Assembly (NCBI GenBank): GCA_020722815.1
Contig: DYKB01000015.1
Location: 1 to 64,000 of the forward strand
Length of the DNA: 64,000 nt
Direction: 5' to 3'
Source of the DNA: Caldithrix sp.
Lineage (GTDB): Bacteria; Zhuqueibacterota; Zhuqueibacteria; Thermofontimicrobiales; Sulfurfontimicrobiaceae
Shown here: one piece after another, positions 1 to 64,000 of the stretch
How positions within the stretch are numbered: position 1 is the stretch's first letter
Layout of the letters: the number at the start of each line of letters is the position of its first letter
The notes under the pieces: model-generated
What the model saw: only the letters and a program-made list of their open reading frames with translations
The model's database searches: none
What the model was told of the DNA's origin: nothing
Translations under genes and position numbers: made by a program

Positions 1-57
1 TTTAACTCACTTATTTCTTAATTTTCAATTAGTTATCACCTTAACCTGACGGCTAGG
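1..57. repeat. Partial copy (right end) of inverted-repeat element family D
   Basis: ...ttaattttcaattagttatcaccttaacctgacggcta matches the right ends at ~4368-4413 and ~7328-7365; truncated by the window start. Confidence 0.75.
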
Positions 58-460
58 CACTTCCCCCCCATAGACCCGGTTTATGTCAGCCACTCCATAT
101 TTTCTACTAACTTCAAACTCCCCTTTAAAAATCGTACTAAATGAAATTTAAGTGATTCAAAACCGTAAATTTCACAGATTGAATCAACAAAAAAATAGAA
201 AAACAGCTTCAGATCTCCTTAATTTACGGCAAAATTAATTTTCAGGACAATTCTGATTTTTGGCCATCTTTATTCAATGAAGCGATTCTTTAATTTTTAT
301 TTCCCCATTTTGTGGCAATTGATGGTATTTAATAAATCAAGTGATCTTCTAAGACGAAAAAGGAATCGAGGTTGCTATTAAAAAAATTCCATTGTTGAAT
401 CGATGTTGAAAATGTAAACGCAACAATTAACTTCTAATAAAAATTGAGAAAGGGGAATTT

Positions 461-1423
461 ATGTTATCAAAATTTATTGCATTTATTACTGTATTATCTT
501 TCCTGCTTATTCTGACCGGCTGTAACATTTTTGATTCATTTCATAAAGACAACGAAAGCGATGATCCTGAAGTATTGGTAGAGGAAGGCATTTCGGCTTT
601 TGAAAACGGGGATTATCAAAAAGCGCTTGACAATGCCGATAAAGGATTGAAAAAAGACTCAACCAATGCTGATTTACTCTATCTCCATGCACTGGGAACA
701 CTTAAAATGCACTCAGTTGATATTGTCCAGATCATTCAGCCATTTCAGATGAATCCCGGTAATCTATCGAAATCAAATACCACCTTCCTTTCCGAATCGC
801 TGCTGGATACCACAATTCTTTTTAGCATGTCGGAAACGGAGCTTCAGCAATTGTATGAGGCCTTTTATGCAGTAGGGCATGATCTCGATAAAATCATCCG
901 ACTGAGCGAAGAGGAAAAACTCCAAAAAGCTGCTAATTGGATTTATTGGTATCGATATACCGGCGATATTTACTTAAGTGCCGGTGTGGCAAAAATTTTC
1001 ACCGGTGCATTGAATATTTTAAATGAAAGTACGGATCCGAATAAATTTAAATTAGATTCCCGAATACAATTTACGCGAATCGGTAATGAATACAGAATCA
1101 CCATTAAAAATATCCCGTCCGATGAAATTAAGGCCAAGCTTCAAATGAATTTGATTCACTTTAAAACTGCACGGGAGCATTTGTTATGGTATTATGTAAG
1201 TACCTTATATGCCTTCAACATACCACCTGGCCGACCGAATGCAAAATTTTGGAGGGCTTACTGGCTATGGTTCCAGGAGATCAACCATCGAATACAAAAT
1301 AGTTATCCTTTACCTGAGAATCCTCCATACCCAATTACGTTCAAGGTCGACAATACGCCGGCGGGTATCATTTTTAAAGCCAGCCAGGAGTTATATGGGC
1401 TTATCTGGAATGAGGCTTTCTAG
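461..1423 (+). CDS. TPR-containing lipoprotein
   Basis: Signal peptide with lipobox-like LILTGC; TPR-like EEGISAFENGDYQKALDNADKGLKKDSTNADLLYLHA. Confidence 0.75.
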   Translation: MLSKFIAFITVLSFLLILTGCNIFDSFHKDNESDDPEVLVEEGISAFENGDYQKALDNADKGLKKDSTNADLLYLHALGTLKMHSVDIVQIIQPFQMNPGNLSKSNTTFLSESLLDTTILFSMSETELQQLYEAFYAVGHDLDKIIRLSEEEKLQKAANWIYWYRYTGDIYLSAGVAKIFTGALNILNESTDPNKFKLDSRIQFTRIGNEYRITIKNIPSDEIKAKLQMNLIHFKTAREHLLWYYVSTLYAFNIPPGRPNAKFWRAYWLWFQEINHRIQNSYPLPENPPYPITFKVDNTPAGIIFKASQELYGLIWNEAF

Positions 1424-1560
1424 TGTCTGTCCGTAAATGCCCTAATTTTGTCATTGCGAGGAGCGTTTTTTGCGACGAAGCAATCTCCGCTGTTATTCCA
1501 GGAGATTGCTTCGGTAAAAAACGCCTCGCAATGACAGGTCCTGGTATTTTCGGACAGACT
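1423..1560. mobile_element. MITE-like element family E, copy 1
   Basis: Ends GTGTCTGTCCG...CGGACAGACT; flanks CTTTCTA / CTTTTTA (7-bp TSD, 6/7); internal inverted repeat GTCATTGCGAGGAGCG...CGCCTCGCAATGACAG. Confidence 0.85.
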
Positions 1561-1901
1561 CTTTTTAGCTTTAAGCTATCTAAATTTCAACCAGTAAAGC
1601 GTCAAATTAAATAAATGTTCATTGGTTCAAAGTTCACCGTTCCAGGTTAGTTTATCGGCAGTGCCTTCTGGATTTGCCCCCAATAACGGCAAAATACATG
1701 AAATACGACGAAATCCGCAACCATTGAAGCGTGAATCCATGAACAGATACCAAACCAAGGCAATGATTTGCCAGGAAAAGGATGTTTTACCAATTCGTTC
1801 CTGGCAAGTCCTTTAATCTTTCCGATCCAGAAGCGCTCCGGTTGATGGATTTGAAACAATTCACCCGGAATGAATCAATTTATTTTTGAAAGAGCATTGT
1901 T

Positions 1902-3044
1902 ATGAGAAATCGTCATTTATGGCTCATCCTGTTTTTGCTGGGATCATCGTTGTTGGAGGCACAAAATCAGCGATTATTTATCCAAAGCTCACGTTCGCTG
2001 GGAATGGGCGGAGCCGGCATTGCGGTGCTGAATCCGGAACAGGTCTTTTTTTATAATCCAGCCCAATTAAACCGTGTCCGTAACAGTGCAATGACTATTA
2101 TTGATACACGATTTGTTTTCAATAAGCATTTATGGAAACAATATAAATTTTTTACGGATAATCAGGACATTTTTAAGGACCTGGGTGATTTCTTTGACGA
2201 TAAGACCACAGAATTTTTCCGCACTGCCGCAGAAATCGCCAAAGGAAAGGCGCTGGTAAATTTTACCGGGCCAGTTCCAATTAACATCATCATGCACAAT
2301 TTCGCCGGCGGCCTTTTTACTAATTTTGATGTGGGAAATCAATTGCAGCCAGGCGCCAGTAAAATACCGATTGTGGATGTAATTGTTCAGGGTGATTTTC
2401 TCCTGCAGGGTTCGGCAGCTTTTGGTTTTAAGCAAATCCCCTTTATGCCGGGTCGTCTCTCAATCGGTGCCTCCGTTAAATATCTCAATCGCTGGGTCGC
2501 AACAAAGTTTCAGACGGCCACAAATTTAAATGATGAATTTCCAATCTATTTTGGAAAAACCATCAGTGCCGATTTAGGAATCCTTTATAATCCAACCAAA
2601 CGATTATATTTTGGCTGTACACTTTATGATATTCTCTCTCCGGATTATGCTTTTACGACCGAAACAACCGCATCCGCAAAATCTTTTCAGTATTATATTC
2701 CGCCGGACGGAAAAGTGGATCCCTCCCTCCGATTAGGGGTTGCCTATTATCCAAAATTTCAAATTACCCCATTTTTCCGTAATTTTATCCTGGCCTTGGA
2801 TTATGATCAACCCCTTGATGGCGATATCACATTTTTTAAAAAGTTTTATATCGGGGTGGAAGGCAGCCTCACCAGCCTGTTACAAATTCGGGCTGGGGTT
2901 GCCCAGGGGTATCCAACTTTTGGATTTGGAATCTGGCTGGGAATTATTCAACTGGATTACGCATTCTATGGTGAGGAATGGGGTTATTATGCTGGTCAAC
3001 ATCCGAATTACAATCAAATGTTCCGCGTGAAATTGGGTTTTTAG
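1902..3044 (+). CDS. Outer-membrane beta-barrel protein, PorV/UPF0164-like
   Basis: Signal peptide then SSRSLGMGGAGIAVLNPEQVFFYNPAQL, typical of PorV-like barrels; aromatic C-terminus RVKLGF. Confidence 0.7.
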   Translation: MRNRHLWLILFLLGSSLLEAQNQRLFIQSSRSLGMGGAGIAVLNPEQVFFYNPAQLNRVRNSAMTIIDTRFVFNKHLWKQYKFFTDNQDIFKDLGDFFDDKTTEFFRTAAEIAKGKALVNFTGPVPINIIMHNFAGGLFTNFDVGNQLQPGASKIPIVDVIVQGDFLLQGSAAFGFKQIPFMPGRLSIGASVKYLNRWVATKFQTATNLNDEFPIYFGKTISADLGILYNPTKRLYFGCTLYDILSPDYAFTTETTASAKSFQYYIPPDGKVDPSLRLGVAYYPKFQITPFFRNFILALDYDQPLDGDITFFKKFYIGVEGSLTSLLQIRAGVAQGYPTFGFGIWLGIIQLDYAFYGEEWGYYAGQHPNYNQMFRVKLGF

Positions 3045-3196
3045 CCGTTTAAAGGATATTGGTTTCAAATTGAGACTGCTTTGAATGAAATTGATTTAAG
3101 ATATATCAACATAAAACTACCACAGATTTCGCAGATTTTACCGATCAATCATTTGGATATGCGAAATCTGTGGTTTATTCATCTTACCTTTTGACC

Positions 3197-3687
3197 TTAC
3201 GCTGCCTGCCCATTTCGATTGCGCAAGAAGTTGATCATTTTGGGAACCACAAGCGGTACAACGTCCGGTAGCATCTTGGGCATCAGGTTATCCATCACTT
3301 TAGGCATTAGTTCCAGCATCTGTTCCTGCATATAATCCGGCATGGGGATTTTATCAGCGACACGGGAAAGCATGGTGGACATCACTTTCGGCATCATACC
3401 CGGTAAAAGAATCGGGAATAGAATTGGAAACATCGGTTTCATGACCGTAAAAAGGGCATCACCAACCAGGCCCATCTTGCCGATGACTTTCATCATTGAT
3501 CCCATCCCCAAGGGCATGGCGCCGAGAAGCTCCGGCCATATCGTATATTCCCGATGAGTGGCGTAAACAATCCAGGCATCGCAGCAATGTCATGATTGTA
3601 AAGGACGCGCTCGTTCCGATCAAAATTAACAAAATCACCAAATTTTTCCTGAAGCCAGGTCTGCTCGGTTTTGTTAAATCCTGACAT
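3197..3687 (-). pseudogene. Internally deleted remnant of a FAD-binding/(Fe-S)-binding oxidoreductase
   Basis: N-terminal piece MSGFNKTEQTWLQEKFGDFVNFDRNERVLYNHDIAAMPGLFTPLIGN joined out of frame to C-terminal piece WPELLGAMPLGMGSMMKVIGKMGLVGDALFTVMKPMFPILFPILLPGMMPKVMSTML...; junction near 3535-3550. Confidence 0.65.
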
Positions 3688-3737
3688 CTTTTCCTCCAAA
3701 CGTTAACCAGAAAGAAATCTCTTGTCTTTATTTATAC

Positions 3738-4129
3738 AATCGTGTTCGGCACGCTCAAGAATTTGTCTTCCATTTCTGCAAAATAGAGCGAAAAGTCATG
3801 CCCGAATGTTTTTATTGGGCATCCATTATTAATTATAAGATGGATTCCCGCCAAAAACATGCGGGAATGACGGTGATCGGTGCTTAGATTGTATAGTACT
3901 TAATTCATTAATTTAATTAATCTTAAGACAAAATCCCAGTATCCGCTCAAAATGTGTTGGTAGATTAAAAATTAGTTTTTCAAATAAGTTGATTTTTAAG
4001 CATAGCGCATGGAGCAGAGGGCATAGCAATATTGGTTTTCGCTAGGCGCCATGCGCTATGCGCTTTGCATCTTAAATTACCCTCCTTTTTTGAGCGGATA
4101 CAAATCCCAAAAGTATGCCGAACACTATT
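3738..4129. mobile_element. MITE-like element family A, copy 1 (interrupted by a family B element)
   Basis: Termini AATCGTGTTCGGCACG...AGTATGCCGAACACTATT; inverted relative to the copy at 9629-9849; 392 bp minus 171 bp (insert + TSD) = 221 bp; flanks TTTATTTATAC / GCTATTTTTAC (8/11). Confidence 0.87.
3939..4101. mobile_element. MITE-like element family B, copy 1, nested in family A
   Basis: Termini GTATCCGCTCAAAA...TTTTTTGAGCGGATAC; perfect 8-bp TSD AAATCCCA (3931-3938 and 4102-4109). Confidence 0.87.
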
Positions 4130-4147
4130 GCTATTTTTACTATTAAC

Positions 4148-4562
4148 GAAATGGTTTTCGGATTTAGAAGAACTTGACCCACCCCTAAATCCCATAGCCG
4201 TCAGCTTACGGCATTAAGTTATTTAAAAACAAAATGTTGAAATCACATAAATATCCGGGTATAATACGCCTAAACCCTCACCCCAACCATCTCCCGGAGG
4301 GAGAGGGCGTAGCTATTCCCTCTCCCTCCGGGAGAGGGTTAGGGTGAGGGCAGTTTATAATTTAACTTAATTCTTAATTTTCAATGAGTTATCACCTTAA
4401 CCTGACAGCTATGCCCCTAAATCCCCTCCAGAGAGGGGACTTGGCGTTGTGATTTCAGGTAAAATTCAAAGAAAAAAGCCCAATTCCCCTCCTGGGAGGG
4501 GCCAGGGGTGGATTAAGTGAGCACTTCATTATCCTGCTCACAAAATCCGAAAACCACTTTGA
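4148..4562. mobile_element. Inverted-repeat element family C (interrupted by a family D element)
   Basis: Left AAATGGTTTTCGGATTT, right AAATCCGAAAACCACTTT; inner arms CCACCCCTAAATCCCCTCC / GGAGGGGCCAGGGGTGG are rejoined when family D is removed. Confidence 0.65.
4193..4413. mobile_element. MITE-like element family D, copy nested in family C
   Basis: Termini CATAGCCGTCAG...CTGACAGCTATG; 11-bp direct repeat CCCCTAAATCC on both sides (4182-4192, 4414-4424); central CCCTCACCC...GGGTGAGGG hairpin. Confidence 0.85.
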
Positions 4563-4948
4563 CTTGAGTATAAATAAATTGACTTTAGTCATGATCTGAT
4601 AAAATTCCTGCAACATGTTGATGAATAAGAATTTTCCAGAAAACATTTTAAGATGTCCTCTCAATAAATCTGAGTGAATCAAAAATCACCTGGTTGTCAT
4701 TCTGAATTCAGCGTTTTTTGTTAAACGAAGTATCTGAAATCAAACGATGTTGAATGGTAACACATTGTTCACAACGCTGAGCCTGTTTTAAGGTTGTCGA
4801 AGAATTTTGAATGACATCCCGTGTCGTGATTTTTATGAATAATTTACTGAAAGGACACATTTCGGGGAACTGTAAAGCCTGTTTACAGTAAAATTTTAGA
4901 TGTATCGGCTATTTGAAATTATCGCTTTTAAAAATCGGGAGAATTGTG

Positions 4949-6172
4949 ATGAATGTATTGGTGACTGGTATTTCAGGTTTGGGGCGTGAAAAAATCTTTC
5001 AAAATCTGGATAAAAACGTCAAATTTTATGATTTAGGCCAAAAAATTGTTGAAAAAGCCAAAAGCCGGGGACTCTTTTATTCAGAACGTAATATTCTTCG
5101 TGCGAATCATCCCACGCTGGCAGCCCTGAGAGCGGCCGCCATCGAACAAATAGTCAACGAATGCCACAAACATAAATCAGAAAATCCACTGGCTATTATT
5201 TCATCTCACGCTGTTTTTATGCTGCTGGATGGCTTTCGGGAAGGGCTTGAACTGATGGATTTGGAAGCATTGGCACCGGATATGATTATTACCCTAATCG
5301 ATGGGCCGCAATACATCCATGATCGGCTGCGGGAACATCCGGGTGATTATTTCCATCTCACGGTTGAAAGTATCGTTCGCTGGCAGGAATTTGAAGTATT
5401 CTTTTCGGAACATTTAGCCAAACATTTACACATTCGCCATTACGTTGTCCCTATCAATCAGCCGGAGACATTCCTGGGATTATTAAATCCCAATCATCCC
5501 AAAGTGGTCTATGCCAGCTATCCCATGACGCATCTGGATAAAAAATTTCTGCCGCACATCCGTGACTTTGTGGAATTATTGAAGCAACATTATATCGTGT
5601 TTGATCCGGCAGCTATCGAAAGCAGCCACAATATTAAGGAATATTACACGGCAGCAGATCATCGGGCTATTGCCAATCATACGATTGTCCGCGATCTGGA
5701 CTGGTTCATTCGCATTAACGCTGAAATGGTAATCGCTTATTGGCCGACCATCGTTTTTTCCAGCGGGATGAATGATGAATTACGATATGCGTACGATCTG
5801 GGCAAAGAAACAATTTTGGTTACAGAACGCCCGACAGATAATAGACTCCCGTTACTCAGCCCTTTTACCACTTATAAATCCAAAATGTTTTGGTCGGCAA
5901 AGGATCTGGAGGATTATCTGAAACTCCCAACCCGGCTCCAGCAAGCCTATTCAATTATCCAGGATGAAATTCTGGACATCATCCGCCTGCAGGATCTCTT
6001 AACCGACTCGATTTCAAAAATCGAGTTCATCAATCGAAGTTTATATCTTTGTGAATATAAAATGCCCGTCAATGAATTCAAGCCGATTGAGACTGAAATC
6101 TCCAAATTAGCGAATAAAATTTTTGAAATCTGGGAACCGTTGTTTGTGGTTAAAACAAAAGCGGAGTCATAA
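4949..6172 (+). CDS. P-loop (AAA/nucleotide-kinase-like) protein with nucleoside 2-deoxyribosyltransferase-like C-terminal domain
   Basis: N-term MNVLVTGISGLGREKIF (atypical P-loop); C-term VVYASYPMTH...NDELRYAYDLGKETILV resembles DTS-like folds. Start chosen at internal ATG. Confidence 0.5.
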   Translation: MNVLVTGISGLGREKIFQNLDKNVKFYDLGQKIVEKAKSRGLFYSERNILRANHPTLAALRAAAIEQIVNECHKHKSENPLAIISSHAVFMLLDGFREGLELMDLEALAPDMIITLIDGPQYIHDRLREHPGDYFHLTVESIVRWQEFEVFFSEHLAKHLHIRHYVVPINQPETFLGLLNPNHPKVVYASYPMTHLDKKFLPHIRDFVELLKQHYIVFDPAAIESSHNIKEYYTAADHRAIANHTIVRDLDWFIRINAEMVIAYWPTIVFSSGMNDELRYAYDLGKETILVTERPTDNRLPLLSPFTTYKSKMFWSAKDLEDYLKLPTRLQQAYSIIQDEILDIIRLQDLLTDSISKIEFINRSLYLCEYKMPVNEFKPIETEISKLANKIFEIWEPLFVVKTKAES

Positions 6173-6233
6173 GAAAATGTTGTTGATAAACTCCAGGTGC
6201 TCATGTTATAGAAAGAACCAATAATCTAACCCG

Positions 6234-6980
6234 CTAGACTGGATTTGGAATATCAATAAATTCACACGGAATTGAAAACTGAGCCGCTAATTTTTCTCCC
6301 AGCGCCTGAATTCCCAACTTTTCAGTATTATAATGCCCGGCATTGATAAAATTTAACTGATTTTCCTCGATTTCACGAACAAAATTTTCACGGATATCGC
6401 CAGCCAGGAAAGTATCCGCCGCCTTCTCCACCGCCTTCAGATATTCATAAGAACTCCCCCCGCTGATTACCAGCACCTTTTTCACATTTTTAGAACCATA
6501 ATTTAATGCAAAGGGACTCGTCTGGAGCAATTTTTCAACCTGATTCACAAATTCCGGAAAAGGCGTCGCACCAGCTAATTGCCCCAGAAAACCAATATCA
6601 ACGGGTTCAATCATTTGTAAATTCAAGCGTTTACAAATTTGGGCGTTATTGCCGACTTCAGGATGGGCATCCAGCGGCAGATGGTAACCCAACAAATTCA
6701 TCTCATGCTGCATCAACAGGCGTAACCGATTATAAAGAATCCCCGTCAAATGCATGGGATGCGGCGAGTTTTGCCAGAACAGGCCATGATGGACGATAAC
6801 CATATCCGCTTTAATCTGAACCGCCTGTTGAAATAATCGCGCACTCGCTGATACACCCAGCGCAATTTTACGAACTTCTGACCGACCCTCAACCTGCAGG
6901 CCATTGACACAATAATCAACAAAATTTTCCGGCGTTAACAACTGATTAATAAAATCAATAATTTCAATACGATGAACCAT
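6234..6980 (-). CDS. Nif3-like dinuclear metal center protein
   Basis: MVHRIEIIDFINQLLTPENFVDYCVNGLQVEG, VHHGLFW, AGHYNTEKLGIQALGEKLA are Nif3/YbgI motifs. Confidence 0.93.
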   Translation of the reverse strand: MVHRIEIIDFINQLLTPENFVDYCVNGLQVEGRSEVRKIALGVSASARLFQQAVQIKADMVIVHHGLFWQNSPHPMHLTGILYNRLRLLMQHEMNLLGYHLPLDAHPEVGNNAQICKRLNLQMIEPVDIGFLGQLAGATPFPEFVNQVEKLLQTSPFALNYGSKNVKKVLVISGGSSYEYLKAVEKAADTFLAGDIRENFVREIEENQLNFINAGHYNTEKLGIQALGEKLAAQFSIPCEFIDIPNPV

Positions 6981-7047
6981 TATTTTCCTGCCTTTCCACA
7001 AGATAGCAATTCATTTTTACGCATCACGCATTACGTTCCGCGCTTCC

Positions 7048-7369
7048 CATGTCCGTCAGGTTGAGGGCTTAAGTATCCCTTCAATAAAGGATGGTGAAAT
7101 CTACCCTTTCAAAGGTTTAAAACCTTTGAAAGGGTGTACGACCATGTTTTATTGAGTGGATACGGGCTTAATTTATTAAAAAACAATATGTTGGTTATAC
7201 AATAAAATTCATAGAATTCCGGGCATCTAACCCTCACCCCAACCCTCTCCCAGAGGGAGAGGGCGTAGCTATCCCCTCTCCCTCTGGGAGAGGGTTAGGG
7301 TGAGGGCAGTTTATAATTCAACTTAATTTTTAATTTTCAATTAGTTATCACCTTAACCTGACGGCAAAA
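7048..7369. mobile_element. MITE-like element family D, copy with nested family B element
   Basis: CATGTCCGTCAGGTTG...CCTTAACCTGACGGC; 10-bp direct repeat CCGCGCTTCC (7038-7047, 7370-7379); 322-99=223 bp, close to the 221-bp copy. Confidence 0.83.
7073..7163. mobile_element. MITE-like element family B, copy 2, nested in family D
   Basis: GTATCCCTTCAATAAA...TTTATTGAGTGGATAC; perfect 8-bp TSD GGGCTTAA (7065-7072, 7164-7171); internal palindrome CCCTTTCAAAGGTTTAAAACCTTTGAAAGGG. Confidence 0.9.
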
Positions 7370-7381
7370 CCGCGCTTCCGC

Positions 7382-8344
7382 TCACAACCCACCCATAAAT
7401 TGAAAAATCCGATCCGCAAGCCCCGGCAAATCTTCATGACCAAAATCCGGATAAATTGCAAGCGATTTGGTGGATTGAATTTTATTATACGCGGCAAATT
7501 GCGTGGAAGGCGGACAAATTGTGTCCATCAAGCCAACGCCCAGGAGCACTTCCGCCTGAATACGCGGTGCCAGATGCTGAATGTCGATATAACCTAATTT
7601 TTCAAATATCTCCTCTTCCCGAAGATGCAGGGGATCAAATTTTCGGAAATAGGAATGCAATTCTTCATACGCATCCCGCGCCAGATCCATCTCCCAGACG
7701 CGCTTGTAGTCACTTAAAAATGGGAAAACCGGTGCCGCCAGCTTAATTTGCGGTTCCAACGCCACACAGGCTAATGTCAAAGCGCCGCCCTGACTGCCCC
7801 CGGTCGCACCCATGCGTGTGGCATCAACATCGGGCATTTCCATGACGATCCGCGCTAATCGTACGGTGTCCAAAAAAATCTGGCGATAAAGTAATTGATC
7901 CGGTGTGCCATCCAGACCTCGGATAATATGCCCACGTAAAGTATTGCCTGGCACCCCCCCCACATCTTTGGATAAACCACCCTGACCCCGGCAATCAAGC
8001 GCCGCTACGGTATAACCCGCTGCAACATAGCCCAATTTACCCGACCAGTCACCGGCGTCGCCTGAATAGCCATGAAACATCAATACCGCCGGGTGGGGTG
8101 TTGGCGCATGGACCGGCCGCAATAGTTTCGCATGAATCCGGGCCTGTCCCACGCCGGTAAAGTATAAATCAAAACATTTTGCAAAAGTGGTTTGAAATTT
8201 AGCCGGAATTAGCTCAATTTGCGGTTCAGTGGCGTCCAGCTCTGCCAGCGCACGGTTCCAATATGCATCAAAATCCGCTGGCTTTGGATTTCGACCCGGA
8301 TAGGTTAACAACTGCTGATAGGGCATATCAAAAAGTAGTGGCAT
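7382..8344 (-). CDS. Acetylxylan esterase / cephalosporin-C deacetylase family
   Basis: HGYSGDAGDWSGKLGYVAAGYTVAALDCRGQGG, GATGGSQGGALTLACVAL, YPDFGHE; classic AXE1 motifs. Confidence 0.93.
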   Translation of the reverse strand: MPLLFDMPYQQLLTYPGRNPKPADFDAYWNRALAELDATEPQIELIPAKFQTTFAKCFDLYFTGVGQARIHAKLLRPVHAPTPHPAVLMFHGYSGDAGDWSGKLGYVAAGYTVAALDCRGQGGLSKDVGGVPGNTLRGHIIRGLDGTPDQLLYRQIFLDTVRLARIVMEMPDVDATRMGATGGSQGGALTLACVALEPQIKLAAPVFPFLSDYKRVWEMDLARDAYEELHSYFRKFDPLHLREEEIFEKLGYIDIQHLAPRIQAEVLLGVGLMDTICPPSTQFAAYNKIQSTKSLAIYPDFGHEDLPGLADRIFQFMGGL

Positions 8345-8481
8345 TTTCAGACTCCGAATGATTTGTATAATTTTAAAAAGTATTTAAGTCAAGCTCAATA
8401 TATAAAATGATGAGATATAACATCAAATAATTATTTTATAATCTGCAAGAGTGATATTGGGTATCCGAAATGGTTAAAAAG

Positions 8482-8826
8482 TTAATATTCAATGATAACG
8501 GCAATCGCTGTAACGATAGAACGCATAATTTGTGGTGTCAGTGTTCCTAATTTCTGAATGAATCGTTGAACATCAACCCCACGCAATTGTAAAACATCTA
8601 CAGCAGATACTTTTGAAAGACCATTCTGTTTATCAGGTACAATGCGTACATGCCAGAGATTTTGATCGAGGTAATCTTTCCATTCTGTTAGTGGAGCCAC
8701 TAATTTTATAGGTAGTATACCAATTGCATCAGAATTAACTACCACCACAGGACGTGTTTTCCGAATTTCGGTTTCGATAGTCGGATCGAGATTCACCAAC
8801 CCAATATCACCGCGTTTGATATTCAT
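8482..8826 (-). CDS. Type II toxin-antitoxin system PemK/MazF family toxin
   Basis: MNIKRGDIGLVNLDPTIETEIRKTRPVVVVNSDAI...QNGLSKVSAVDVLQLRGVD. Confidence 0.9.
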   Translation of the reverse strand: MNIKRGDIGLVNLDPTIETEIRKTRPVVVVNSDAIGILPIKLVAPLTEWKDYLDQNLWHVRIVPDKQNGLSKVSAVDVLQLRGVDVQRFIQKLGTLTPQIMRSIVTAIAVIIEY

Positions 8827-9079
8827 CAAAAAAATCCCCTCCTTGCCATTCCTGACGTTCATCGGAAGTCTGGTCATAATAAATTTTCATTAATTCGGCT
8901 TGTTTTGCCAACATTTTGTGCCGTTCTTCTAATGAAAGGAGCATTGAATTGAGTTGAGGAGATTCAAAATCAAAATCTTTCTCTGCCAATTCAATTAATA
9001 GCCGATAAGCAACCGGCAATTTTGAATTCGGCAATTGTTGAATGAGGTTTTGAATATCATTATAAGTAATTGTTTCCAT
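8807..9079 (-). CDS. Putative antitoxin partner of MazF
   Basis: Small ORF overlapping the MazF start by ~20 bp; METITYNDIQNLIQQLPNSKLPVAYRLLIELAEK... with C-term QEWQGGDFFDEY. Confidence 0.7.
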   Translation of the reverse strand: METITYNDIQNLIQQLPNSKLPVAYRLLIELAEKDFDFESPQLNSMLLSLEERHKMLAKQAELMKIYYDQTSDERQEWQGGDFFDEYQTR

Positions 9080-9313
9080 TAAAATAAGCCTCTATTGTTA
9101 CATGAGCTTTTAGCTGTTGTAGAAAACTTTTGATTTTATGAGTTTAAATTATATACATTACCTGAGAGACAAAGGTTCAAAGTGTACTGATCAATAAACG
9201 GATGATATATCCGCTCATTGACAATTCACAATTAACCATTCTTAATTGACAATTTTTCATTAATCAATGAATTATCAATTCAAAAAACAGCCATTCCAAA
9301 TCACGAAAACAAA

Positions 9314-9559
9314 TTATGCTTTTTTCTTAAAATAATTCCCCACCAGCACTAAAACCAGCACCACAACCCCTAGTACAACCACGACTCCAAACAGCTTATA
9401 AGCCAGATAACTAATCAAACGAAAAACCACGCCGGCCACCAATCCACCAATGGCGCCGAAAACCACGTATCCAATCAGTTGAAAACCATCTGCTTTTTGA
9501 ATTCGGGCGGCAATCAAACCAGCGATCACTCCAATTATTGTAAAAAGTGTGTGAGTCAT
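9314..9559 (-). CDS. Small GlsB/YeaQ-like membrane protein
   Basis: MTHTLFTIIGVIAGLIAARIQK...GYVVFGAIGGLVAGVVF, glycine-rich TM helices. Confidence 0.5.
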   Translation of the reverse strand: MTHTLFTIIGVIAGLIAARIQKADGFQLIGYVVFGAIGGLVAGVVFRLISYLAYKLFGVVVVLGVVVLVLVLVGNYFKKKA

Positions 9560-9628
9560 TATATTGGACACCTCCATTAATTTTTTTTGGGTTAAGGCGA
9601 ATTAATTGAATATGAGCGGTAATTTACC

Positions 9629-9849
9629 AATAGTGTTCGGCATACTTTATAAATTAGGGCTTAATACTAATTAAATTAATAAATTAAGTGTTATAAAATA
9701 TCAGTGACGATCACAGTCATTCCCGCATGTTTTTGGCGGGAATCCATCTTCGCTGAAACAATGGATGCCCGATAAAAGCATTCGGGCATGACTCGTCGGT
9801 CTATTTTGTAGAAATGGAAACCAATTTCTTGAGCGTGCCGAACACTATT
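9629..9849. mobile_element. MITE-like element family A, copy 2 (intact, 221 bp)
   Basis: Perfect 14-bp terminal inverted repeats AATAGTGTTCGGCA...TGCCGAACACTATT; perfect 11-bp TSD GGTAATTTACC (9618-9628, 9850-9860). Confidence 0.92.
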
Positions 9850-10271
9850 GGTAATTTACCAGAAAATTTCAAAAATGTCAATGAAAAATTTTAAAATTGC
9901 CAGGAATGAATCGGGATAAATATCCCTCGATTCGTTCAATATTAAATTATTTAAATTTCAGACGAAAATTGCAACTCTCTTTGACTGACTGGAGTTAATG
10001 ATATATCAGTGAAAGTAAATCAGAATATCCCAAAAAATATGGCCACAGAATCAAGCGGCCACAGAAATAAAATGGGCACTTATGAAAAAGCTCCTCAAGA
10101 TGAAGCATCCTGACTCAGTTTTTTTCTGTGGCCTCTCATTTCAGTGGCCTAGTTAAAATTCTCATTTTTGCTTAGATTGAATGGCCATTATCATTTTTCA
10201 ATTGTAGCATAAATTCAGAAATTATTGAGTTTTGATTCAAACAACCCATTCACTTTACAAAAGTATTTCTC

Positions 10272-13200
10272 ATGCAATTAAAAACAAAATTTGTCATTAT
10301 CTTCAATTTTCTGCTCATTTTTTTCCCTCAAATTTTCAGCATACAAGCGGCTGATTCTCATGAGTTTATTATTAAACTAAAACCGGAAATCAGCTTGGAG
10401 GAGTTTGAAATCCAATTCTCGCAGCAGCTTTCTCAATATCAACTCCAGAAAAGTATGCAAAAATCTTACAGCATCAATCGACTACTGGATTTCAGGACAA
10501 TCCCGAATTCGCAATTAAAAAAATCTCTTATAATGACTATCTATAAATTGACTATCTCTGGTGAAATTTCAAGTGCGGATTTTTTATCCAAAATTTCACA
10601 GATGCCGGAGGTGATCTATGCGCATCCAAACCATGTCTATCGCATCGACCAGACTGCAGGCGATCCCTATTTTTCGCAGCTCTGGGGATTGCAGGCTATT
10701 CAGGTGGAACAGGCCTGGCTCAAGACGCGCGGGACCGCGAATGTACTAGTTACAATTATCGATACAGGCATTGATTATTTCCATGAAGATTTACAGCAAA
10801 ATATCTGGATTAATCCCGGCGAGGATTTGAATCAGAGTGGAAAGGTGGATCAATCGGATTTTAATGGAATCGATGATGATGGAAATGGTTTTATCGATGA
10901 TGTGCACGGATGGGACTTTACGGACGCACCAGTTTACCCGGATGCGGGGGATTATGCCCAGCCGGATGCGGATCCAATGGATGAACACGGTCATGGAACC
11001 CAAGTCGCAGGCATCATCAGCGCGGTGGCGAATAATAATCTGGGAATAGCCGGTATTGCTCCTGAATGCCGGCTGCTGAATCTGCGCGCCGGCACGGCTC
11101 AGGGACTGCTGGAAGAGGACGATGTGGCTTCGGCAATTGTCTACGCCGTGGCGATGGGTTCCAGAATCATCAATATGAGCTTCGGGGATGTCGTGGCTTC
11201 ACCACTTTTAAAAGATATCATTCAATTTGCCCATCACCAAAATTGCGTTTTAATCGCCTCCGCTGGCAATAGCGCCACTGATGCGATTCATTTTCCCTCT
11301 GGTTTTCAGGAGACGATTTCGGTCGGGGCAATTTCAGAGGATTTTATATTGGCCAGCTATTCCAATTATGGCACATCGGTCGATCTCGTTGCGCCAGGCG
11401 TTAATATCTATACAACTTCGCTAAAAAATACTTATCAAACTTTTGGCGGGACGTCTGCTGCGGCACCTTTTGTCGCAGGGGTGACAGCGCTGCTATTGTC
11501 GATGGAACCAGATTTATCGAATGAGAATGTCAGAGGAATTTTGACAGGTACTGCCCACGATCTGGGTCAAACCGGGTGGGATAGCTACTATGGCGCTGGC
11601 ATGGTGAATGCCTTCCGGGCAATAAATTATCAAAATAATCCTGTCACTGAAATAACCGCACCTTCGTTAAACTCAGGCTGGTTTTCGGATTTTATCACTA
11701 TTTGCGGTACGGCATCGAGTGCGTTATTAGAAAAATATATTCTGGAATATGGCGAAGGTGTCAATCCCACGAATTATGAAACAATCCTCGAAGTCCAAAA
11801 TCGACAGCTTGTTCAGGATAGTCTGGGGAGGTGGGATATTCAAAATCTACCGGAAGGAGTTTATACGCTGGCACTCCGGCTATTAAACAAAGATGGTTCT
11901 GAAACAGCAGATTTTGTCACCATTTCAATCGATCGAACACCACCCAAAATTCAGAATATCCAGATGAAAGAAATGCTTTATCGCGAAAATCGTTCGGTTT
12001 TGCTTGAATTTGAAACCGATGATGTTTGTAAAGCGGAAATCTGGTATCGCGCGAAAGGATTGGGTAAGCCTTTCCAAAAAATAAATCCGGAGTATATAAC
12101 CAATCAGCATCGAATTCACCTGACCAGCGAAATTGTACCAGCAGAAGCGGAATTTTACATCCAGGTACAAAATCAGAGTCATCTGTTGGCAATCGATAAT
12201 AATCAGGATAAATATTACGAATTGAATCTAAACTATCCTCCAATCGATATCAGTCATTATGTTCCAACACCCAATTTTCTCCCGGCGGGCTATTTATTGG
12301 CAAAAGCGAGCGATTTTAACCAAAATGATGCTCCAGAAATCATCTTGAATGAATATCAGGATAAAAATTCTTTTGGTTTTTTAAAAATATTTGAATATTC
12401 CGCCGATGGCTTTCAGGAAATCTTTCGCTCCGACCGGATCGCTATCCCAAAGGACTGGGGGGACAGTGATGGCGATGGCAGGCTGGAAATTCTGGCAAAT
12501 GCCGGACCGGTGAGTTTTATCTATGAAGCGATCTCGCCAAAAGCTTTCCCCAGTCAGATCATCTGGGTGAATGATAACGATTTCTGGGCCAGCCGGATTG
12601 CGGACCTGGATGGAGATGGCCGCGGTGAAATCATTGGCCGTCAGAAAGATACGTTTATGATTTACGAAACCATTGCCGACAACCAATACACTTTAATTGA
12701 TTCACTGCCCAATTTTACGACAGGGTCCAATATCACAGGCGTTGCCCATTCAGAGATTGCTGATTTTGACCACGATGGCAAGCTGGAAATTTTGCTGGGC
12801 GATTACGATGGGGACATTTATCTCTATGAAGCCGTTGCCGACAATCGCTTTGCCCCCATCTGGTCGGCAAAGATGCCGCTGATGGATACGATTGACTTCC
12901 TGGCTTCCGGTGATTATTATGGCGATGGAAAAATCGAATTCGCGGTGGGATGTCACTCCTCACCGGATCTCGATCTGGAACATGAATACGACAGCCGTCA
13001 CTGGAATTGGCGGATTTATCAGTCCGATGGTGATAATTCATTTAAAATGGTTTGGGAGCAGAATTTTTTCGGTTTTTTTGAGCCGCAAGATTTTGATAGC
13101 GGTGCCAATTCAGGTGATTGTGATAATGACGGCCGGGATGAACTAATCCTGACCCTCTTTCCAAATGCCTATATCGTGAATTTCAATCCAGATACCCAAA

Positions 13201-14480
13201 AATTTTCCCTGCAGTGGTTTCATACACCAGCGCAAAGCAATTCTATCGTATTTTTAAGTTTAGCAGATGGTATCAATCAATTTTATTTCAATAGTGGTGA
13301 AAAAATCAATGGATTTCAATCGATCAATTTCGAGAGTGCCTTGGCCACTCCTTTGAATCTGAAGGCTACGATACTGGATACAAATCAGGTTGTCCTTTCA
13401 TGGCTGCCTGTAAATGATGCTGAAAATTACGACCTCTATCGTGGCCAGACCAGTGAAGACATGAAACCAATCGCCCGGACAGTAACGACATCTTATCGGG
13501 ACACACTGGTTGAAAAAGATCAATCTTATCAGTATGTAATACAGGCAGTAAACGCAATGATGCAAAGCCGATTCAGCCCGCCAGTTCAGGTGCATCTCAG
13601 TGCCCGGCCATTTTTAAAACAAGTAGAAGCCCTCTCATCAACCCAAATTCGGGTTCAATTTAGTGAACCCCTCAATTATTCAGCCCGAAAGATTGAAAAT
13701 TATTTGATTGATGATGGCGAAATAGTACTTTCATCAGTCATTTATCATCGTTCAGGTGAAACGGTTATCCTGACAACCGTCGAATCGCTGCAAGCGTCTG
13801 AAAATTATACAATAAAAGTCCAGAATCTGTTTGATTTGGACAATATGCCCATTTTAACAAACAATAGCGAAGCAATCTTTCAGGTTCCGCCAGTAGAAAA
13901 TTCATTTTATCTCATTCAATGCCAGCTCGTTTCGCAAAATCACATTCAATTGCAATTTAATAAAGCATTGGACCCTTCCTCCATATCCAATCCTCAAAAT
14001 TATAAAATTGAACCAGCGATCGAAATCCAAAAGGCAAGTCTTCATCCGGCACGAAGCGATTGGGTTGAACTCCTATTGAGCCCACTGCGTCCACTGGGAG
14101 CTTATGGTGAAATTTACTATTTAACAGTGAAAAATCTTCAAAGCGTGGCTGGAATAAAAATTCGGCCGGGATATGGTGATCGAACTTCACTTGTATTTTT
14201 TAAAACAGATTTATCCCAGGTAGCCACTTATCCCAATCCTTATCGGATTGGACACGAAGAAATACCTTTTAAATTTATCAATTTGACCCAAAATGCGGAA
14301 ATAAAAATATTGAATTTAAACGGAAGATTAATAAAAACGCTACAGGAAACCAATGGTGATGGCGGATTGGAGTGGGATTTATGTGATGAAAATGGAAATC
14401 ATATCGTTTCAGGAATTTACTTATATTTAATTAAGAACGAACAGCAGGAAAAAATCGGAAAATTTGCCATAATCAGATAG
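10272..14480 (+). CDS. Secreted S8 (subtilisin-like) serine protease with FG-GAP/VCBS-like repeats, FnIII-like domain and type-A-sorting-like C-terminus
   Basis: Catalytic motifs VTIIDTGIDY, HGHGTQVAGII, GGTSAAAPFVAGVTALLL; repeated DxDGDG(R/K) segments; C-term YPNPYRIG...SGIYLYLIKNEQQEKIGKFAII. Confidence 0.93.
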   Translation: MQLKTKFVIIFNFLLIFFPQIFSIQAADSHEFIIKLKPEISLEEFEIQFSQQLSQYQLQKSMQKSYSINRLLDFRTIPNSQLKKSLIMTIYKLTISGEISSADFLSKISQMPEVIYAHPNHVYRIDQTAGDPYFSQLWGLQAIQVEQAWLKTRGTANVLVTIIDTGIDYFHEDLQQNIWINPGEDLNQSGKVDQSDFNGIDDDGNGFIDDVHGWDFTDAPVYPDAGDYAQPDADPMDEHGHGTQVAGIISAVANNNLGIAGIAPECRLLNLRAGTAQGLLEEDDVASAIVYAVAMGSRIINMSFGDVVASPLLKDIIQFAHHQNCVLIASAGNSATDAIHFPSGFQETISVGAISEDFILASYSNYGTSVDLVAPGVNIYTTSLKNTYQTFGGTSAAAPFVAGVTALLLSMEPDLSNENVRGILTGTAHDLGQTGWDSYYGAGMVNAFRAINYQNNPVTEITAPSLNSGWFSDFITICGTASSALLEKYILEYGEGVNPTNYETILEVQNRQLVQDSLGRWDIQNLPEGVYTLALRLLNKDGSETADFVTISIDRTPPKIQNIQMKEMLYRENRSVLLEFETDDVCKAEIWYRAKGLGKPFQKINPEYITNQHRIHLTSEIVPAEAEFYIQVQNQSHLLAIDNNQDKYYELNLNYPPIDISHYVPTPNFLPAGYLLAKASDFNQNDAPEIILNEYQDKNSFGFLKIFEYSADGFQEIFRSDRIAIPKDWGDSDGDGRLEILANAGPVSFIYEAISPKAFPSQIIWVNDNDFWASRIADLDGDGRGEIIGRQKDTFMIYETIADNQYTLIDSLPNFTTGSNITGVAHSEIADFDHDGKLEILLGDYDGDIYLYEAVADNRFAPIWSAKMPLMDTIDFLASGDYYGDGKIEFAVGCHSSPDLDLEHEYDSRHWNWRIYQSDGDNSFKMVWEQNFFGFFEPQDFDSGANSGDCDNDGRDELILTLFPNAYIVNFNPDTQKFSLQWFHTPAQSNSIVFLSLADGINQFYFNSGEKINGFQSINFESALATPLNLKATILDTNQVVLSWLPVNDAENYDLYRGQTSEDMKPIARTVTTSYRDTLVEKDQSYQYVIQAVNAMMQSRFSPPVQVHLSARPFLKQVEALSSTQIRVQFSEPLNYSARKIENYLIDDGEIVLSSVIYHRSGETVILTTVESLQASENYTIKVQNLFDLDNMPILTNNSEAIFQVPPVENSFYLIQCQLVSQNHIQLQFNKALDPSSISNPQNYKIEPAIEIQKASLHPARSDWVELLLSPLRPLGAYGEIYYLTVKNLQSVAGIKIRPGYGDRTSLVFFKTDLSQVATYPNPYRIGHEEIPFKFINLTQNAEIKILNLNGRLIKTLQETNGDGGLEWDLCDENGNHIVSGIYLYLIKNEQQEKIGKFAIIR

Positions 14481-14485
14481 ATGTG

Positions 14486-14534
14486 TTGAATAATTGTCAG
14501 CGTGATATCAAAATATCATCCGACAATTATTCAA
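14486..14534. promoter_or_regulatory. Long near-perfect hairpin between the S8 protease gene and coaE
   Basis: GTTGAATAATTGTC..TGATATcaaaATATCA..GACAATTATTCAAC; no strong poly-T after it. Confidence 0.6.
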
Positions 14535-14574
14535 CTCTCTATCCTTACTTGATGAACAAAATGCGAGGAAATGC

Positions 14575-15186
14575 ATGTTAGTTGTTGGTTTGACAGGTGG
14601 AATTGGCACAGGCAAATCTGAAGTCAGCCAGAAATTCGCTGAGTCAGGTGCTGTCATTCGCTATGCGGATCAGATGGCGCATCAAATCACCAACACAAAC
14701 CAACAGGTAATCCAGGCTATTAAAGATAATTTCGGAAGCGAGTGTTATCTTCCTTCCGGAGAATTGGATCGTAAAAAGTTGGGCCAACTTGTATTTTCCA
14801 AACCAGAAGCATTAAAAAACCTCAACCAAATTGTACATCCGCATCTCATTCAAAAAATCAGAAATGAGATTCAAAATTATCGAAAAAAACCAGGATCCCC
14901 TGTTTTGATTATCGAGATGGCTATTCTTTTTGAACTTGAGATGGAAATGGATTTTGATTTGGTTATTGTTGTGACCGCTCCTGTTTTAAGCATTATCAAA
15001 CGGCTAAAAACACGTGACAATCTTACGCAGGATGAAATTTTAGACCGTTTACAGGCTCAGTTACCCCAGCATTATAAAGAACAACGGGCGGACATACTAA
15101 TTCGAAATAATTCCGATTTAATACATCTCGACCAGCAGGTCAAGCGAATTTGGGCAGAATTATTGAAAAAGTCATATCAGCCATAA
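14575..15186 (+). CDS. coaE: Dephospho-CoA kinase
   Basis: MLVVGLTGGIGTGKSEVSQKFAESGAVIRYADQMAHQ ... LKTRDNLTQDEILDRLQAQ. Confidence 0.96.
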   Translation: MLVVGLTGGIGTGKSEVSQKFAESGAVIRYADQMAHQITNTNQQVIQAIKDNFGSECYLPSGELDRKKLGQLVFSKPEALKNLNQIVHPHLIQKIRNEIQNYRKKPGSPVLIIEMAILFELEMEMDFDLVIVVTAPVLSIIKRLKTRDNLTQDEILDRLQAQLPQHYKEQRADILIRNNSDLIHLDQQVKRIWAELLKKSYQP

Positions 15187-15235
15187 AAAAATTTCTGTGT
15201 TAATCCAGACCAGTTAATACACCATTATGAAGAGA

Positions 15236-15430
15236 TTACTTCCGGATATAGCCACTGCATTTTTCGCCTTTGCACATCCGACATTCAAAAAACCAGCCAG
15301 TATCGGCATCATCTTCTTCCAAAGAAAAATTTTCATCATCGAATTCATCTTCATCTTTGACAGGACAGATGGCTGCCATGGTTTTTAAGGCCTTTTCCTG
15401 GCCGGTGCTATGTGTTTTAAAATTAAACAT
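15236..15430 (-). CDS. Small acidic Cys-containing protein of unknown function
   Basis: MFNFKTHSTGQEKALKTMAAICPVKDEDEF...WFFECRMCKGEKCSGYIRK; CxxC-x4-C motif. Confidence 0.45.
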   Translation of the reverse strand: MFNFKTHSTGQEKALKTMAAICPVKDEDEFDDENFSLEEDDADTGWFFECRMCKGEKCSGYIRK

Positions 15431-15848
15431 AGAATACCCCCTTAGATAAAAAAACATAATTTAAGTTTTAAAAAATTTATTAAAAATTGACTCAGCGTCA
15501 GGACTATTCATTTTAAAACAGATAATATCCCCAATGAAAAATCCCTTCTAAAAACTTTCGCACAGAAACAATTTATATGCCTTAATTCCATACCAAAATC
15601 AAATTCTAAGTCATTTGATTGTAATTATAATTCGGCCTTCTATTAACTTGTTATTTTTGATTAAATTAAATCTAAGGAGATAATTACTAAAAATTCTGGC
15701 AGGCCATTGCATTGTAAAAAAAATGCATTTTTCTGATTCAAAAGTCATTTTTTAATTGAAAATTATGACAAAAATTTCATATATATTAAATCAACAGGAG
15801 ACAGTGCCTTATTTTGAGTCAATTTTTTATCATTCTTAATTCTATTTA

Positions 15849-15986
15849 GTGTCGGTCCGCAAACGCTCCGATTCTGTCATAGCGAGGAGCGTTTTTGGCG
15901 ACGCAGCAATCTCCGCTGTTATTCAAGGGGATTGCTGCGGCAAAAAACGCCTTGCCATGACAGAATTGGATATTTTCGAACAAACA
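15849..15986. mobile_element. MITE-like element family E, copy 2
   Basis: GTGTCGGTCCG...CGAACAAACA; flanks CTATTTA / CTAAGTA (5/7). Confidence 0.75.
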
Positions 15987-16059
15987 CTAAGTATATGAAC
16001 CCAAAAATGTATGAACGTGCTATTAACGCACCAAAAATTATTTAATTGATAATGATCCG

Positions 16060-18471
16060 ATGAAACAACCTTTATTATATATTTTACTTCCACTTATTAT
16101 GGGAATTTTTCTTGGCCATGCGCTCCAAATTCCCTTGATCGACCTGTCAATCTGTCTGGCTGTTTTTCTGATTATCTCCTTTCTTGTAATTTATCTGACA
16201 TCCGGGGAAAAATCGCTACTCACCGAATTTCTGTTTTTGGCAGTCATTTTCGTGTTTGGCTTATTTCGGGTACGCTTTTCAGCAGAAAATTTGAATCCGC
16301 ATCATATTTCGAATTTTCCAGATTATTATAACAAACAGATTGCCGTTATCGGTATCATTGATAGCCAACCCGAAATTCGAAAGGAGAATCTGGTTTTTCA
16401 ATTCAATTTAACGAATCTATTGATTAATCAGGATCAACCACTCTTACAGGGGAAAATACAGGTTTATTTAAGAGTCAAAAATCTAATTCTAAAATATGGT
16501 GATAAACTCAATTTAGTTGGGATACTTAAGCGTGCGCCCGGACAGCGAAATCCTGGTGCTTTTGATTACGCTGAATATCTCGAGTTAAAAAAAATACATG
16601 GCCTATTATGGGTTTCAGATAGCTCGGGGGTTCAATATCTGGCTCACGAACCGCCTGGCTGGTTATTTGAAAATATCGCTTACCCATTGAATCAATTTCT
16701 TTCCCAAAAAATCGATCAAATCTTTGAAATGGAAGTTGCCATCTTTTTCAAAGCGATTTTTCTGGGAAAACGGCAACAAATTACGCCCGATTTTCAGACA
16801 GCTTTAAGCCAAACCGGGACAAGCCACATTCTGGCCGTCTCAGGGCTACATACTGGCTTTATTTTAATGATCATCTGGCTCTTTTTGCGCTTTTTGCGAC
16901 TGCCGCCGCGCTATACAGCATTGTTATCAATTCTCGGATTGCTGATTTTTGCCATGATCACTGATCTGAAAGCGCCAGTGGTCCGGGCTTCAATTATGGC
17001 TGGTGTTTTTCTCATGGGAGTCCAATTTCAGAAGTTTCGGAATGGCTATAATACTTTAGCTTTGGCTGCGCTCATTATTTTGCTCATCAACCCTCATTCA
17101 CTTTTTCAAGTTGGATTTCAATTATCATTTATGGCGGTTCTTTCAATTCTCTACCTATATCCACGGCTTCGGCAATTCGTTCTAAAAACGCCCATTTTAA
17201 CACTTCCTTACCATCAAAAATGGCTTAAATATCTGATTGATCTATTCTTAATCAGCCTGGCTGTTCAAATTGGAACATTACCATTCACCTTAAATTACTT
17301 TTTCATCCTCCCGTTTTTAGGTATACTGGCGAATATTTTTGTTATTCCGCTGGTGGGATTAATCCTTTCGTTGGGAATTGTAGCCATTTTGTTCAGTTTT
17401 ATCTCTGCGTGGCTGGCATCATTTTATGTTGAAGTTGTTCAATTTCTGGTGTGGTATATCAAAAACGGGATTCAACTTATGGCCAGTTTACCGGGTAGTC
17501 ATTTCTATTTTCCCCAACCGCCATTTGTCTGGATAGTCTTCTATTTTATTTTTATTCTGCTCATAACACAATGGGAAAATTTCCGGTTACGAAAAATTTG
17601 TATCATTTTTATATTATTAATCATGAATTTGGCAACTTGGAAATCGATTTTTTCTGACCCTCCTCAACTACAGATTCTTAATTTTGATGTCGGACAGGGT
17701 GATGCGGCGCTGATCCAATTTCCAAATGGACCCAATATCCTGATTGATGCCGGTGAAGCAAATGATGATTTTGACACCGGACAGCAAATTATTGCCCCTT
17801 ATCTGCGCCAAAATGGAATTTTTCAGTTGGATTATGTTTTTATCACGCATCCACATCGTGATCATACCGGTGGAATTCCATTTTTATTGAAAAATTTCCG
17901 GGTGGGACAGCTTTTATGGAGTCCCTGGCATCAGAATTCACCTGAGTATCAAAAAATTCGTGAACTTGCGGAAAACTTAAAAATCAATCAAAAAATAATA
18001 ACTCGCGGTGAAATAATTAAAATTTCTCCAGAAATCGAGATCTGGATTTTACATCCCCCACTTGCCGATAAAATTGAAAATAGCCATTTCATCGATCTGG
18101 ATGAAAATAATTCTTCTCTGGTGATGAAAATTATTTATGGTCAAAATAGTTTTTTATTTATGGGGGATGCAGAATTCGCGGCTGAAACAAATTTGCTCGG
18201 TTACGGAAGTCTCTTACAATCTGATTATCTGAAAGTCGGTCACCATGGAAGTATTTCATCGACTTCAACGCCATTTTTAAATTATGTAAAACCGACACTG
18301 GCTGCAATTTCAGTGGGAGAGTATAATCGATTTAATCAACCTTCACCTGTCATTATTTCACGGCTTAAATCAAATCAGGTACAAATTTTGCGAACCGACC
18401 TCGACCAGGCGATTTTCTTAAAATCTGATGGTCAAAGGATACAACGAATCCTTTGGAAAAAAAAAAATTGA
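16060..18471 (+). CDS. comEC: ComEC/Rec2-family competence DNA translocation protein
   Basis: Multi-TM; SGLHTGFILMIIWLFLRF; C-terminal MBL-fold domain FDVGQGDAALIQFPNGPNILIDAG, THPHRDHTGGIPFLL, KVGHHGS. Confidence 0.95.
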   Translation: MKQPLLYILLPLIMGIFLGHALQIPLIDLSICLAVFLIISFLVIYLTSGEKSLLTEFLFLAVIFVFGLFRVRFSAENLNPHHISNFPDYYNKQIAVIGIIDSQPEIRKENLVFQFNLTNLLINQDQPLLQGKIQVYLRVKNLILKYGDKLNLVGILKRAPGQRNPGAFDYAEYLELKKIHGLLWVSDSSGVQYLAHEPPGWLFENIAYPLNQFLSQKIDQIFEMEVAIFFKAIFLGKRQQITPDFQTALSQTGTSHILAVSGLHTGFILMIIWLFLRFLRLPPRYTALLSILGLLIFAMITDLKAPVVRASIMAGVFLMGVQFQKFRNGYNTLALAALIILLINPHSLFQVGFQLSFMAVLSILYLYPRLRQFVLKTPILTLPYHQKWLKYLIDLFLISLAVQIGTLPFTLNYFFILPFLGILANIFVIPLVGLILSLGIVAILFSFISAWLASFYVEVVQFLVWYIKNGIQLMASLPGSHFYFPQPPFVWIVFYFIFILLITQWENFRLRKICIIFILLIMNLATWKSIFSDPPQLQILNFDVGQGDAALIQFPNGPNILIDAGEANDDFDTGQQIIAPYLRQNGIFQLDYVFITHPHRDHTGGIPFLLKNFRVGQLLWSPWHQNSPEYQKIRELAENLKINQKIITRGEIIKISPEIEIWILHPPLADKIENSHFIDLDENNSSLVMKIIYGQNSFLFMGDAEFAAETNLLGYGSLLQSDYLKVGHHGSISSTSTPFLNYVKPTLAAISVGEYNRFNQPSPVIISRLKSNQVQILRTDLDQAIFLKSDGQRIQRILWKKKN

Positions 18472-18544
18472 CCGCTGGTCGCACTGAGTCCAATCGGGAA
18501 TTTTTCGATACCATCAATTATTAAACGTACGTTAGTTATGCTTA

Positions 18545-18683
18545 GTGTCTGTCCGCAAAAGCCGCTGGTAGTGTCATTGCGAGGAGCGTTTTCGGCGACG
18601 CAGCAATTGCCGCTGTTTAACGATAGGATTGCTTCGGCAAAAAACGCCTCGCAATGACAGGTATTGGTATTTTCGGACAGACT
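18545..18683. mobile_element. MITE-like element family E, copy 3
   Basis: GTGTCTGTCCG...CGGACAGACT; flanks ATGCTTA / CTGCTTA (6/7). Confidence 0.85.
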
Positions 18684-18729
18684 CTGCTTAGATAAAAATA
18701 TTTCACCCCGTAAAACAGGAGTTACCGAA

Positions 18730-20439
18730 ATGCCATTCAGATGGAATTTACGAGTTTTTTTGATTATTTTCTTATATTTCTGCTCTTTTTCACTAAGCGC
18801 CCAATTGAAGGTCATTGCAATTGATGAATCTTTTAAATTAAGAAAAAATGACAGCATTCCTGCAGCGGCAGTACTCGAAATCCAACCCCAACAGGGAATT
18901 CATTTTTCCGGTGCCAAAAACGAAATACTCGCTTTTCAGATAGTTCTCAAGGCCATCGAAGCGGATTTTGAAAATATCACTCTTTCTGCGACCGATTTGA
19001 AAAGCAAAGAGGGCGTAATCGAAAGTGAAAACATTAAATTTTTTAACGAAATTTATCTCGAAGTATCCGAACCCACCACGCAAATGTATGGCTCGCCATC
19101 CAGCCTGGGAGCCGGTTGGTATCCTGATCCGTTATTGCCTGTAAATATTGAAAATAGCTCTGTCCCGTCATCATTTACGATTCATGCCCAGGAATTTCAG
19201 ATTTTTTGGATTGATATTTATATTCCTTCTGAAACAGGCACCGGGAATTATCGTGGTGAAATAGCAATCTGTCAAGATAGAAAACAAATTCAAAAATTGC
19301 CATTAACAGTAACCGTATGGAATTTTGTGCTCTCAGACACGACTCATTTTAAGACTTTTTTTTATTTCGGGCCAGAACAACTTCGGACAGCACATCATGT
19401 TGCCAAGAATTCACCAGCCGCCCGTAATCTTATCTGGTCCTATATGCAAATGGCGCATGAACATCGGATCAATCTGGTAACCGATGTGGGAATTGAGGAT
19501 ACGTGGAATTATTTTGATACCGAGTGGGCGCCTTTTTTGGATGGAACTGCATTTGTCAGTGGCCCTGGAAAGGGTGTCGGTTGCCAACTCTGGCCGACTA
19601 ATATCAGTATCTGGGATGGACAGAATTATTTTCAACAAAAAGCACAAATAGTGATGGCGCATTTTCTGGAAAAAGGGTGGTTTGATAAGCCCTTTCTATA
19701 TGTTATTGATGAACCGGATGAAGGTGATTATCCAGATGTGCAAAAAGTTGGCGCCTGGCTCGACGATGCACCCTATCCAGGGAATTTACTACCGTTTATG
19801 TTGACGGAGCAATATGAAAAAAAATTGGTCGGAAGTGTGGACATCTGGAATTCACCGCGAATTACTCAAGCTGATATGAAATCACGTCAGGGCTCAAGTG
19901 ACCGCTTCTGGACCTATAATGGCGGTGAACCCGGCTCCGGTAGCCAATGTATTGATACTGATGGCTGGGCAATGCGTTCCTGGCCCTGGATTGCCTGGAA
20001 AGGACAACGGGAAGTCTGGCACTATTGGGATTGTTGCTACTTTACGGATCGTGTCAATCGCCGCGGAGAAACAAACGTCTGGAAAAATCCACTTACCTAT
20101 GATCAGCGCCCCAAAGGGGATGTCGATTACGGAAATGGCGATGGGACCCTGTTCTATCCCGGTCAACAGGTAGCGTATGGAATCAATTATTTCCCGGGAC
20201 CCGTCAGTTCTTTTCGCATGAAAGCCCTGCGACGGGGTATTCAGGATTATGAATATATCTGGATGGCCTCAAAAATCGCCCCGAAACAACAAATTGACAG
20301 CATCATTAACCAGGTTCTTCCCTACCCGGTCCTTGGAGATGCCCTGCCGGGTAAAACTTGCTATGTAAAAGCTTCCCGACCCTGGCGGGATGCCCGGCTC
20401 CAACTAGCAACGATCATTGTCCGAAACTCTCGAAAATAA
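18730..20439 (+). CDS. Secreted DUF4091-type (glycoside-hydrolase-like) protein
   Basis: Signal peptide; DEPDEGDYPDVQ, WAMRSWPWIAWKGQREVWHYWDCCYF, LRRGIQDYEYIWMASK. The annotated upstream start falls in the MITE, so the internal ATG is preferred. Confidence 0.82.
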   Translation: MPFRWNLRVFLIIFLYFCSFSLSAQLKVIAIDESFKLRKNDSIPAAAVLEIQPQQGIHFSGAKNEILAFQIVLKAIEADFENITLSATDLKSKEGVIESENIKFFNEIYLEVSEPTTQMYGSPSSLGAGWYPDPLLPVNIENSSVPSSFTIHAQEFQIFWIDIYIPSETGTGNYRGEIAICQDRKQIQKLPLTVTVWNFVLSDTTHFKTFFYFGPEQLRTAHHVAKNSPAARNLIWSYMQMAHEHRINLVTDVGIEDTWNYFDTEWAPFLDGTAFVSGPGKGVGCQLWPTNISIWDGQNYFQQKAQIVMAHFLEKGWFDKPFLYVIDEPDEGDYPDVQKVGAWLDDAPYPGNLLPFMLTEQYEKKLVGSVDIWNSPRITQADMKSRQGSSDRFWTYNGGEPGSGSQCIDTDGWAMRSWPWIAWKGQREVWHYWDCCYFTDRVNRRGETNVWKNPLTYDQRPKGDVDYGNGDGTLFYPGQQVAYGINYFPGPVSSFRMKALRRGIQDYEYIWMASKIAPKQQIDSIINQVLPYPVLGDALPGKTCYVKASRPWRDARLQLATIIVRNSRK

Positions 20440-20454
20440 ACTTTCCTGTTTTAT

Positions 20455-20570
20455 CAGTCATGTAACAACGCCAGTTGGCGGGTTCCGTGTTCACGGTTAT
20501 AAACTCCTTGATTATGAATTTTTAAATCCGGAACCGGAAAAATTTGAATCCTGAACCTGTGTCGTCACGA
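20455..20570. repeat. Intergenic inverted-repeat family G, copy 1
   Basis: ...GGCGGGTTCCGTGTTCACGGTT...AACCGG...CCTGAACCTGTGTCGTC; similar units at ~32240, ~38105, ~40645. Confidence 0.45.
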
Positions 20571-20712
20571 AATAGTGATAAAAATAATCCATTCCACCGT
20601 GACTACTTTCAATCTGCTTACCCGGGCAATTAATTCTACCGAAGTTCCTGATGACAAATGACCGCTATTCGATTCTAAACATGAAAAAAAATTTCACGCT
20701 GCTAAAAAAAGC

Positions 20713-20741
20713 TTGACAAAAAGGCAGAATATGTTTATAAT
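20713..20741 (+). promoter_or_regulatory. Sigma70-type promoter, perfect consensus
   Basis: TTGACA (20713-20718), 17-nt spacer, TATAAT (20736-20741). Confidence 0.7.
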
Positions 20742-20858
20742 CATATCTGGTAAAAATTAATTTAAATATCCTAAAATCGGTTAAAAAATTTAAATAAATA
20801 CCCTTATTTCTGGGGCTTTAATTAATGAAATCGATTAGAATAAATCGGAGGAGTGTTT

Positions 20859-21041
20859 ATGCGTCTTTCTGCACCAAAATTTATGACTTGGCTTGTAGCC
20901 GTTATTTTAGGGATACTAGGAATCTTTTCGAAATGGATTCCATTAACATTTTTAACATCCTACGTCCCTAATTATGCTTATTGGTTTTTAGTAGCTGGTT
21001 TTGTAATATTGGCTTTGGGTAACTTACTTAAAAAATTTTAA
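20859..21041 (+). CDS. Small two-TM membrane protein
   Basis: MRLSAPKFMTWLVAVILGILGIFSKWIPLTFLTSYVPNYAYWFLVAGFVILALGNLLKKF; RBS cggaggag upstream. Confidence 0.6.
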   Translation: MRLSAPKFMTWLVAVILGILGIFSKWIPLTFLTSYVPNYAYWFLVAGFVILALGNLLKKF

Positions 21042-21387
21042 TTGAAAAGTGGGTGGTGGGATTTGCCGGTCAAAATGGGGTGAGAGGTCAAATAAATCAG
21101 GCCCAGTGGCAAATCCCACTGTTTTATAAACTCCTGAAAGATGGTGATTTGACGAAATTTCTTTAAAAAACCTGGTTATTTCACCATAAGCCGAATCGGG
21201 ATTTTCTGATAACACCTGAATTGTGCTTTAAAATTCATTGAATAATTTAAAAATAAACGGCTGTTAATATCTTTTAAAATTTTGAAAAACTTAATACAAT
21301 TTTAATATAAATCTGGTACTATTTTTGATCTATATCTATTCATAGATTTAATTTTAAAAAATCATTTTTAATTCAAAGGAGAAAGAT

Positions 21388-21801
21388 ATGCCGACGTATA
21401 AAATTAGCGATATTGAAGGCATTGGCTCAGTATACGCTGAAAAATTAAAAGCCGTTAAAGTAGCTACCGTAAGTGCGTTACTAAAACGCGGCTGTACCCA
21501 AAAAGGCCGCCAGGAGCTATCTGAAATTACTGGAATCGATGAAACCCTGATTCTGAAATGGGTGAACATGGCTGATTTATATCGGGTAAATGGCGTTGGA
21601 AGTGAATATTCTGAATTGCTGGAAAAAGCCGGCGTGGATACGGTAAAAGAACTCCGAAATCGGAATGCCGAAAATTTATTTAAAAAAATGGAAGAAGTCA
21701 ACGCCGAAGGTCGGGGCAAAGTTCGCAAACTTCCGGCCCCAAAGCAAGTTGCAGCCTGGATTGAAGCCGCCAAACAGCTGGAACCGCTGGTCACTTACTA
21801 A
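21388..21801 (+). CDS. DUF4332 (helix-hairpin-helix) domain protein
   Basis: ISDIEGIGSVYAEKLKAVKVATVSALLKRG ... RVNGVGSEYSELLEKAGVDTVKELRNRN. Confidence 0.88.
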   Translation: MPTYKISDIEGIGSVYAEKLKAVKVATVSALLKRGCTQKGRQELSEITGIDETLILKWVNMADLYRVNGVGSEYSELLEKAGVDTVKELRNRNAENLFKKMEEVNAEGRGKVRKLPAPKQVAAWIEAAKQLEPLVTY

Positions 21802-21804
21802 ATA

Positions 21805-21943
21805 GTGTCTGTCCGCAAACGCCGCCGGTACTGTCATTGCGAGGAGCGTTTTGTGCGACGAAGCAATCTCCGCTGTTATTCAAGGGGATTGCTTCGGCAA
21901 AAAGCGCCTCGCCATGACAGGTTATTCAATTTTCGGACGAACT
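21805..21943. mobile_element. MITE-like element family E, copy 4
   Basis: GTGTCTGTCCG...CGGACGAACT; perfect 7-bp TSD CTAAATA (21798-21804, 21944-21950), inserted at the DUF4332 stop codon. Confidence 0.9.
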
Positions 21944-22011
21944 CTAAATATGATAATTTTAATAAACCAAAATTTATAATACCTGTTAATTTAAAATGAG
22001 GAGAATTGTTA

Positions 22012-22452
22012 ATGGGTTTAATCGATTTTTTGAAAGATGTGGGTGCCAATGTTTTTGGTGCCGGAAAAGATGAAGCCAAAGAAGTGGAAAAATTATTAAA
22101 AACGGATCTGGGAGATAAAATTAAAAATCTGCAAGTCACTTTTAAAGATGGTGTTATCACGCTCGCGGGTGAATGTGATTCGCATGCAACCAAAGAAAAA
22201 GCCGTCCTGTTGGCTGGAAATATCAAAGGCGTGGCAAAGGTAGAGGATGGTGGCCTGAAAGCGCCGGCGCCGGTTGAAGAAACGGAATATTATACCGTCG
22301 TAAAAGGTGATTCCCTTTCCAAAATTGCAAAAAAATATTATGCCAATGCCAATAAATGGCCCACCCTGTTTGAAGCCAATAAAGAGGTCATCAAAAATCC
22401 TGATTTAATTTATCCCGGACAGAAATTACGTATTCCAAAATTAAATAAATAG
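22012..22452 (+). CDS. BON + LysM domain protein (Kbp/YgaU-like)
   Basis: BON-like LQVTFKDGVITLAGECDSHATKEKAVLLAGNIKGVAKVED; LysM YYTVVKGDSLSKIAKKYYANANKWPTLFEANKEVIKNPDLIYPGQKLRIP. Confidence 0.93.
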   Translation: MGLIDFLKDVGANVFGAGKDEAKEVEKLLKTDLGDKIKNLQVTFKDGVITLAGECDSHATKEKAVLLAGNIKGVAKVEDGGLKAPAPVEETEYYTVVKGDSLSKIAKKYYANANKWPTLFEANKEVIKNPDLIYPGQKLRIPKLNK

Positions 22453-22521
22453 ATTTTAACAGTTAACGTTTAAATCAAAGGGGTAAGAAATTATCTTCTC
22501 CCTTTTTAATTGGAGGTTAAA

Positions 22522-23109
22522 ATGCCAGGTTTTCTCGATGAATTTATGAAAAGTTATGGACCAGAGGTTACGAAACAGCTTTCCGGCCAACTGGGGATTA
22601 ACAAGAATGTCGCTCAACAAATTATTCCCCAGGTAGTTCCCATGATTTTAGGGGGATTAAAACGGCAAATGGAACAACAAGGTGGGGCCCCGCGAGTCGA
22701 TCATATTTTGAATAAATATGGCAATGACAGTGTGTTGGATAATATTGCCGGGCTATTTTCTCAAAAAGCAAAAGAGGAAAATCCAGATCCGAAATTGGGT
22801 GGTTTACTGGGAGAATCCGGTGTCCAGGCCACTGAATTGTTATCCAATAAATTTGGTCTCAATCTGAGTACCGCCATGAAAATCATTCCCATGTTATCAC
22901 CCTTGATTTTAGGCGCACTCACCAAAAAACGGGACGCCGGTGGTGCCGGTTCCAGTGGTATCGCGGCACTATTGGATCAAGATGGCGATGGCAGTATTCT
23001 GGATGATGTTGCCGGAATGTTATTTCAGGGAATTACCGGATCAGGTTCAAAAGCTGGTGGTGGCCTATTAGGTGGATTATTAGGTGGTCTTCTCGGCAAA
23101 AAGAAATAG
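22522..23109 (+). CDS. DUF937 domain protein
   Basis: MPGFLDEFMKSYGPEVTKQLSGQLGI..., repeated LSNKFGLNLSTAMKIIPMLSPLILGAL; Gly-rich C-term; DQDGDGSILDDVAGML. Confidence 0.88.
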   Translation: MPGFLDEFMKSYGPEVTKQLSGQLGINKNVAQQIIPQVVPMILGGLKRQMEQQGGAPRVDHILNKYGNDSVLDNIAGLFSQKAKEENPDPKLGGLLGESGVQATELLSNKFGLNLSTAMKIIPMLSPLILGALTKKRDAGGAGSSGIAALLDQDGDGSILDDVAGMLFQGITGSGSKAGGGLLGGLLGGLLGKKK

Positions 23110-23226
23110 TTCAATAATTTCATAGCTTTTTCAGATTGTTTAACATTTGGCCAATAGCCTGTCATTAAATTCGTCAGGAAAGTTAAAAACAAATGACGTA
23201 ACAATGGTTAACTTCATTCTTCAAAT

Positions 23227-23266
23227 AAAAATCCCACGCAGGGTGATTCAGCGTGGGATTTTTTTG
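23227..23266 (+). terminator. Rho-independent terminator
   Basis: aaaATCCCACGCagggtgattcaGCGTGGGATttttttgg. Confidence 0.85.
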
Positions 23267-23282
23267 GTGTAAAACGAAAAAA

Positions 23283-23592
23283 TTAAGCCAAATTTTTACG
23301 AACATGCTTAATATCATCGAAAACGGCTACCAGACAGGGGATGAAAAATAAAGTGAGTAAGGTCGAAATCAATAAACCATACACGATGAACTTTGCCAAC
23401 AAGGTCATCGGTCATAACCGAACACTGTTGATTCTTCAATCGGTAACATGGGGTACAGGCCGTACAACCACGCAGGATTTTCCCCCAGTCAATTTCAATA
23501 TTGGCCTTTTTCAATTCAGCAAATACATGTTTGATTAAAATAGCCGTGTTACCATCGTGACGGGCGCTTCCATTAAAGGTGATAACTTTCAA
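23283..23592 (-). pseudogene. Deletion-fusion: N-terminus of NADPH-dependent FMN reductase joined to C-terminal tail of an RND transporter
   Basis: MKVITFNGSARHDGNTAILIKHVF...RGCTACTPCYRLKNQQCSVMTDD followed, in a shifted frame, by LAKFIVYGLLISTLLTLFFIPCLVAVFDDIKHVRKNLA*. Confidence 0.7.
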
Positions 23593-24449
23593 TCAAAAAC
23601 TCCTTTGAGCCGGGAAAGTAGTAATGATCCATAGGCGATAATATTGATGAGCGGAATCAACATTACCAGTGACACTGCTAATAGCGGTGCCGGTTCAATC
23701 GTGCCATTTTCATCCAACACCGGCGCACCAGGCAAATTATCCAGTAATATCCCCTTTTGTGGTTTACTCGGATCGTAAAGCAAGGTCTCCTGTACCTCAT
23801 CTTCAAGCGCTGGATTATCCACTGCTTTTTCTTTTAGCCGATGCGTCTGTCCCAAATCATCCTTAAATTCAAACTGATATTCATACATAAGTTGATTATT
23901 AACCCGAATATGGGTGGGTTTCTTGGCAACGAGTTTCCCCCGTGTTAATATGCCCTTTTTTAATAACTGGATTGATTTTAATCCTTTTCTCATGCCAATG
24001 AACATCATTCCCAGTCCCACTGCCGGAAAAATTAGCACCACTAGAACAATTGGGGGAAATTGAGCCCGGCGCATTCCAACAATCCGGGCTAAATGAGGCT
24101 TGCCCGCCGGATACTCAATCTTAACTATGGCACTATCTTTGAGTGTATCCGTTGAATAGGAAATGGATTGGAAAGGCTCCCCATTCGGTGCGCGATACCG
24201 AAAATAAAAAGCATTGACAGGGGCATTCTTCGAAGAAACATTTGTTGGTTCGACATGGATGAGAAATGCATCCTGCTGTTCCAATTTGCCGGTAAAATAA
24301 ATGGACGACACATCCGATTGAAGACCAAAAATCAGGACGAAAATCATTCCCAAACCCCAAAAGGCCCATCCGAATTGGTTAAAAAATCCGCCAAAAAAGA
24401 GACGGAGTTGGACACTTATCGGGACTTCACGCTGGTTTTGATAGTTCAT
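23589..24449 (-). CDS. DUF3592-like membrane protein
   Basis: N-terminal TM; VVLIFPAVGLGMMFIGMRKG TM; KKPTHIRVNNQLMYEYQFEFKDDLGQTHRLKEKAVDNPAL...LYDPSKPQKGILLDNLPG. Confidence 0.75.
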   Translation of the reverse strand: MNYQNQREVPISVQLRLFFGGFFNQFGWAFWGLGMIFVLIFGLQSDVSSIYFTGKLEQQDAFLIHVEPTNVSSKNAPVNAFYFRYRAPNGEPFQSISYSTDTLKDSAIVKIEYPAGKPHLARIVGMRRAQFPPIVLVVLIFPAVGLGMMFIGMRKGLKSIQLLKKGILTRGKLVAKKPTHIRVNNQLMYEYQFEFKDDLGQTHRLKEKAVDNPALEDEVQETLLYDPSKPQKGILLDNLPGAPVLDENGTIEPAPLLAVSLVMLIPLINIIAYGSLLLSRLKGVFD

Positions 24450-24532
24450 AACGACTCCATTTTTTGAATGTTGAATTATGAATGAACCCGGTCGGCTTTT
24501 GTTATTCTGAATTCATGAGCTCACGCTAAATA

Positions 24533-24688
24533 GAGTCGGTCCGAAAATACCACGACCTGTCATTGCGAGGCGTTTCTTGCCGAAGCCTGTTTTATAGGCT
24601 CGCAATCCCGTCGTTAAACAGTGGAGATTGCTTCGTCGCACGAAACGCTCCTCGCAATGACAGTACCGGATGCATTTGCGGACAAACA
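24533..24688. mobile_element. MITE-like element family E, copy 5 (156-bp variant, inverted core)
   Basis: GAGTCGGTCCG...CGGACAAACA; flanks CTAAATA / CGAAATA (6/7). Confidence 0.82.
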
Positions 24689-24922
24689 CGAAATAAATAG
24701 CGATCGGTCATTCTCAGCAGAACGAAGAATCTCGTAACTTTTGGAAAATATTTATTTTTCACTCAATTCAGAACAACCCAAATGACCTTTTAGCGTGGAC
24801 CCATTTATCCTGAAAAATTCATCGCCCCAAAAACACCAGGCAAACAAACCGTTACCGATTATCATCTATTTTATTTTGATTTTGTTTCATTTTTTAAACC
24901 TGGAAGAAATCTAACAATTTTC

Positions 24923-25023
24923 GTATCCTCTTAATAATCAAGCGGAATTAGGCTTCGATAGGGTATCTATCGTGCCCTGAGCCTGTCGAAGGGTACCCTC
25001 TTCCCTTTTTTTTGAGAGGATAC
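24923..25023. mobile_element. MITE-like element family B, copy 3
   Basis: GTATCCTCTTAATAA...TTTTTTTTGAGAGGATAC; flanks CAATTTTC / CAAATTTC (7/8). Confidence 0.75.
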
Positions 25024-25175
25024 CAAATTTCATTGCCAGATAAGTGCGGCAACTAATTTAAAATGGTCGCCTTAAAAATCGTATTAGAAATTTTTATTCT
25101 TCTTCGCACCTTCGTGTCTGCGCGGCTATAAATTTTTCCGGTTAAGGATAGAGCCGGTGAAAGCGAATAATAATT

Positions 25176-27611
25176 TTATTTTTGCCAGAAAGATTCAATC
25201 TCCCGCGTATAGTCACTGAAAATTAATTCAGATGGAGAGACACGATACCAGTCGTTGGGAAAAATGGAATTATAATAGCTGGTCGCAAAGCGTTGATCAA
25301 TGAGAATTATTAGCCCTCGATCTTTGGGTGTTCGGATGACACGCCCAGCAGACTGGATAACACGATTCATGCCGGGATATAAATAAGCATATTCAAAACC
25401 CTTTGTATAGTGCTCCTGATAATACTTTTTCATCAATTCCTGCTCAAAAGAAAATTGTGGCAAACCAGGCCCAATAATAAAAGCACCAATTAACATCTCG
25501 CCGGGATAATCCACACCTTCCGCAAATATTCCGCCCTGAACGGCCAGGATTAAGTTATTTAGCTCCGGCTGACAAAGTTGCTCAAGAATTTGGGCCCGGC
25601 TTTTTTCATCCATGGAACGCGTTTGACGAATTATCTGAAAATCCCGGCGATAAATCTGTTCGGCAACCATTTCCATAAATTGAAAACTGGGGAAAAATGC
25701 AAAATAATTACCTGGCCTGATGCTGATCACTTCCTGAATTACCTCGGCAATGGGTGTGACAGCCCGGACGCGATCCTGATAACGAGTGGAAATAGTCGGA
25801 ATGACAATAATTTTACGATTTTCTGGCGGAAAAGGCGATGGATAGCTTTCCAGGATGGTTTTTTCATTGAAACCTGAAACATCCCGATAAAATTCCAAAG
25901 GCTCAAGCGTTGCCGACATTCCAATCGTCGCATAAAAACCTCGTATTCGTTGATTCAATTGATGCGAAGGATCGTGACACAAAATTTTCAGTCCATGATT
26001 TTCAGTGCTGCGATCATAAATCACACAAAACTCATCGCCACCGAGCGAAAGTACCGACGCAAATTTCATCAACTTATAATAAAAAGCATCAAAAGGATCA
26101 TCCGGATCCAGTATCCCATTTAATTTTTTATAAATATAATAATCGAGCATGGCACCGCTCAAGGCGTCCTGAAATTGTGAAAACGGCTTTGAATCGAGTT
26201 CGATGATAATTTTTTTCTCTTGCGCGCTTTCGAGGTTTGTTTGCACAGACAATTTTCGAAAAATAAAATCAATTTCACGAAAAATCCTTGCCAGGAAATT
26301 GAAAATAGGCGCTTTTTGCTTCTGACATCGAAAAAGCAGGTGCTGGATATCGTCCCACCAGATGGCCGGGCTATAATAATCGCGTCCCCGTGTATACAGG
26401 TTATGCGCTTCATCGATAATCAGAATAAAATGATCATATTTTGTTTCAAAAAAGAAACGTTTTAAATAAACACCCGGATCAAATACATAATTATAATCAC
26501 CAATTATCACATCCACCAAAAGCGACAAATCGAGGGTCAATTCAAAGGGGCAGACCTGATTTTCAATGGCTATTTGTTGAATAAGAGCCGGGGATATTGA
26601 ACCATTTTTCAACAGTTTTGTTAATAATTCGCCCTGCTGGACTTTTTCATCATAACGATTCAGGAAAGGGCAAAAATCAGGATGACAGAAATAGACATCG
26701 TTAATACACACTTTTTCACGTGCCTGAATGGTCACCTTTCGTAACGACACGTTCTCCTGCTGATTCATAATTGCCAGCGTTTCCTGGACAATTTTCTGTT
26801 GGGTGGTTTTTGAAGTGATATAAAAAAGGCGTAAGCCATTTTTTAAAGCGGCCTTCAGGGTTGTGTATAATACAGCAACAGTTTTTCCAATGCCGGCCGG
26901 TGCGGAAATCAACATATCGCATCGGGAATCCAGGGCATGGGCAACATCTGCCATAAGCTGATCTTGATGAAGACGAATTTCCGGATAGGGAAATTGAAAA
27001 TATTTTTCTGTCATCTGGCGTTGCGCATTCCATTCAGCCTGCATCCGGAGCTGTTTCAGGATAGCCTCAAAGCGGTATTCAATGAAAGATTGGGTTTCCT
27101 GAAAATTACAATCGATTTTGAACCGCCGCTGATTTTGATCGATGAGGTTGATGAAGATCAGATAGCCTTCAAGAGTTGGATTTCCCATTTTTTCGAGAAT
27201 GAAACAATAAATTTGCAATTGCTTCAGATAATTGGGATAATCGATGGGCTGAAGCAGGCTGAATCGCGCTTCCGGCAGAATCACCGATTTTATTTCTTCC
27301 ACAATGGTAGTGGAGAATGTTTGATAAAATCCATCAATTCGCCCTTGAATGATAAATGTATAATTTTGATATCGATAACGAAAGTCAATCGGAAATTCTT
27401 TGCGGTAGGATTCAATTTTTTGAGATTGTTGGGATTGGTAGATTTCATGGACTTTACGGCCAGCAGTCAATCTTGCTACGGCGGCGGCCATTCCACCGGA
27501 GCGGATTGTGGTTTCGCTGGCGAGCTCGGCAACGCCAATGGTAATTTCTTTTGTTTCCTGATTAATCTGGAAGGGCATGGAAATTTTTCCCGTGTTTATC
27601 GCTATTCGCAT
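25176..27611 (-). CDS. DinG/XPD-like ATP-dependent helicase with N-terminal PD-(D/E)XK-like domain
   Basis: ISAPAGIGKTVAVLYTTLKAAL (Walker A), IIDEAHNLYTRG (DEAH), MSATLEP, QSAGRVIRTPKDRGLIILIDQRF; N-term IIQGRIDGFYQ...TIVEEIKS. Confidence 0.9.
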   Translation of the reverse strand: MRIAINTGKISMPFQINQETKEITIGVAELASETTIRSGGMAAAVARLTAGRKVHEIYQSQQSQKIESYRKEFPIDFRYRYQNYTFIIQGRIDGFYQTFSTTIVEEIKSVILPEARFSLLQPIDYPNYLKQLQIYCFILEKMGNPTLEGYLIFINLIDQNQRRFKIDCNFQETQSFIEYRFEAILKQLRMQAEWNAQRQMTEKYFQFPYPEIRLHQDQLMADVAHALDSRCDMLISAPAGIGKTVAVLYTTLKAALKNGLRLFYITSKTTQQKIVQETLAIMNQQENVSLRKVTIQAREKVCINDVYFCHPDFCPFLNRYDEKVQQGELLTKLLKNGSISPALIQQIAIENQVCPFELTLDLSLLVDVIIGDYNYVFDPGVYLKRFFFETKYDHFILIIDEAHNLYTRGRDYYSPAIWWDDIQHLLFRCQKQKAPIFNFLARIFREIDFIFRKLSVQTNLESAQEKKIIIELDSKPFSQFQDALSGAMLDYYIYKKLNGILDPDDPFDAFYYKLMKFASVLSLGGDEFCVIYDRSTENHGLKILCHDPSHQLNQRIRGFYATIGMSATLEPLEFYRDVSGFNEKTILESYPSPFPPENRKIIVIPTISTRYQDRVRAVTPIAEVIQEVISIRPGNYFAFFPSFQFMEMVAEQIYRRDFQIIRQTRSMDEKSRAQILEQLCQPELNNLILAVQGGIFAEGVDYPGEMLIGAFIIGPGLPQFSFEQELMKKYYQEHYTKGFEYAYLYPGMNRVIQSAGRVIRTPKDRGLIILIDQRFATSYYNSIFPNDWYRVSPSELIFSDYTREIESFWQK

Positions 27612-27714
27612 CCATGAAATTTATAATCCCAGATTTTGCCGATTTCACAGATTAATGATTTTCAATCTGAGAAACCTGTGTAATCTGCGGTGATCCGTCT
27701 TCTCTATTCAGATT

Positions 27715-28920
27715 TTACAAATTATCCTGTTCAAAAAATTTCAACACACTCCACACGAAAGCCTTAATGCCAACCGGAATTGCCCTCTCATCCACATCAA
27801 ATTGAGGATGGTGGATGGGAAAATCGGTGCCAGGACGACCTTTGGTACCCAATCGAAAGAAGAAACCAGGTACTTTTTCCAGATAGTAGGCAAAATCTTC
27901 TGCGCCCATATCGGGTACTGAAACCTGAACAATGTTTTGGGCACCCAGAATCTCGCTGGCAGCATTATCCACAAGCTGATAGAGTCGGGGATCATTAATC
28001 ACAGGCGGCGCCCCATTTTTGATATCGATTTCGCAGGTTGCATGATGTCCCTGACAAATCGCATTGACGATTTCTTTTAAGCGTATTGGTAAGTATGCGC
28101 GTAAGTCCGGCTGAAATGAACGGCAAGTGCCCCATAATTCCGCTTCGCCAGGGATGACATTGGCAGTGGTGCCCGCCTGAAATCGGGAAACAGTGAGAAC
28201 GGCTGGTTGAACCGGATCAACATTGCGACTGGTGATGTGATGCAGACTATTAACGATTTCAGCGCCGATTAAGATAGGATCAATCGCGAGATGCGGCGCG
28301 GCAGCATGTCCCCCCTTGCCATAAATTTTGATTTGGAAAATATCGGTGGAAGCCATCTGGGCGCCGGATTTGATGCTAATTTTGCCAACCGGCAGCCGTG
28401 AATCAACATGCAGGGCCAGAATAGCGGTTACATTTTCAATCGCGCCGCGTTGAATCATTTGAATCGCACCTCCTGGCGTTGGCTCTTCGGCGGGTTGAAA
28501 AATAAATCGTACATTAAAAGGAAACAATTCTTTTAATTGATTCAAAATAATTGCCGTTCCCAGGAGAATCGTTGTGTGCACATCGTGACCGCAGGCATGC
28601 ATCTTCCCTGGATTTTTTGAGGCATATTCAACAGATGATTGCTCGGTGACAGGCAACGCATCGATATCGGCCCGGAGTGCCAGCAATGGTTTGTTAGAAG
28701 CTGAACCTAAATCAAACCAGAAACCGGTTTTACCCGGATGCGTCATCATTTTAAAGCCATAGAATTGACATTTTTGAATTAAAAAGGCAGTTGTTTGAAA
28801 CTCCTGATACCCAATTTCAGGATTTTGATGCAGATGCCGACGAGTCTGTACCAATTCGTCAAATAACGTTTGAATTTGCAGATCAATTTTTTCTTTTAAA
28901 GCTTTCAGGTCCATACGCAT
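27715..28920 (-). CDS. M20 family metallopeptidase / N-acyl-L-amino-acid amidohydrolase
   Basis: RRHLHQNPEIGYQE, LALRADIDALPVTE, MHACGHDVHTTILLGTA, PAEEPTPGGAIQMIQRGA, MGAEDFAYYLEKVPGFFFRLG. Confidence 0.95.
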   Translation of the reverse strand: MRMDLKALKEKIDLQIQTLFDELVQTRRHLHQNPEIGYQEFQTTAFLIQKCQFYGFKMMTHPGKTGFWFDLGSASNKPLLALRADIDALPVTEQSSVEYASKNPGKMHACGHDVHTTILLGTAIILNQLKELFPFNVRFIFQPAEEPTPGGAIQMIQRGAIENVTAILALHVDSRLPVGKISIKSGAQMASTDIFQIKIYGKGGHAAAPHLAIDPILIGAEIVNSLHHITSRNVDPVQPAVLTVSRFQAGTTANVIPGEAELWGTCRSFQPDLRAYLPIRLKEIVNAICQGHHATCEIDIKNGAPPVINDPRLYQLVDNAASEILGAQNIVQVSVPDMGAEDFAYYLEKVPGFFFRLGTKGRPGTDFPIHHPQFDVDERAIPVGIKAFVWSVLKFFEQDNL

Positions 28921-28942
28921 CCGTTACGCTATTATCAGCCGC

Positions 28943-29938
28943 TTAGTTACAATTAAACAGACGTCTTGTTTCTTCCAGGACGATGGCATTCGATTCGTGA
29001 AGCGGATATTCCAGTAAGGCACCGGAAGCAAATTCATGCCCACCGCCGCCAAGCCGCATGGCAATAGAATTGACAACGACATGTCCTTTGGAACGAAAAC
29101 TAACCTTTGTTTTGCGATCTTCCAGTTCCGAAAACATCAGACTCACTTCCACCCCGCGAATGGAGCGCGGAAAATCGGCGAATCCTTCAGTATCCCAGAT
29201 ACTGGCTTTGGATTTTTCAAGCATCTTTTGGGTGATATTGAACCAGGCAAGCTGTCCGTCACATTCAAATTTTAAATTTTGTAAAATCATCCCGAGCAGG
29301 TGTATCTTGGATTCAGAATTTTGTTCATAAACTTCCTGGTAAATTCGATTTGAATTAACACCTTCTGCAATGAGCCGGGATGCAATTGTATGCGCACGAG
29401 GAGTGGTATTTGAAAATCGAAACGAACCGGTGTCAGTCAAGATACAGGTATAGATGGCCTCGGCCATACGTCGGTTCAATTTCACGCCATTACTTTCCAA
29501 CAGTTCATAAACGAGTTCACCCGTCGATGAAACTCTTGGATCAATATAATCAATATCAGTAAACGCAACCGTCGATTGATGATGGTCCAGGCAGATTTTC
29601 GGTTTGGTTGTATTTTTCAGATAATTCCCGATTTCGCGCATTCGTCCCCAATCACTGATATCGAGTATAAAAAAAGCATCGGCTTCTTCAAGAAGCGACC
29701 GGTGTTTTGCATTTTCATAGACAATTATTTCTTTAAATGGATCCAGAAATGAATAATTTAATGGGGTAGGAGAACAATTAATGATTTTGGGCCGTTTCCC
29801 TTGTGTTTTTAATAATTCAGCCATGGCAATCTCTGAACCCAACCCGTCACCATCGGGATTAATATGTGTTGTCAAAACAAATGATGTATTTTCAAGAATA
29901 ACTTTTTTTAATGGTGTCCAATCTCTTTCTTTCATCAA
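28943..29938 (-). CDS. DHH/DHHA1 phosphoesterase (NrnA-like oligoribonuclease/PAP phosphatase)
   Basis: LTTHINPDGDGLGSEIAMAELL, ILDISDWGRMREIG, CLDHHQST, GGGGHEFASGA. Confidence 0.94.
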   Translation of the reverse strand: MMKERDWTPLKKVILENTSFVLTTHINPDGDGLGSEIAMAELLKTQGKRPKIINCSPTPLNYSFLDPFKEIIVYENAKHRSLLEEADAFFILDISDWGRMREIGNYLKNTTKPKICLDHHQSTVAFTDIDYIDPRVSSTGELVYELLESNGVKLNRRMAEAIYTCILTDTGSFRFSNTTPRAHTIASRLIAEGVNSNRIYQEVYEQNSESKIHLLGMILQNLKFECDGQLAWFNITQKMLEKSKASIWDTEGFADFPRSIRGVEVSLMFSELEDRKTKVSFRSKGHVVVNSIAMRLGGGGHEFASGALLEYPLHESNAIVLEETRRLFNCN

Positions 29939-29948
29939 TCACTGCCCC

Positions 29949-32159
29949 TTACTCAATGTTTATCTTGAATTTGCCAAATCCGACATTTAAAAAGCGATCG
30001 TAGGTACGAATGACAAGTGAATGTGTCCCTTTCGCGAGGGGTGGCAGATTAAATTGAAATTCTTCGCTTTTGGTATCACCAATACCATCAACCGGAAAAA
30101 GTACTTGCCAGTCATCAGTATCCAATGCGAATTCCGTATAATGTATTGAGCTGAATAGATCCTGAACAATGAAACTTACCACTTTTGGGGCAGATTTATC
30201 CGTTTTCAGGGCAAAATTTTGAACCTGAGGACCGGTATTGTCCACTAAAAATATTTCAGTCGTTTTTTCAGACACTTTCACGAGTGAAGGAGGATTTGAA
30301 GGTGAATCAGAGGCAACCAGGCGAATTTGATATGCGCCATCCGGCCATTTTTCGCTATCCCATCGAAAGGAAGTTTTGGTTAAATTTTTCTCCAGTTCAC
30401 GCCAATGCGTTTCATTTTCTCCCCGGTAATAAAGTGTATATTTCATATCATCCCGATTTTCATCAAAACAAGCCCATCGAACCAGTCGGGTTGACAAATC
30501 CCGTTTACGCCATTCCTCAATGGAAGCACTGGAATATGTCAGATCGGATGGACTGGCAGAACTGTCCTGAGAATATTCTTCATTAGCAGCCGTCTCTTGA
30601 TCCAGCCAATTTTCAGGATTATTGACAGAAATTTTACGAATTTGCGGGGCAACATTTTTCTGGAGATAGGTGATGGTTACATTTTGAATTTCAGGAGTAT
30701 TATCAGTTTTGGAAGTGGTAAAAATTGCTTTCCATTTCAAATAGCGGGAAGACGGACTGATAATTTTATCGCCACTGGCATTTAATAACGCCGGTGACCA
30801 GGGGCTCCAGGTGTCGTTAACATCTTCAGTATTACCGGTTCTGGTAAAAAATTTTACCTGGGTACCAGTCGGAAATTTTGCTTCCCTGCGAATAACACCC
30901 CATTCTGATACAATATCGGCATCCAGTACCGGTGATTCATAGCTTCCTTCTTTTTCATAAGTCTGGCGCATCTCATAGAGCTTTCCCATATTGGAGGTGC
31001 ACATAAAGATTCGATTATCCGAACTTCGATATAAAGCGGTGATTTGTGCGTCATCTATCTCTTTCAAAAGCGTTTCCTGTTCCTCTTCATTCAGACGGTA
31101 GAGCTTGCCATTATCGCCACCGGTTCCGACCAAAACAGTTCCATTCTGACTAGTTTCGACAGCGTAAACAACCTCACCTGAGTGCCAGATATTTTTTTGA
31201 AGTCCATCTAAAGTAATTTTGAACAAACCACTTCGTTCGCGTCCCATTAATTGAGGCAGGCCTTCCGGTTCAACAACGATTTTTATTTCATCCAGTTGTG
31301 TTTCTGATTCCTGACTTTCACCTTCTTTCTTTTTAGTTTCCTGTTGCGGGGTTGTTTTGGCGATTTCAGGACGCGGCAAACGTTTTTGCCCATACGCGCC
31401 CGCATAAATATCGCCATCCGGCGTTACCGCTATAGAATGAATTTCGCGATAGCCACTGTCAAATAAAATGGAAGCTTTTCCATCTGGCGATATGGAATAG
31501 ATATAGCCATGATCAACGCTGCCGGCCAGTAATGAACCATTGGGATGAAAACGTAATTCTTCAATATGCGATTCGGAACTTGTAAAAAACGGCACGCCCT
31601 TATTGGCAGCAGTAATTCGATAGATACGACAACTGTCGCCCGTCGCCGCATATAGATTTCCCCGACTATCAAATTCCAAATCCCAGATATATTTATCAGG
31701 TGGATCAAAATAAATAATCGTTTTTCCCTGCGGTGACATCTGATAAATTTTTCCATCGGGTGAACTAGCGATGTATAAATTATCCTTTTTATCAACTGCC
31801 AACGCATAAACTTCCAGTTCTTCAGCATCAAAAATGACAGTTCCTTCCTTTTTATTATCTATCCTGAATACCTTACCCTCATTTCCGGTGCCAATATAAG
31901 TATTGCCTTTTGAATCCTGTGCCCAGCCCCAAACAAACGGTTCTTCAGTGGAAAATGACATTTCAACGTGTTGTGAAAGCGTCAAATACCCTGGATTCAC
32001 GATTGCGACATTTTTTATCTCACCTTTATTAAAATCATCCACCGTTTTATAAATTTTTATTTTCGGCATTGAAGCAGAAAGATAATTTAACGAACATACA
32101 ATAAACAGGAATAAGAAAAACAGCATATATGACCTTATTCCCTGGCGCAAACATCTCAT
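29949..32159 (-). CDS. Secreted beta-propeller protein
   Basis: Signal peptide; repeated WGWAQDSKGNTYIGTGNEGKVFRID / LAVDKKDNLYIASSPDGKIYQM / LEFDSRGNLYAATGDSCRIYRI blades. Confidence 0.75.
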   Translation of the reverse strand: MRCLRQGIRSYMLFFLFLFIVCSLNYLSASMPKIKIYKTVDDFNKGEIKNVAIVNPGYLTLSQHVEMSFSTEEPFVWGWAQDSKGNTYIGTGNEGKVFRIDNKKEGTVIFDAEELEVYALAVDKKDNLYIASSPDGKIYQMSPQGKTIIYFDPPDKYIWDLEFDSRGNLYAATGDSCRIYRITAANKGVPFFTSSESHIEELRFHPNGSLLAGSVDHGYIYSISPDGKASILFDSGYREIHSIAVTPDGDIYAGAYGQKRLPRPEIAKTTPQQETKKKEGESQESETQLDEIKIVVEPEGLPQLMGRERSGLFKITLDGLQKNIWHSGEVVYAVETSQNGTVLVGTGGDNGKLYRLNEEEQETLLKEIDDAQITALYRSSDNRIFMCTSNMGKLYEMRQTYEKEGSYESPVLDADIVSEWGVIRREAKFPTGTQVKFFTRTGNTEDVNDTWSPWSPALLNASGDKIISPSSRYLKWKAIFTTSKTDNTPEIQNVTITYLQKNVAPQIRKISVNNPENWLDQETAANEEYSQDSSASPSDLTYSSASIEEWRKRDLSTRLVRWACFDENRDDMKYTLYYRGENETHWRELEKNLTKTSFRWDSEKWPDGAYQIRLVASDSPSNPPSLVKVSEKTTEIFLVDNTGPQVQNFALKTDKSAPKVVSFIVQDLFSSIHYTEFALDTDDWQVLFPVDGIGDTKSEEFQFNLPPLAKGTHSLVIRTYDRFLNVGFGKFKINIE

Positions 32160-32239
32160 AAAGCCTCCTCGAGAGCCCAATATTGCATCTAAATTTAATG
32201 AAAACCGAATTTCTTCTCAATAATGATGAATAATAAATT

Positions 32240-32350
32240 TGTAATGACTCAGATGGCTGGTTCAGGGTTTACCGATAGAAAAGCTTCGTTTTTAATATTT
32301 TCAACCGGAACCGGTAACTATTGAACCGTGAACCCAAGTAGTTACATGAT
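32240..32350. repeat. Intergenic inverted-repeat family G, copy 2
   Basis: tgactcagatggctggttcagggtt...aaccggaaccgg...ttgaaccgtgaaccc. Confidence 0.45.
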
Positions 32351-32450
32351 TTTTCTATTTAAAACCTATCGAAACGTAATACATAAGATATAAATCATCA
32401 CCCCTGACCAAATTAACAACCGTTCTGAATTACGTATTGCGTATTAAAAT

Positions 32451-34313
32451 TTATTTTTGAAGAACCTGAATACGAATCCAGTGACCACCCTGGAGCATCC
32501 AGTCAACTGGTTGTACCTGTTCCACCAGGGGGACATCCCGTATATAATTTCGACGGGAAGAGGTTTTTTTAGAATTCATCACCGAAAGTACCGAGGGAGG
32601 CAATTGTGAAAACTCCTGATTCCCAATTGTCGTCCCCTCAGTCGGTTTACGAAGCTGGATGTATAACTGATTATTTTTTCGGCGTTGATTTAGTAATTTT
32701 ATCAAATGGGGAAAATTATAAGGTTGAAATTTGCCGGGTGATAATGCCACTTCCAGCCTTGAGATGAAATCACCACTTCCAACTAACACGGAATAGAATC
32801 CAGGATCAAGATGGTCCGGTAATTTTATCTGATGGGTCTGTTTTTGAACCGGACGAAGATAAGGGCGGATAAAGATATTTAAGGTAATGGACTCACCTGG
32901 TTTTAAACTGGACTTATCATACCAGACCTGTTCAATTTCCGCCGCTTTTGAGCCGATTTGAGATTGAAAATTCAAATCAATGTGTTCAATTTTAGGCGTA
33001 TTAAATTTATTCATCAAAAGATACAAACTTGTGATGGCAACATCCCGTGCTGAGAGAGCGACATCTTCTCCAACGTCTTTTCCGGCATAAAAATTATCGA
33101 AAATAATATCATCATAATTTGAAAGCGCAATTTTTCCCGAAAGATGCGTATCGAATTGACCATCTCCCTTTCGGGCACTGGAAATCGCATTATAGAGTGT
33201 CATCAAGATAATTGTCGGTGTTAGCGAATTTAGACTTTTATCAGCCGCCATCCGAAAGTTATATTCAAATTGTTCCTGAAAAGGGGATTGATAGCGTAAT
33301 TTTATCGGGATTAAATTCGGTTTTTCCCCAATAATTCCCATTATTCCCGAATTCCGATCCTGATGAATCGTACCAGCGATGGGACCGTCTTCCGTCATTT
33401 TATAAGACGAATATGAACTGGCAATCGTGGTGAGAACTTTCGCGGGTGCCATCGGGATACTAACGGCGCCACTACCGAAAAAGGGGTGGCCAAACGCCAG
33501 GACTTTGTTTCCATCGATGTAGGTGATCGTGCCGACACCGCTGATTCCCATATCACCTGCTACCAAAACCCCGGAAAGCGCTCCACCCGGCACCAGTGGA
33601 ATGGTTGAAATCGGAGCCTCAGCAGCACGATTCGAGGACGTTCCCCCCTGAACCAGCTTAAATCCCATTTGATTGAACATGTCTGAAAAACGGTTCAGAA
33701 CGCGGTTATCGAAACCTGAAAATTGAAAAGCGAGTGGTAGCTGGTTGAATCCAGCCGGCAGAGAAGTTCGAAAAAAATGTTGTTTAAAAACATCGACTAA
33801 TAGCGCATCAATCTTATCAGATTCACTCAATATCATGTATGCCATACTCACCGAGGAATCCAGAACGGTTCCCATCAGCATGCGCTCCTGCGCCCGAACC
33901 TCTTCACGTTGCAGAATGTCCAGCATCTGTTCAATCGGCGTAATTCCAGCGATTGGATCCTTGGTGAACATTCCAAAACCATAAGCCAACGCACCAATGA
34001 GTTTCCCATCGATAAAAACCGGACTGCCACTCATACCGGAAACAACACCCGTTTTTAAAACATTCGGGCTGGTCAATCTGGCCAGAATAATATCGTTTTG
34101 GGGGATATAATTCCGATAAAACTCGATGATTTCCAATTCAAATTCTTCGATATCAGTTCCTGATAAAATGGTACGACCAACGGCATGCATTCCGGGGCGA
34201 ATGTCTTTTAGTGGCATAATCGGTACATTAGAATCAGCAGCAGTGGTTGACAGGACTAAGAAATGAAAAAATAGAAAGATATATAATAAAAAATTTTTCA
34301 TAAAATTACTCAT
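32451..34313 (-). CDS. SpoIVB-like (S55 family) peptidase-domain protein, exported
   Basis: Signal peptide; DIRPGMHAVGRTILSGTDIEEFELEIIEF...TGVVSGMSGSPVFIDGKLIGALAYGFGMFTKDPIAGITPIEQML. Confidence 0.88.
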   Translation of the reverse strand: MSNFMKNFLLYIFLFFHFLVLSTTAADSNVPIMPLKDIRPGMHAVGRTILSGTDIEEFELEIIEFYRNYIPQNDIILARLTSPNVLKTGVVSGMSGSPVFIDGKLIGALAYGFGMFTKDPIAGITPIEQMLDILQREEVRAQERMLMGTVLDSSVSMAYMILSESDKIDALLVDVFKQHFFRTSLPAGFNQLPLAFQFSGFDNRVLNRFSDMFNQMGFKLVQGGTSSNRAAEAPISTIPLVPGGALSGVLVAGDMGISGVGTITYIDGNKVLAFGHPFFGSGAVSIPMAPAKVLTTIASSYSSYKMTEDGPIAGTIHQDRNSGIMGIIGEKPNLIPIKLRYQSPFQEQFEYNFRMAADKSLNSLTPTIILMTLYNAISSARKGDGQFDTHLSGKIALSNYDDIIFDNFYAGKDVGEDVALSARDVAITSLYLLMNKFNTPKIEHIDLNFQSQIGSKAAEIEQVWYDKSSLKPGESITLNIFIRPYLRPVQKQTHQIKLPDHLDPGFYSVLVGSGDFISRLEVALSPGKFQPYNFPHLIKLLNQRRKNNQLYIQLRKPTEGTTIGNQEFSQLPPSVLSVMNSKKTSSRRNYIRDVPLVEQVQPVDWMLQGGHWIRIQVLQK

Positions 34314-34714
34314 TTCAAAATACTAATGTCTAAATAACGCCTCTTCCAAAAAACCTTATGAAATTACTCAAGTTAAATGGTACCTGAAAATTGCAATTAA
34401 TGATTTCAGTTCATATTCTTTCATTGAAAAAATAGCTTACGAGAACAAACATGAATTGATGTAAAATGATTATTGAACCATCAATCGGAAACAACTGCCG
34501 GTGCGTGTTGTAAGGTTTTCCAATAATGATTTTGACAACTTATTGTAAATCAGACAGTTACAAAAAAAGTTCGATACCGGCCCTGTTTTAATCCCTCATA
34601 AAACGAAAAGCTGGCTGCTGGGAAAATCCTGTTTCTCCTACTCAGGAAAGGCAGTAAAAACGTATGGTAGCCAATCGAAGATATATTAAAAAATTGTAAC
34701 CAGATTAAATAAAA

Positions 34715-34750
34715 TACAATGCGGTAAGTTTATTGAACTTACCGCTAAAA
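34715..34750 (-). terminator. Hairpin downstream of the ferredoxin gene
   Basis: GCGGTAAGTttattgaACTTACCGC. Confidence 0.6.
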
Positions 34751-34790
34751 TTAATTGATTAAAACCAAATTATATTTTATTTTTATTAAA

Positions 34791-35036
<246 letters not shown>

Positions 35037-35342
35037 TTAATTAGTTTAAAGGTACGCAAATTAAGATTAACTTCAAATAAAATTAACATGTTATCAAACA
35101 TCAAAAACAGCTTTAAAAATGATAATATAGCAATAAAAAGCCGATAAATCAAGGGATTTTTCATCTAATTTAAAAAATTTTTAAATTCAGAACAGGAGTA
35201 CTTGCCTGAAATTTAATGATGCAAATGTCTGAATTTAATTATCGATTAGCACCCAATTATAGAATATTTTTGAACGAATCCTGCCAAAGATAGTTCCCGA
35301 TATTCAAACCGGGAATAAATAACGCGAGACAAATTTATCAGT

Positions 35343-36792
35343 TTATCTTAAGAAAATCATCTTCCTCATCTCAAAATCCTGATTCGCCTTCAGCGCATAA
35401 AAGTAGATTCCCGAAGGCAGTGTTTCTCCGATGTCATCAGTATCATTCCAGGAAATTTTAAAATGTCCAGCCATAAATGAAGTCTGTCTAAATAACTTTC
35501 GCACGGGCTCACCCAGCGCATTATAAATTGTCACATCAACAAGGGCTGCTTCCGGTAAATCAAATTCGATAATGGTCATCGCATTCAATGGATTGGGAAA
35601 ATTTTGTGCCAGATTAAATTTTTCAGGCACTTTTGTCATTTTATCCACTTCATTTTCGAGATGAACCGCCGGGCCGATATAAAGTTGAAATTGTAATGAT
35701 GAATGTTGTAAATCCGTTCGATATTCAATCGGTTTTTGATTTAATAAATCATTTAAACCGGATTGTTGTTTATTGGTTAAAATAATTTTCCAGTTATCTG
35801 GAAGATTGATAACTTTTTCCAATTTTATCTGAAAATTCTGAACATTTCGGGGCGCCTGCACACAAAATTCCCAAATATGGCCTTTTTCTTGAATCGTCCG
35901 GAAATCACTCGTAAAGCGTCCATCAGGAAGATTCCATTCAGGATGAGCGAAATAAAGATTTAGCGACTCCCCAACCGGTGGCACTTCAGCCAGATCATGA
36001 GGATCAAAATCATCTGCAGCAGAATTCAGACAGCCCAAAAAATTTTGCGAATCCCGATAATTTTGCGCTTCAACTGTTACCTAAAATTCTAAAATGGAAA
36101 TTTGTAAGGGTATGAATCAATGAGAGACAGAGGGGGTCAAGACTTCAGAGAAAACGATTCATTTTAGAATTTCAGGTATAAATTGTAAACTCAGCTTCAC
36201 AAACCCAATTCCCATCGGTCCCATACTTTGTTGCAGTAATAAAATCGGTGCCGGTGTAGTGTGTAAATTTTTCGGCGATTGGATAGTTATACAAATCGCG
36301 ATGATTCAGGCCGGACACTCGCCATTGTTGTGCCAGATCATATTTTAAGAAATAATATTCATGTTTATTATTGCCATCCGTATAAAATTCCAGGGCATCA
36401 TCATGATAGGGAATGAAGTGACGCGCGTTATATTGATTATCAAACTTTCCCTTTTTATCATCTTTCACCTGAACGGCCACATAGAGTTTATTCGTGGAGG
36501 AACTCCAGATAGCTCGCCAGGTGACCAGGTTATCCTTAAAATCTTTCCATGCCATTGCCCATTGATCGGGTTTACCACCTGACAGCAATGATTCTGCCGG
36601 TGCTAACTCCCAGATTGGTTCGTTCAGAACACTATCAAGCTTTGGTGGCTGAATATCGGCTGGAAGTTGAATAACCTGATAAACGGCCATATTCGCCAGG
36701 TCGGGCGAGTCATCTTGTGAATAAAGTTTTGCAATATTCAAACAAAGCGCCAGACAAAAAAGGAAAAAAATGTAAGGCTTAAAATCTGTCAT
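35343..36792 (-). pseudogene. Secreted CBM9/DOMON-like protein with type-A-sorting-like C-terminus, interrupted by a family F element
   Basis: 5' part 36172-36792 (CBM9-like) stops inside the element; 3' part 35343-36079 continues in the frame VTVEAQNYRDSQNFLGCLNSAADDFDP...FNLAQNFPNPLNAMTIIEFDLPEAA...SGIYFYALKANQDFEMRKMIFL. Confidence 0.8.
36080..36176. mobile_element. MITE-like element family F, copy 1 (97 bp), inside a CDS
   Basis: CCTAAAATTCTAAAATGGAAA...GATTCATTTTAGAATTTCAGG; same termini and left arm (atttgtaagggtatgaatcaatga) as 63104-63267. Confidence 0.85.
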
Positions 36793-37030
36793 CAAAGTCC
36801 CCCGGAGCAAGATGAAAATTCAAATTAATTTGGATAAATATTCATTATATCAAATGCTGCAAATTTTATACTAATGAAAAATTTTGGCAGGATTCGTCAG
36901 AAAAAATATTACAAGATGGAATTATGGAGGATTGATTTTATTAGCTTAAAAAATGATGAGCGGGAGTAGAACTTGTAACATATCAGGGAGGGCACACCGA
37001 AAAATACTTTAAAATCCAGATCAAGTGCAA

Positions 37031-38089
37031 TTACTCACTCAAATAATGTTTTTCAGAAAGTTCTCTTAAACGGACAGCGCTTACTTCCGGGGAAATGTCG
37101 CGTTGCGGCGTACCCAGCATTTCAAATCCCACCATAAATTTACGAATCGTGGCAGAACGGAGCAGTGGTGGATAAAAATGCGCATGAAAATGCCAGGCAG
37201 GATACGATTCGCCATCCAATGGTGCCTGATGAAAACCCATTGAATAGGGAAAAGATGTATAGAACAGGTTATCGTAACGGGTGGTCAAACGTTTTAAAAT
37301 ATCAGCCAAAAAAAATCGTTCCCGGGAGGTCATTTCCGGAAAAGTAGCGAAGTGTCGTTTACTAACCAAAAGAGTTTCGAAAGGCCACGTCGCCCAGAAA
37401 GGCACCAGGGCGATAAACCCCTCGTTCTCACAAATAATTCGCTCCCCTTGCTGTATTTCCAGGTTCAAATAGTCACATAAAAGACAGCTTCCCTTTTTTT
37501 GAAAATATTGTTCCTGTTGAACTTTCTCATGTTCAACTTCATTGGGAAGAAGTTCGCTTGCCCAGATTTGGCCATGCGGATGCGGATTACTGCACCCCAT
37601 CATGGCACCCTTATTTTCAAAAATCGTGGCATAATTAATTTCTGGCCGCGCGGCAAGGGCCAATGTCTCCGCTGTCCAGGTGTCCACGACTTTCGTTATC
37701 GCTTCCACTGTCATCTCGGGCAGGGTCAGGCTGTGATTCGGTGAAAAACAGACGACCCGGCAGATTCCACGTTCACTTTGGGCAATCAACAAATCATTTT
37801 GATTCAGCTTATCAACCGGAATATCCAGCAGCAGGGCCGTGAAGTCATTGGTGAAAATGTAGGTATGCTGATAATCCGGATTCACCTCACCACTGGCCCG
37901 CTTATTCCCCGGACATAAATAGCAATCCGGATCATACTCAATTCGTTGGCCGGTGGCAGCCTTCTCAACTTGTCCCTGCCAGGGGCGTTGCGTCCGATGT
38001 GGGGCAACAAGTACCCATTGACCGTTCAGGATATTTAATCGGCGATGAGAATGCTTTTGAAGCGCTAATTTGTTATTCAACATATTCAT
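37031..38089 (-). CDS. galT: UDP-glucose--hexose-1-phosphate uridylyltransferase
   Basis: NILNGQWVLVAPHRTQRPWQGQ, CYLCPGNKRASGEVNP, NKGAMMGCSNPHPHGQIWA, PFWATWPFETLL. Confidence 0.95.
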   Translation of the reverse strand: MNMLNNKLALQKHSHRRLNILNGQWVLVAPHRTQRPWQGQVEKAATGQRIEYDPDCYLCPGNKRASGEVNPDYQHTYIFTNDFTALLLDIPVDKLNQNDLLIAQSERGICRVVCFSPNHSLTLPEMTVEAITKVVDTWTAETLALAARPEINYATIFENKGAMMGCSNPHPHGQIWASELLPNEVEHEKVQQEQYFQKKGSCLLCDYLNLEIQQGERIICENEGFIALVPFWATWPFETLLVSKRHFATFPEMTSRERFFLADILKRLTTRYDNLFYTSFPYSMGFHQAPLDGESYPAWHFHAHFYPPLLRSATIRKFMVGFEMLGTPQRDISPEVSAVRLRELSEKHYLSE

Positions 38090-38099
38090 AGTCCCTGAA

Positions 38100-38215
38100 T
38101 TAAATTTATGGAACGACTCAGGTTGGCTGGTTGACGGTTCACGGCTAAAAACCCTCATTTTCCATATTTCTAAACCCTGAACCGGGAATTATAAAACCTT
38201 GAACCTGAATCGTTG
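38100..38215. repeat. Intergenic inverted-repeat family G, copy 3
   Basis: gaacgactcaggttggctggttgacggttcac...ccctgaaccggg...ccttgaacctgaatcgttg. Confidence 0.5.
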
Positions 38216-38434
38216 TAAATGTATTTTAAATGGTCATGCTATTAGGGGTTTAATATTTAAAAAAAATTGAGGAGAAATGCAAATAAAAAATTGGGATTTT
38301 TTCTAAAATTTTGATTCTTGACTGGAACTTTCAATTTAGACCATCGTATATATACTGACTATAATTCATAATTTAAAATATCGTATAAATAATACCCAAT
38401 AGTTACTATTAGTTAATTCAATAACGAGGTTGTG

Positions 38435-39070
38435 ATGGGAATACCAGAACGAAGAGCCCGGGAGAAAGAACAGCGCCGAAATTTCATCATTGATGCTGCA
38501 GAACAGGTATTTTTTACCAAAGGTATCTCAGCGGCAACGATGGATGATGTGGCAGAAAAAGCGGAATTAAGTAAAGGAACGCTTTATCTTTACTTTTCCA
38601 GCAAGGAACAATTATACCTGGCCATCCATTTACGGGGACTCAAAATTTTAGGAGAGATGTTTGAGGAAGCTTTTCAAAAGGCTAAAACGGGTATTGAAAA
38701 AATTTCTGCCATTGGTGCCGCATATTATCAATTTTCGGTTCACTATCCAAATTATTTTAATGCCCTCATTTATTATGAATCACACGAGATTAATCCAGGC
38801 GAAGCCGATTCGGTGGTAGCCGACTGTCATGTGGAAGGACAAAAAACGCTTGGTTTTGTTATCCAGGCAATTCAGGTGGGTATTCAGGATGGCACAATTC
38901 GATCGGATATTGATCCAGTTAAGACCGCTATCATTCTCTGGGGGCAAAATTCGGGTCTCATTCAATTGCTCTCGCTGCATGGAAAACAAATTCTGGCGGA
39001 TCTGAAAATTTCGGAGGAAGATACATTTGAATATTCCTTCAAGCTTTACAAAATGCTTTTAGGGAAATAG
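38435..39070 (+). CDS. TetR/AcrR family transcriptional regulator
   Basis: RNFIIDAAEQVFFTKGISAATMDDVAEKAELSKGTLYLYFSSKEQLYLAI. Confidence 0.95.
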   Translation: MGIPERRAREKEQRRNFIIDAAEQVFFTKGISAATMDDVAEKAELSKGTLYLYFSSKEQLYLAIHLRGLKILGEMFEEAFQKAKTGIEKISAIGAAYYQFSVHYPNYFNALIYYESHEINPGEADSVVADCHVEGQKTLGFVIQAIQVGIQDGTIRSDIDPVKTAIILWGQNSGLIQLLSLHGKQILADLKISEEDTFEYSFKLYKMLLGK

Positions 39071-39269
39071 ATAGTGTCGCGTAACAGGTTCATGGTTCAA
39101 AACGACAATATCAACTTGTGTAAAACTCTTACGCATTATGCATTACGCATTACGCATCATATATTACGCCGTTAATAATGACTTTTTTTGAATTAAGTTT
39201 AAATTTTTATCTTGCGTTACGAATTGGATCGTGCTGAGCAATCACTCACAAATTATATGAGGATAATTT

Positions 39270-40634
39270 ATGTTCAAAAAGTTTTTAATTATCTTACTAT
39301 TATGTCCATTGGCGACAGGTTTTGGACAAACAAATCTGCTTGATGATTATATCCAGGAAGGGCTAACAAACAATCTTGCCCTCAAACAGCAGGAATTTTC
39401 CTTGCAAAAAAGTATAAAAGCGTTGCAGCAAGCGCGTGGCCTGTTTCTCCCCTCGATAGGAATTGAAGCACGTTATTCCCGCGCGGGTGGCGGTCGAATG
39501 ATTGAAATGCCAATCGGGGATCTGGTGAATCCTGTTTACCAAACATTAAATCAGATTTTGACAATGACTGGACAACCATCCCGTTTTCCGGAAAACATTC
39601 CCAATCAAACGATACCATTTTTGCGCGAAGAAGAGCAGGAAACGAAAATCCGGGTCATTCAACCCCTCTTTCAACCGGCAATTTATTTTAACTACAAAAT
39701 AAAATCCAGTTTAAAAGACATCCAACAAATTGAAATGGAAATATTTAAACAACATCTGGTCGCTGATATCAAAAAAGCCTATTTCAACTACTTACAGACA
39801 GATAAAGTGATTCAAATTTATGCAAAAACGAATGAGCTGCTTGAAGAGAATCTCCGAGTCAGTCAAAGCCTTTTTAAAAATCAAAAAGCGACTGCGGAAG
39901 TGGTTTTTCAGGCACGCGCCGAACTGGCGAATGTGGCGCAAAAACGAATGGATGCTGAAAAAAATAAAAAGTTAGCCGCTGCCTATTTCAATTTTTTGTT
40001 AAATCGGCCATTAGACAGTTCTATCAATCAAATTAAAGACCATAATTTTAATGTTCATCAGGAAATGAATGATTTAAAATCGATAGAAAATTCAGCCCTG
40101 GCAAAAAGGTTGGAATTTGCCCAACTTCAGCGGGGTATCGAAGCAGCCCGGCATGGCATTCGAGTGGCCACCACATCCTATCTCCCTGGCATTACCGGCG
40201 TTTTTGACTATGGAATTCAAGGGGAACAGTACCGTTTCACAGAAAAAGATGATTATTGGATGGGATCGGTTATTCTTCAATGGAATCTATTCCGCGGCTT
40301 TCAGGATAAGGCGCAGCGTTCACAGGCAAAAATTGAAATGGCCAGTCTGGAAACCCAACTATTTGAGATAAAAAGCAAAATTAAACTGGAAGTTAAAGCG
40401 GCTTATGATAATTTAGCGGTTGGGCGTCAGTCCATTATTGCGGCTGCGGAACAATTAAATAGCGCCCAAAAGTCTTTCCAGATTGTCCATAAAAAATATC
40501 AGGAGGGACTGGCGCCGCAAATTGAATTTATCCATGCCCGGACACTTCTGACCAACGCTGAAATAAATTATGCGATTTCACAATATGATTATCAGATCAA
40601 ATATGCAGAGTTCGAGCGGGTAATTGGCTTATAA
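39270..40634 (+). CDS. TolC family outer-membrane efflux protein
   Basis: Signal peptide; coiled-coil OEP repeats LADYIQEGL...; KKAYFNYLQTDKVIQIY, LQWNLFRGFQDKAQRSQAKIEM. Confidence 0.93.
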   Translation: MFKKFLIILLLCPLATGFGQTNLLDDYIQEGLTNNLALKQQEFSLQKSIKALQQARGLFLPSIGIEARYSRAGGGRMIEMPIGDLVNPVYQTLNQILTMTGQPSRFPENIPNQTIPFLREEEQETKIRVIQPLFQPAIYFNYKIKSSLKDIQQIEMEIFKQHLVADIKKAYFNYLQTDKVIQIYAKTNELLEENLRVSQSLFKNQKATAEVVFQARAELANVAQKRMDAEKNKKLAAAYFNFLLNRPLDSSINQIKDHNFNVHQEMNDLKSIENSALAKRLEFAQLQRGIEAARHGIRVATTSYLPGITGVFDYGIQGEQYRFTEKDDYWMGSVILQWNLFRGFQDKAQRSQAKIEMASLETQLFEIKSKIKLEVKAAYDNLAVGRQSIIAAAEQLNSAQKSFQIVHKKYQEGLAPQIEFIHARTLLTNAEINYAISQYDYQIKYAEFERVIGL

Positions 40635-40639
40635 ATACA

Positions 40640-40750
40640 TTTTTTTACTCAGGTTAAAGGTTCAACTTTGCCGGTTCAGGGTTAAAATAAGAAAAACGAA
40701 GGTTTGCTATTCCTGAACGATGAACCGGCCAACCCTGGCAACTAACATTT
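40640..40750. repeat. Intergenic inverted-repeat family G, copy 4
   Basis: actcaggttaaaggttcaactttgccggttcagggtt...cctgaacgatgaaccggccaaccctgg. Confidence 0.5.
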
Positions 40751-40801
40751 TATCTTAAAATAATAAATTTAAATTAAAATTTTAAACGGGAGAAATTGAT
40801 C

Positions 40802-41851
40802 ATGGAACAAGCTAAGAATCTGTTTTTATTAATGTTTTCGATAATTTTACTCTTCCTGGCATCCTGCGGACGCCAAAGTGACAACCCACAAAACGTCCAA
40901 AAAATACCCGTAAGAACGGTTAGCGTTCAGGAGAAAATCATGGTGCTCCCCATTCGAACAAGTGGAAAGCTTGCTACGAAAGCGGAGATAAAATTATCTT
41001 TTAAAGTGGGCGGCATTATTGAAGCAATTAATGTCGATGAGGGTGAGACGGTCCAACCAGGGCAAATTCTGGCAAAATTAAACCTTTCTGAAATAAATTC
41101 AATGCTCACGCAGGCTAAAAGTGCGTTTGAGAAGGCTCAACGGGATTTGGCCCGGGTCGAGAGATTATATGCCGATAGTGTTGTCACTTTAGAACAATTT
41201 CAAAATGCGACGACCGGGTTGGAAATTGCCCGGTCAAATTTGAACATCGCCGAATTTAATCACGACCATGCCATCATCCAAGCGCCTGTTCGTGGAAAAA
41301 TTTTAAAACGGTTAAGTGAAGCCAATGAGTTAATCAGTCCTGGCATGCCTGTTTTCATTTTCGGAACGAGTGGAAATGAATGGGTGTTACGGGTCGGGGT
41401 GACCGACCGCGATTTGGTTCGGTTACAACTAAATGATTCGGCCCATGTCAGCTTTGACGCCTATCCTGATCAACCGTTTAACGCCCGTGTAACTGAAATT
41501 GCCGAGGCAGCGGATCCATATACTGGCACTTATGAGGTAGAATTGGAACTGCAACCCGGTGCTAAAAAACTGATTTCTGGATTTGTCGCCACGGCGAAAA
41601 TTTTTCCATCCCTTCAAATTAAATACCATGTGATTCCAGTTGAAGCACTTGTTGAGGGGAATCAAAATGAAGGCTTTGTGTATACAGTTAATAAAAATTC
41701 AGAAAGTGTTCAAAAAATCCCAATTCAGATTGACCTCATTGCAGGTGGCGAAATTGGCGTACTATCCGGGCTTGAGAACATAACCGAAGTCATTACCGAT
41801 GGAGCGCCATACCTGAATCCGAAAAGCCAGATACAAATTTTACGTGATTAA
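40802..41851 (+). CDS. Efflux RND transporter periplasmic adaptor (HlyD/MFP) lipoprotein
   Basis: Lipobox LFLASC; FKVGGIIEAINVDEGETVQPGQILAKLNLSE; HDHAIIQAPVRGKILKRLSEANELISPGMPVF. Confidence 0.94.
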   Translation: MEQAKNLFLLMFSIILLFLASCGRQSDNPQNVQKIPVRTVSVQEKIMVLPIRTSGKLATKAEIKLSFKVGGIIEAINVDEGETVQPGQILAKLNLSEINSMLTQAKSAFEKAQRDLARVERLYADSVVTLEQFQNATTGLEIARSNLNIAEFNHDHAIIQAPVRGKILKRLSEANELISPGMPVFIFGTSGNEWVLRVGVTDRDLVRLQLNDSAHVSFDAYPDQPFNARVTEIAEAADPYTGTYEVELELQPGAKKLISGFVATAKIFPSLQIKYHVIPVEALVEGNQNEGFVYTVNKNSESVQKIPIQIDLIAGGEIGVLSGLENITEVITDGAPYLNPKSQIQILRD

Positions 41852-41902
41852 TTGTTATTACAGCATTTTCAGTGAACAAAATAATACAAAGAAGGATAGG
41901 AT

Positions 41903-44900
41903 ATGCGTTTACCTAAAATAGCAATTGAAAATCATCAGGTGACAATCATTATTACAATCGCCCTGGCGCTCTCTGGAATTCTTTCCTTTATGAATATGCC
42001 ACGTTCAGAGGATCCACCGGTTTCCAAATCCGGGGCATCAATCATTGTCCTCTACCCGGGCGCCAATCCTGCAAACCTTGAGCAGTTGGTGGTGGAGCCA
42101 GTTGAGGCGGCATTAAATGGGCTTGAAGACATCCAGCAAATTAATTCTACTATGTTGGACGGTTTATCCATGACTGGCATCGAATTTGAGACTGGAACGG
42201 ATCCCGATGAAAAGTATTCGGATGTCATCCAGAAAATTAATAGTATTCGACCCGATTTACCAACAGAAATTTTTAGCATCCGAACGATTAAGTGGAGTGT
42301 TTCCGATGTCAATATTTTACAATTGGCAATTGTTGCAGACTCGGTGGCCTATCAAACATTAAATGATGAAGCCGAACGACTCAAGAAAAAGCTGGAAAAA
42401 ATCGGTGGTGTTAAAAATATCAAAATCTGGGCCGTTCCAGAACAGGAAATTCGGGTTGCCTTAAATATGGAAAAAATGGCCCAACACCGAATTCCACTGA
42501 ATCAGTGTATTCAAGCAATTCAAAGTGCCAATTTGAATATTCCGGGTGGGAATATCGATCTGGGAACGAAACGATTCAGTATCCAGACCAGCGGCAATTA
42601 TAAGTCGCTGGAAGAGATTGAAAATACCATCATTCATTCGGATGGTTCAAAAATCGTTTTTCTGAAGGACATTGCCAGGGTCTATTTTGACTATGAAGAC
42701 ATCAATTACCATGCGCGGGTGAATGGTACCACCGCTATTTTTGTGACGGTGATGCAGAAGGAACGCACTAATATTTTCCAGATCATGGAGGATTTAAAAG
42801 CCGAAATTGAAAATTTTAGGACGACCTTACCGTCATCAATGACCTTACAGTATGCCTTTGATCAATCGGAAAGTGTTTCCTATCGAATCAGCAACTTCTT
42901 TAGCAATCTTTTTCAGGGAGTTTTGCTGGTGGGGATAATGATTTTTATTTCATTAAATTTCAGAGCCTCGCTTATTGTGATGCTGGCAATCCCACTGTCA
43001 ATTATGATTGGAATTACTTTTGTCGATTTGAGTGGCTTTACTCTGGAACAAATGTCTATCGCCGGCCTGGTAATCGCGCTGGGAATTCTGGTTGATAATG
43101 CCATTGTGGTAACTGAAAATATTACGCGTTTCCTGAATATGGGTTATGACCACAAAACCGCCGCCATCAAAGCCACGGAACAGATTGGCTGGGCGGTGGT
43201 TAGTTCCACGGTTACCACCGTACTGGCGTTTGTCCCAATTGTTTTGATGGGTGATATCACCGGCGATTTCATCCGAAGCATGCCGGTCACGGTTATTTAC
43301 ACCCTTTCGGCTTCACTGATGGTGGCGATTATGCTAACGCCATATCTTTCAAGTAAATTGCTCAAGCCGACACCTCTCAATAACGCTGGACGTGTCACAC
43401 GCGCGATTAATTATCTGGTCGAAAAACCCTATCGAAAGACTTTGACGTATGCATTAGCACATGGCCGGTTGATCATCATTCTGGCTGGTATCATATTATT
43501 GGCCAGTCTTTCCCTGTTTCCGCTTGTGGGGGTCACTTTTTTCCCGAAGGCGGAAAAACCACAGTTTATTATTAACATTGAAACACCAAAAGGAACCAGT
43601 CTGGACAAAACCGATGAAGTTGCCCGGTTTGTGGAATCAAAATTAATGAATTATCCGCAAATTAAACATTTTGTAACCAATATTGGTCGGAGTAATCCAA
43701 GAATTTATTATAATACGTTTGAACATTATGAAAATAGCACATTTGCACAAGTGTTTATCGAATTAAAAAACCGCGATCTGGCTATCTTCAATAAAACTAT
43801 CAGCGATTTACGCAGCGAATTTGCGGTTTATCCCAATGCCCGGATTGAAGTTAAGGAATTTGAGCAAGGGCCGCCAGTTGATGCCCCGATTGCCATCCGG
43901 ATATTAGGTGATAACCTGGATGTTCTCAAAGCGTTAGGAAATGATGTGGAACAAATCATCACCGCTACGCCAGGAACGATTAATATTGTCAATCCGCTCA
44001 AGACCTCAAAAATGGATTTACATGTTAAAATAAATCGTGATAAAGCCGGCATGTTCGGTGTTCCGCTGCATGAAATTGATCGAACCGTCCGAACCTGTAT
44101 TTCAGGGACTCCGATTTCCCGGTTTCGCGATCAGGCAGGTGACGAATATAATATTGTTTTGCGCCTTCCAGTTAAAAAAAAGCCGCAATTTGAAGATTTT
44201 GATAAAATATATGTTGCATCAATTTTAGGGAAAATGATTCCACTGCAGCAGATTGCTTCGGTTGAATTTATCGCGAGTCCGCAGGAAATTAATCATCATA
44301 ATTTGCAGCGGGAAGTTACCGTCACCGCGGATGTTCTCTCTGAATACTCGGTGGATAAAACCACCCGCAGCATAATTGCCAGGCTCGAAAATTACAACTG
44401 GCCGCAAGGATACCATTTTGAAATTGGCGGTGAACACGAAACACGTGGAACATCTTTCGGGGGGATGATGCAGGCAATTCTCATCGCCATGCTGGGAATT
44501 TTTGCGGTGCTGGTATTGCAATTCCGTTCATTTATTCAACCTTTAGTCGTTTTTGCAGCCATCCCGCTGGCTATTATTGGCTCAATCATTGCGTTGTTGG
44601 TTACCGGAAATAGTTTTTCATTTACGGCATTTGTTGGCTTAACCAGCCTGGTTGGTATTGTTGTTAATAATTCAATTATTCTGGTAGATTACACCAATCA
44701 ATTACGTCAGGAGGGCAAAGACCTTGAAACGGCAATTAAACAAGCAGGCGAAACGCGGTTTTTACCCATTCTTCTGACCTCTGGAACCACCATTGGCGGA
44801 CTTCTTCCGCTGACACTACGAGGGGGCACACTCTGGGCACCCATGGGCTGGACGATAATTGGGGGACTATTTGTTTCCACTGTTTTAACACTGGTTGTCG

Positions 44901-44935
44901 TACCAGTGCTGTATAAATTGTTTGCGAAAAATTAA
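41903..44935 (+). CDS. Efflux RND transporter permease
   Basis: MRLPKIAIENHQVTIIITIALALSGILSFMNMPRSEDPPV; IALGILVDNAIVVTENITRFL; GLTSLVGIVVNNSIILVDYTNQL. Confidence 0.96.
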   Translation: MRLPKIAIENHQVTIIITIALALSGILSFMNMPRSEDPPVSKSGASIIVLYPGANPANLEQLVVEPVEAALNGLEDIQQINSTMLDGLSMTGIEFETGTDPDEKYSDVIQKINSIRPDLPTEIFSIRTIKWSVSDVNILQLAIVADSVAYQTLNDEAERLKKKLEKIGGVKNIKIWAVPEQEIRVALNMEKMAQHRIPLNQCIQAIQSANLNIPGGNIDLGTKRFSIQTSGNYKSLEEIENTIIHSDGSKIVFLKDIARVYFDYEDINYHARVNGTTAIFVTVMQKERTNIFQIMEDLKAEIENFRTTLPSSMTLQYAFDQSESVSYRISNFFSNLFQGVLLVGIMIFISLNFRASLIVMLAIPLSIMIGITFVDLSGFTLEQMSIAGLVIALGILVDNAIVVTENITRFLNMGYDHKTAAIKATEQIGWAVVSSTVTTVLAFVPIVLMGDITGDFIRSMPVTVIYTLSASLMVAIMLTPYLSSKLLKPTPLNNAGRVTRAINYLVEKPYRKTLTYALAHGRLIIILAGIILLASLSLFPLVGVTFFPKAEKPQFIINIETPKGTSLDKTDEVARFVESKLMNYPQIKHFVTNIGRSNPRIYYNTFEHYENSTFAQVFIELKNRDLAIFNKTISDLRSEFAVYPNARIEVKEFEQGPPVDAPIAIRILGDNLDVLKALGNDVEQIITATPGTINIVNPLKTSKMDLHVKINRDKAGMFGVPLHEIDRTVRTCISGTPISRFRDQAGDEYNIVLRLPVKKKPQFEDFDKIYVASILGKMIPLQQIASVEFIASPQEINHHNLQREVTVTADVLSEYSVDKTTRSIIARLENYNWPQGYHFEIGGEHETRGTSFGGMMQAILIAMLGIFAVLVLQFRSFIQPLVVFAAIPLAIIGSIIALLVTGNSFSFTAFVGLTSLVGIVVNNSIILVDYTNQLRQEGKDLETAIKQAGETRFLPILLTSGTTIGGLLPLTLRGGTLWAPMGWTIIGGLFVSTVLTLVVVPVLYKLFAKN

Positions 44936-45356
44936 TGCCGGACCCCATTCCTCATGTAGCCTGTTTAAGATATTGTGGGATTTACAAATGCCGCATTTAT
45001 CAATAGCCACCAGGTTAGTATCCATTCAACTCATGATGGTGAATATGATCCGGACTGGTTATCGTCCTGCTAAAATCATCAATTATCTTTTTGATTTCAG
45101 AACAAGGATTAACGATTTGTGATTTTTGATGTTTTTAGGAGCTTATCTCCTTCATAAATCAAAAATCGTTGATCAAGAGTCGTCAATCAGCTTTTTAATT
45201 TTAAAAATGTTTTCCCTGACTTATTGAGGGGATACTAATTGAAATTTAAAATTTAAGCTTACCCTGATGACAATGAACCCAATCCAATCCATCACTCCCT
45301 CTCAGCGATTATATCGATCTTAATCTGTTCTGGTACATTTTTTGTACTTTTAATTA

Positions 45357-45512
45357 GTGTCTGTCCGAAAATACTCAATTCTGTCAGGGCGAGGCGTTTT
45401 TTACCGAAGCCTGTTTTTTAGGCTCGCAATCTCCTCGTCAAACGGCTGAGATTGCTTCGTCGCCCAAAACGCTCCTCGCCATGACAATACCGGAGGCTTT
45501 TGTGGACAGACA
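45357..45512. mobile_element. MITE-like element family E, copy 6 (156-bp variant, inverted core)
   Basis: GTGTCTGTCCG...TGGACAGACA; flanks TTAATTA / CTAATTG (5/7). Confidence 0.82.
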
Positions 45513-45594
45513 CTAATTGAATTCAATTGAAAAACAATCATCCTGGCATAAGAGATATCGCATTCAAAATTTCCCAGGAAAGGGTAAATATTCC

Positions 45595-47511
45595 ATGTCA
45601 AAGAGAAGATTAAAAATACCAGAACCAATTGTTTTCCCCCCTCAAATTTTGGGGAGCGCGAAAAACAAAAAAGACGCGGAACCACTCCCGGAAATAAAGC
45701 CAGAAATGCCTGTTCCCCCAGCGCCAGTGGCCACACCGCAGGAGGTTAAAGCCCAACCCGCACCCGCTAAGTCCGAAAAAATTGAATTGGAACAGGAAAT
45801 TGACTTTGCTGAATTTGAAAAGCCCAATAAATCTGTCAAGTGGTCACGATATAGAAAAGTTTTTCTATTTTCGATGATATTTATTACGATTGGCTTGTTT
45901 ATTTTAGTAAGTGGCAAACTTATCAAAAGATACTGGCCTGAAAATACTCGTCCGGCACTTTCAATACTTTCGGGAACAATTTATCATCCTGATTCAATTG
46001 TTGTTCTGAAAGTTTTCAATCGACCTGTTAAAATGAAAAAAGATCCAATTTTTGTCTATGATGGCTTAAATCTCGAGCTTAATTCAGCGACTTTGCAACG
46101 ATTAAATCGTCCCGGAGAGGAAATATATCAATTAAAACTCGCCGAATTGCCAGATTCTTACCAAAAAGATGGCTTTCACAAGCTATATTTTTATTTTAAG
46201 CCCAAAGATTCAAGTGAAGTCAAAAAGATATGTCTCGATAGTCGTTCTCCACAGGCTTCTGGCATTATCGAACAGATCGCTCCCAATGAATATCGCCTTC
46301 TGGGAGAAGTAATCGAAGAGACTGTCATCGATAAACCGAAAATTACGGCTACCATGAATTTTAAATTTGATGGACAGTCGATTAGTTTTCCCATACTGCT
46401 TTGGGGCTATTCCATGCGAAAAAATCAAAAAATTTACTATTTTGATTACCAGGTTCAAAATTTACCAGCGCTCCCCAGAAATAACTATTTTATCAATCCC
46501 ATCATGTTAACACTGGAATTTGAGGATGTTGTTGGAAATAAGCAATCGCATGATTTCCCGGCCAATATTTTCCGCGAACCAAGGGAAGTAACTTTCGGCG
46601 CCAATGATTTCGGATACCTTAAATCCGATGTGGAAGGATTAAAAGGTCAACTTCAAAGACGTAAAACCACTTTTATGCCAGAATTGACCGTTTCGGAAAC
46701 ATCACGGGATATGAATTTACAGATAATTGAAAAAACGCCGGAATTTAACAAGTTAAGCTGGTTGCCGCCGGCTACCGATAAAAAATCAGAAATACGAGCA
46801 TATTTTGTCTTCTGTCAAAATTGGCCCGTTGGTGTAACGCTGGATACGACTTTTACCGATAGAACCAGCTCTACCGATTCAACGATAAAATATCAGGTGT
46901 ATACACATTTACCGCCAGGAACCTATATTGCCAGTGTGGCCCTGGATTTTCGTCCCCAGGATTTTATCCAAGCACCGGATACAATGACTCAGATTGAACC
47001 GATAGCCGTAAAACGTGTTTTCAGAAGCACTCCCATCGAGATTTCTATCGATGAAGTCACTGCCATGTTAAAGGCAAAAAATCTTTTTGATGTGAATGCA
47101 AATAATTCAGGAACCGGCTTTTCGAACCGCTTTGAACAGAAAAATTATCGAGGGGTAACGGTGGTCATTGATCGGGCAGCGGGCTTAATGTGGCAACAAG
47201 CCGGCTCAGCAGAGATGCTGACTTATCAGAATGCCCAGCAATGGATTCAGACGTTAAATCAACAAAATTACGCCGGTTTTCGAACCTGGCGGCTTCCCAC
47301 GCTGGAAGAAGCGATGAGCCTGATTGAACCCAACAAAAAGAATGGCAATCTCTATAATGATGTCCTTTTTAACCAAAAACAATGGTGGATCTGGACGAGC
47401 GACAAATTAAAAGGTGAGTCCTGGCCCTGGATTGTCTATTTCTCTTATGGCATTTGTGGTGTGGATTACACTGGCGGAACAAGCTACGTTCGGGCAGTTC
47501 GTTCCCTTTAA
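45595..47511 (+). CDS. Single-TM protein with Pro-rich N-terminus and DUF1566 (Lcl-like) C-terminal domain
   Basis: TM VFLFSMIFITIGLFILVSGKLI; C-term VVIDRAAGLMWQQAGSAEMLTYQNAQQWIQTLNQQNYAGFRTWRLPTLEEAMSLIEP...WIWTSD...YVRAVRSL. Confidence 0.82.
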   Translation: MSKRRLKIPEPIVFPPQILGSAKNKKDAEPLPEIKPEMPVPPAPVATPQEVKAQPAPAKSEKIELEQEIDFAEFEKPNKSVKWSRYRKVFLFSMIFITIGLFILVSGKLIKRYWPENTRPALSILSGTIYHPDSIVVLKVFNRPVKMKKDPIFVYDGLNLELNSATLQRLNRPGEEIYQLKLAELPDSYQKDGFHKLYFYFKPKDSSEVKKICLDSRSPQASGIIEQIAPNEYRLLGEVIEETVIDKPKITATMNFKFDGQSISFPILLWGYSMRKNQKIYYFDYQVQNLPALPRNNYFINPIMLTLEFEDVVGNKQSHDFPANIFREPREVTFGANDFGYLKSDVEGLKGQLQRRKTTFMPELTVSETSRDMNLQIIEKTPEFNKLSWLPPATDKKSEIRAYFVFCQNWPVGVTLDTTFTDRTSSTDSTIKYQVYTHLPPGTYIASVALDFRPQDFIQAPDTMTQIEPIAVKRVFRSTPIEISIDEVTAMLKAKNLFDVNANNSGTGFSNRFEQKNYRGVTVVIDRAAGLMWQQAGSAEMLTYQNAQQWIQTLNQQNYAGFRTWRLPTLEEAMSLIEPNKKNGNLYNDVLFNQKQWWIWTSDKLKGESWPWIVYFSYGICGVDYTGGTSYVRAVRSL

Positions 47512-47662
47512 TATTTAATATCATGCCAATTGATTTCTCACTTTTCATTTTCATCCTTTCTCATTTCTATAAATTTTCATCTTAATCCTTGCAATTTATC
47601 TCAAATTTTCATAAATATAAACCATTGCAAAACAAAAATTCAATTATTTCAGGAGCCCTGCC

Positions 47663-48610
47663 ATGCAATTCGTTCCGAAATGTGACGATATTTTTGCGGC
47701 CGCAGAAAAAATTCGTCCACATATCCATCGAACACCGGTTTTAACCTGTCGTAATCTCAATCTCCTTACAGGAGCCGAACTATTTTTTAAATGTGAAAAT
47801 TTTCAGAAAGTTGGTGCGTTTAAATTTCGGGGTGCCAGTAATGCCGTATTTTCTCTTTTGGATTCAGAGTTGAAGAAAGGAGTGACCACCCACTCATCGG
47901 GCAATCATGCCGCAGCCCTGGCGCTGGCGGCCAGCAAAAGAGGCGCAAAAGCTTATATTGTCATGCCGCGCACGGCCCCTGCTGTTAAAAAGGCTGCGGT
48001 TGAAAGCTATGGTGCAGAGATAATTTTTTGTGAACCAACACTCCAGGCACGGGAAACAACGCTTGCCGAGGTTCAGAAAGAGACAGGGGCTATTTTTATT
48101 CATCCTTATAATAATGCCAAAGTCATTGCCGGCCAGGGGACAGCAGCATTGGAGCTCCTCCACGATATTCCCGAACTGGATTATATTATTGCACCGGTAG
48201 GCGGCGGTGGATTATTAAGTGGCACCGCGTTGATAACCTCACATCTGGCACCCAATACGAAAATTATTGCAGCAGAACCCGCGAATGCCGATGATGCCTA
48301 TCAATCTTTCGTTCAGGGCAAGATAGTTCCCCAGACCAATCCCAGAACCATTGCGGATGGTTTACTGACTTCTTTGGGTGAATTAACCTTTGCAATCATT
48401 CAGAAATATGTCCATCAAATCATCACCTGCAGCGAGGAGGCAATAATTCAGGCGATGAAACTCACCTGGGAACGGATGAAAATTATTATTGAGCCTTCTT
48501 CTGCCGTGCCATTAGGCGCTCTGCTTGAGAGAAAACTGGACATTAAGAATAAACGAATTGGCATCATAATTTCCGGCGGGAATGTCGATTTAACAAAATT
48601 ACCATGGTAA
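47663..48610 (+). CDS. PLP-dependent threonine/serine dehydratase-type enzyme
   Basis: RTPVLTCRNLNLLTGAELFFKCENFQKVGAFKFRGASNAV; THSSGNHAAALALAA; APVGGGGLLSGTAL. Confidence 0.93.
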   Translation: MQFVPKCDDIFAAAEKIRPHIHRTPVLTCRNLNLLTGAELFFKCENFQKVGAFKFRGASNAVFSLLDSELKKGVTTHSSGNHAAALALAASKRGAKAYIVMPRTAPAVKKAAVESYGAEIIFCEPTLQARETTLAEVQKETGAIFIHPYNNAKVIAGQGTAALELLHDIPELDYIIAPVGGGGLLSGTALITSHLAPNTKIIAAEPANADDAYQSFVQGKIVPQTNPRTIADGLLTSLGELTFAIIQKYVHQIITCSEEAIIQAMKLTWERMKIIIEPSSAVPLGALLERKLDIKNKRIGIIISGGNVDLTKLPW

Positions 48611-48643
48611 TTGAAATTTATGTTTAATTCAGACTTCACTACC

Positions 48644-48793
48644 GTACACTTTTTCATAATTCCTCTTTAAACCACACTTGTGACCCTCACCCCAACCCTC
48701 TCCCAGAGGGAGAGGGCGTAGCTATTCCCTCTCCCCTTGGGGGAGAGGGTTAGGGTGAGGGGTCAGATCTGGCAAAATCAAAAAGTGTACGAA
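48644..48793. repeat. Inverted-repeat element family H, copy 1
   Basis: CGTACACTTTTT...AAAAAGTGTACG enclosing GACCCTCACCCCAACCCTC...GAGGGTTAGGGTGAGGGGTC hairpin arms. Confidence 0.65.
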
Positions 48794-48884
48794 AGCAAAA
48801 TTGAGACAGACGCTATTGAGTGATGCAAGCATAAAATTTGAACCTGTAAATACCGAATTAAAATCAAATATTTCGAATTGAACA

Positions 48885-50603
48885 ATGTTTTTCAAAAGAT
48901 TTAAAATTTTGCTAGTACTTTGTTGTTACCTTCAACTATTGAATGCCGGTGAAAAATCCCGAAAAGAAATTTTCCAGGATATTATTTTGACGCATCCTCT
49001 TCCCCATCTTTTTTGTCCGGGAGAAACCTATATCCTCACTGGCAAAATAAAAAGCTTTAAAAAGCCAGTGTTGTTGAGTTGTGACCTGAACTTTGCTGAT
49101 GGAAATTATCACAAAATGTTTCAAATCGAAATTCAGGAGAGCTGGTTTTCAGTTCCGCTCAATCTAAAATATTCGGGGACTTATTATCTCAACCTGACCT
49201 TGAATTATGTGAATAAAGGGACTGAAATTTTAAAAGTACTCGAACCTGAAATCGTTCAATCCGCTTCAATTTTACCTATATCAAATATCACATTTTCTTC
49301 AACTGGCGAAGCAAAATATAAAATTAGTTGGCAAACAAAGGATGAAATAGTTCAATTACAAATTCTTCAGGATTCCGTGAAAATGGAGTATATTTTGAGT
49401 AATACACCTCAGGAATTTGAATTGGACCCCACTGAATTCAGTTATTTCCAGCCAGGAGCGGCATTATTCAAAATAAGAGCCGCGCGCGCTCAAACCGGCA
49501 GTTATTACACTAAAAATTCGGATTGGAGCGAATGGTTTTCATTAGAACGATTATTAACACAAAAATTACCACTGTTTCAAAAAGAGAGTGTTCAATTTCT
49601 TTCACCCTTTAAAAATAGTGGTGAAATCAATTCACTCTTATGGTTCAATCTGAATATTACGGTGGCTTTTCAACCCAGATTATTTATTAAACTACCAGAC
49701 GGCACTGTTCAGGAAAAAGGATTGATAAAAAATAATTCATTAAAAAAATATACACCGGGTTCAACTATCCAATATTTAAACCAACCCGGTGAATATCTTT
49801 TTAATTACACACCTCAGCAAGAAGGAACCTATCTCTTTGAAATTATAGATAGTTATGGGAGTGCTATTCTTATTGTACCATTCTATTGTGGCAACGGCAT
49901 TCCACTGATCCTATCCGATGAGCCAGCGATATCAACTGAAAAATTTGATCTCATTTCTGAACGAAAAAAAATGCTTCTGGAAATTAATCAAATTCGGAAT
50001 TCACTTCAATTAATCCCTTTAATCATGGATTCTACCCTGAACAGGCTGGGAATGTATTATGTGAATCGGATGGCAACAGAAAATTTTTATGGCCACGTTG
50101 CACCAGATAAAGAGGATCTCCTCCGACGAAAGAAAAAATTTTCAATCCTCCCGACAATTCGCGAAAATATTGCAGTTGCACCAACAATTCCGATGGCCGT
50201 GCAAAATTTAATTAATAGCCCCGCGCACTATGCGGCTATGATTGATTCGACCATGCGAAAAGTGGGATTTGGCCTGGCACAATCAAAAAACGGGAATTTC
50301 CTGCTGGTACAATATTTTGCTGCGGCACCATTGATCGATTTTGAATTAGATCAGCTTTTGGATATAATTTTTAACCGGATGAAATCGCAAAGAAACGATC
50401 TGGTTCGCATTTTTCAACCGGATCGGCTTCCTTTTTTAAAAAATTTTACAATTAAAGTCACTGATGTGGAACAATTACAAATTACACTCCTGAATGGAAT
50501 CGCGGCTGAAAGCTGGCTGCAACCCAATGTTAAAAAGGTTTATTTTGAAAGCCTTTCCCAGCAGATTGAAGGTCTGGTTTTGACGATAAAATTCTATCCG
50601 TAA
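48885..50603 (+). CDS. Exported CAP/SCP-domain protein
   Basis: C-terminal CAP: RKKMLLEINQIRNSLQLIPLIMDSTLNRLGMYYVNRMATENFYGHVAPD...ENIAVAPTIPMAVQNLINSPAHYAAMIDSTMRKVGFGLA. Confidence 0.85.
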   Translation: MFFKRFKILLVLCCYLQLLNAGEKSRKEIFQDIILTHPLPHLFCPGETYILTGKIKSFKKPVLLSCDLNFADGNYHKMFQIEIQESWFSVPLNLKYSGTYYLNLTLNYVNKGTEILKVLEPEIVQSASILPISNITFSSTGEAKYKISWQTKDEIVQLQILQDSVKMEYILSNTPQEFELDPTEFSYFQPGAALFKIRAARAQTGSYYTKNSDWSEWFSLERLLTQKLPLFQKESVQFLSPFKNSGEINSLLWFNLNITVAFQPRLFIKLPDGTVQEKGLIKNNSLKKYTPGSTIQYLNQPGEYLFNYTPQQEGTYLFEIIDSYGSAILIVPFYCGNGIPLILSDEPAISTEKFDLISERKKMLLEINQIRNSLQLIPLIMDSTLNRLGMYYVNRMATENFYGHVAPDKEDLLRRKKKFSILPTIRENIAVAPTIPMAVQNLINSPAHYAAMIDSTMRKVGFGLAQSKNGNFLLVQYFAAAPLIDFELDQLLDIIFNRMKSQRNDLVRIFQPDRLPFLKNFTIKVTDVEQLQITLLNGIAAESWLQPNVKKVYFESLSQQIEGLVLTIKFYP

Positions 50604-50610
50604 GTGGTAT

Positions 50611-50754
50611 CGGTTAAGTCTATCAATCATTAAAGCCGGCGGACGCGGGTAGCAAACGCTGATCAATGATGCCCTGAATGAAATGATTCGCCATCAGAAT
50701 TTGGAGACGATGATTCGCCGGATTGTGCGGGAAGAATTGCAGAAAAAAAATTAG
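50611..50754 (+). pseudogene. Remnant of BrnA/CopG-like antitoxin
   Basis: RLSLSIIKAGGRG*QTLINDALNEMIRHQNLETMIRRIVREELQKKN*; in-frame TAG where GYQTLINxAL is expected. Confidence 0.6.
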
Positions 50755-50993
50755 CTTCGGAGCTACTCCTCGTAAAAAAGGAAACAATTCATTCTCTGAT
50801 ATTAGCTGGCATGATTAATTCTCCCTGACCCGATATTTAAAATTGCCAATATCCTGAATTTCAAAAGCATCCCTATTTTTATGAACTTAAAAATTTTCAT
50901 TGACAAACTCAAAATTTTCTTCTATCGATATAACAAATATTGGAATTGATAACTACATAACATTTTAATAAATAAGGATAGGAAATCTTACGC

Positions 50994-52415
50994 ATGCAAG
51001 TTGTTTCAGCCTATTATCCTATTTCTTTGGATGAAATACATACCAAAATTTCCAGAAAAAATCATCGAAAGGGTCGATATAAAAAACTAAATTTTCAATA
51101 CGCCTTATTTAATAATAACCTTCCTGAAAATATCAAAGAGATTATTAATGATTTTGGAGAAAAAGTTGTCCAGGTTGACGGAGAAATCCCACCAGATTCA
51201 CCTGTGAAAGACAATGATAGATTCTTATTCATCAGTTATGATCAGAGTATATGGACACATGGTTTACATAAATATCCCGCCAAATTTTTTCCGGAGCTCC
51301 CCCGCTGGTTAATCAAGCGGTATTCTAAAGAAAATGACATGATTCTCGATCCTTTTTCAGGTAGTGGAACCACCAATATTGAAGCTTTATTGAACCGGCG
51401 ACACTCTGTTGGAATTGATGTGGACCCTTTTTCAAGATTTTTATCGAAGATTAAAACTAATCCCCTCAAACCGGAAGAATTGTTAACCACCAAAAAGATT
51501 TTGATTGAATCCGTAATAAAATATCATCCCCAAAAAGTGTCTGTAAGCGATATACCAGCGTTTCCTTACCGTGACAATTGGTTCAAGAAAGAAATTATCG
51601 ATGAACTCGCTTATTTAAAAAAAACAATTAATAACCTTGATGCCAGCGATGATGTAAAACACTTTTATCAAATTTGTTTATCATCAATTATTCGGTCTGT
51701 TTCGAACGCTGATGATAATTGTACCAGAACCGTTATCAGAAAAAAATTAAACAAGATAGTTGAACCAGCCGATGCTCTAAAACGATTTACCGAGACAATT
51801 CTGGTAAATGTACCCAAAACGATTGAATTTTCCAAAATCTGTCCTGTTGATATCACTGCTACATTTCCAGAAAACATGGATGCCAGAAATATTGATTATC
51901 CAGAAAATCATTTTGATCTGGCGGTCACCTCACCCCCCTACGCGAATGCTGTTGATTATCCGAGAACACATCAGTTAGAAATCTATTGGCTTGGTATAGC
52001 GAATGGCTCACTCACCCCAATAAAAAGAAAACATATCGGAACCGAGAGTGTATCAGTTGACAATTATAAAACGTTACATCATATAAACATTCCAGAAGCT
52101 GATAAAGTAATTTCAAAAATTTATGAAAAGGACGAAAGACGGGCATTTATCGCATATAAATTTTTGCAAGATATGGAACTCAATCTACGAGAATGTTATC
52201 GGGTTTTAAAAAATGATGGAAGATATATCCTGGTTGTCGGTAACAATAAAATTCGGGGAGAATTATTTGAAAATTGGAAATATATCATGCTGCTAGCCGA
52301 GAAAGTCGGTTTTAAAATTGAAAAATATTTCGCATCAGAGATCATACGCCATTTTATTAAAGTACCACGTGAGGAACGCATCAACACGGATTGGATTGTC
52401 GTTTTAAAAAAATAG
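50994..52415 (+). CDS. DNA (N4-cytosine/N6-adenine) methyltransferase
   Basis: GLHKYPAKFFPELPRWLIKRY...MILDPFSGSGTTNIEALLNRRHSVGIDVDPF; catalytic DLAVTSPPYANAVDYPRTHQLEIYWLG. Confidence 0.9.
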   Translation: MQVVSAYYPISLDEIHTKISRKNHRKGRYKKLNFQYALFNNNLPENIKEIINDFGEKVVQVDGEIPPDSPVKDNDRFLFISYDQSIWTHGLHKYPAKFFPELPRWLIKRYSKENDMILDPFSGSGTTNIEALLNRRHSVGIDVDPFSRFLSKIKTNPLKPEELLTTKKILIESVIKYHPQKVSVSDIPAFPYRDNWFKKEIIDELAYLKKTINNLDASDDVKHFYQICLSSIIRSVSNADDNCTRTVIRKKLNKIVEPADALKRFTETILVNVPKTIEFSKICPVDITATFPENMDARNIDYPENHFDLAVTSPPYANAVDYPRTHQLEIYWLGIANGSLTPIKRKHIGTESVSVDNYKTLHHINIPEADKVISKIYEKDERRAFIAYKFLQDMELNLRECYRVLKNDGRYILVVGNNKIRGELFENWKYIMLLAEKVGFKIEKYFASEIIRHFIKVPREERINTDWIVVLKK

Positions 52416-52425
52416 GAGCGGCAGC

Positions 52426-52923
52426 CTGCTGAATAAAGAAGATCGCGGCAGACAGGCTTCAGTCGATGGTTTTGCCCACGAGCATATTGTCGTCGGTATT
52501 TTAATGAAAAAATATCAAAACGTTTCACAGGTAGATCTGCCACTATCACCTTATGACGTTATCATCGTATTCAAGGATCTCGATGGTTCAGAAAATATTA
52601 TCAGAGCTCAGGTGAAAACAGCCAAAAAAAGTGTAAGTTTTACAGGTGGCTCAAGAGGCGACGTTGACAGGGCGTACCAATCAGGTATAAAGGAATATAT
52701 TCAATCCAGTACCTATTCTGATGTGATTAACGGAATCCATCCGACCGGCAGCGACTCTTTTGCGCTATATTTTATTCCAACCATCGTCGTTGAACGGTTA
52801 AATCAAAAATCAATCTCTCTCCACAAAATCGAAAAATTAAAGAATAACTATCATATTTTAGAGAACTGTAAAAATCAGAAACTCATCATTGAAGAATGCA
52901 TAAAATTGGGTATTCTTTCATAA
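52426..52923 (+). CDS. Putative PD-(D/E)XK-type restriction endonuclease partner of the methyltransferase
   Basis: Open frame LLNKEDRGRQASVDGFAHEHIVVGILMKKYQNVSQVDLPLSPYDVIIVFKDLDGSENIIRAQVKTAKKSV; 10 bp after the MTase stop; RBS AGGAG at 52414-52418; no ATG before 52504. Confidence 0.6.
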   Translation: MLNKEDRGRQASVDGFAHEHIVVGILMKKYQNVSQVDLPLSPYDVIIVFKDLDGSENIIRAQVKTAKKSVSFTGGSRGDVDRAYQSGIKEYIQSSTYSDVINGIHPTGSDSFALYFIPTIVVERLNQKSISLHKIEKLKNNYHILENCKNQKLIIEECIKLGILS

Positions 52924-52974
52924 TCAGCCGTTATACAATCACTCGATCATCTGCGGAATGGATCTCTTTTAGAA

Positions 52975-53446
52975 TTGGATCATAATTTTAAAATTTTGAA
53001 TTCATGCAAGAATAACTTGTATTCAACAAAATTCAAGCAACTATCCACGAAATCCAGCTTACTAATCAAATTATCTACCTTAATAATTCCATTATCAATA
53101 CGCCATATTGCGTTATCCAGTTATTTTTTGCGTAATCTACCTTCCTGCTGCCATTATCCAGATTGATATTTGCATTATCAATCTGGATTATCTTTTAGGG
53201 AAGTTGGATAATCGTTCCGGGAAGATAGATATTCCTTCGAGGACTATGGCGAATGCCTTCAGAAACATCAATAAAGCTTCCGGGAAGATAGATGAGAAAA
53301 TTATTCAGCCAGAACTGATATTCGGGAAAGTGAATGAGTGCCTAATCGAGATGATAATCGCTTTGGTTGATATGAAATATGATCTTGTATTGATTGATAA
53401 TACGTTTCATCAAAAAATAGTAAAATATTTTAAATTTATCTCTTGA
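52975..53446. repeat. Diverged ~21-nt periodic repeat region centred on a palindrome
   Basis: + strand right half encodes heptads GKLDNRS-GKIDIPS-...-GKIDEKI; - strand left half encodes IQIDNANINLDNGSRKVDYAKNN / RIDNGIIKVDNLISKLDFVD; centre CCAGATTGATAtttgcatTATCAATCTGG. Confidence 0.55.
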
Positions 53447-53548
53447 AATTTAAAAACGAGTTTATTAAATTAATATTAAAATGAAAAGTAGAAAAGGTAG
53501 TTGGCAAACACACAGGATGCCCCTTAAATGGGATTATATTACTAATTC

Positions 53549-53687
53549 GTGTCTGTCTGCAAAAGCCGCCGGTACTGTCATTGCGAGGAGCGTTTTTGGC
53601 GACGAAGCAATCTCAGCCGTTTTAAGAGGGGATTGCTTCGGCAAAAAACGCCTCGCCATGACAGGTCTTGGTATTTTCGGACAAGCA
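53549..53687. mobile_element. MITE-like element family E, copy 7
   Basis: GTGTCTGTCTGC...CGGACAAGCA; perfect 7-bp TSD CTAATTC (53542-53548, 53688-53694). Confidence 0.9.
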
Positions 53688-53730
53688 CTAATTCACATCA
53701 ACAACGCACTTTACGAGAAGGAGAAACAAA

Positions 53731-54045
53731 ATGGCGTCAAAGTCATTTGCGGAAAAAATGAATGAGGTTAAGCTCATGTTGGCCGGCATCAAACAGTATC
53801 CGGAGCGATTGGCGAGACGAGGTTTGGATGCTGAGTTTATTTCGCGATTTGAAAAGAGCTTTCAGGAAGTCCAAACGCTGGATAATGAGCAGGAAAAATT
53901 AAAAGCTGAATTAAAATCCAAGTCAGCAGCGTTGACCGAAAAATCCACTGGGCTGGATGCACTCTATATTGAAGCAAAGAAAATGGTCAAGGTTGAGATT
54001 GAAAGTACCGCGTGGAAAGAGTTCGGAATTCAGGATAAGAGATAA
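53731..54045 (+). CDS. Small coiled-coil protein of unknown function
   Basis: MASKSFAEKMNEVKLMLAGIKQYPERLARRGLDAEFISRFEKSFQEVQTLDNEQEKLKAELKSKSAALTEK... Confidence 0.6.
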   Translation: MASKSFAEKMNEVKLMLAGIKQYPERLARRGLDAEFISRFEKSFQEVQTLDNEQEKLKAELKSKSAALTEKSTGLDALYIEAKKMVKVEIESTAWKEFGIQDKR

Positions 54046-54095
54046 GCGAGTTGCAGGAGCTAACTGACTTTTAGCATGTATTTTTAGATAATAAA

Positions 54096-54126
54096 GGGAG
54101 GATTCAATATAAATCCTCCCTTTTCA
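54096..54126 (+). terminator. Terminator hairpin between convergent genes
   Basis: GGGAGGATTcaatataAATCCTCCCttttc; overlaps the end of qNOR. Confidence 0.75.
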
Positions 54127-56383
54127 TTTTATTATTATCCTCATTCATTTTTTTCTTCAAAAACGAAAACCACACCGCCCGTGCCAGGAAAATAAACAGG
54201 ATAATAGCGCCCGCTGCAAAAATCAGATCGGGCAGTATCCGCATCCAGGAAAAAAGCTGCATGGTTTTACTGGTGGCGATTTCAGGACTCCGGGCATACC
54301 AGAGACCAGCTTTCACCGCATAATAAAATTGATAGAATCCGGATGGAATTAAACTGAACACCGTCATGGCCATCAGACCGCCATTCAGGCCCCAGAAACT
54401 CCATTTCAATAATTTATCCGACCAGGAAGATATTTTCACGATGTGCCGGACCGAAAAAAGCATTAACGCGATGGCCAGAAAGCCGTACACCCCGAAGAGT
54501 GCCGTGTGACCATGAATTGGCGTGGTATTAATTCCCTGAATGTAGTACAGAACAATCGGGGGATTAATTAAAAATCCGAAAATTCCGGCTCCAACAACAT
54601 TCCAGAAGGCCACGGCGACGAAAAAGTAAATCGGCCAGCGATAGGCAAAATTTTTGCCCGCTTTTTCGACTGCTTTCAAATTATGAGTCGTTTCAAAAGC
54701 CAGCATAGTGAGTGGAACGACTTCCAGCGCTGAAAACACAGCTCCCAATGCAATAATAGGTGATGGCGAGCCGGACCAGTACAGGTGATGGAACGTCCCG
54801 ATGACACCGCTTCCCAGGTAGAGGAAAATACTAAAATAGACCGTGTTCAGGGCAAATTTTTTGCTCACCACCCCGATATGTCCCAGAATAAAGGCCATGA
54901 AGACGGTGGCAAACACCTCAAAAAAGCCTTCTACCCAAAGATGAACAACCCACCAGCGCCAATATTCGGCTTCAGACAGATGGGTGCCTTTACCATACAT
55001 CAAACCCGCCATATAAAATAATGGAATGGCAATGGCGCTATAAAGCAGCAAATGCGTCATTCCGCTAAAATCCTTTTCCTGCCCTAAAGCGGGTCGAATT
55101 GCACGGACGACGAGCACCAGCCAGATCAACATCCCGGCGATTAACAGGAGCTGCCAGACGCGACCCAGCTCAATATACTCATAGCCCTGATGTCCCAGAT
55201 AGAAATTGTTCGCATTCATGTTTCCGGTGACGGAGAGCCAGGTACCAACCAGTGTTCCGACCAGAACAACCGCCACCGCTCCCAACAGAATCGTGACCCA
55301 GAGTCCTTGCTTCTTTGGCTCTTTCCCAACAAAAGGGCCAATAAACAAGCCGGCCGCGAGAAAACAGGTGGCAATCCAGAAAATGGCCAACTGAAGGTGC
55401 CAGGTTCGGGCGATGGCATACGGCAGAACTTTTGCCAGCGGAATTCCGAAGAAATAGGTTCCTTCGACCGTATAATGGCCGGTGATGGCACCTACGGCTA
55501 TTTGTAAGATAAACAAGAGCATTGCTATCAGAAAATAGGGTAAAATGGCTTTCTGGCTGCCACTCGGCGTTGGTTCATCAAAACGTGTCAATAACTCGGC
55601 AGTGTAGTCCTTTTCATGCAGATAGTGCAAATAAATGAATAGAACAACGGCAATCGCCAGAATTAATAAAATCACACTGACAATCGACCAGATTATGGCA
55701 TCCGGAACAGGTTCATTGCCAACCAGGGGATCGTAAGGCCAATTGGTGGTATAGGTATAATCCTTATCCAGCCGTAACGTCCCGGCAGCCCAGGCCAGCC
55801 AGGCAAAAAAATCGGTCAGATTCTTCCCTTCCGCATCCGTGCGAACGATACCAGGCTGTAAACCCATGCGTTCATTACCATCGCGAAATAAATTAGTGTA
55901 ATAGCCAATAAGGGCCTGATGGGCTTCCTTTTGAAAATCAGTAAACACCAGGGTATTATTCGCGGCATCAAACCGATTCGTTTTAATTTCCTGCTGAATT
56001 CGTGCCTGTATTTCCGCCTGTTTTACGGGATCCAGTGCTTCAAAATTTTTTTGGGTAAAATTATTGGCTGCTTCGGTTGATAAACCCGCATACCTGGCGG
56101 CCATAAATAGCCCCATCCGATGCAGATAATCCGCCGACCAATCGGGTGCCAGATAGGCCCCATGTCCCCAGATAGTTCCGATATGCTGCCCGCCGCGGCT
56201 GAAATAATAATTTTGTCCCACCAGGATATCTTCTCCGGTAAATAATGTTTCTCCTGAACTACTCTTCACAAATCCTGGAATCGGCGGTTTTTCCCGATTG
56301 ATAATATATCCCCCCCAAATCAGGACGCCGAACGCCAAGATTAGTAAAAATAGCAGTACGGCTTTGACTTTTGGATTACTCAT
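54104..56383 (-). CDS. norZ: Quinol-dependent nitric oxide reductase (qNOR, fused NorC-NorB type)
   Basis: N-term GGQHIGTIWGHGAYLAPDWSADYLHRMG; heme-copper oxidase core ARTWHLQLAIFWIATCFLAAGLFIGP, WWVVHLWVEGFFEVFATVFMAFI, GTFHHLYWSG, PIHGHTALFGVYGFL. Confidence 0.94.
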   Translation of the reverse strand: MSNPKVKAVLLFLLILAFGVLIWGGYIINREKPPIPGFVKSSSGETLFTGEDILVGQNYYFSRGGQHIGTIWGHGAYLAPDWSADYLHRMGLFMAARYAGLSTEAANNFTQKNFEALDPVKQAEIQARIQQEIKTNRFDAANNTLVFTDFQKEAHQALIGYYTNLFRDGNERMGLQPGIVRTDAEGKNLTDFFAWLAWAAGTLRLDKDYTYTTNWPYDPLVGNEPVPDAIIWSIVSVILLILAIAVVLFIYLHYLHEKDYTAELLTRFDEPTPSGSQKAILPYFLIAMLLFILQIAVGAITGHYTVEGTYFFGIPLAKVLPYAIARTWHLQLAIFWIATCFLAAGLFIGPFVGKEPKKQGLWVTILLGAVAVVLVGTLVGTWLSVTGNMNANNFYLGHQGYEYIELGRVWQLLLIAGMLIWLVLVVRAIRPALGQEKDFSGMTHLLLYSAIAIPLFYMAGLMYGKGTHLSEAEYWRWWVVHLWVEGFFEVFATVFMAFILGHIGVVSKKFALNTVYFSIFLYLGSGVIGTFHHLYWSGSPSPIIALGAVFSALEVVPLTMLAFETTHNLKAVEKAGKNFAYRWPIYFFVAVAFWNVVGAGIFGFLINPPIVLYYIQGINTTPIHGHTALFGVYGFLAIALMLFSVRHIVKISSWSDKLLKWSFWGLNGGLMAMTVFSLIPSGFYQFYYAVKAGLWYARSPEIATSKTMQLFSWMRILPDLIFAAGAIILFIFLARAVWFSFLKKKMNEDNNKMKREDLY

Positions 56384-56443
56384 TTTTTAAATCCTCCTTA
56401 GTTAATAAAAAACAAAAATTAAGTTAAAATAACTTTCACAACT

Positions 56444-56575
56444 GTACACTTTTTAGTTTACTCATAACTCTTTACTTTTAGACCATTCTGACTGCCTTCA
56501 CTCCAAAGAGCATGGCTATTCTCCCTCCCGCTGTGAGAAGTTTTGGGTGAAGGTAGATTTTGCTAAAGTAAAAAG
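56444..56575. repeat. Inverted-repeat element family H, degenerate copy 2
   Basis: TGTACACTTTTTAGTTTACTCATAACTC...GCATGGCTATTCTCCCTCCCG...GGGTGAAGGTAGATTTTGCTAAAGTAAAAAGTG, decayed relative of 48644-48793. Confidence 0.5.
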
Positions 56576-57184
56576 TGCCTGATGAGAAAAAATACGTCAT
56601 AATTTAATAATAATCAATTGAATGCTGATTGACTAAAGTCAAGAAATTGAAAAAAATCATGCCGAAATAGAACTAAATAAAGCTAAAATGCTGTTCATAA
56701 TTTTAACGATGAAATTGTGGGCCACAATTGAACGTTATTTTCTTCACAAAAAACGGAACCCCATACAACTATTGAGCGTTTGAAAATGTGATTTATTTTT
56801 TGGATGGATATTTTAGTTCAAGCCAGCCAGTCAATAATAATACCCTTTCAACTGGATGCGTTAAAAAATCCACTTGATAATCCATTTTCAATAGAACAAT
56901 CCTCGCTGGCTTTTGTCGCTGAAATCTAACGATTTATCTCCTAAAAATTGTGTGAGACTTTGGTAAATTTCATTGCTTTTTACAAAAATTTTGTTATCTT
57001 ATAGGGATGATTTTTTCTGCTTTTTATCCTGAAATAAATCCATCAAATTTACCTCAATAGTTTTTACTTCTTTACTGGTAACGATACGCCCGCTCAAGCC
57101 TCCGTTGGATGCCGGGCGCTGATGAAACGAGTTTGGTTTTTCGGAGGAATTTTTAATTTTAATATAGTATAAGGAAAGGTTTTT

Positions 57185-60100
57185 ATGAAACAATTCAAAA
57201 AAGAAACGGTGGATGGGAATATGGCCGCCACCCATGTGGCTTATGCATTTAGTGATGTTGCCGCAATTTATCCCATTACACCTTCCTCAGTTATGGGCGA
57301 AGTAGCTGATAGTAAGGCTGCCAAAGGTCTCAAAAACATTTTTGGCCAGGTTGTCGACGTCATCGAAATGCAGTCTGAAGGTGGTGCGGCCGGTGCAGTT
57401 CATGGTTCGCTATCCGCTGGAGCTTTTACGACAACTTTCACCGCTTCCCAGGGTTTATTGTTAATGTTACCCAATATGCATAAAATTGCAGGTGAAATGC
57501 TTCCAACCGTTTTTCATGTATCCGCCCGTTCATTAGCCTGTCAATCTCTCTCTATTTTCGGGGATCATTCCGATGTGATGGCGGCCCGGAATACTGGTTT
57601 TGCACTTGTCGCCGCCGGCTCGGTTCAGGAAGTGATGGATCTGGCAATTGTTTCACATCTGGCGACCTTAAAATCCAAAATTCCCTTCCTGAATTTCTTC
57701 GATGGTTTCCGGACTTCAAGTGAAATTCAAAAAATTGACATCATCGATTATGCAACATTAGAGAGTTTGATTGATTGGGATGCTGTTGAAGAATTTCGTA
57801 GCCGCGCTTTAAATCCCGAAAAACCACGCATCAAAGTTGGTGCCCAAAATCCGGATGTTTATTTCCAGGGACGCGAAACAGTAAATCAATATTATCTCGA
57901 TGCGCCGATGATTGTTCAGGACTATATGAATAAAGTTGCGGAATTAACCGGACGCCCCTATCATCTTTTTGATTACGTGGGAGCTCCTGATGCCGATAAA
58001 GTCATTGTCGCCATGGGGAGTGGATGTGAAACTATTGACGAAACCATCGAATGGCTAAATGCAAACCGTGGAACCAAATTGGGCTTGATTAAAGTCCGAC
58101 TCTATCGACCTTTTGCCGTTCAGGCTTTTATCGATGCACTGCCCAAAACAGTGAAAAAAATTGCCGTGCTTGATCGCACGAAAGAACCCGGTGCAATCGG
58201 GGAACCGCTTTATTTAGATATTGTATCGGCTCTCAAAGATCATAAAGACCTGACGATCATTGGCGGTCGTTACGGCCTTTCATCAAAAGATTTTACGCCA
58301 TCAATGGTCAAATCAGTGTACGACCATCTCGATGGTGCTTGCTTCCATGGTTTTACCGTTGGAATTACCGATGATGTCACCAATACGTCAACAAAAATTA
58401 CCGAAGAAATTAATACTTTGCCAAAAGGAACGATTAGTTGCAAATTCTGGGGATTGGGTTCTGATGGTACGGTTGGCGCGAATAAAAACTCAATTAAGAT
58501 TATTGGTGATAACACCGATCAATACGTTCAGGGATATTTCCAATATGATTCCAAGAAATCAGGTGGTATTACGCGAAGCCATTTGCGTTTTGGTATGAAA
58601 CAATTAAAATGCCCCTATCTGGTTGATCATCCCGATTTTGTTGCCTGCCACAATCCAGCTTTTATCGGCCGGTATGATATTCTGGAAGGAATCAAAGAGG
58701 GTGGCGTCTTTTTACTAAATTCGCAGTGGAAAGCGGACGAAGTATTTGAAAACCTGACCCTGGATATGCAAAAAACAATTATTGCCAAAAAAATTAAAGT
58801 TTATAATATTAATGCGCTGGAAATTGCCAATGCGGTAGGTCTGGGTGGTCGTATTAATTCAATCATGCAAACCGCCTTTTTCTTAATTTCAGGCGTCCTC
58901 GATCGGCAGCAAGCTATCGACATGATTAAAAATGCGATTAAGAAGACTTATGGTAAAAAGGGCGAAGAAGTTGTCAAAATGAACTGGGCATCAGTGGATA
59001 AAACCGATGAAGCCATGGTTGAAGTGACAATTCCGACGGCTTTACCTGGTAAATATCGTGAGATGAAAAAACTGGTGCCGGATAATGCTGATAAGTTTAC
59101 GAAAAATGTTATTGAAAAAATCATGCAGGAAAAAGGTGATCAGATTCCGGTTTCCGATATGCCCTTTGATGGGTATGTACCTTCGGGAACCACCCAACTG
59201 GAAAAACGGGGTGTCGCACCCTTCGTTCCGCACTGGATTCCTGAAAATTGTATTCAATGTAATCAATGTTCATTCGTGTGTCCACATGCCGCGATTCGTG
59301 CCAAACTGATTGATCGGGAGTTATTAAAGGATGCACCTGCCACATTTAAAACTTTAAAAGCCGCTGGAAAAGATGCGGATAAATATGCGTATAAAATTCA
59401 GATTTATCCACTGGACTGTCAGGGTTGTGAAGACTGCGTAAGAGAATGTCCCCAAAATGCATTGGTCATGAAACCAATTGAAGAAGAAAAAGCTCTGGGC
59501 GAAGTTGAAAATGCTGTTTTCTTCAATTCATTACCGACAGATATCCTGGGTGCAACAGCCAAACCGAACACAGTTAAAGGCAGCCAGTTTAAACAACCAT
59601 TAATGGAATTCTCAGGTGCCTGCGCTGGTTGTGGTGAAACACCTTATGTAAAACTGATTACGCAACTCTACGGTGATCGCATGATTATCGCCAATGCAAC
59701 AGGTTGTTCGTCAATCTGGGGCGCCACTTTCCCAACAATGCCATACTGTAAAAATAAAGATGGTCATGGTCCGGCCTGGGCAAATTCACTATTTGAAGAT
59801 AATGCGGAATATGGCTTTGGAATGCGGCTGGCAGTGGAAGCAAATCGTCGTCAGCTCTGGTTCCAGGTCGAAAAAGCCTTATCGATGGGTGTTAATGGCG
59901 ATCTGGGTGCAGCACTGGCCAAAGCGAAAGATCTGTGGAAAGTCACCGATGAAGAAGCCAAGCTGAATGCCCGAAAAATTCAGACGCTGTTACCGGATGC
60001 ACTGAAAAAAGCCTCCGGTGATGCGCAGAAAGTTCTCCGTCGCATTAAAGAGCTCGAAAGCTACTTCATCCAAAAGAGCGTCTGGGCGTTTGGTGGTGAT

Positions 60101-60715
60101 GGTTGGGCTTATGATATCGGCTATGGTGGTCTCGATCATGTGCTGGCCAGTGGTCGTAATATCAACGTGCTGGTGCTGGATACTGAAGTCTATTCCAATA
60201 CCGGTGGCCAGGCTTCCAAGTCTACGCCATTAGGTTCAGTAGCCAAATTTGCTGAAGCTGGTAAAATGACTGTTAAAAAAGACCTGGGCCTGATGATGAT
60301 GAGCTACGGTTATGTCTATGTGGCTTCGGTCGCGATGGGTGCCAATAAAAATCAATTGCTCAAAGCAATCACAGAGGCCGAACAATATGATGGCCCATCC
60401 ATTATCATTGCGTATGCGCCCTGCATCAATCATGGTATCGATATGGCCTTAACTCAGGATGAGGAAAAACGTGCGGTAGAGTCCGGCTACTGGATTCTCT
60501 ATCGTTATAATCCCAAACTGAAAGCTGAAGGCAAAAATCCATTTATTCTGGATTCAAAAGAACCGGTAATGGATGTTCAGGAGTTCTTAAAGGGTGAAAA
60601 ACGTTACACTTCACTCAAAATGACCTTTCCGGACAAAGTTGAAGGCTACTGGAACAAATTTTCAAAAGTCGCGCGTGATCGATATGAATATTATAAGCGA
60701 CTGTCTGAAAAGTAA
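57185..60715 (+). CDS. nifJ: Pyruvate:ferredoxin (flavodoxin) oxidoreductase
   Basis: [30 protein letters not shown]; Fe-S [17 protein letters not shown] and [16 protein letters not shown]; TPP domain [39 protein letters not shown]. Confidence 0.97.
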   Translation: [1176 protein letters not shown]

Positions 60716-60742
60716 TTTTATTTAGTTAAATAATGAATTAAA

Positions 60743-60778
60743 AATCCCTTTCTGGCTTACAGGAAGGGATTTTTTTTT
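60743..60778 (+). terminator. Rho-independent terminator of PFOR gene
   Basis: AATCCCTTTCTGgcttaCAGGAAGGGATTtttttt. Confidence 0.9.
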
Positions 60779-61062
60779 AAAATGGTTGTTAAATTTGTTT
60801 AGCAGTTAAAGCGTCATTGATAATTGGCAATTGATAATTGACAATCCACAATTGACAATTCACAATTATTCTATAACTTTATGTATTAACAGCCAAAAAA
60901 AGCCTTGTTTTATTAAAAATAATTGTTTATATTTTATATAACTACTGTACCATTTCGATACAAAATTACCAACGTGGCTCTCTGAATATTATGATGTCGA
61001 CAACAGGTAATTTTAATCGTATATTGGTATTTAAATTCTAATTATATTCAGAGGAGCTTCAA

Positions 61063-61386
61063 TTGAATATCTACGTTGGAAATCTTCCCCGGACCGCAAC
61101 GGACGAATCGGTTCGAAATCTTTTTGCAGAGTATGGCGAAGTGACTGAAGTTAAATTACTGAAAGATCAATACTCTGGTGAACTTCGAGGCTTTGGCTTT
61201 GTAACAATGCCTTCAAAGATGGATGCCCAAAAGGCAATTAACGAAATCAATGGTACGGAAATGGAAGGACGTTCCTTAATCGTTAACGAAGCACGCCCCA
61301 AAGGCGATAATCGTGGTGGCGGCGGTAGCCGCCAGCGAGGTGGTAGCGGTCGTTCTCACGGTGGTCCACGCTCGCGTTCCTGGTAA
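61063..61386 (+). CDS. RRM-type RNA-binding protein, TTG start
   Basis: NIYVGNLPRTATDESVRNLFAEYGEVTEVKLLKDQYSGELRGFGFVTMPSKMDAQKAINEING; Gly/Arg-rich tail. Confidence 0.96.
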   Translation: MNIYVGNLPRTATDESVRNLFAEYGEVTEVKLLKDQYSGELRGFGFVTMPSKMDAQKAINEINGTEMEGRSLIVNEARPKGDNRGGGGSRQRGGSGRSHGGPRSRSW

Positions 61387-61407
61387 TCACAAAAATTTTT
61401 CCATTAA

Positions 61408-61440
61408 AGGCCTTGCATTCAAAAATGCAAGGCTTTTTTA
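61408..61440 (+). terminator. Rho-independent terminator
   Basis: aGGCCTTGCATTcaaaaAATGCAAGGCtttttta. Confidence 0.9.
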
Positions 61441-61491
61441 TTTTATATCAAGACAGAACACCTCAAGAATCATCTTGAGAGCCGATCATTA

Positions 61492-63103
61492 CTATTTTTC
61501 AGGTTTAACTTTACAAATTAGCAGGGTGATGTCATCCTCCTGCGGTTTATTTTCAGAAAATGACCGAATATTTTGATAGAGCAGGTCTAAAAGTTCCTGC
61601 ATTGCCGTAAAATGATTTGATTTTATTAAATCAAGAGCGCTATCGAATCCAAAGTTGATTTTCTGATTCGAACGTGCCTCGAAAACTCCATCCGTCAAGA
61701 AAAATAGAACATCGTCTGCTACCAATTGCATCGAATCACTTTTTGGGTATTGATAGCCTCGGATAACTCCCAGGAGGACTCGTGTGCTCTTCATTTCACA
61801 TTTAATATCCCCCTGGCTAATCAGAAACGCTGGCGGATGTCCAGCACTCGCATAATCCAGAATTTTATAAGCCGGATTTAATCGGGCAATGATCATGGTG
61901 ACGAAGAGCCCATCAGAGAGATCACCGATCAATTCTTCATTCAGTTTGGTCAACAGTTTCGCCGGGTCCGATTCATTTTTAGCAAATGCCCTTAAATAAC
62001 CCCTGGTCGTTGCCATGAGTAAAGCCGCACCCAGTCCGTGCCCGCTTACGTCACCGATAATCATCCCCATGCATCCATCCGGCATGGTGATGAAATCAAT
62101 ATAATCGCCATTGGTTTCGCTGGCGGAATAAGTTCCGCCGGCAATATCAAAACCAGGGATAGAATAATTGGATTTCATTAGACATTGCTGAATTTCACGT
62201 GCGACTCTAAGTTGAAATTCCTGATCATGTTTTTGCTTTATTTCGGTCACATCTTTCAAAACGGAGACAAAATTGGTAATATTCCCATTATCATCTTTAA
62301 GCGGCGTGATTGTTTGCACACTCCAGTAAAGTTCACCATTTTTTTTTTCGATTAATAATCCCCCCCGGAAAGTATTTCCTGCCAAAATCGTATTCCAGAT
62401 ATTGGTATAAAAAGCCTGATCCTGTTCGCCCGATTTGAGTATTTGAGGGGATTTGCCAATCACTTCGTCTACCCGATAACCAGTTGTTTCTTCAAAAGCA
62501 GGATTGACATATTCAATTATTCCTTGCCTATTTGTAATCATGACGCTATCAGCCGTTTGTTTAACCACATTCGAAAGTTTCTTAAGGGCTTCCAGATAAT
62601 TTTTTCGTTCCGTAATATCTTCAGTATGCAGCATAATTAAATCAGGGGGGAGAAAAACGTAGCTAAAAATCATCACTTTTTTTTCATTCCGCGTTCGCAG
62701 CAAATAATTAGAAAGCTCGCGGGTGATAACGGTCTTCTCCGTAAAACATCTCCAAAAATCAGGCTGGATTTCGGGCAAATCCGCATAAATTCGGCTTAAT
62801 CGATCGCCCATGAAGTTACTAATAGCACCATTGGTGAATTTTTTCGCTGCATCATTACAATCTACGAGAATAAAATCATTATGGTGATATTGCCAGACAT
62901 AAGTGGGAATTGGGAAGCCTTTAAATTGTGCTTTGACACGATCTTCACTCTGTTTTTGCCGTCGTTCCGAATCTTTTATTTTTGTCATATCACGAATTAT
63001 TACCGTTCCACCGGCAATATTTCCAGCCTCATCTTTTAACGGTCGCCCGGATACTTCAATTAACACGCCCTCAGGCCGTTCGGGATTTTGGATAAAAATA
63101 GAA
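61492..63103 (-). pseudogene. PAS-domain / PP2C (SpoIIE-type) phosphatase, 5' end truncated by a family F element
   Basis: PAS VVKQTADSVMITNRQGIIEYVNPAFEETTGYRVDEVIGKSPQILKSG; PP2C AREIQQCLMK...MGMIIGDVSGHGLGAALLMA...FLTDGVFEAR; N-term starts mid-PAS (IFIQNPERPEGVLIEVSGRPLKDEAGNIAGGTVIIRDMT). Confidence 0.75.
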
Positions 63104-63267
63104 CCTAAAATTCTAAAATGAAAATTTGTAAGGGTATGAATCAATGAAAGACCCCTTCCTGCCTCCCCCATTTTCGCTTTTTGAAAATGGGGGAGAGACA
63201 GCGGGGGTCAATTTCCCACTGAAAGCGAGTTCTCCGAAGAAAAAACGTTTCATTTTAGAATTTCAGG
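63104..63267. mobile_element. MITE-like element family F, copy 2 (164 bp)
   Basis: CCTAAAATTCTAAAATGAAA...TTTCATTTTAGAATTTCAGG; perfect 5-bp TSD TAGAA (63099-63103, 63268-63272). Confidence 0.88.
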
Positions 63268-63348
63268 TAGAATTATATGATGAAACCATCCCGATTGAGA
63301 GGCCAAAAGTTGATTCAAGAAAAAACGGTGCGATAATGTTCCTGAGAG

Positions 63349-64000
63349 CTATCCCAGATACACATGACACATGCTTTCGATGATTTGCTCCACACTGGAA
63401 TATTTTGCCTTCCACTGTAATAATTTTGCGGCAAGTTGGCAATCGGCATAAAGTTCCGGCGGATCACCCGGACGCCGTGGTCCAATCGTGTGGGGAATTG
63501 GCAAACCACTGATTTTTCGGGCCGTTTCGAGCATTTCCAGAACCGAATACCCCCGGCCGGTTCCCAGATTTACGATCAGACTTTTTTCTTTTTCAACCAG
63601 ATAATTCATGGCCAACAAATGGGCTTCTGCCAGATCGCTGACATGAATATAATCGCGGATGCAAGTACCATCCGGGGTATGATAATCGTCACCAAATACT
63701 TGCAAAATCGGGCGTGTCCCAGCCGCTACTTCCATAATAATTGGTGATAAATTGCCGGGATTTTTCTCTTTCCCGCGGATTCGACCTTTCACATCATAAC
63801 CCGTGGCATTAAAATAGCGCAGGGCGGCATAGCGTAAACCTTTGAGCCGGTCATACCAATCAAGAACCTGCTCAATGACCAACTTGGTATAGCCATAATA
63901 ATTAATGGGTTGCAACGGATGTTTTTCATCAATGGGTAAATATTGTGGATTACCATAAACAGCGGCTGATGATGAAAAAACAATGTATTTGACCGCATGC
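63349..64000 (-). CDS. galE: UDP-glucose 4-epimerase (5' part beyond window edge)
   Basis: HAVKYIVFSSSAAVYGNPQYLPIDEKHPLQPINYYGYTKLVIEQVL...LRYFNATGYD...DGTCIRDYIHVSDLAEAHLLAM...NLGTGRGYSVLEMLE. Confidence 0.95.
   Translation of the reverse strand, partial: HAVKYIVFSSSAAVYGNPQYLPIDEKHPLQPINYYGYTKLVIEQVLDWYDRLKGLRYAALRYFNATGYDVKGRIRGKEKNPGNLSPIIMEVAAGTRPILQVFGDDYHTPDGTCIRDYIHVSDLAEAHLLAMNYLVEKEKSLIVNLGTGRGYSVLEMLETARKISGLPIPHTIGPRRPGDPPELYADCQLAAKLLQWKAKYSSVEQIIESMCHVYLG

Follow-up and report, generated by a model that had tools for sequence, protein, structure and literature searches.

The 64,000-nucleotide stretch of a Caldithrix sp. genome analysed here (the window) contains one MITE, A, interrupted by another, B, and the locus raises the questions of which element came first, what moved each of them and how the palindromic core that A carries has spread. 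The initial annotation proposed that B is nested in A, and our analysis confirmed the nesting. Its placement of B (163 bp) and of the perfect 8-bp duplication AAATCCCA is exact. Each end of A had been set one base too short: the interrupted copy is 394 bp in length (3737–4130, not the 392 bp of 3738–4129) and the intact copy is 223 bp (9628–9850, not the 221 bp of 9629–9849). The length accounting itself stands, as excision of B and one duplication (394 − 163 − 8) leaves 223 bp, exactly the length of the intact copy. The reverse complement of the rejoined A aligns with the intact copy without any gap, with 185 of 221 positions identical, which confirms the inverted orientation and the homology of the two A copies across the junction. 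Owing to this exact length and gapless match, the intact copy acts as the empty site of B. An empty site was also sought in the KSB1 record JAFGMA010000268, which shares one gene (72% identity) and has no synteny at the site; a close relative that has this site was not found. One PemK/MazF-type toxin gene is located near the intact A copy (window 8482–8877).

Table 1. Coordinates of the nested locus and of the intact A copy in the window
Feature	Position	Strand	Remarks
A left target duplication (TTATTTATA), decayed	3728–3736		7/9 against 4131–4139; family duplication 9 bp
MITE A copy 1, interrupted (3737–3938 and 4110–4130)	3737–4130	−	ends CAATCGTGTTCGGCA / TGCCGAACACTATTG
REP dimer core, A copy 1 (GTCATGCCCG..ATCCAT / ATGGAT..CGGGAATGAC)	3795–3871	−	
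B left 8-bp duplication (AAATCCCA)	3931–3938		
MITE B, GTATCC superfamily, IS66-type ends, in the AT-rich arm of A	3939–4101	+	
Palindromic core of B (GCATAGCGC...)	4000–4061	+	self-inverse match; core-only matches in relatives
B right 8-bp duplication (AAATCCCA)	4102–4109		
A right target duplication (CTATTTTTA)	4131–4139		
Intact A left 9-bp duplication (GTAATTTAC)	9619–9627		
MITE A copy 2, uninterrupted	9628–9850	+	serves as empty site for B
REP dimer core, A copy 2 (77 bp)	9716–9792	+	identical boundaries in other MITEs and relatives
Intact A right 9-bp duplication (GTAATTTAC)	9851–9859		

The genome is fragmented (7.29 Mb in 247 contigs) and rich in repeats, several of which are located at contig ends, so the nesting could in principle be an assembly artefact. 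The exact 8-bp duplication, the gapless rejoining, the single continuous contig at the site and an independent second nested case at C76:4702 make such an artefact extremely improbable.

The outer flanks of A had been read as an 11-bp duplication. Scanning of the flanks of 18 A copies gave 9 bp instead: left and right flanks are identical at a fraction of 0.815 at 9 bp, and the other lengths scanned between 5 and 13 bp all give 0.26–0.39. On the basis of this peak, we take the target duplication of A to be 9 bp. The flanks of the interrupted copy agree at 7 of 9 positions, and those of the intact copy at 9 of 9. Copies of B with 8-bp duplications are also found elsewhere; the duplication is perfect (8/8) in 10 of 18 copies and 7/8 in two more. 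Like other MITEs, both A and B possess terminal inverted repeats and target duplications, occur in multiple copies and are non-coding.

The claim that B was active after A also held. At the window site the order is read directly from the nesting, and at the family level it is supported by divergence, through which B would be the later of the two. Besides the query, the genome contains 40 A matches, including the interrupted copy and some core-only matches; B is present in 18 full-length copies plus fragments. The mean pairwise identity is 78.5% within the A family and 95.1% within the B family, and this higher identity indicates that B is the younger family. In the examined DNA, our calls comprise 66 elements of GTATCC type, 28 of A type and 35 of TGTCTGTCC type, and a few of the least stringent calls look like chance. 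Two GTATCC elements are inserted within the span of A (in the window and at C76:4702), and the reverse nesting was not observed among these 66 GTATCC and 28 A elements. Three further A-like stretches (on contigs C97, C101 and C113) have GTATCC elements in or beside the A arms, with no scorable junction. One apparent three-level nest was noticed at C153:103788–104308 (L066 2989–3509): the innermost CATAACCGTCAGG element, with a 9-bp duplication CCCCTCTGT, lies within one CTGAAATTCTA element, which in turn lies within one A copy.

To which transposases do these ends belong? One perfect A end adjoins a broken relic DDE_Tnp_1 gene at C56:65488, whose protein scores best with the IS4-family model. 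Relative G006 has a 1325-bp IS4 element (transposase 56% identical) with ends CAATAGTGTTCGGCA and CAATAGTGTTCGACA; its reading frame is split and it shows no clear duplication to set beside the 9 bp of A. The ends of A are thus those of IS4 transposase elements, both at the relic and in G006. Judging from these shared ends, the non-autonomous MITE A was probably moved in trans by an IS4-family transposase.

For B, IS66 genes were gathered from relatives and searched, blind to the ends, for 8-bp direct repeats with 12-bp inverted ends. The search returned exactly three elements (L266, L273 and L247), all in class-level relatives, with ends GTATCCCCTCGG, GTATCCGCCCTG and GTAACTGTTCAG; all three have exact 8-bp duplications, as in B. 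The B end GTATCCGCTCAA and the GTAACCGTTCAC end of its sister family fit this IS66 series, although the match is short, about 10–12 bp. Based on this end similarity and on the duplication length, B and the GTATCC superfamily are putatively IS66-derived, and the transposase would again act in trans. The sole IS66 match in the own genome is one fragment at a contig edge, and neither an IS4 nor an IS66 copy that is intact and bears the exact A or B ends was found there. With ends matching IS4 (A), and with ends and 8-bp duplication matching IS66 (B), both elements appear to be ordinary IS-derived MITEs. A link between B and the DDE_Tnp_1 fragment at C113:40067 was also considered and rejected: the GTATCC elements close by do not form the ends of that gene but are separate MITEs in tandem that share GCATTTTA. 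In that tandem (C113:39506–39760), two different GTATCC MITEs have three copies of GCATTTTA in common, and one is inserted in the duplicated target of the other.

The initial annotation missed the widespread palindromic cores around which A and B are each built. The core of A consists of a pair of palindromes in inverted arrangement, namely GTCATTCCCGCATGTTTTTGGCGGGAATCCAT with its partner. Conservation along A is uneven: 0.956 for REP1, 0.861 for REP2, 0.84–0.85 for the ends, 0.67–0.73 for the arms and 0.63 for the spacer. According to Di Nocera et al. (2013, PMC3733652), CGTC REPs have one CGTC tag (often TGTC or CCTC), one 8–9 bp stem starting with AT, one loop of 4–5 nt and one CCA tail; they mostly form head-to-head dimers and are described as lacking a transposase. 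The A core has the GTC tag, the AT-starting stem of 8–9 bp, the CCA tail and the head-to-head arrangement, but its loop is about 10 nt; we therefore regard it as a CGTC-like variant and not as a member of the four published families. Across an alignment of 40 cores, taken from the own genome and from others, standard pairing occupies 95.9% of the pair cells, and five pairs have changed on both sides, compared to 0.8 in shuffles and 1–3 in slid controls.

The same core, with identical boundaries (GTCAT..ATGAC), is also present in a second family of the own genome, with ends GTATCCGTTCAC/GTAACCGTTCAC. This family has the GTATCC ends of the B superfamily and 8-bp duplications, GATTAATC and TAATTATA among them. 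Searching of 147 genomes with the whole A gave matches in 36 of them, the own genome included. In the other genomes, nearly all matches are confined to the core (query 88–164), and none is a full-length A. Among the relatives' cores, 16 had sufficient flank for a strict test, and four of these showed both inverted ends (ACCCGTTGTGC twice, CTTGCTACCGG and CATGAGTGTCC) and a duplication; shuffled flanks gave 0, 0, 0, 0, 0 and 1. The B core also matches in several relatives that lack the arms of B, and one full-length relative (70%) is present in G005.

We also took a census of REPs in 1.24 Mb, comprising the largest contigs and the window. Nine of the 17 REP dimers passed the strict ends-plus-duplication test, compared to 0–2 with shuffled flanks. 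Paired ends of three types enclose 14 of the 17 dimers and 19 of the 32 single tags, that is, 33 of 49 REP tags, against 6 of 300 random positions; the end definitions were made in the same analysis, two of them partly from the same sample, and the shuffled-flank control is independent of them. CCCG-REP cores were found in 24 of 28 A elements, and GTCATTGCGAGG-REP cores in 29 of 35 elements of the TGTCTGTCC family. The cores of the GTATCC elements are more varied (CCCG-REP 16, B-type 12, GTCATTGCGAGG-REP 10, CCTTTGAAAGG 7, CTTCGACAAGCTCAGG 3, others 18); given the 16 CCCG-REP cores, the B of the window belongs to a superfamily that elsewhere carries the core of A.

Several other elements were observed in the window. 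The TGTCTGTCC family, whose core is GTCATTGCGAGG...GCAATC and whose 8-bp duplication is family-wide (0.768), is present at 1424–1560, 15850–15986, 18546–18683, 24534–24688, 45358–45512 and 53550–53687. One 91-bp GTATCC-type MITE at 7073–7163 has a perfect duplication GGGCTTAA and the CCTTTGAAAGG palindrome as its core; another, of 101 bp (24923–25023), contains the CCCTGAGCCTGTCGAAGG palindrome and has a 7/8 duplication. About 50 bp off the right flank of A, at 4191–4413, lies an inverted-end element (CATAGCCGTCAG..CTGACAGCTATG) with a 9-bp duplication CCCCTAAAT. Rfam matches at 4275–4350 and 7211–7322 were below gathering scores and consist of simple inverted repeats hit by eukaryotic miRNA models; they were taken as chance.

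The locus is very probably explained by two IS-derived MITEs, each composed of private arms around a palindromic core. A (ends CAATAGTGTTCGGCA, 9-bp duplication) would be moved by an IS4-family DDE transposase and B (ends GTATCCGCTCAAAA, 8-bp duplication) by an IS66-type transposase. One A copy would have landed in the intergenic region; later, B would have inserted into its AT-rich arm with an 8-bp stagger. The core of A, one head-to-head CGTC-type REP dimer, would spread as MITE cargo, having presumably been captured from REPs.

The cores could also be independently mobile REPs that were moved into existing MITEs by a RAYT tyrosine transposase. Such mobility would account for the exact core boundaries in unrelated backbones, and the genome does have 7 Y1_Tnp matches; but REP motifs were found in the examined flanks of none of these 7 loci, and RAYT was rejected as the mover, the cores showing no sign of RAYT-linked REPINs. 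Moreover, REP tags are rarely located outside MITE ends, no core-free backbone was recognised among the called elements, and the cores cluster by MITE family, the nearest neighbour belonging to the same family in 19 of 20 and 35 of 35 cases. We therefore consider independent mobility unlikely. Swapping of cores among MITE families, via recombination or template switching at their common palindromes, also seems improbable to us: whole cores still cluster by family, even though three hairpin-tip variants are each present in two families, namely TCCGTTAGCTAACGGA (A 10, G 4), ACTCGA..TCGAGT (A 4, G 4) and GAGCCTAAAAAACAGGCT (S 13, G 1). These variants may be older than the captures; they hint at some exchange or at the capture of several variants. 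For cargo carried by IS-derived MITEs, the clustering by family suggests that most of the core pattern arose from a small number of old captures that were then amplified, and not from continual swapping.

Taken together, these observations suggest that MITEs pair transposon-derived ends with palindromic cores found across the phylum, and how repeats with no known mover of their own may spread. Carriage within IS-derived MITEs would plausibly account for the spread of CGTC REPs that lack a transposase, a question not settled in 2013, and the modular build makes this answer testable. More tentatively, CGTC-type REPs might persist without their own transposase as cores of successive IS-derived MITEs, the core being long-lived across the phylum and the ends replaceable vehicles. 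Other palindromic cores, of the GTCATTGCGAGG, CTTCGACAAGCTCAGG and GTCATTCCCG types, merit re-checking in other genomes, where MITE ends and target duplications may lie hidden around them.

For bacterial MITEs in MITEs, or REP cores inside MITEs, our literature search found nothing closer than PMC3733652. As nested transposons, A and B give a clean relative age, the later element lying within the earlier one; this is ordinary in kind, and the difference here is that both partners are MITEs and that a third family also lands in A. REPIN/RAYT systems likewise have paired inverted REPs as the mobile unit, but here RAYT linkage is replaced by DDE-type ends and target duplications. The A core resembles the CGTC-superfamily REPs of PMC3733652 in its GTC tag, AT-starting 8-bp stem, CCA tail, dimers and dispersed high copy number; it differs in its longer loop and in its position between terminal repeats of IS type that are accompanied by 8- or 9-bp duplications. 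A partial precedent in the same paper is the occurrence of REP dimers within 41-bp palindromes in H. neapolitanus, for which the consulted sections describe no target duplication or IS link. Like the bacterial MITEs NEMIS, RUP and Nezha (listed in the same source), the elements studied here are 70–300 bp and non-coding, with terminal inverted repeats, target duplications and IS-shared ends; different from them, their palindromic cores are public, recurring between other ends elsewhere in the genome and in other genomes.
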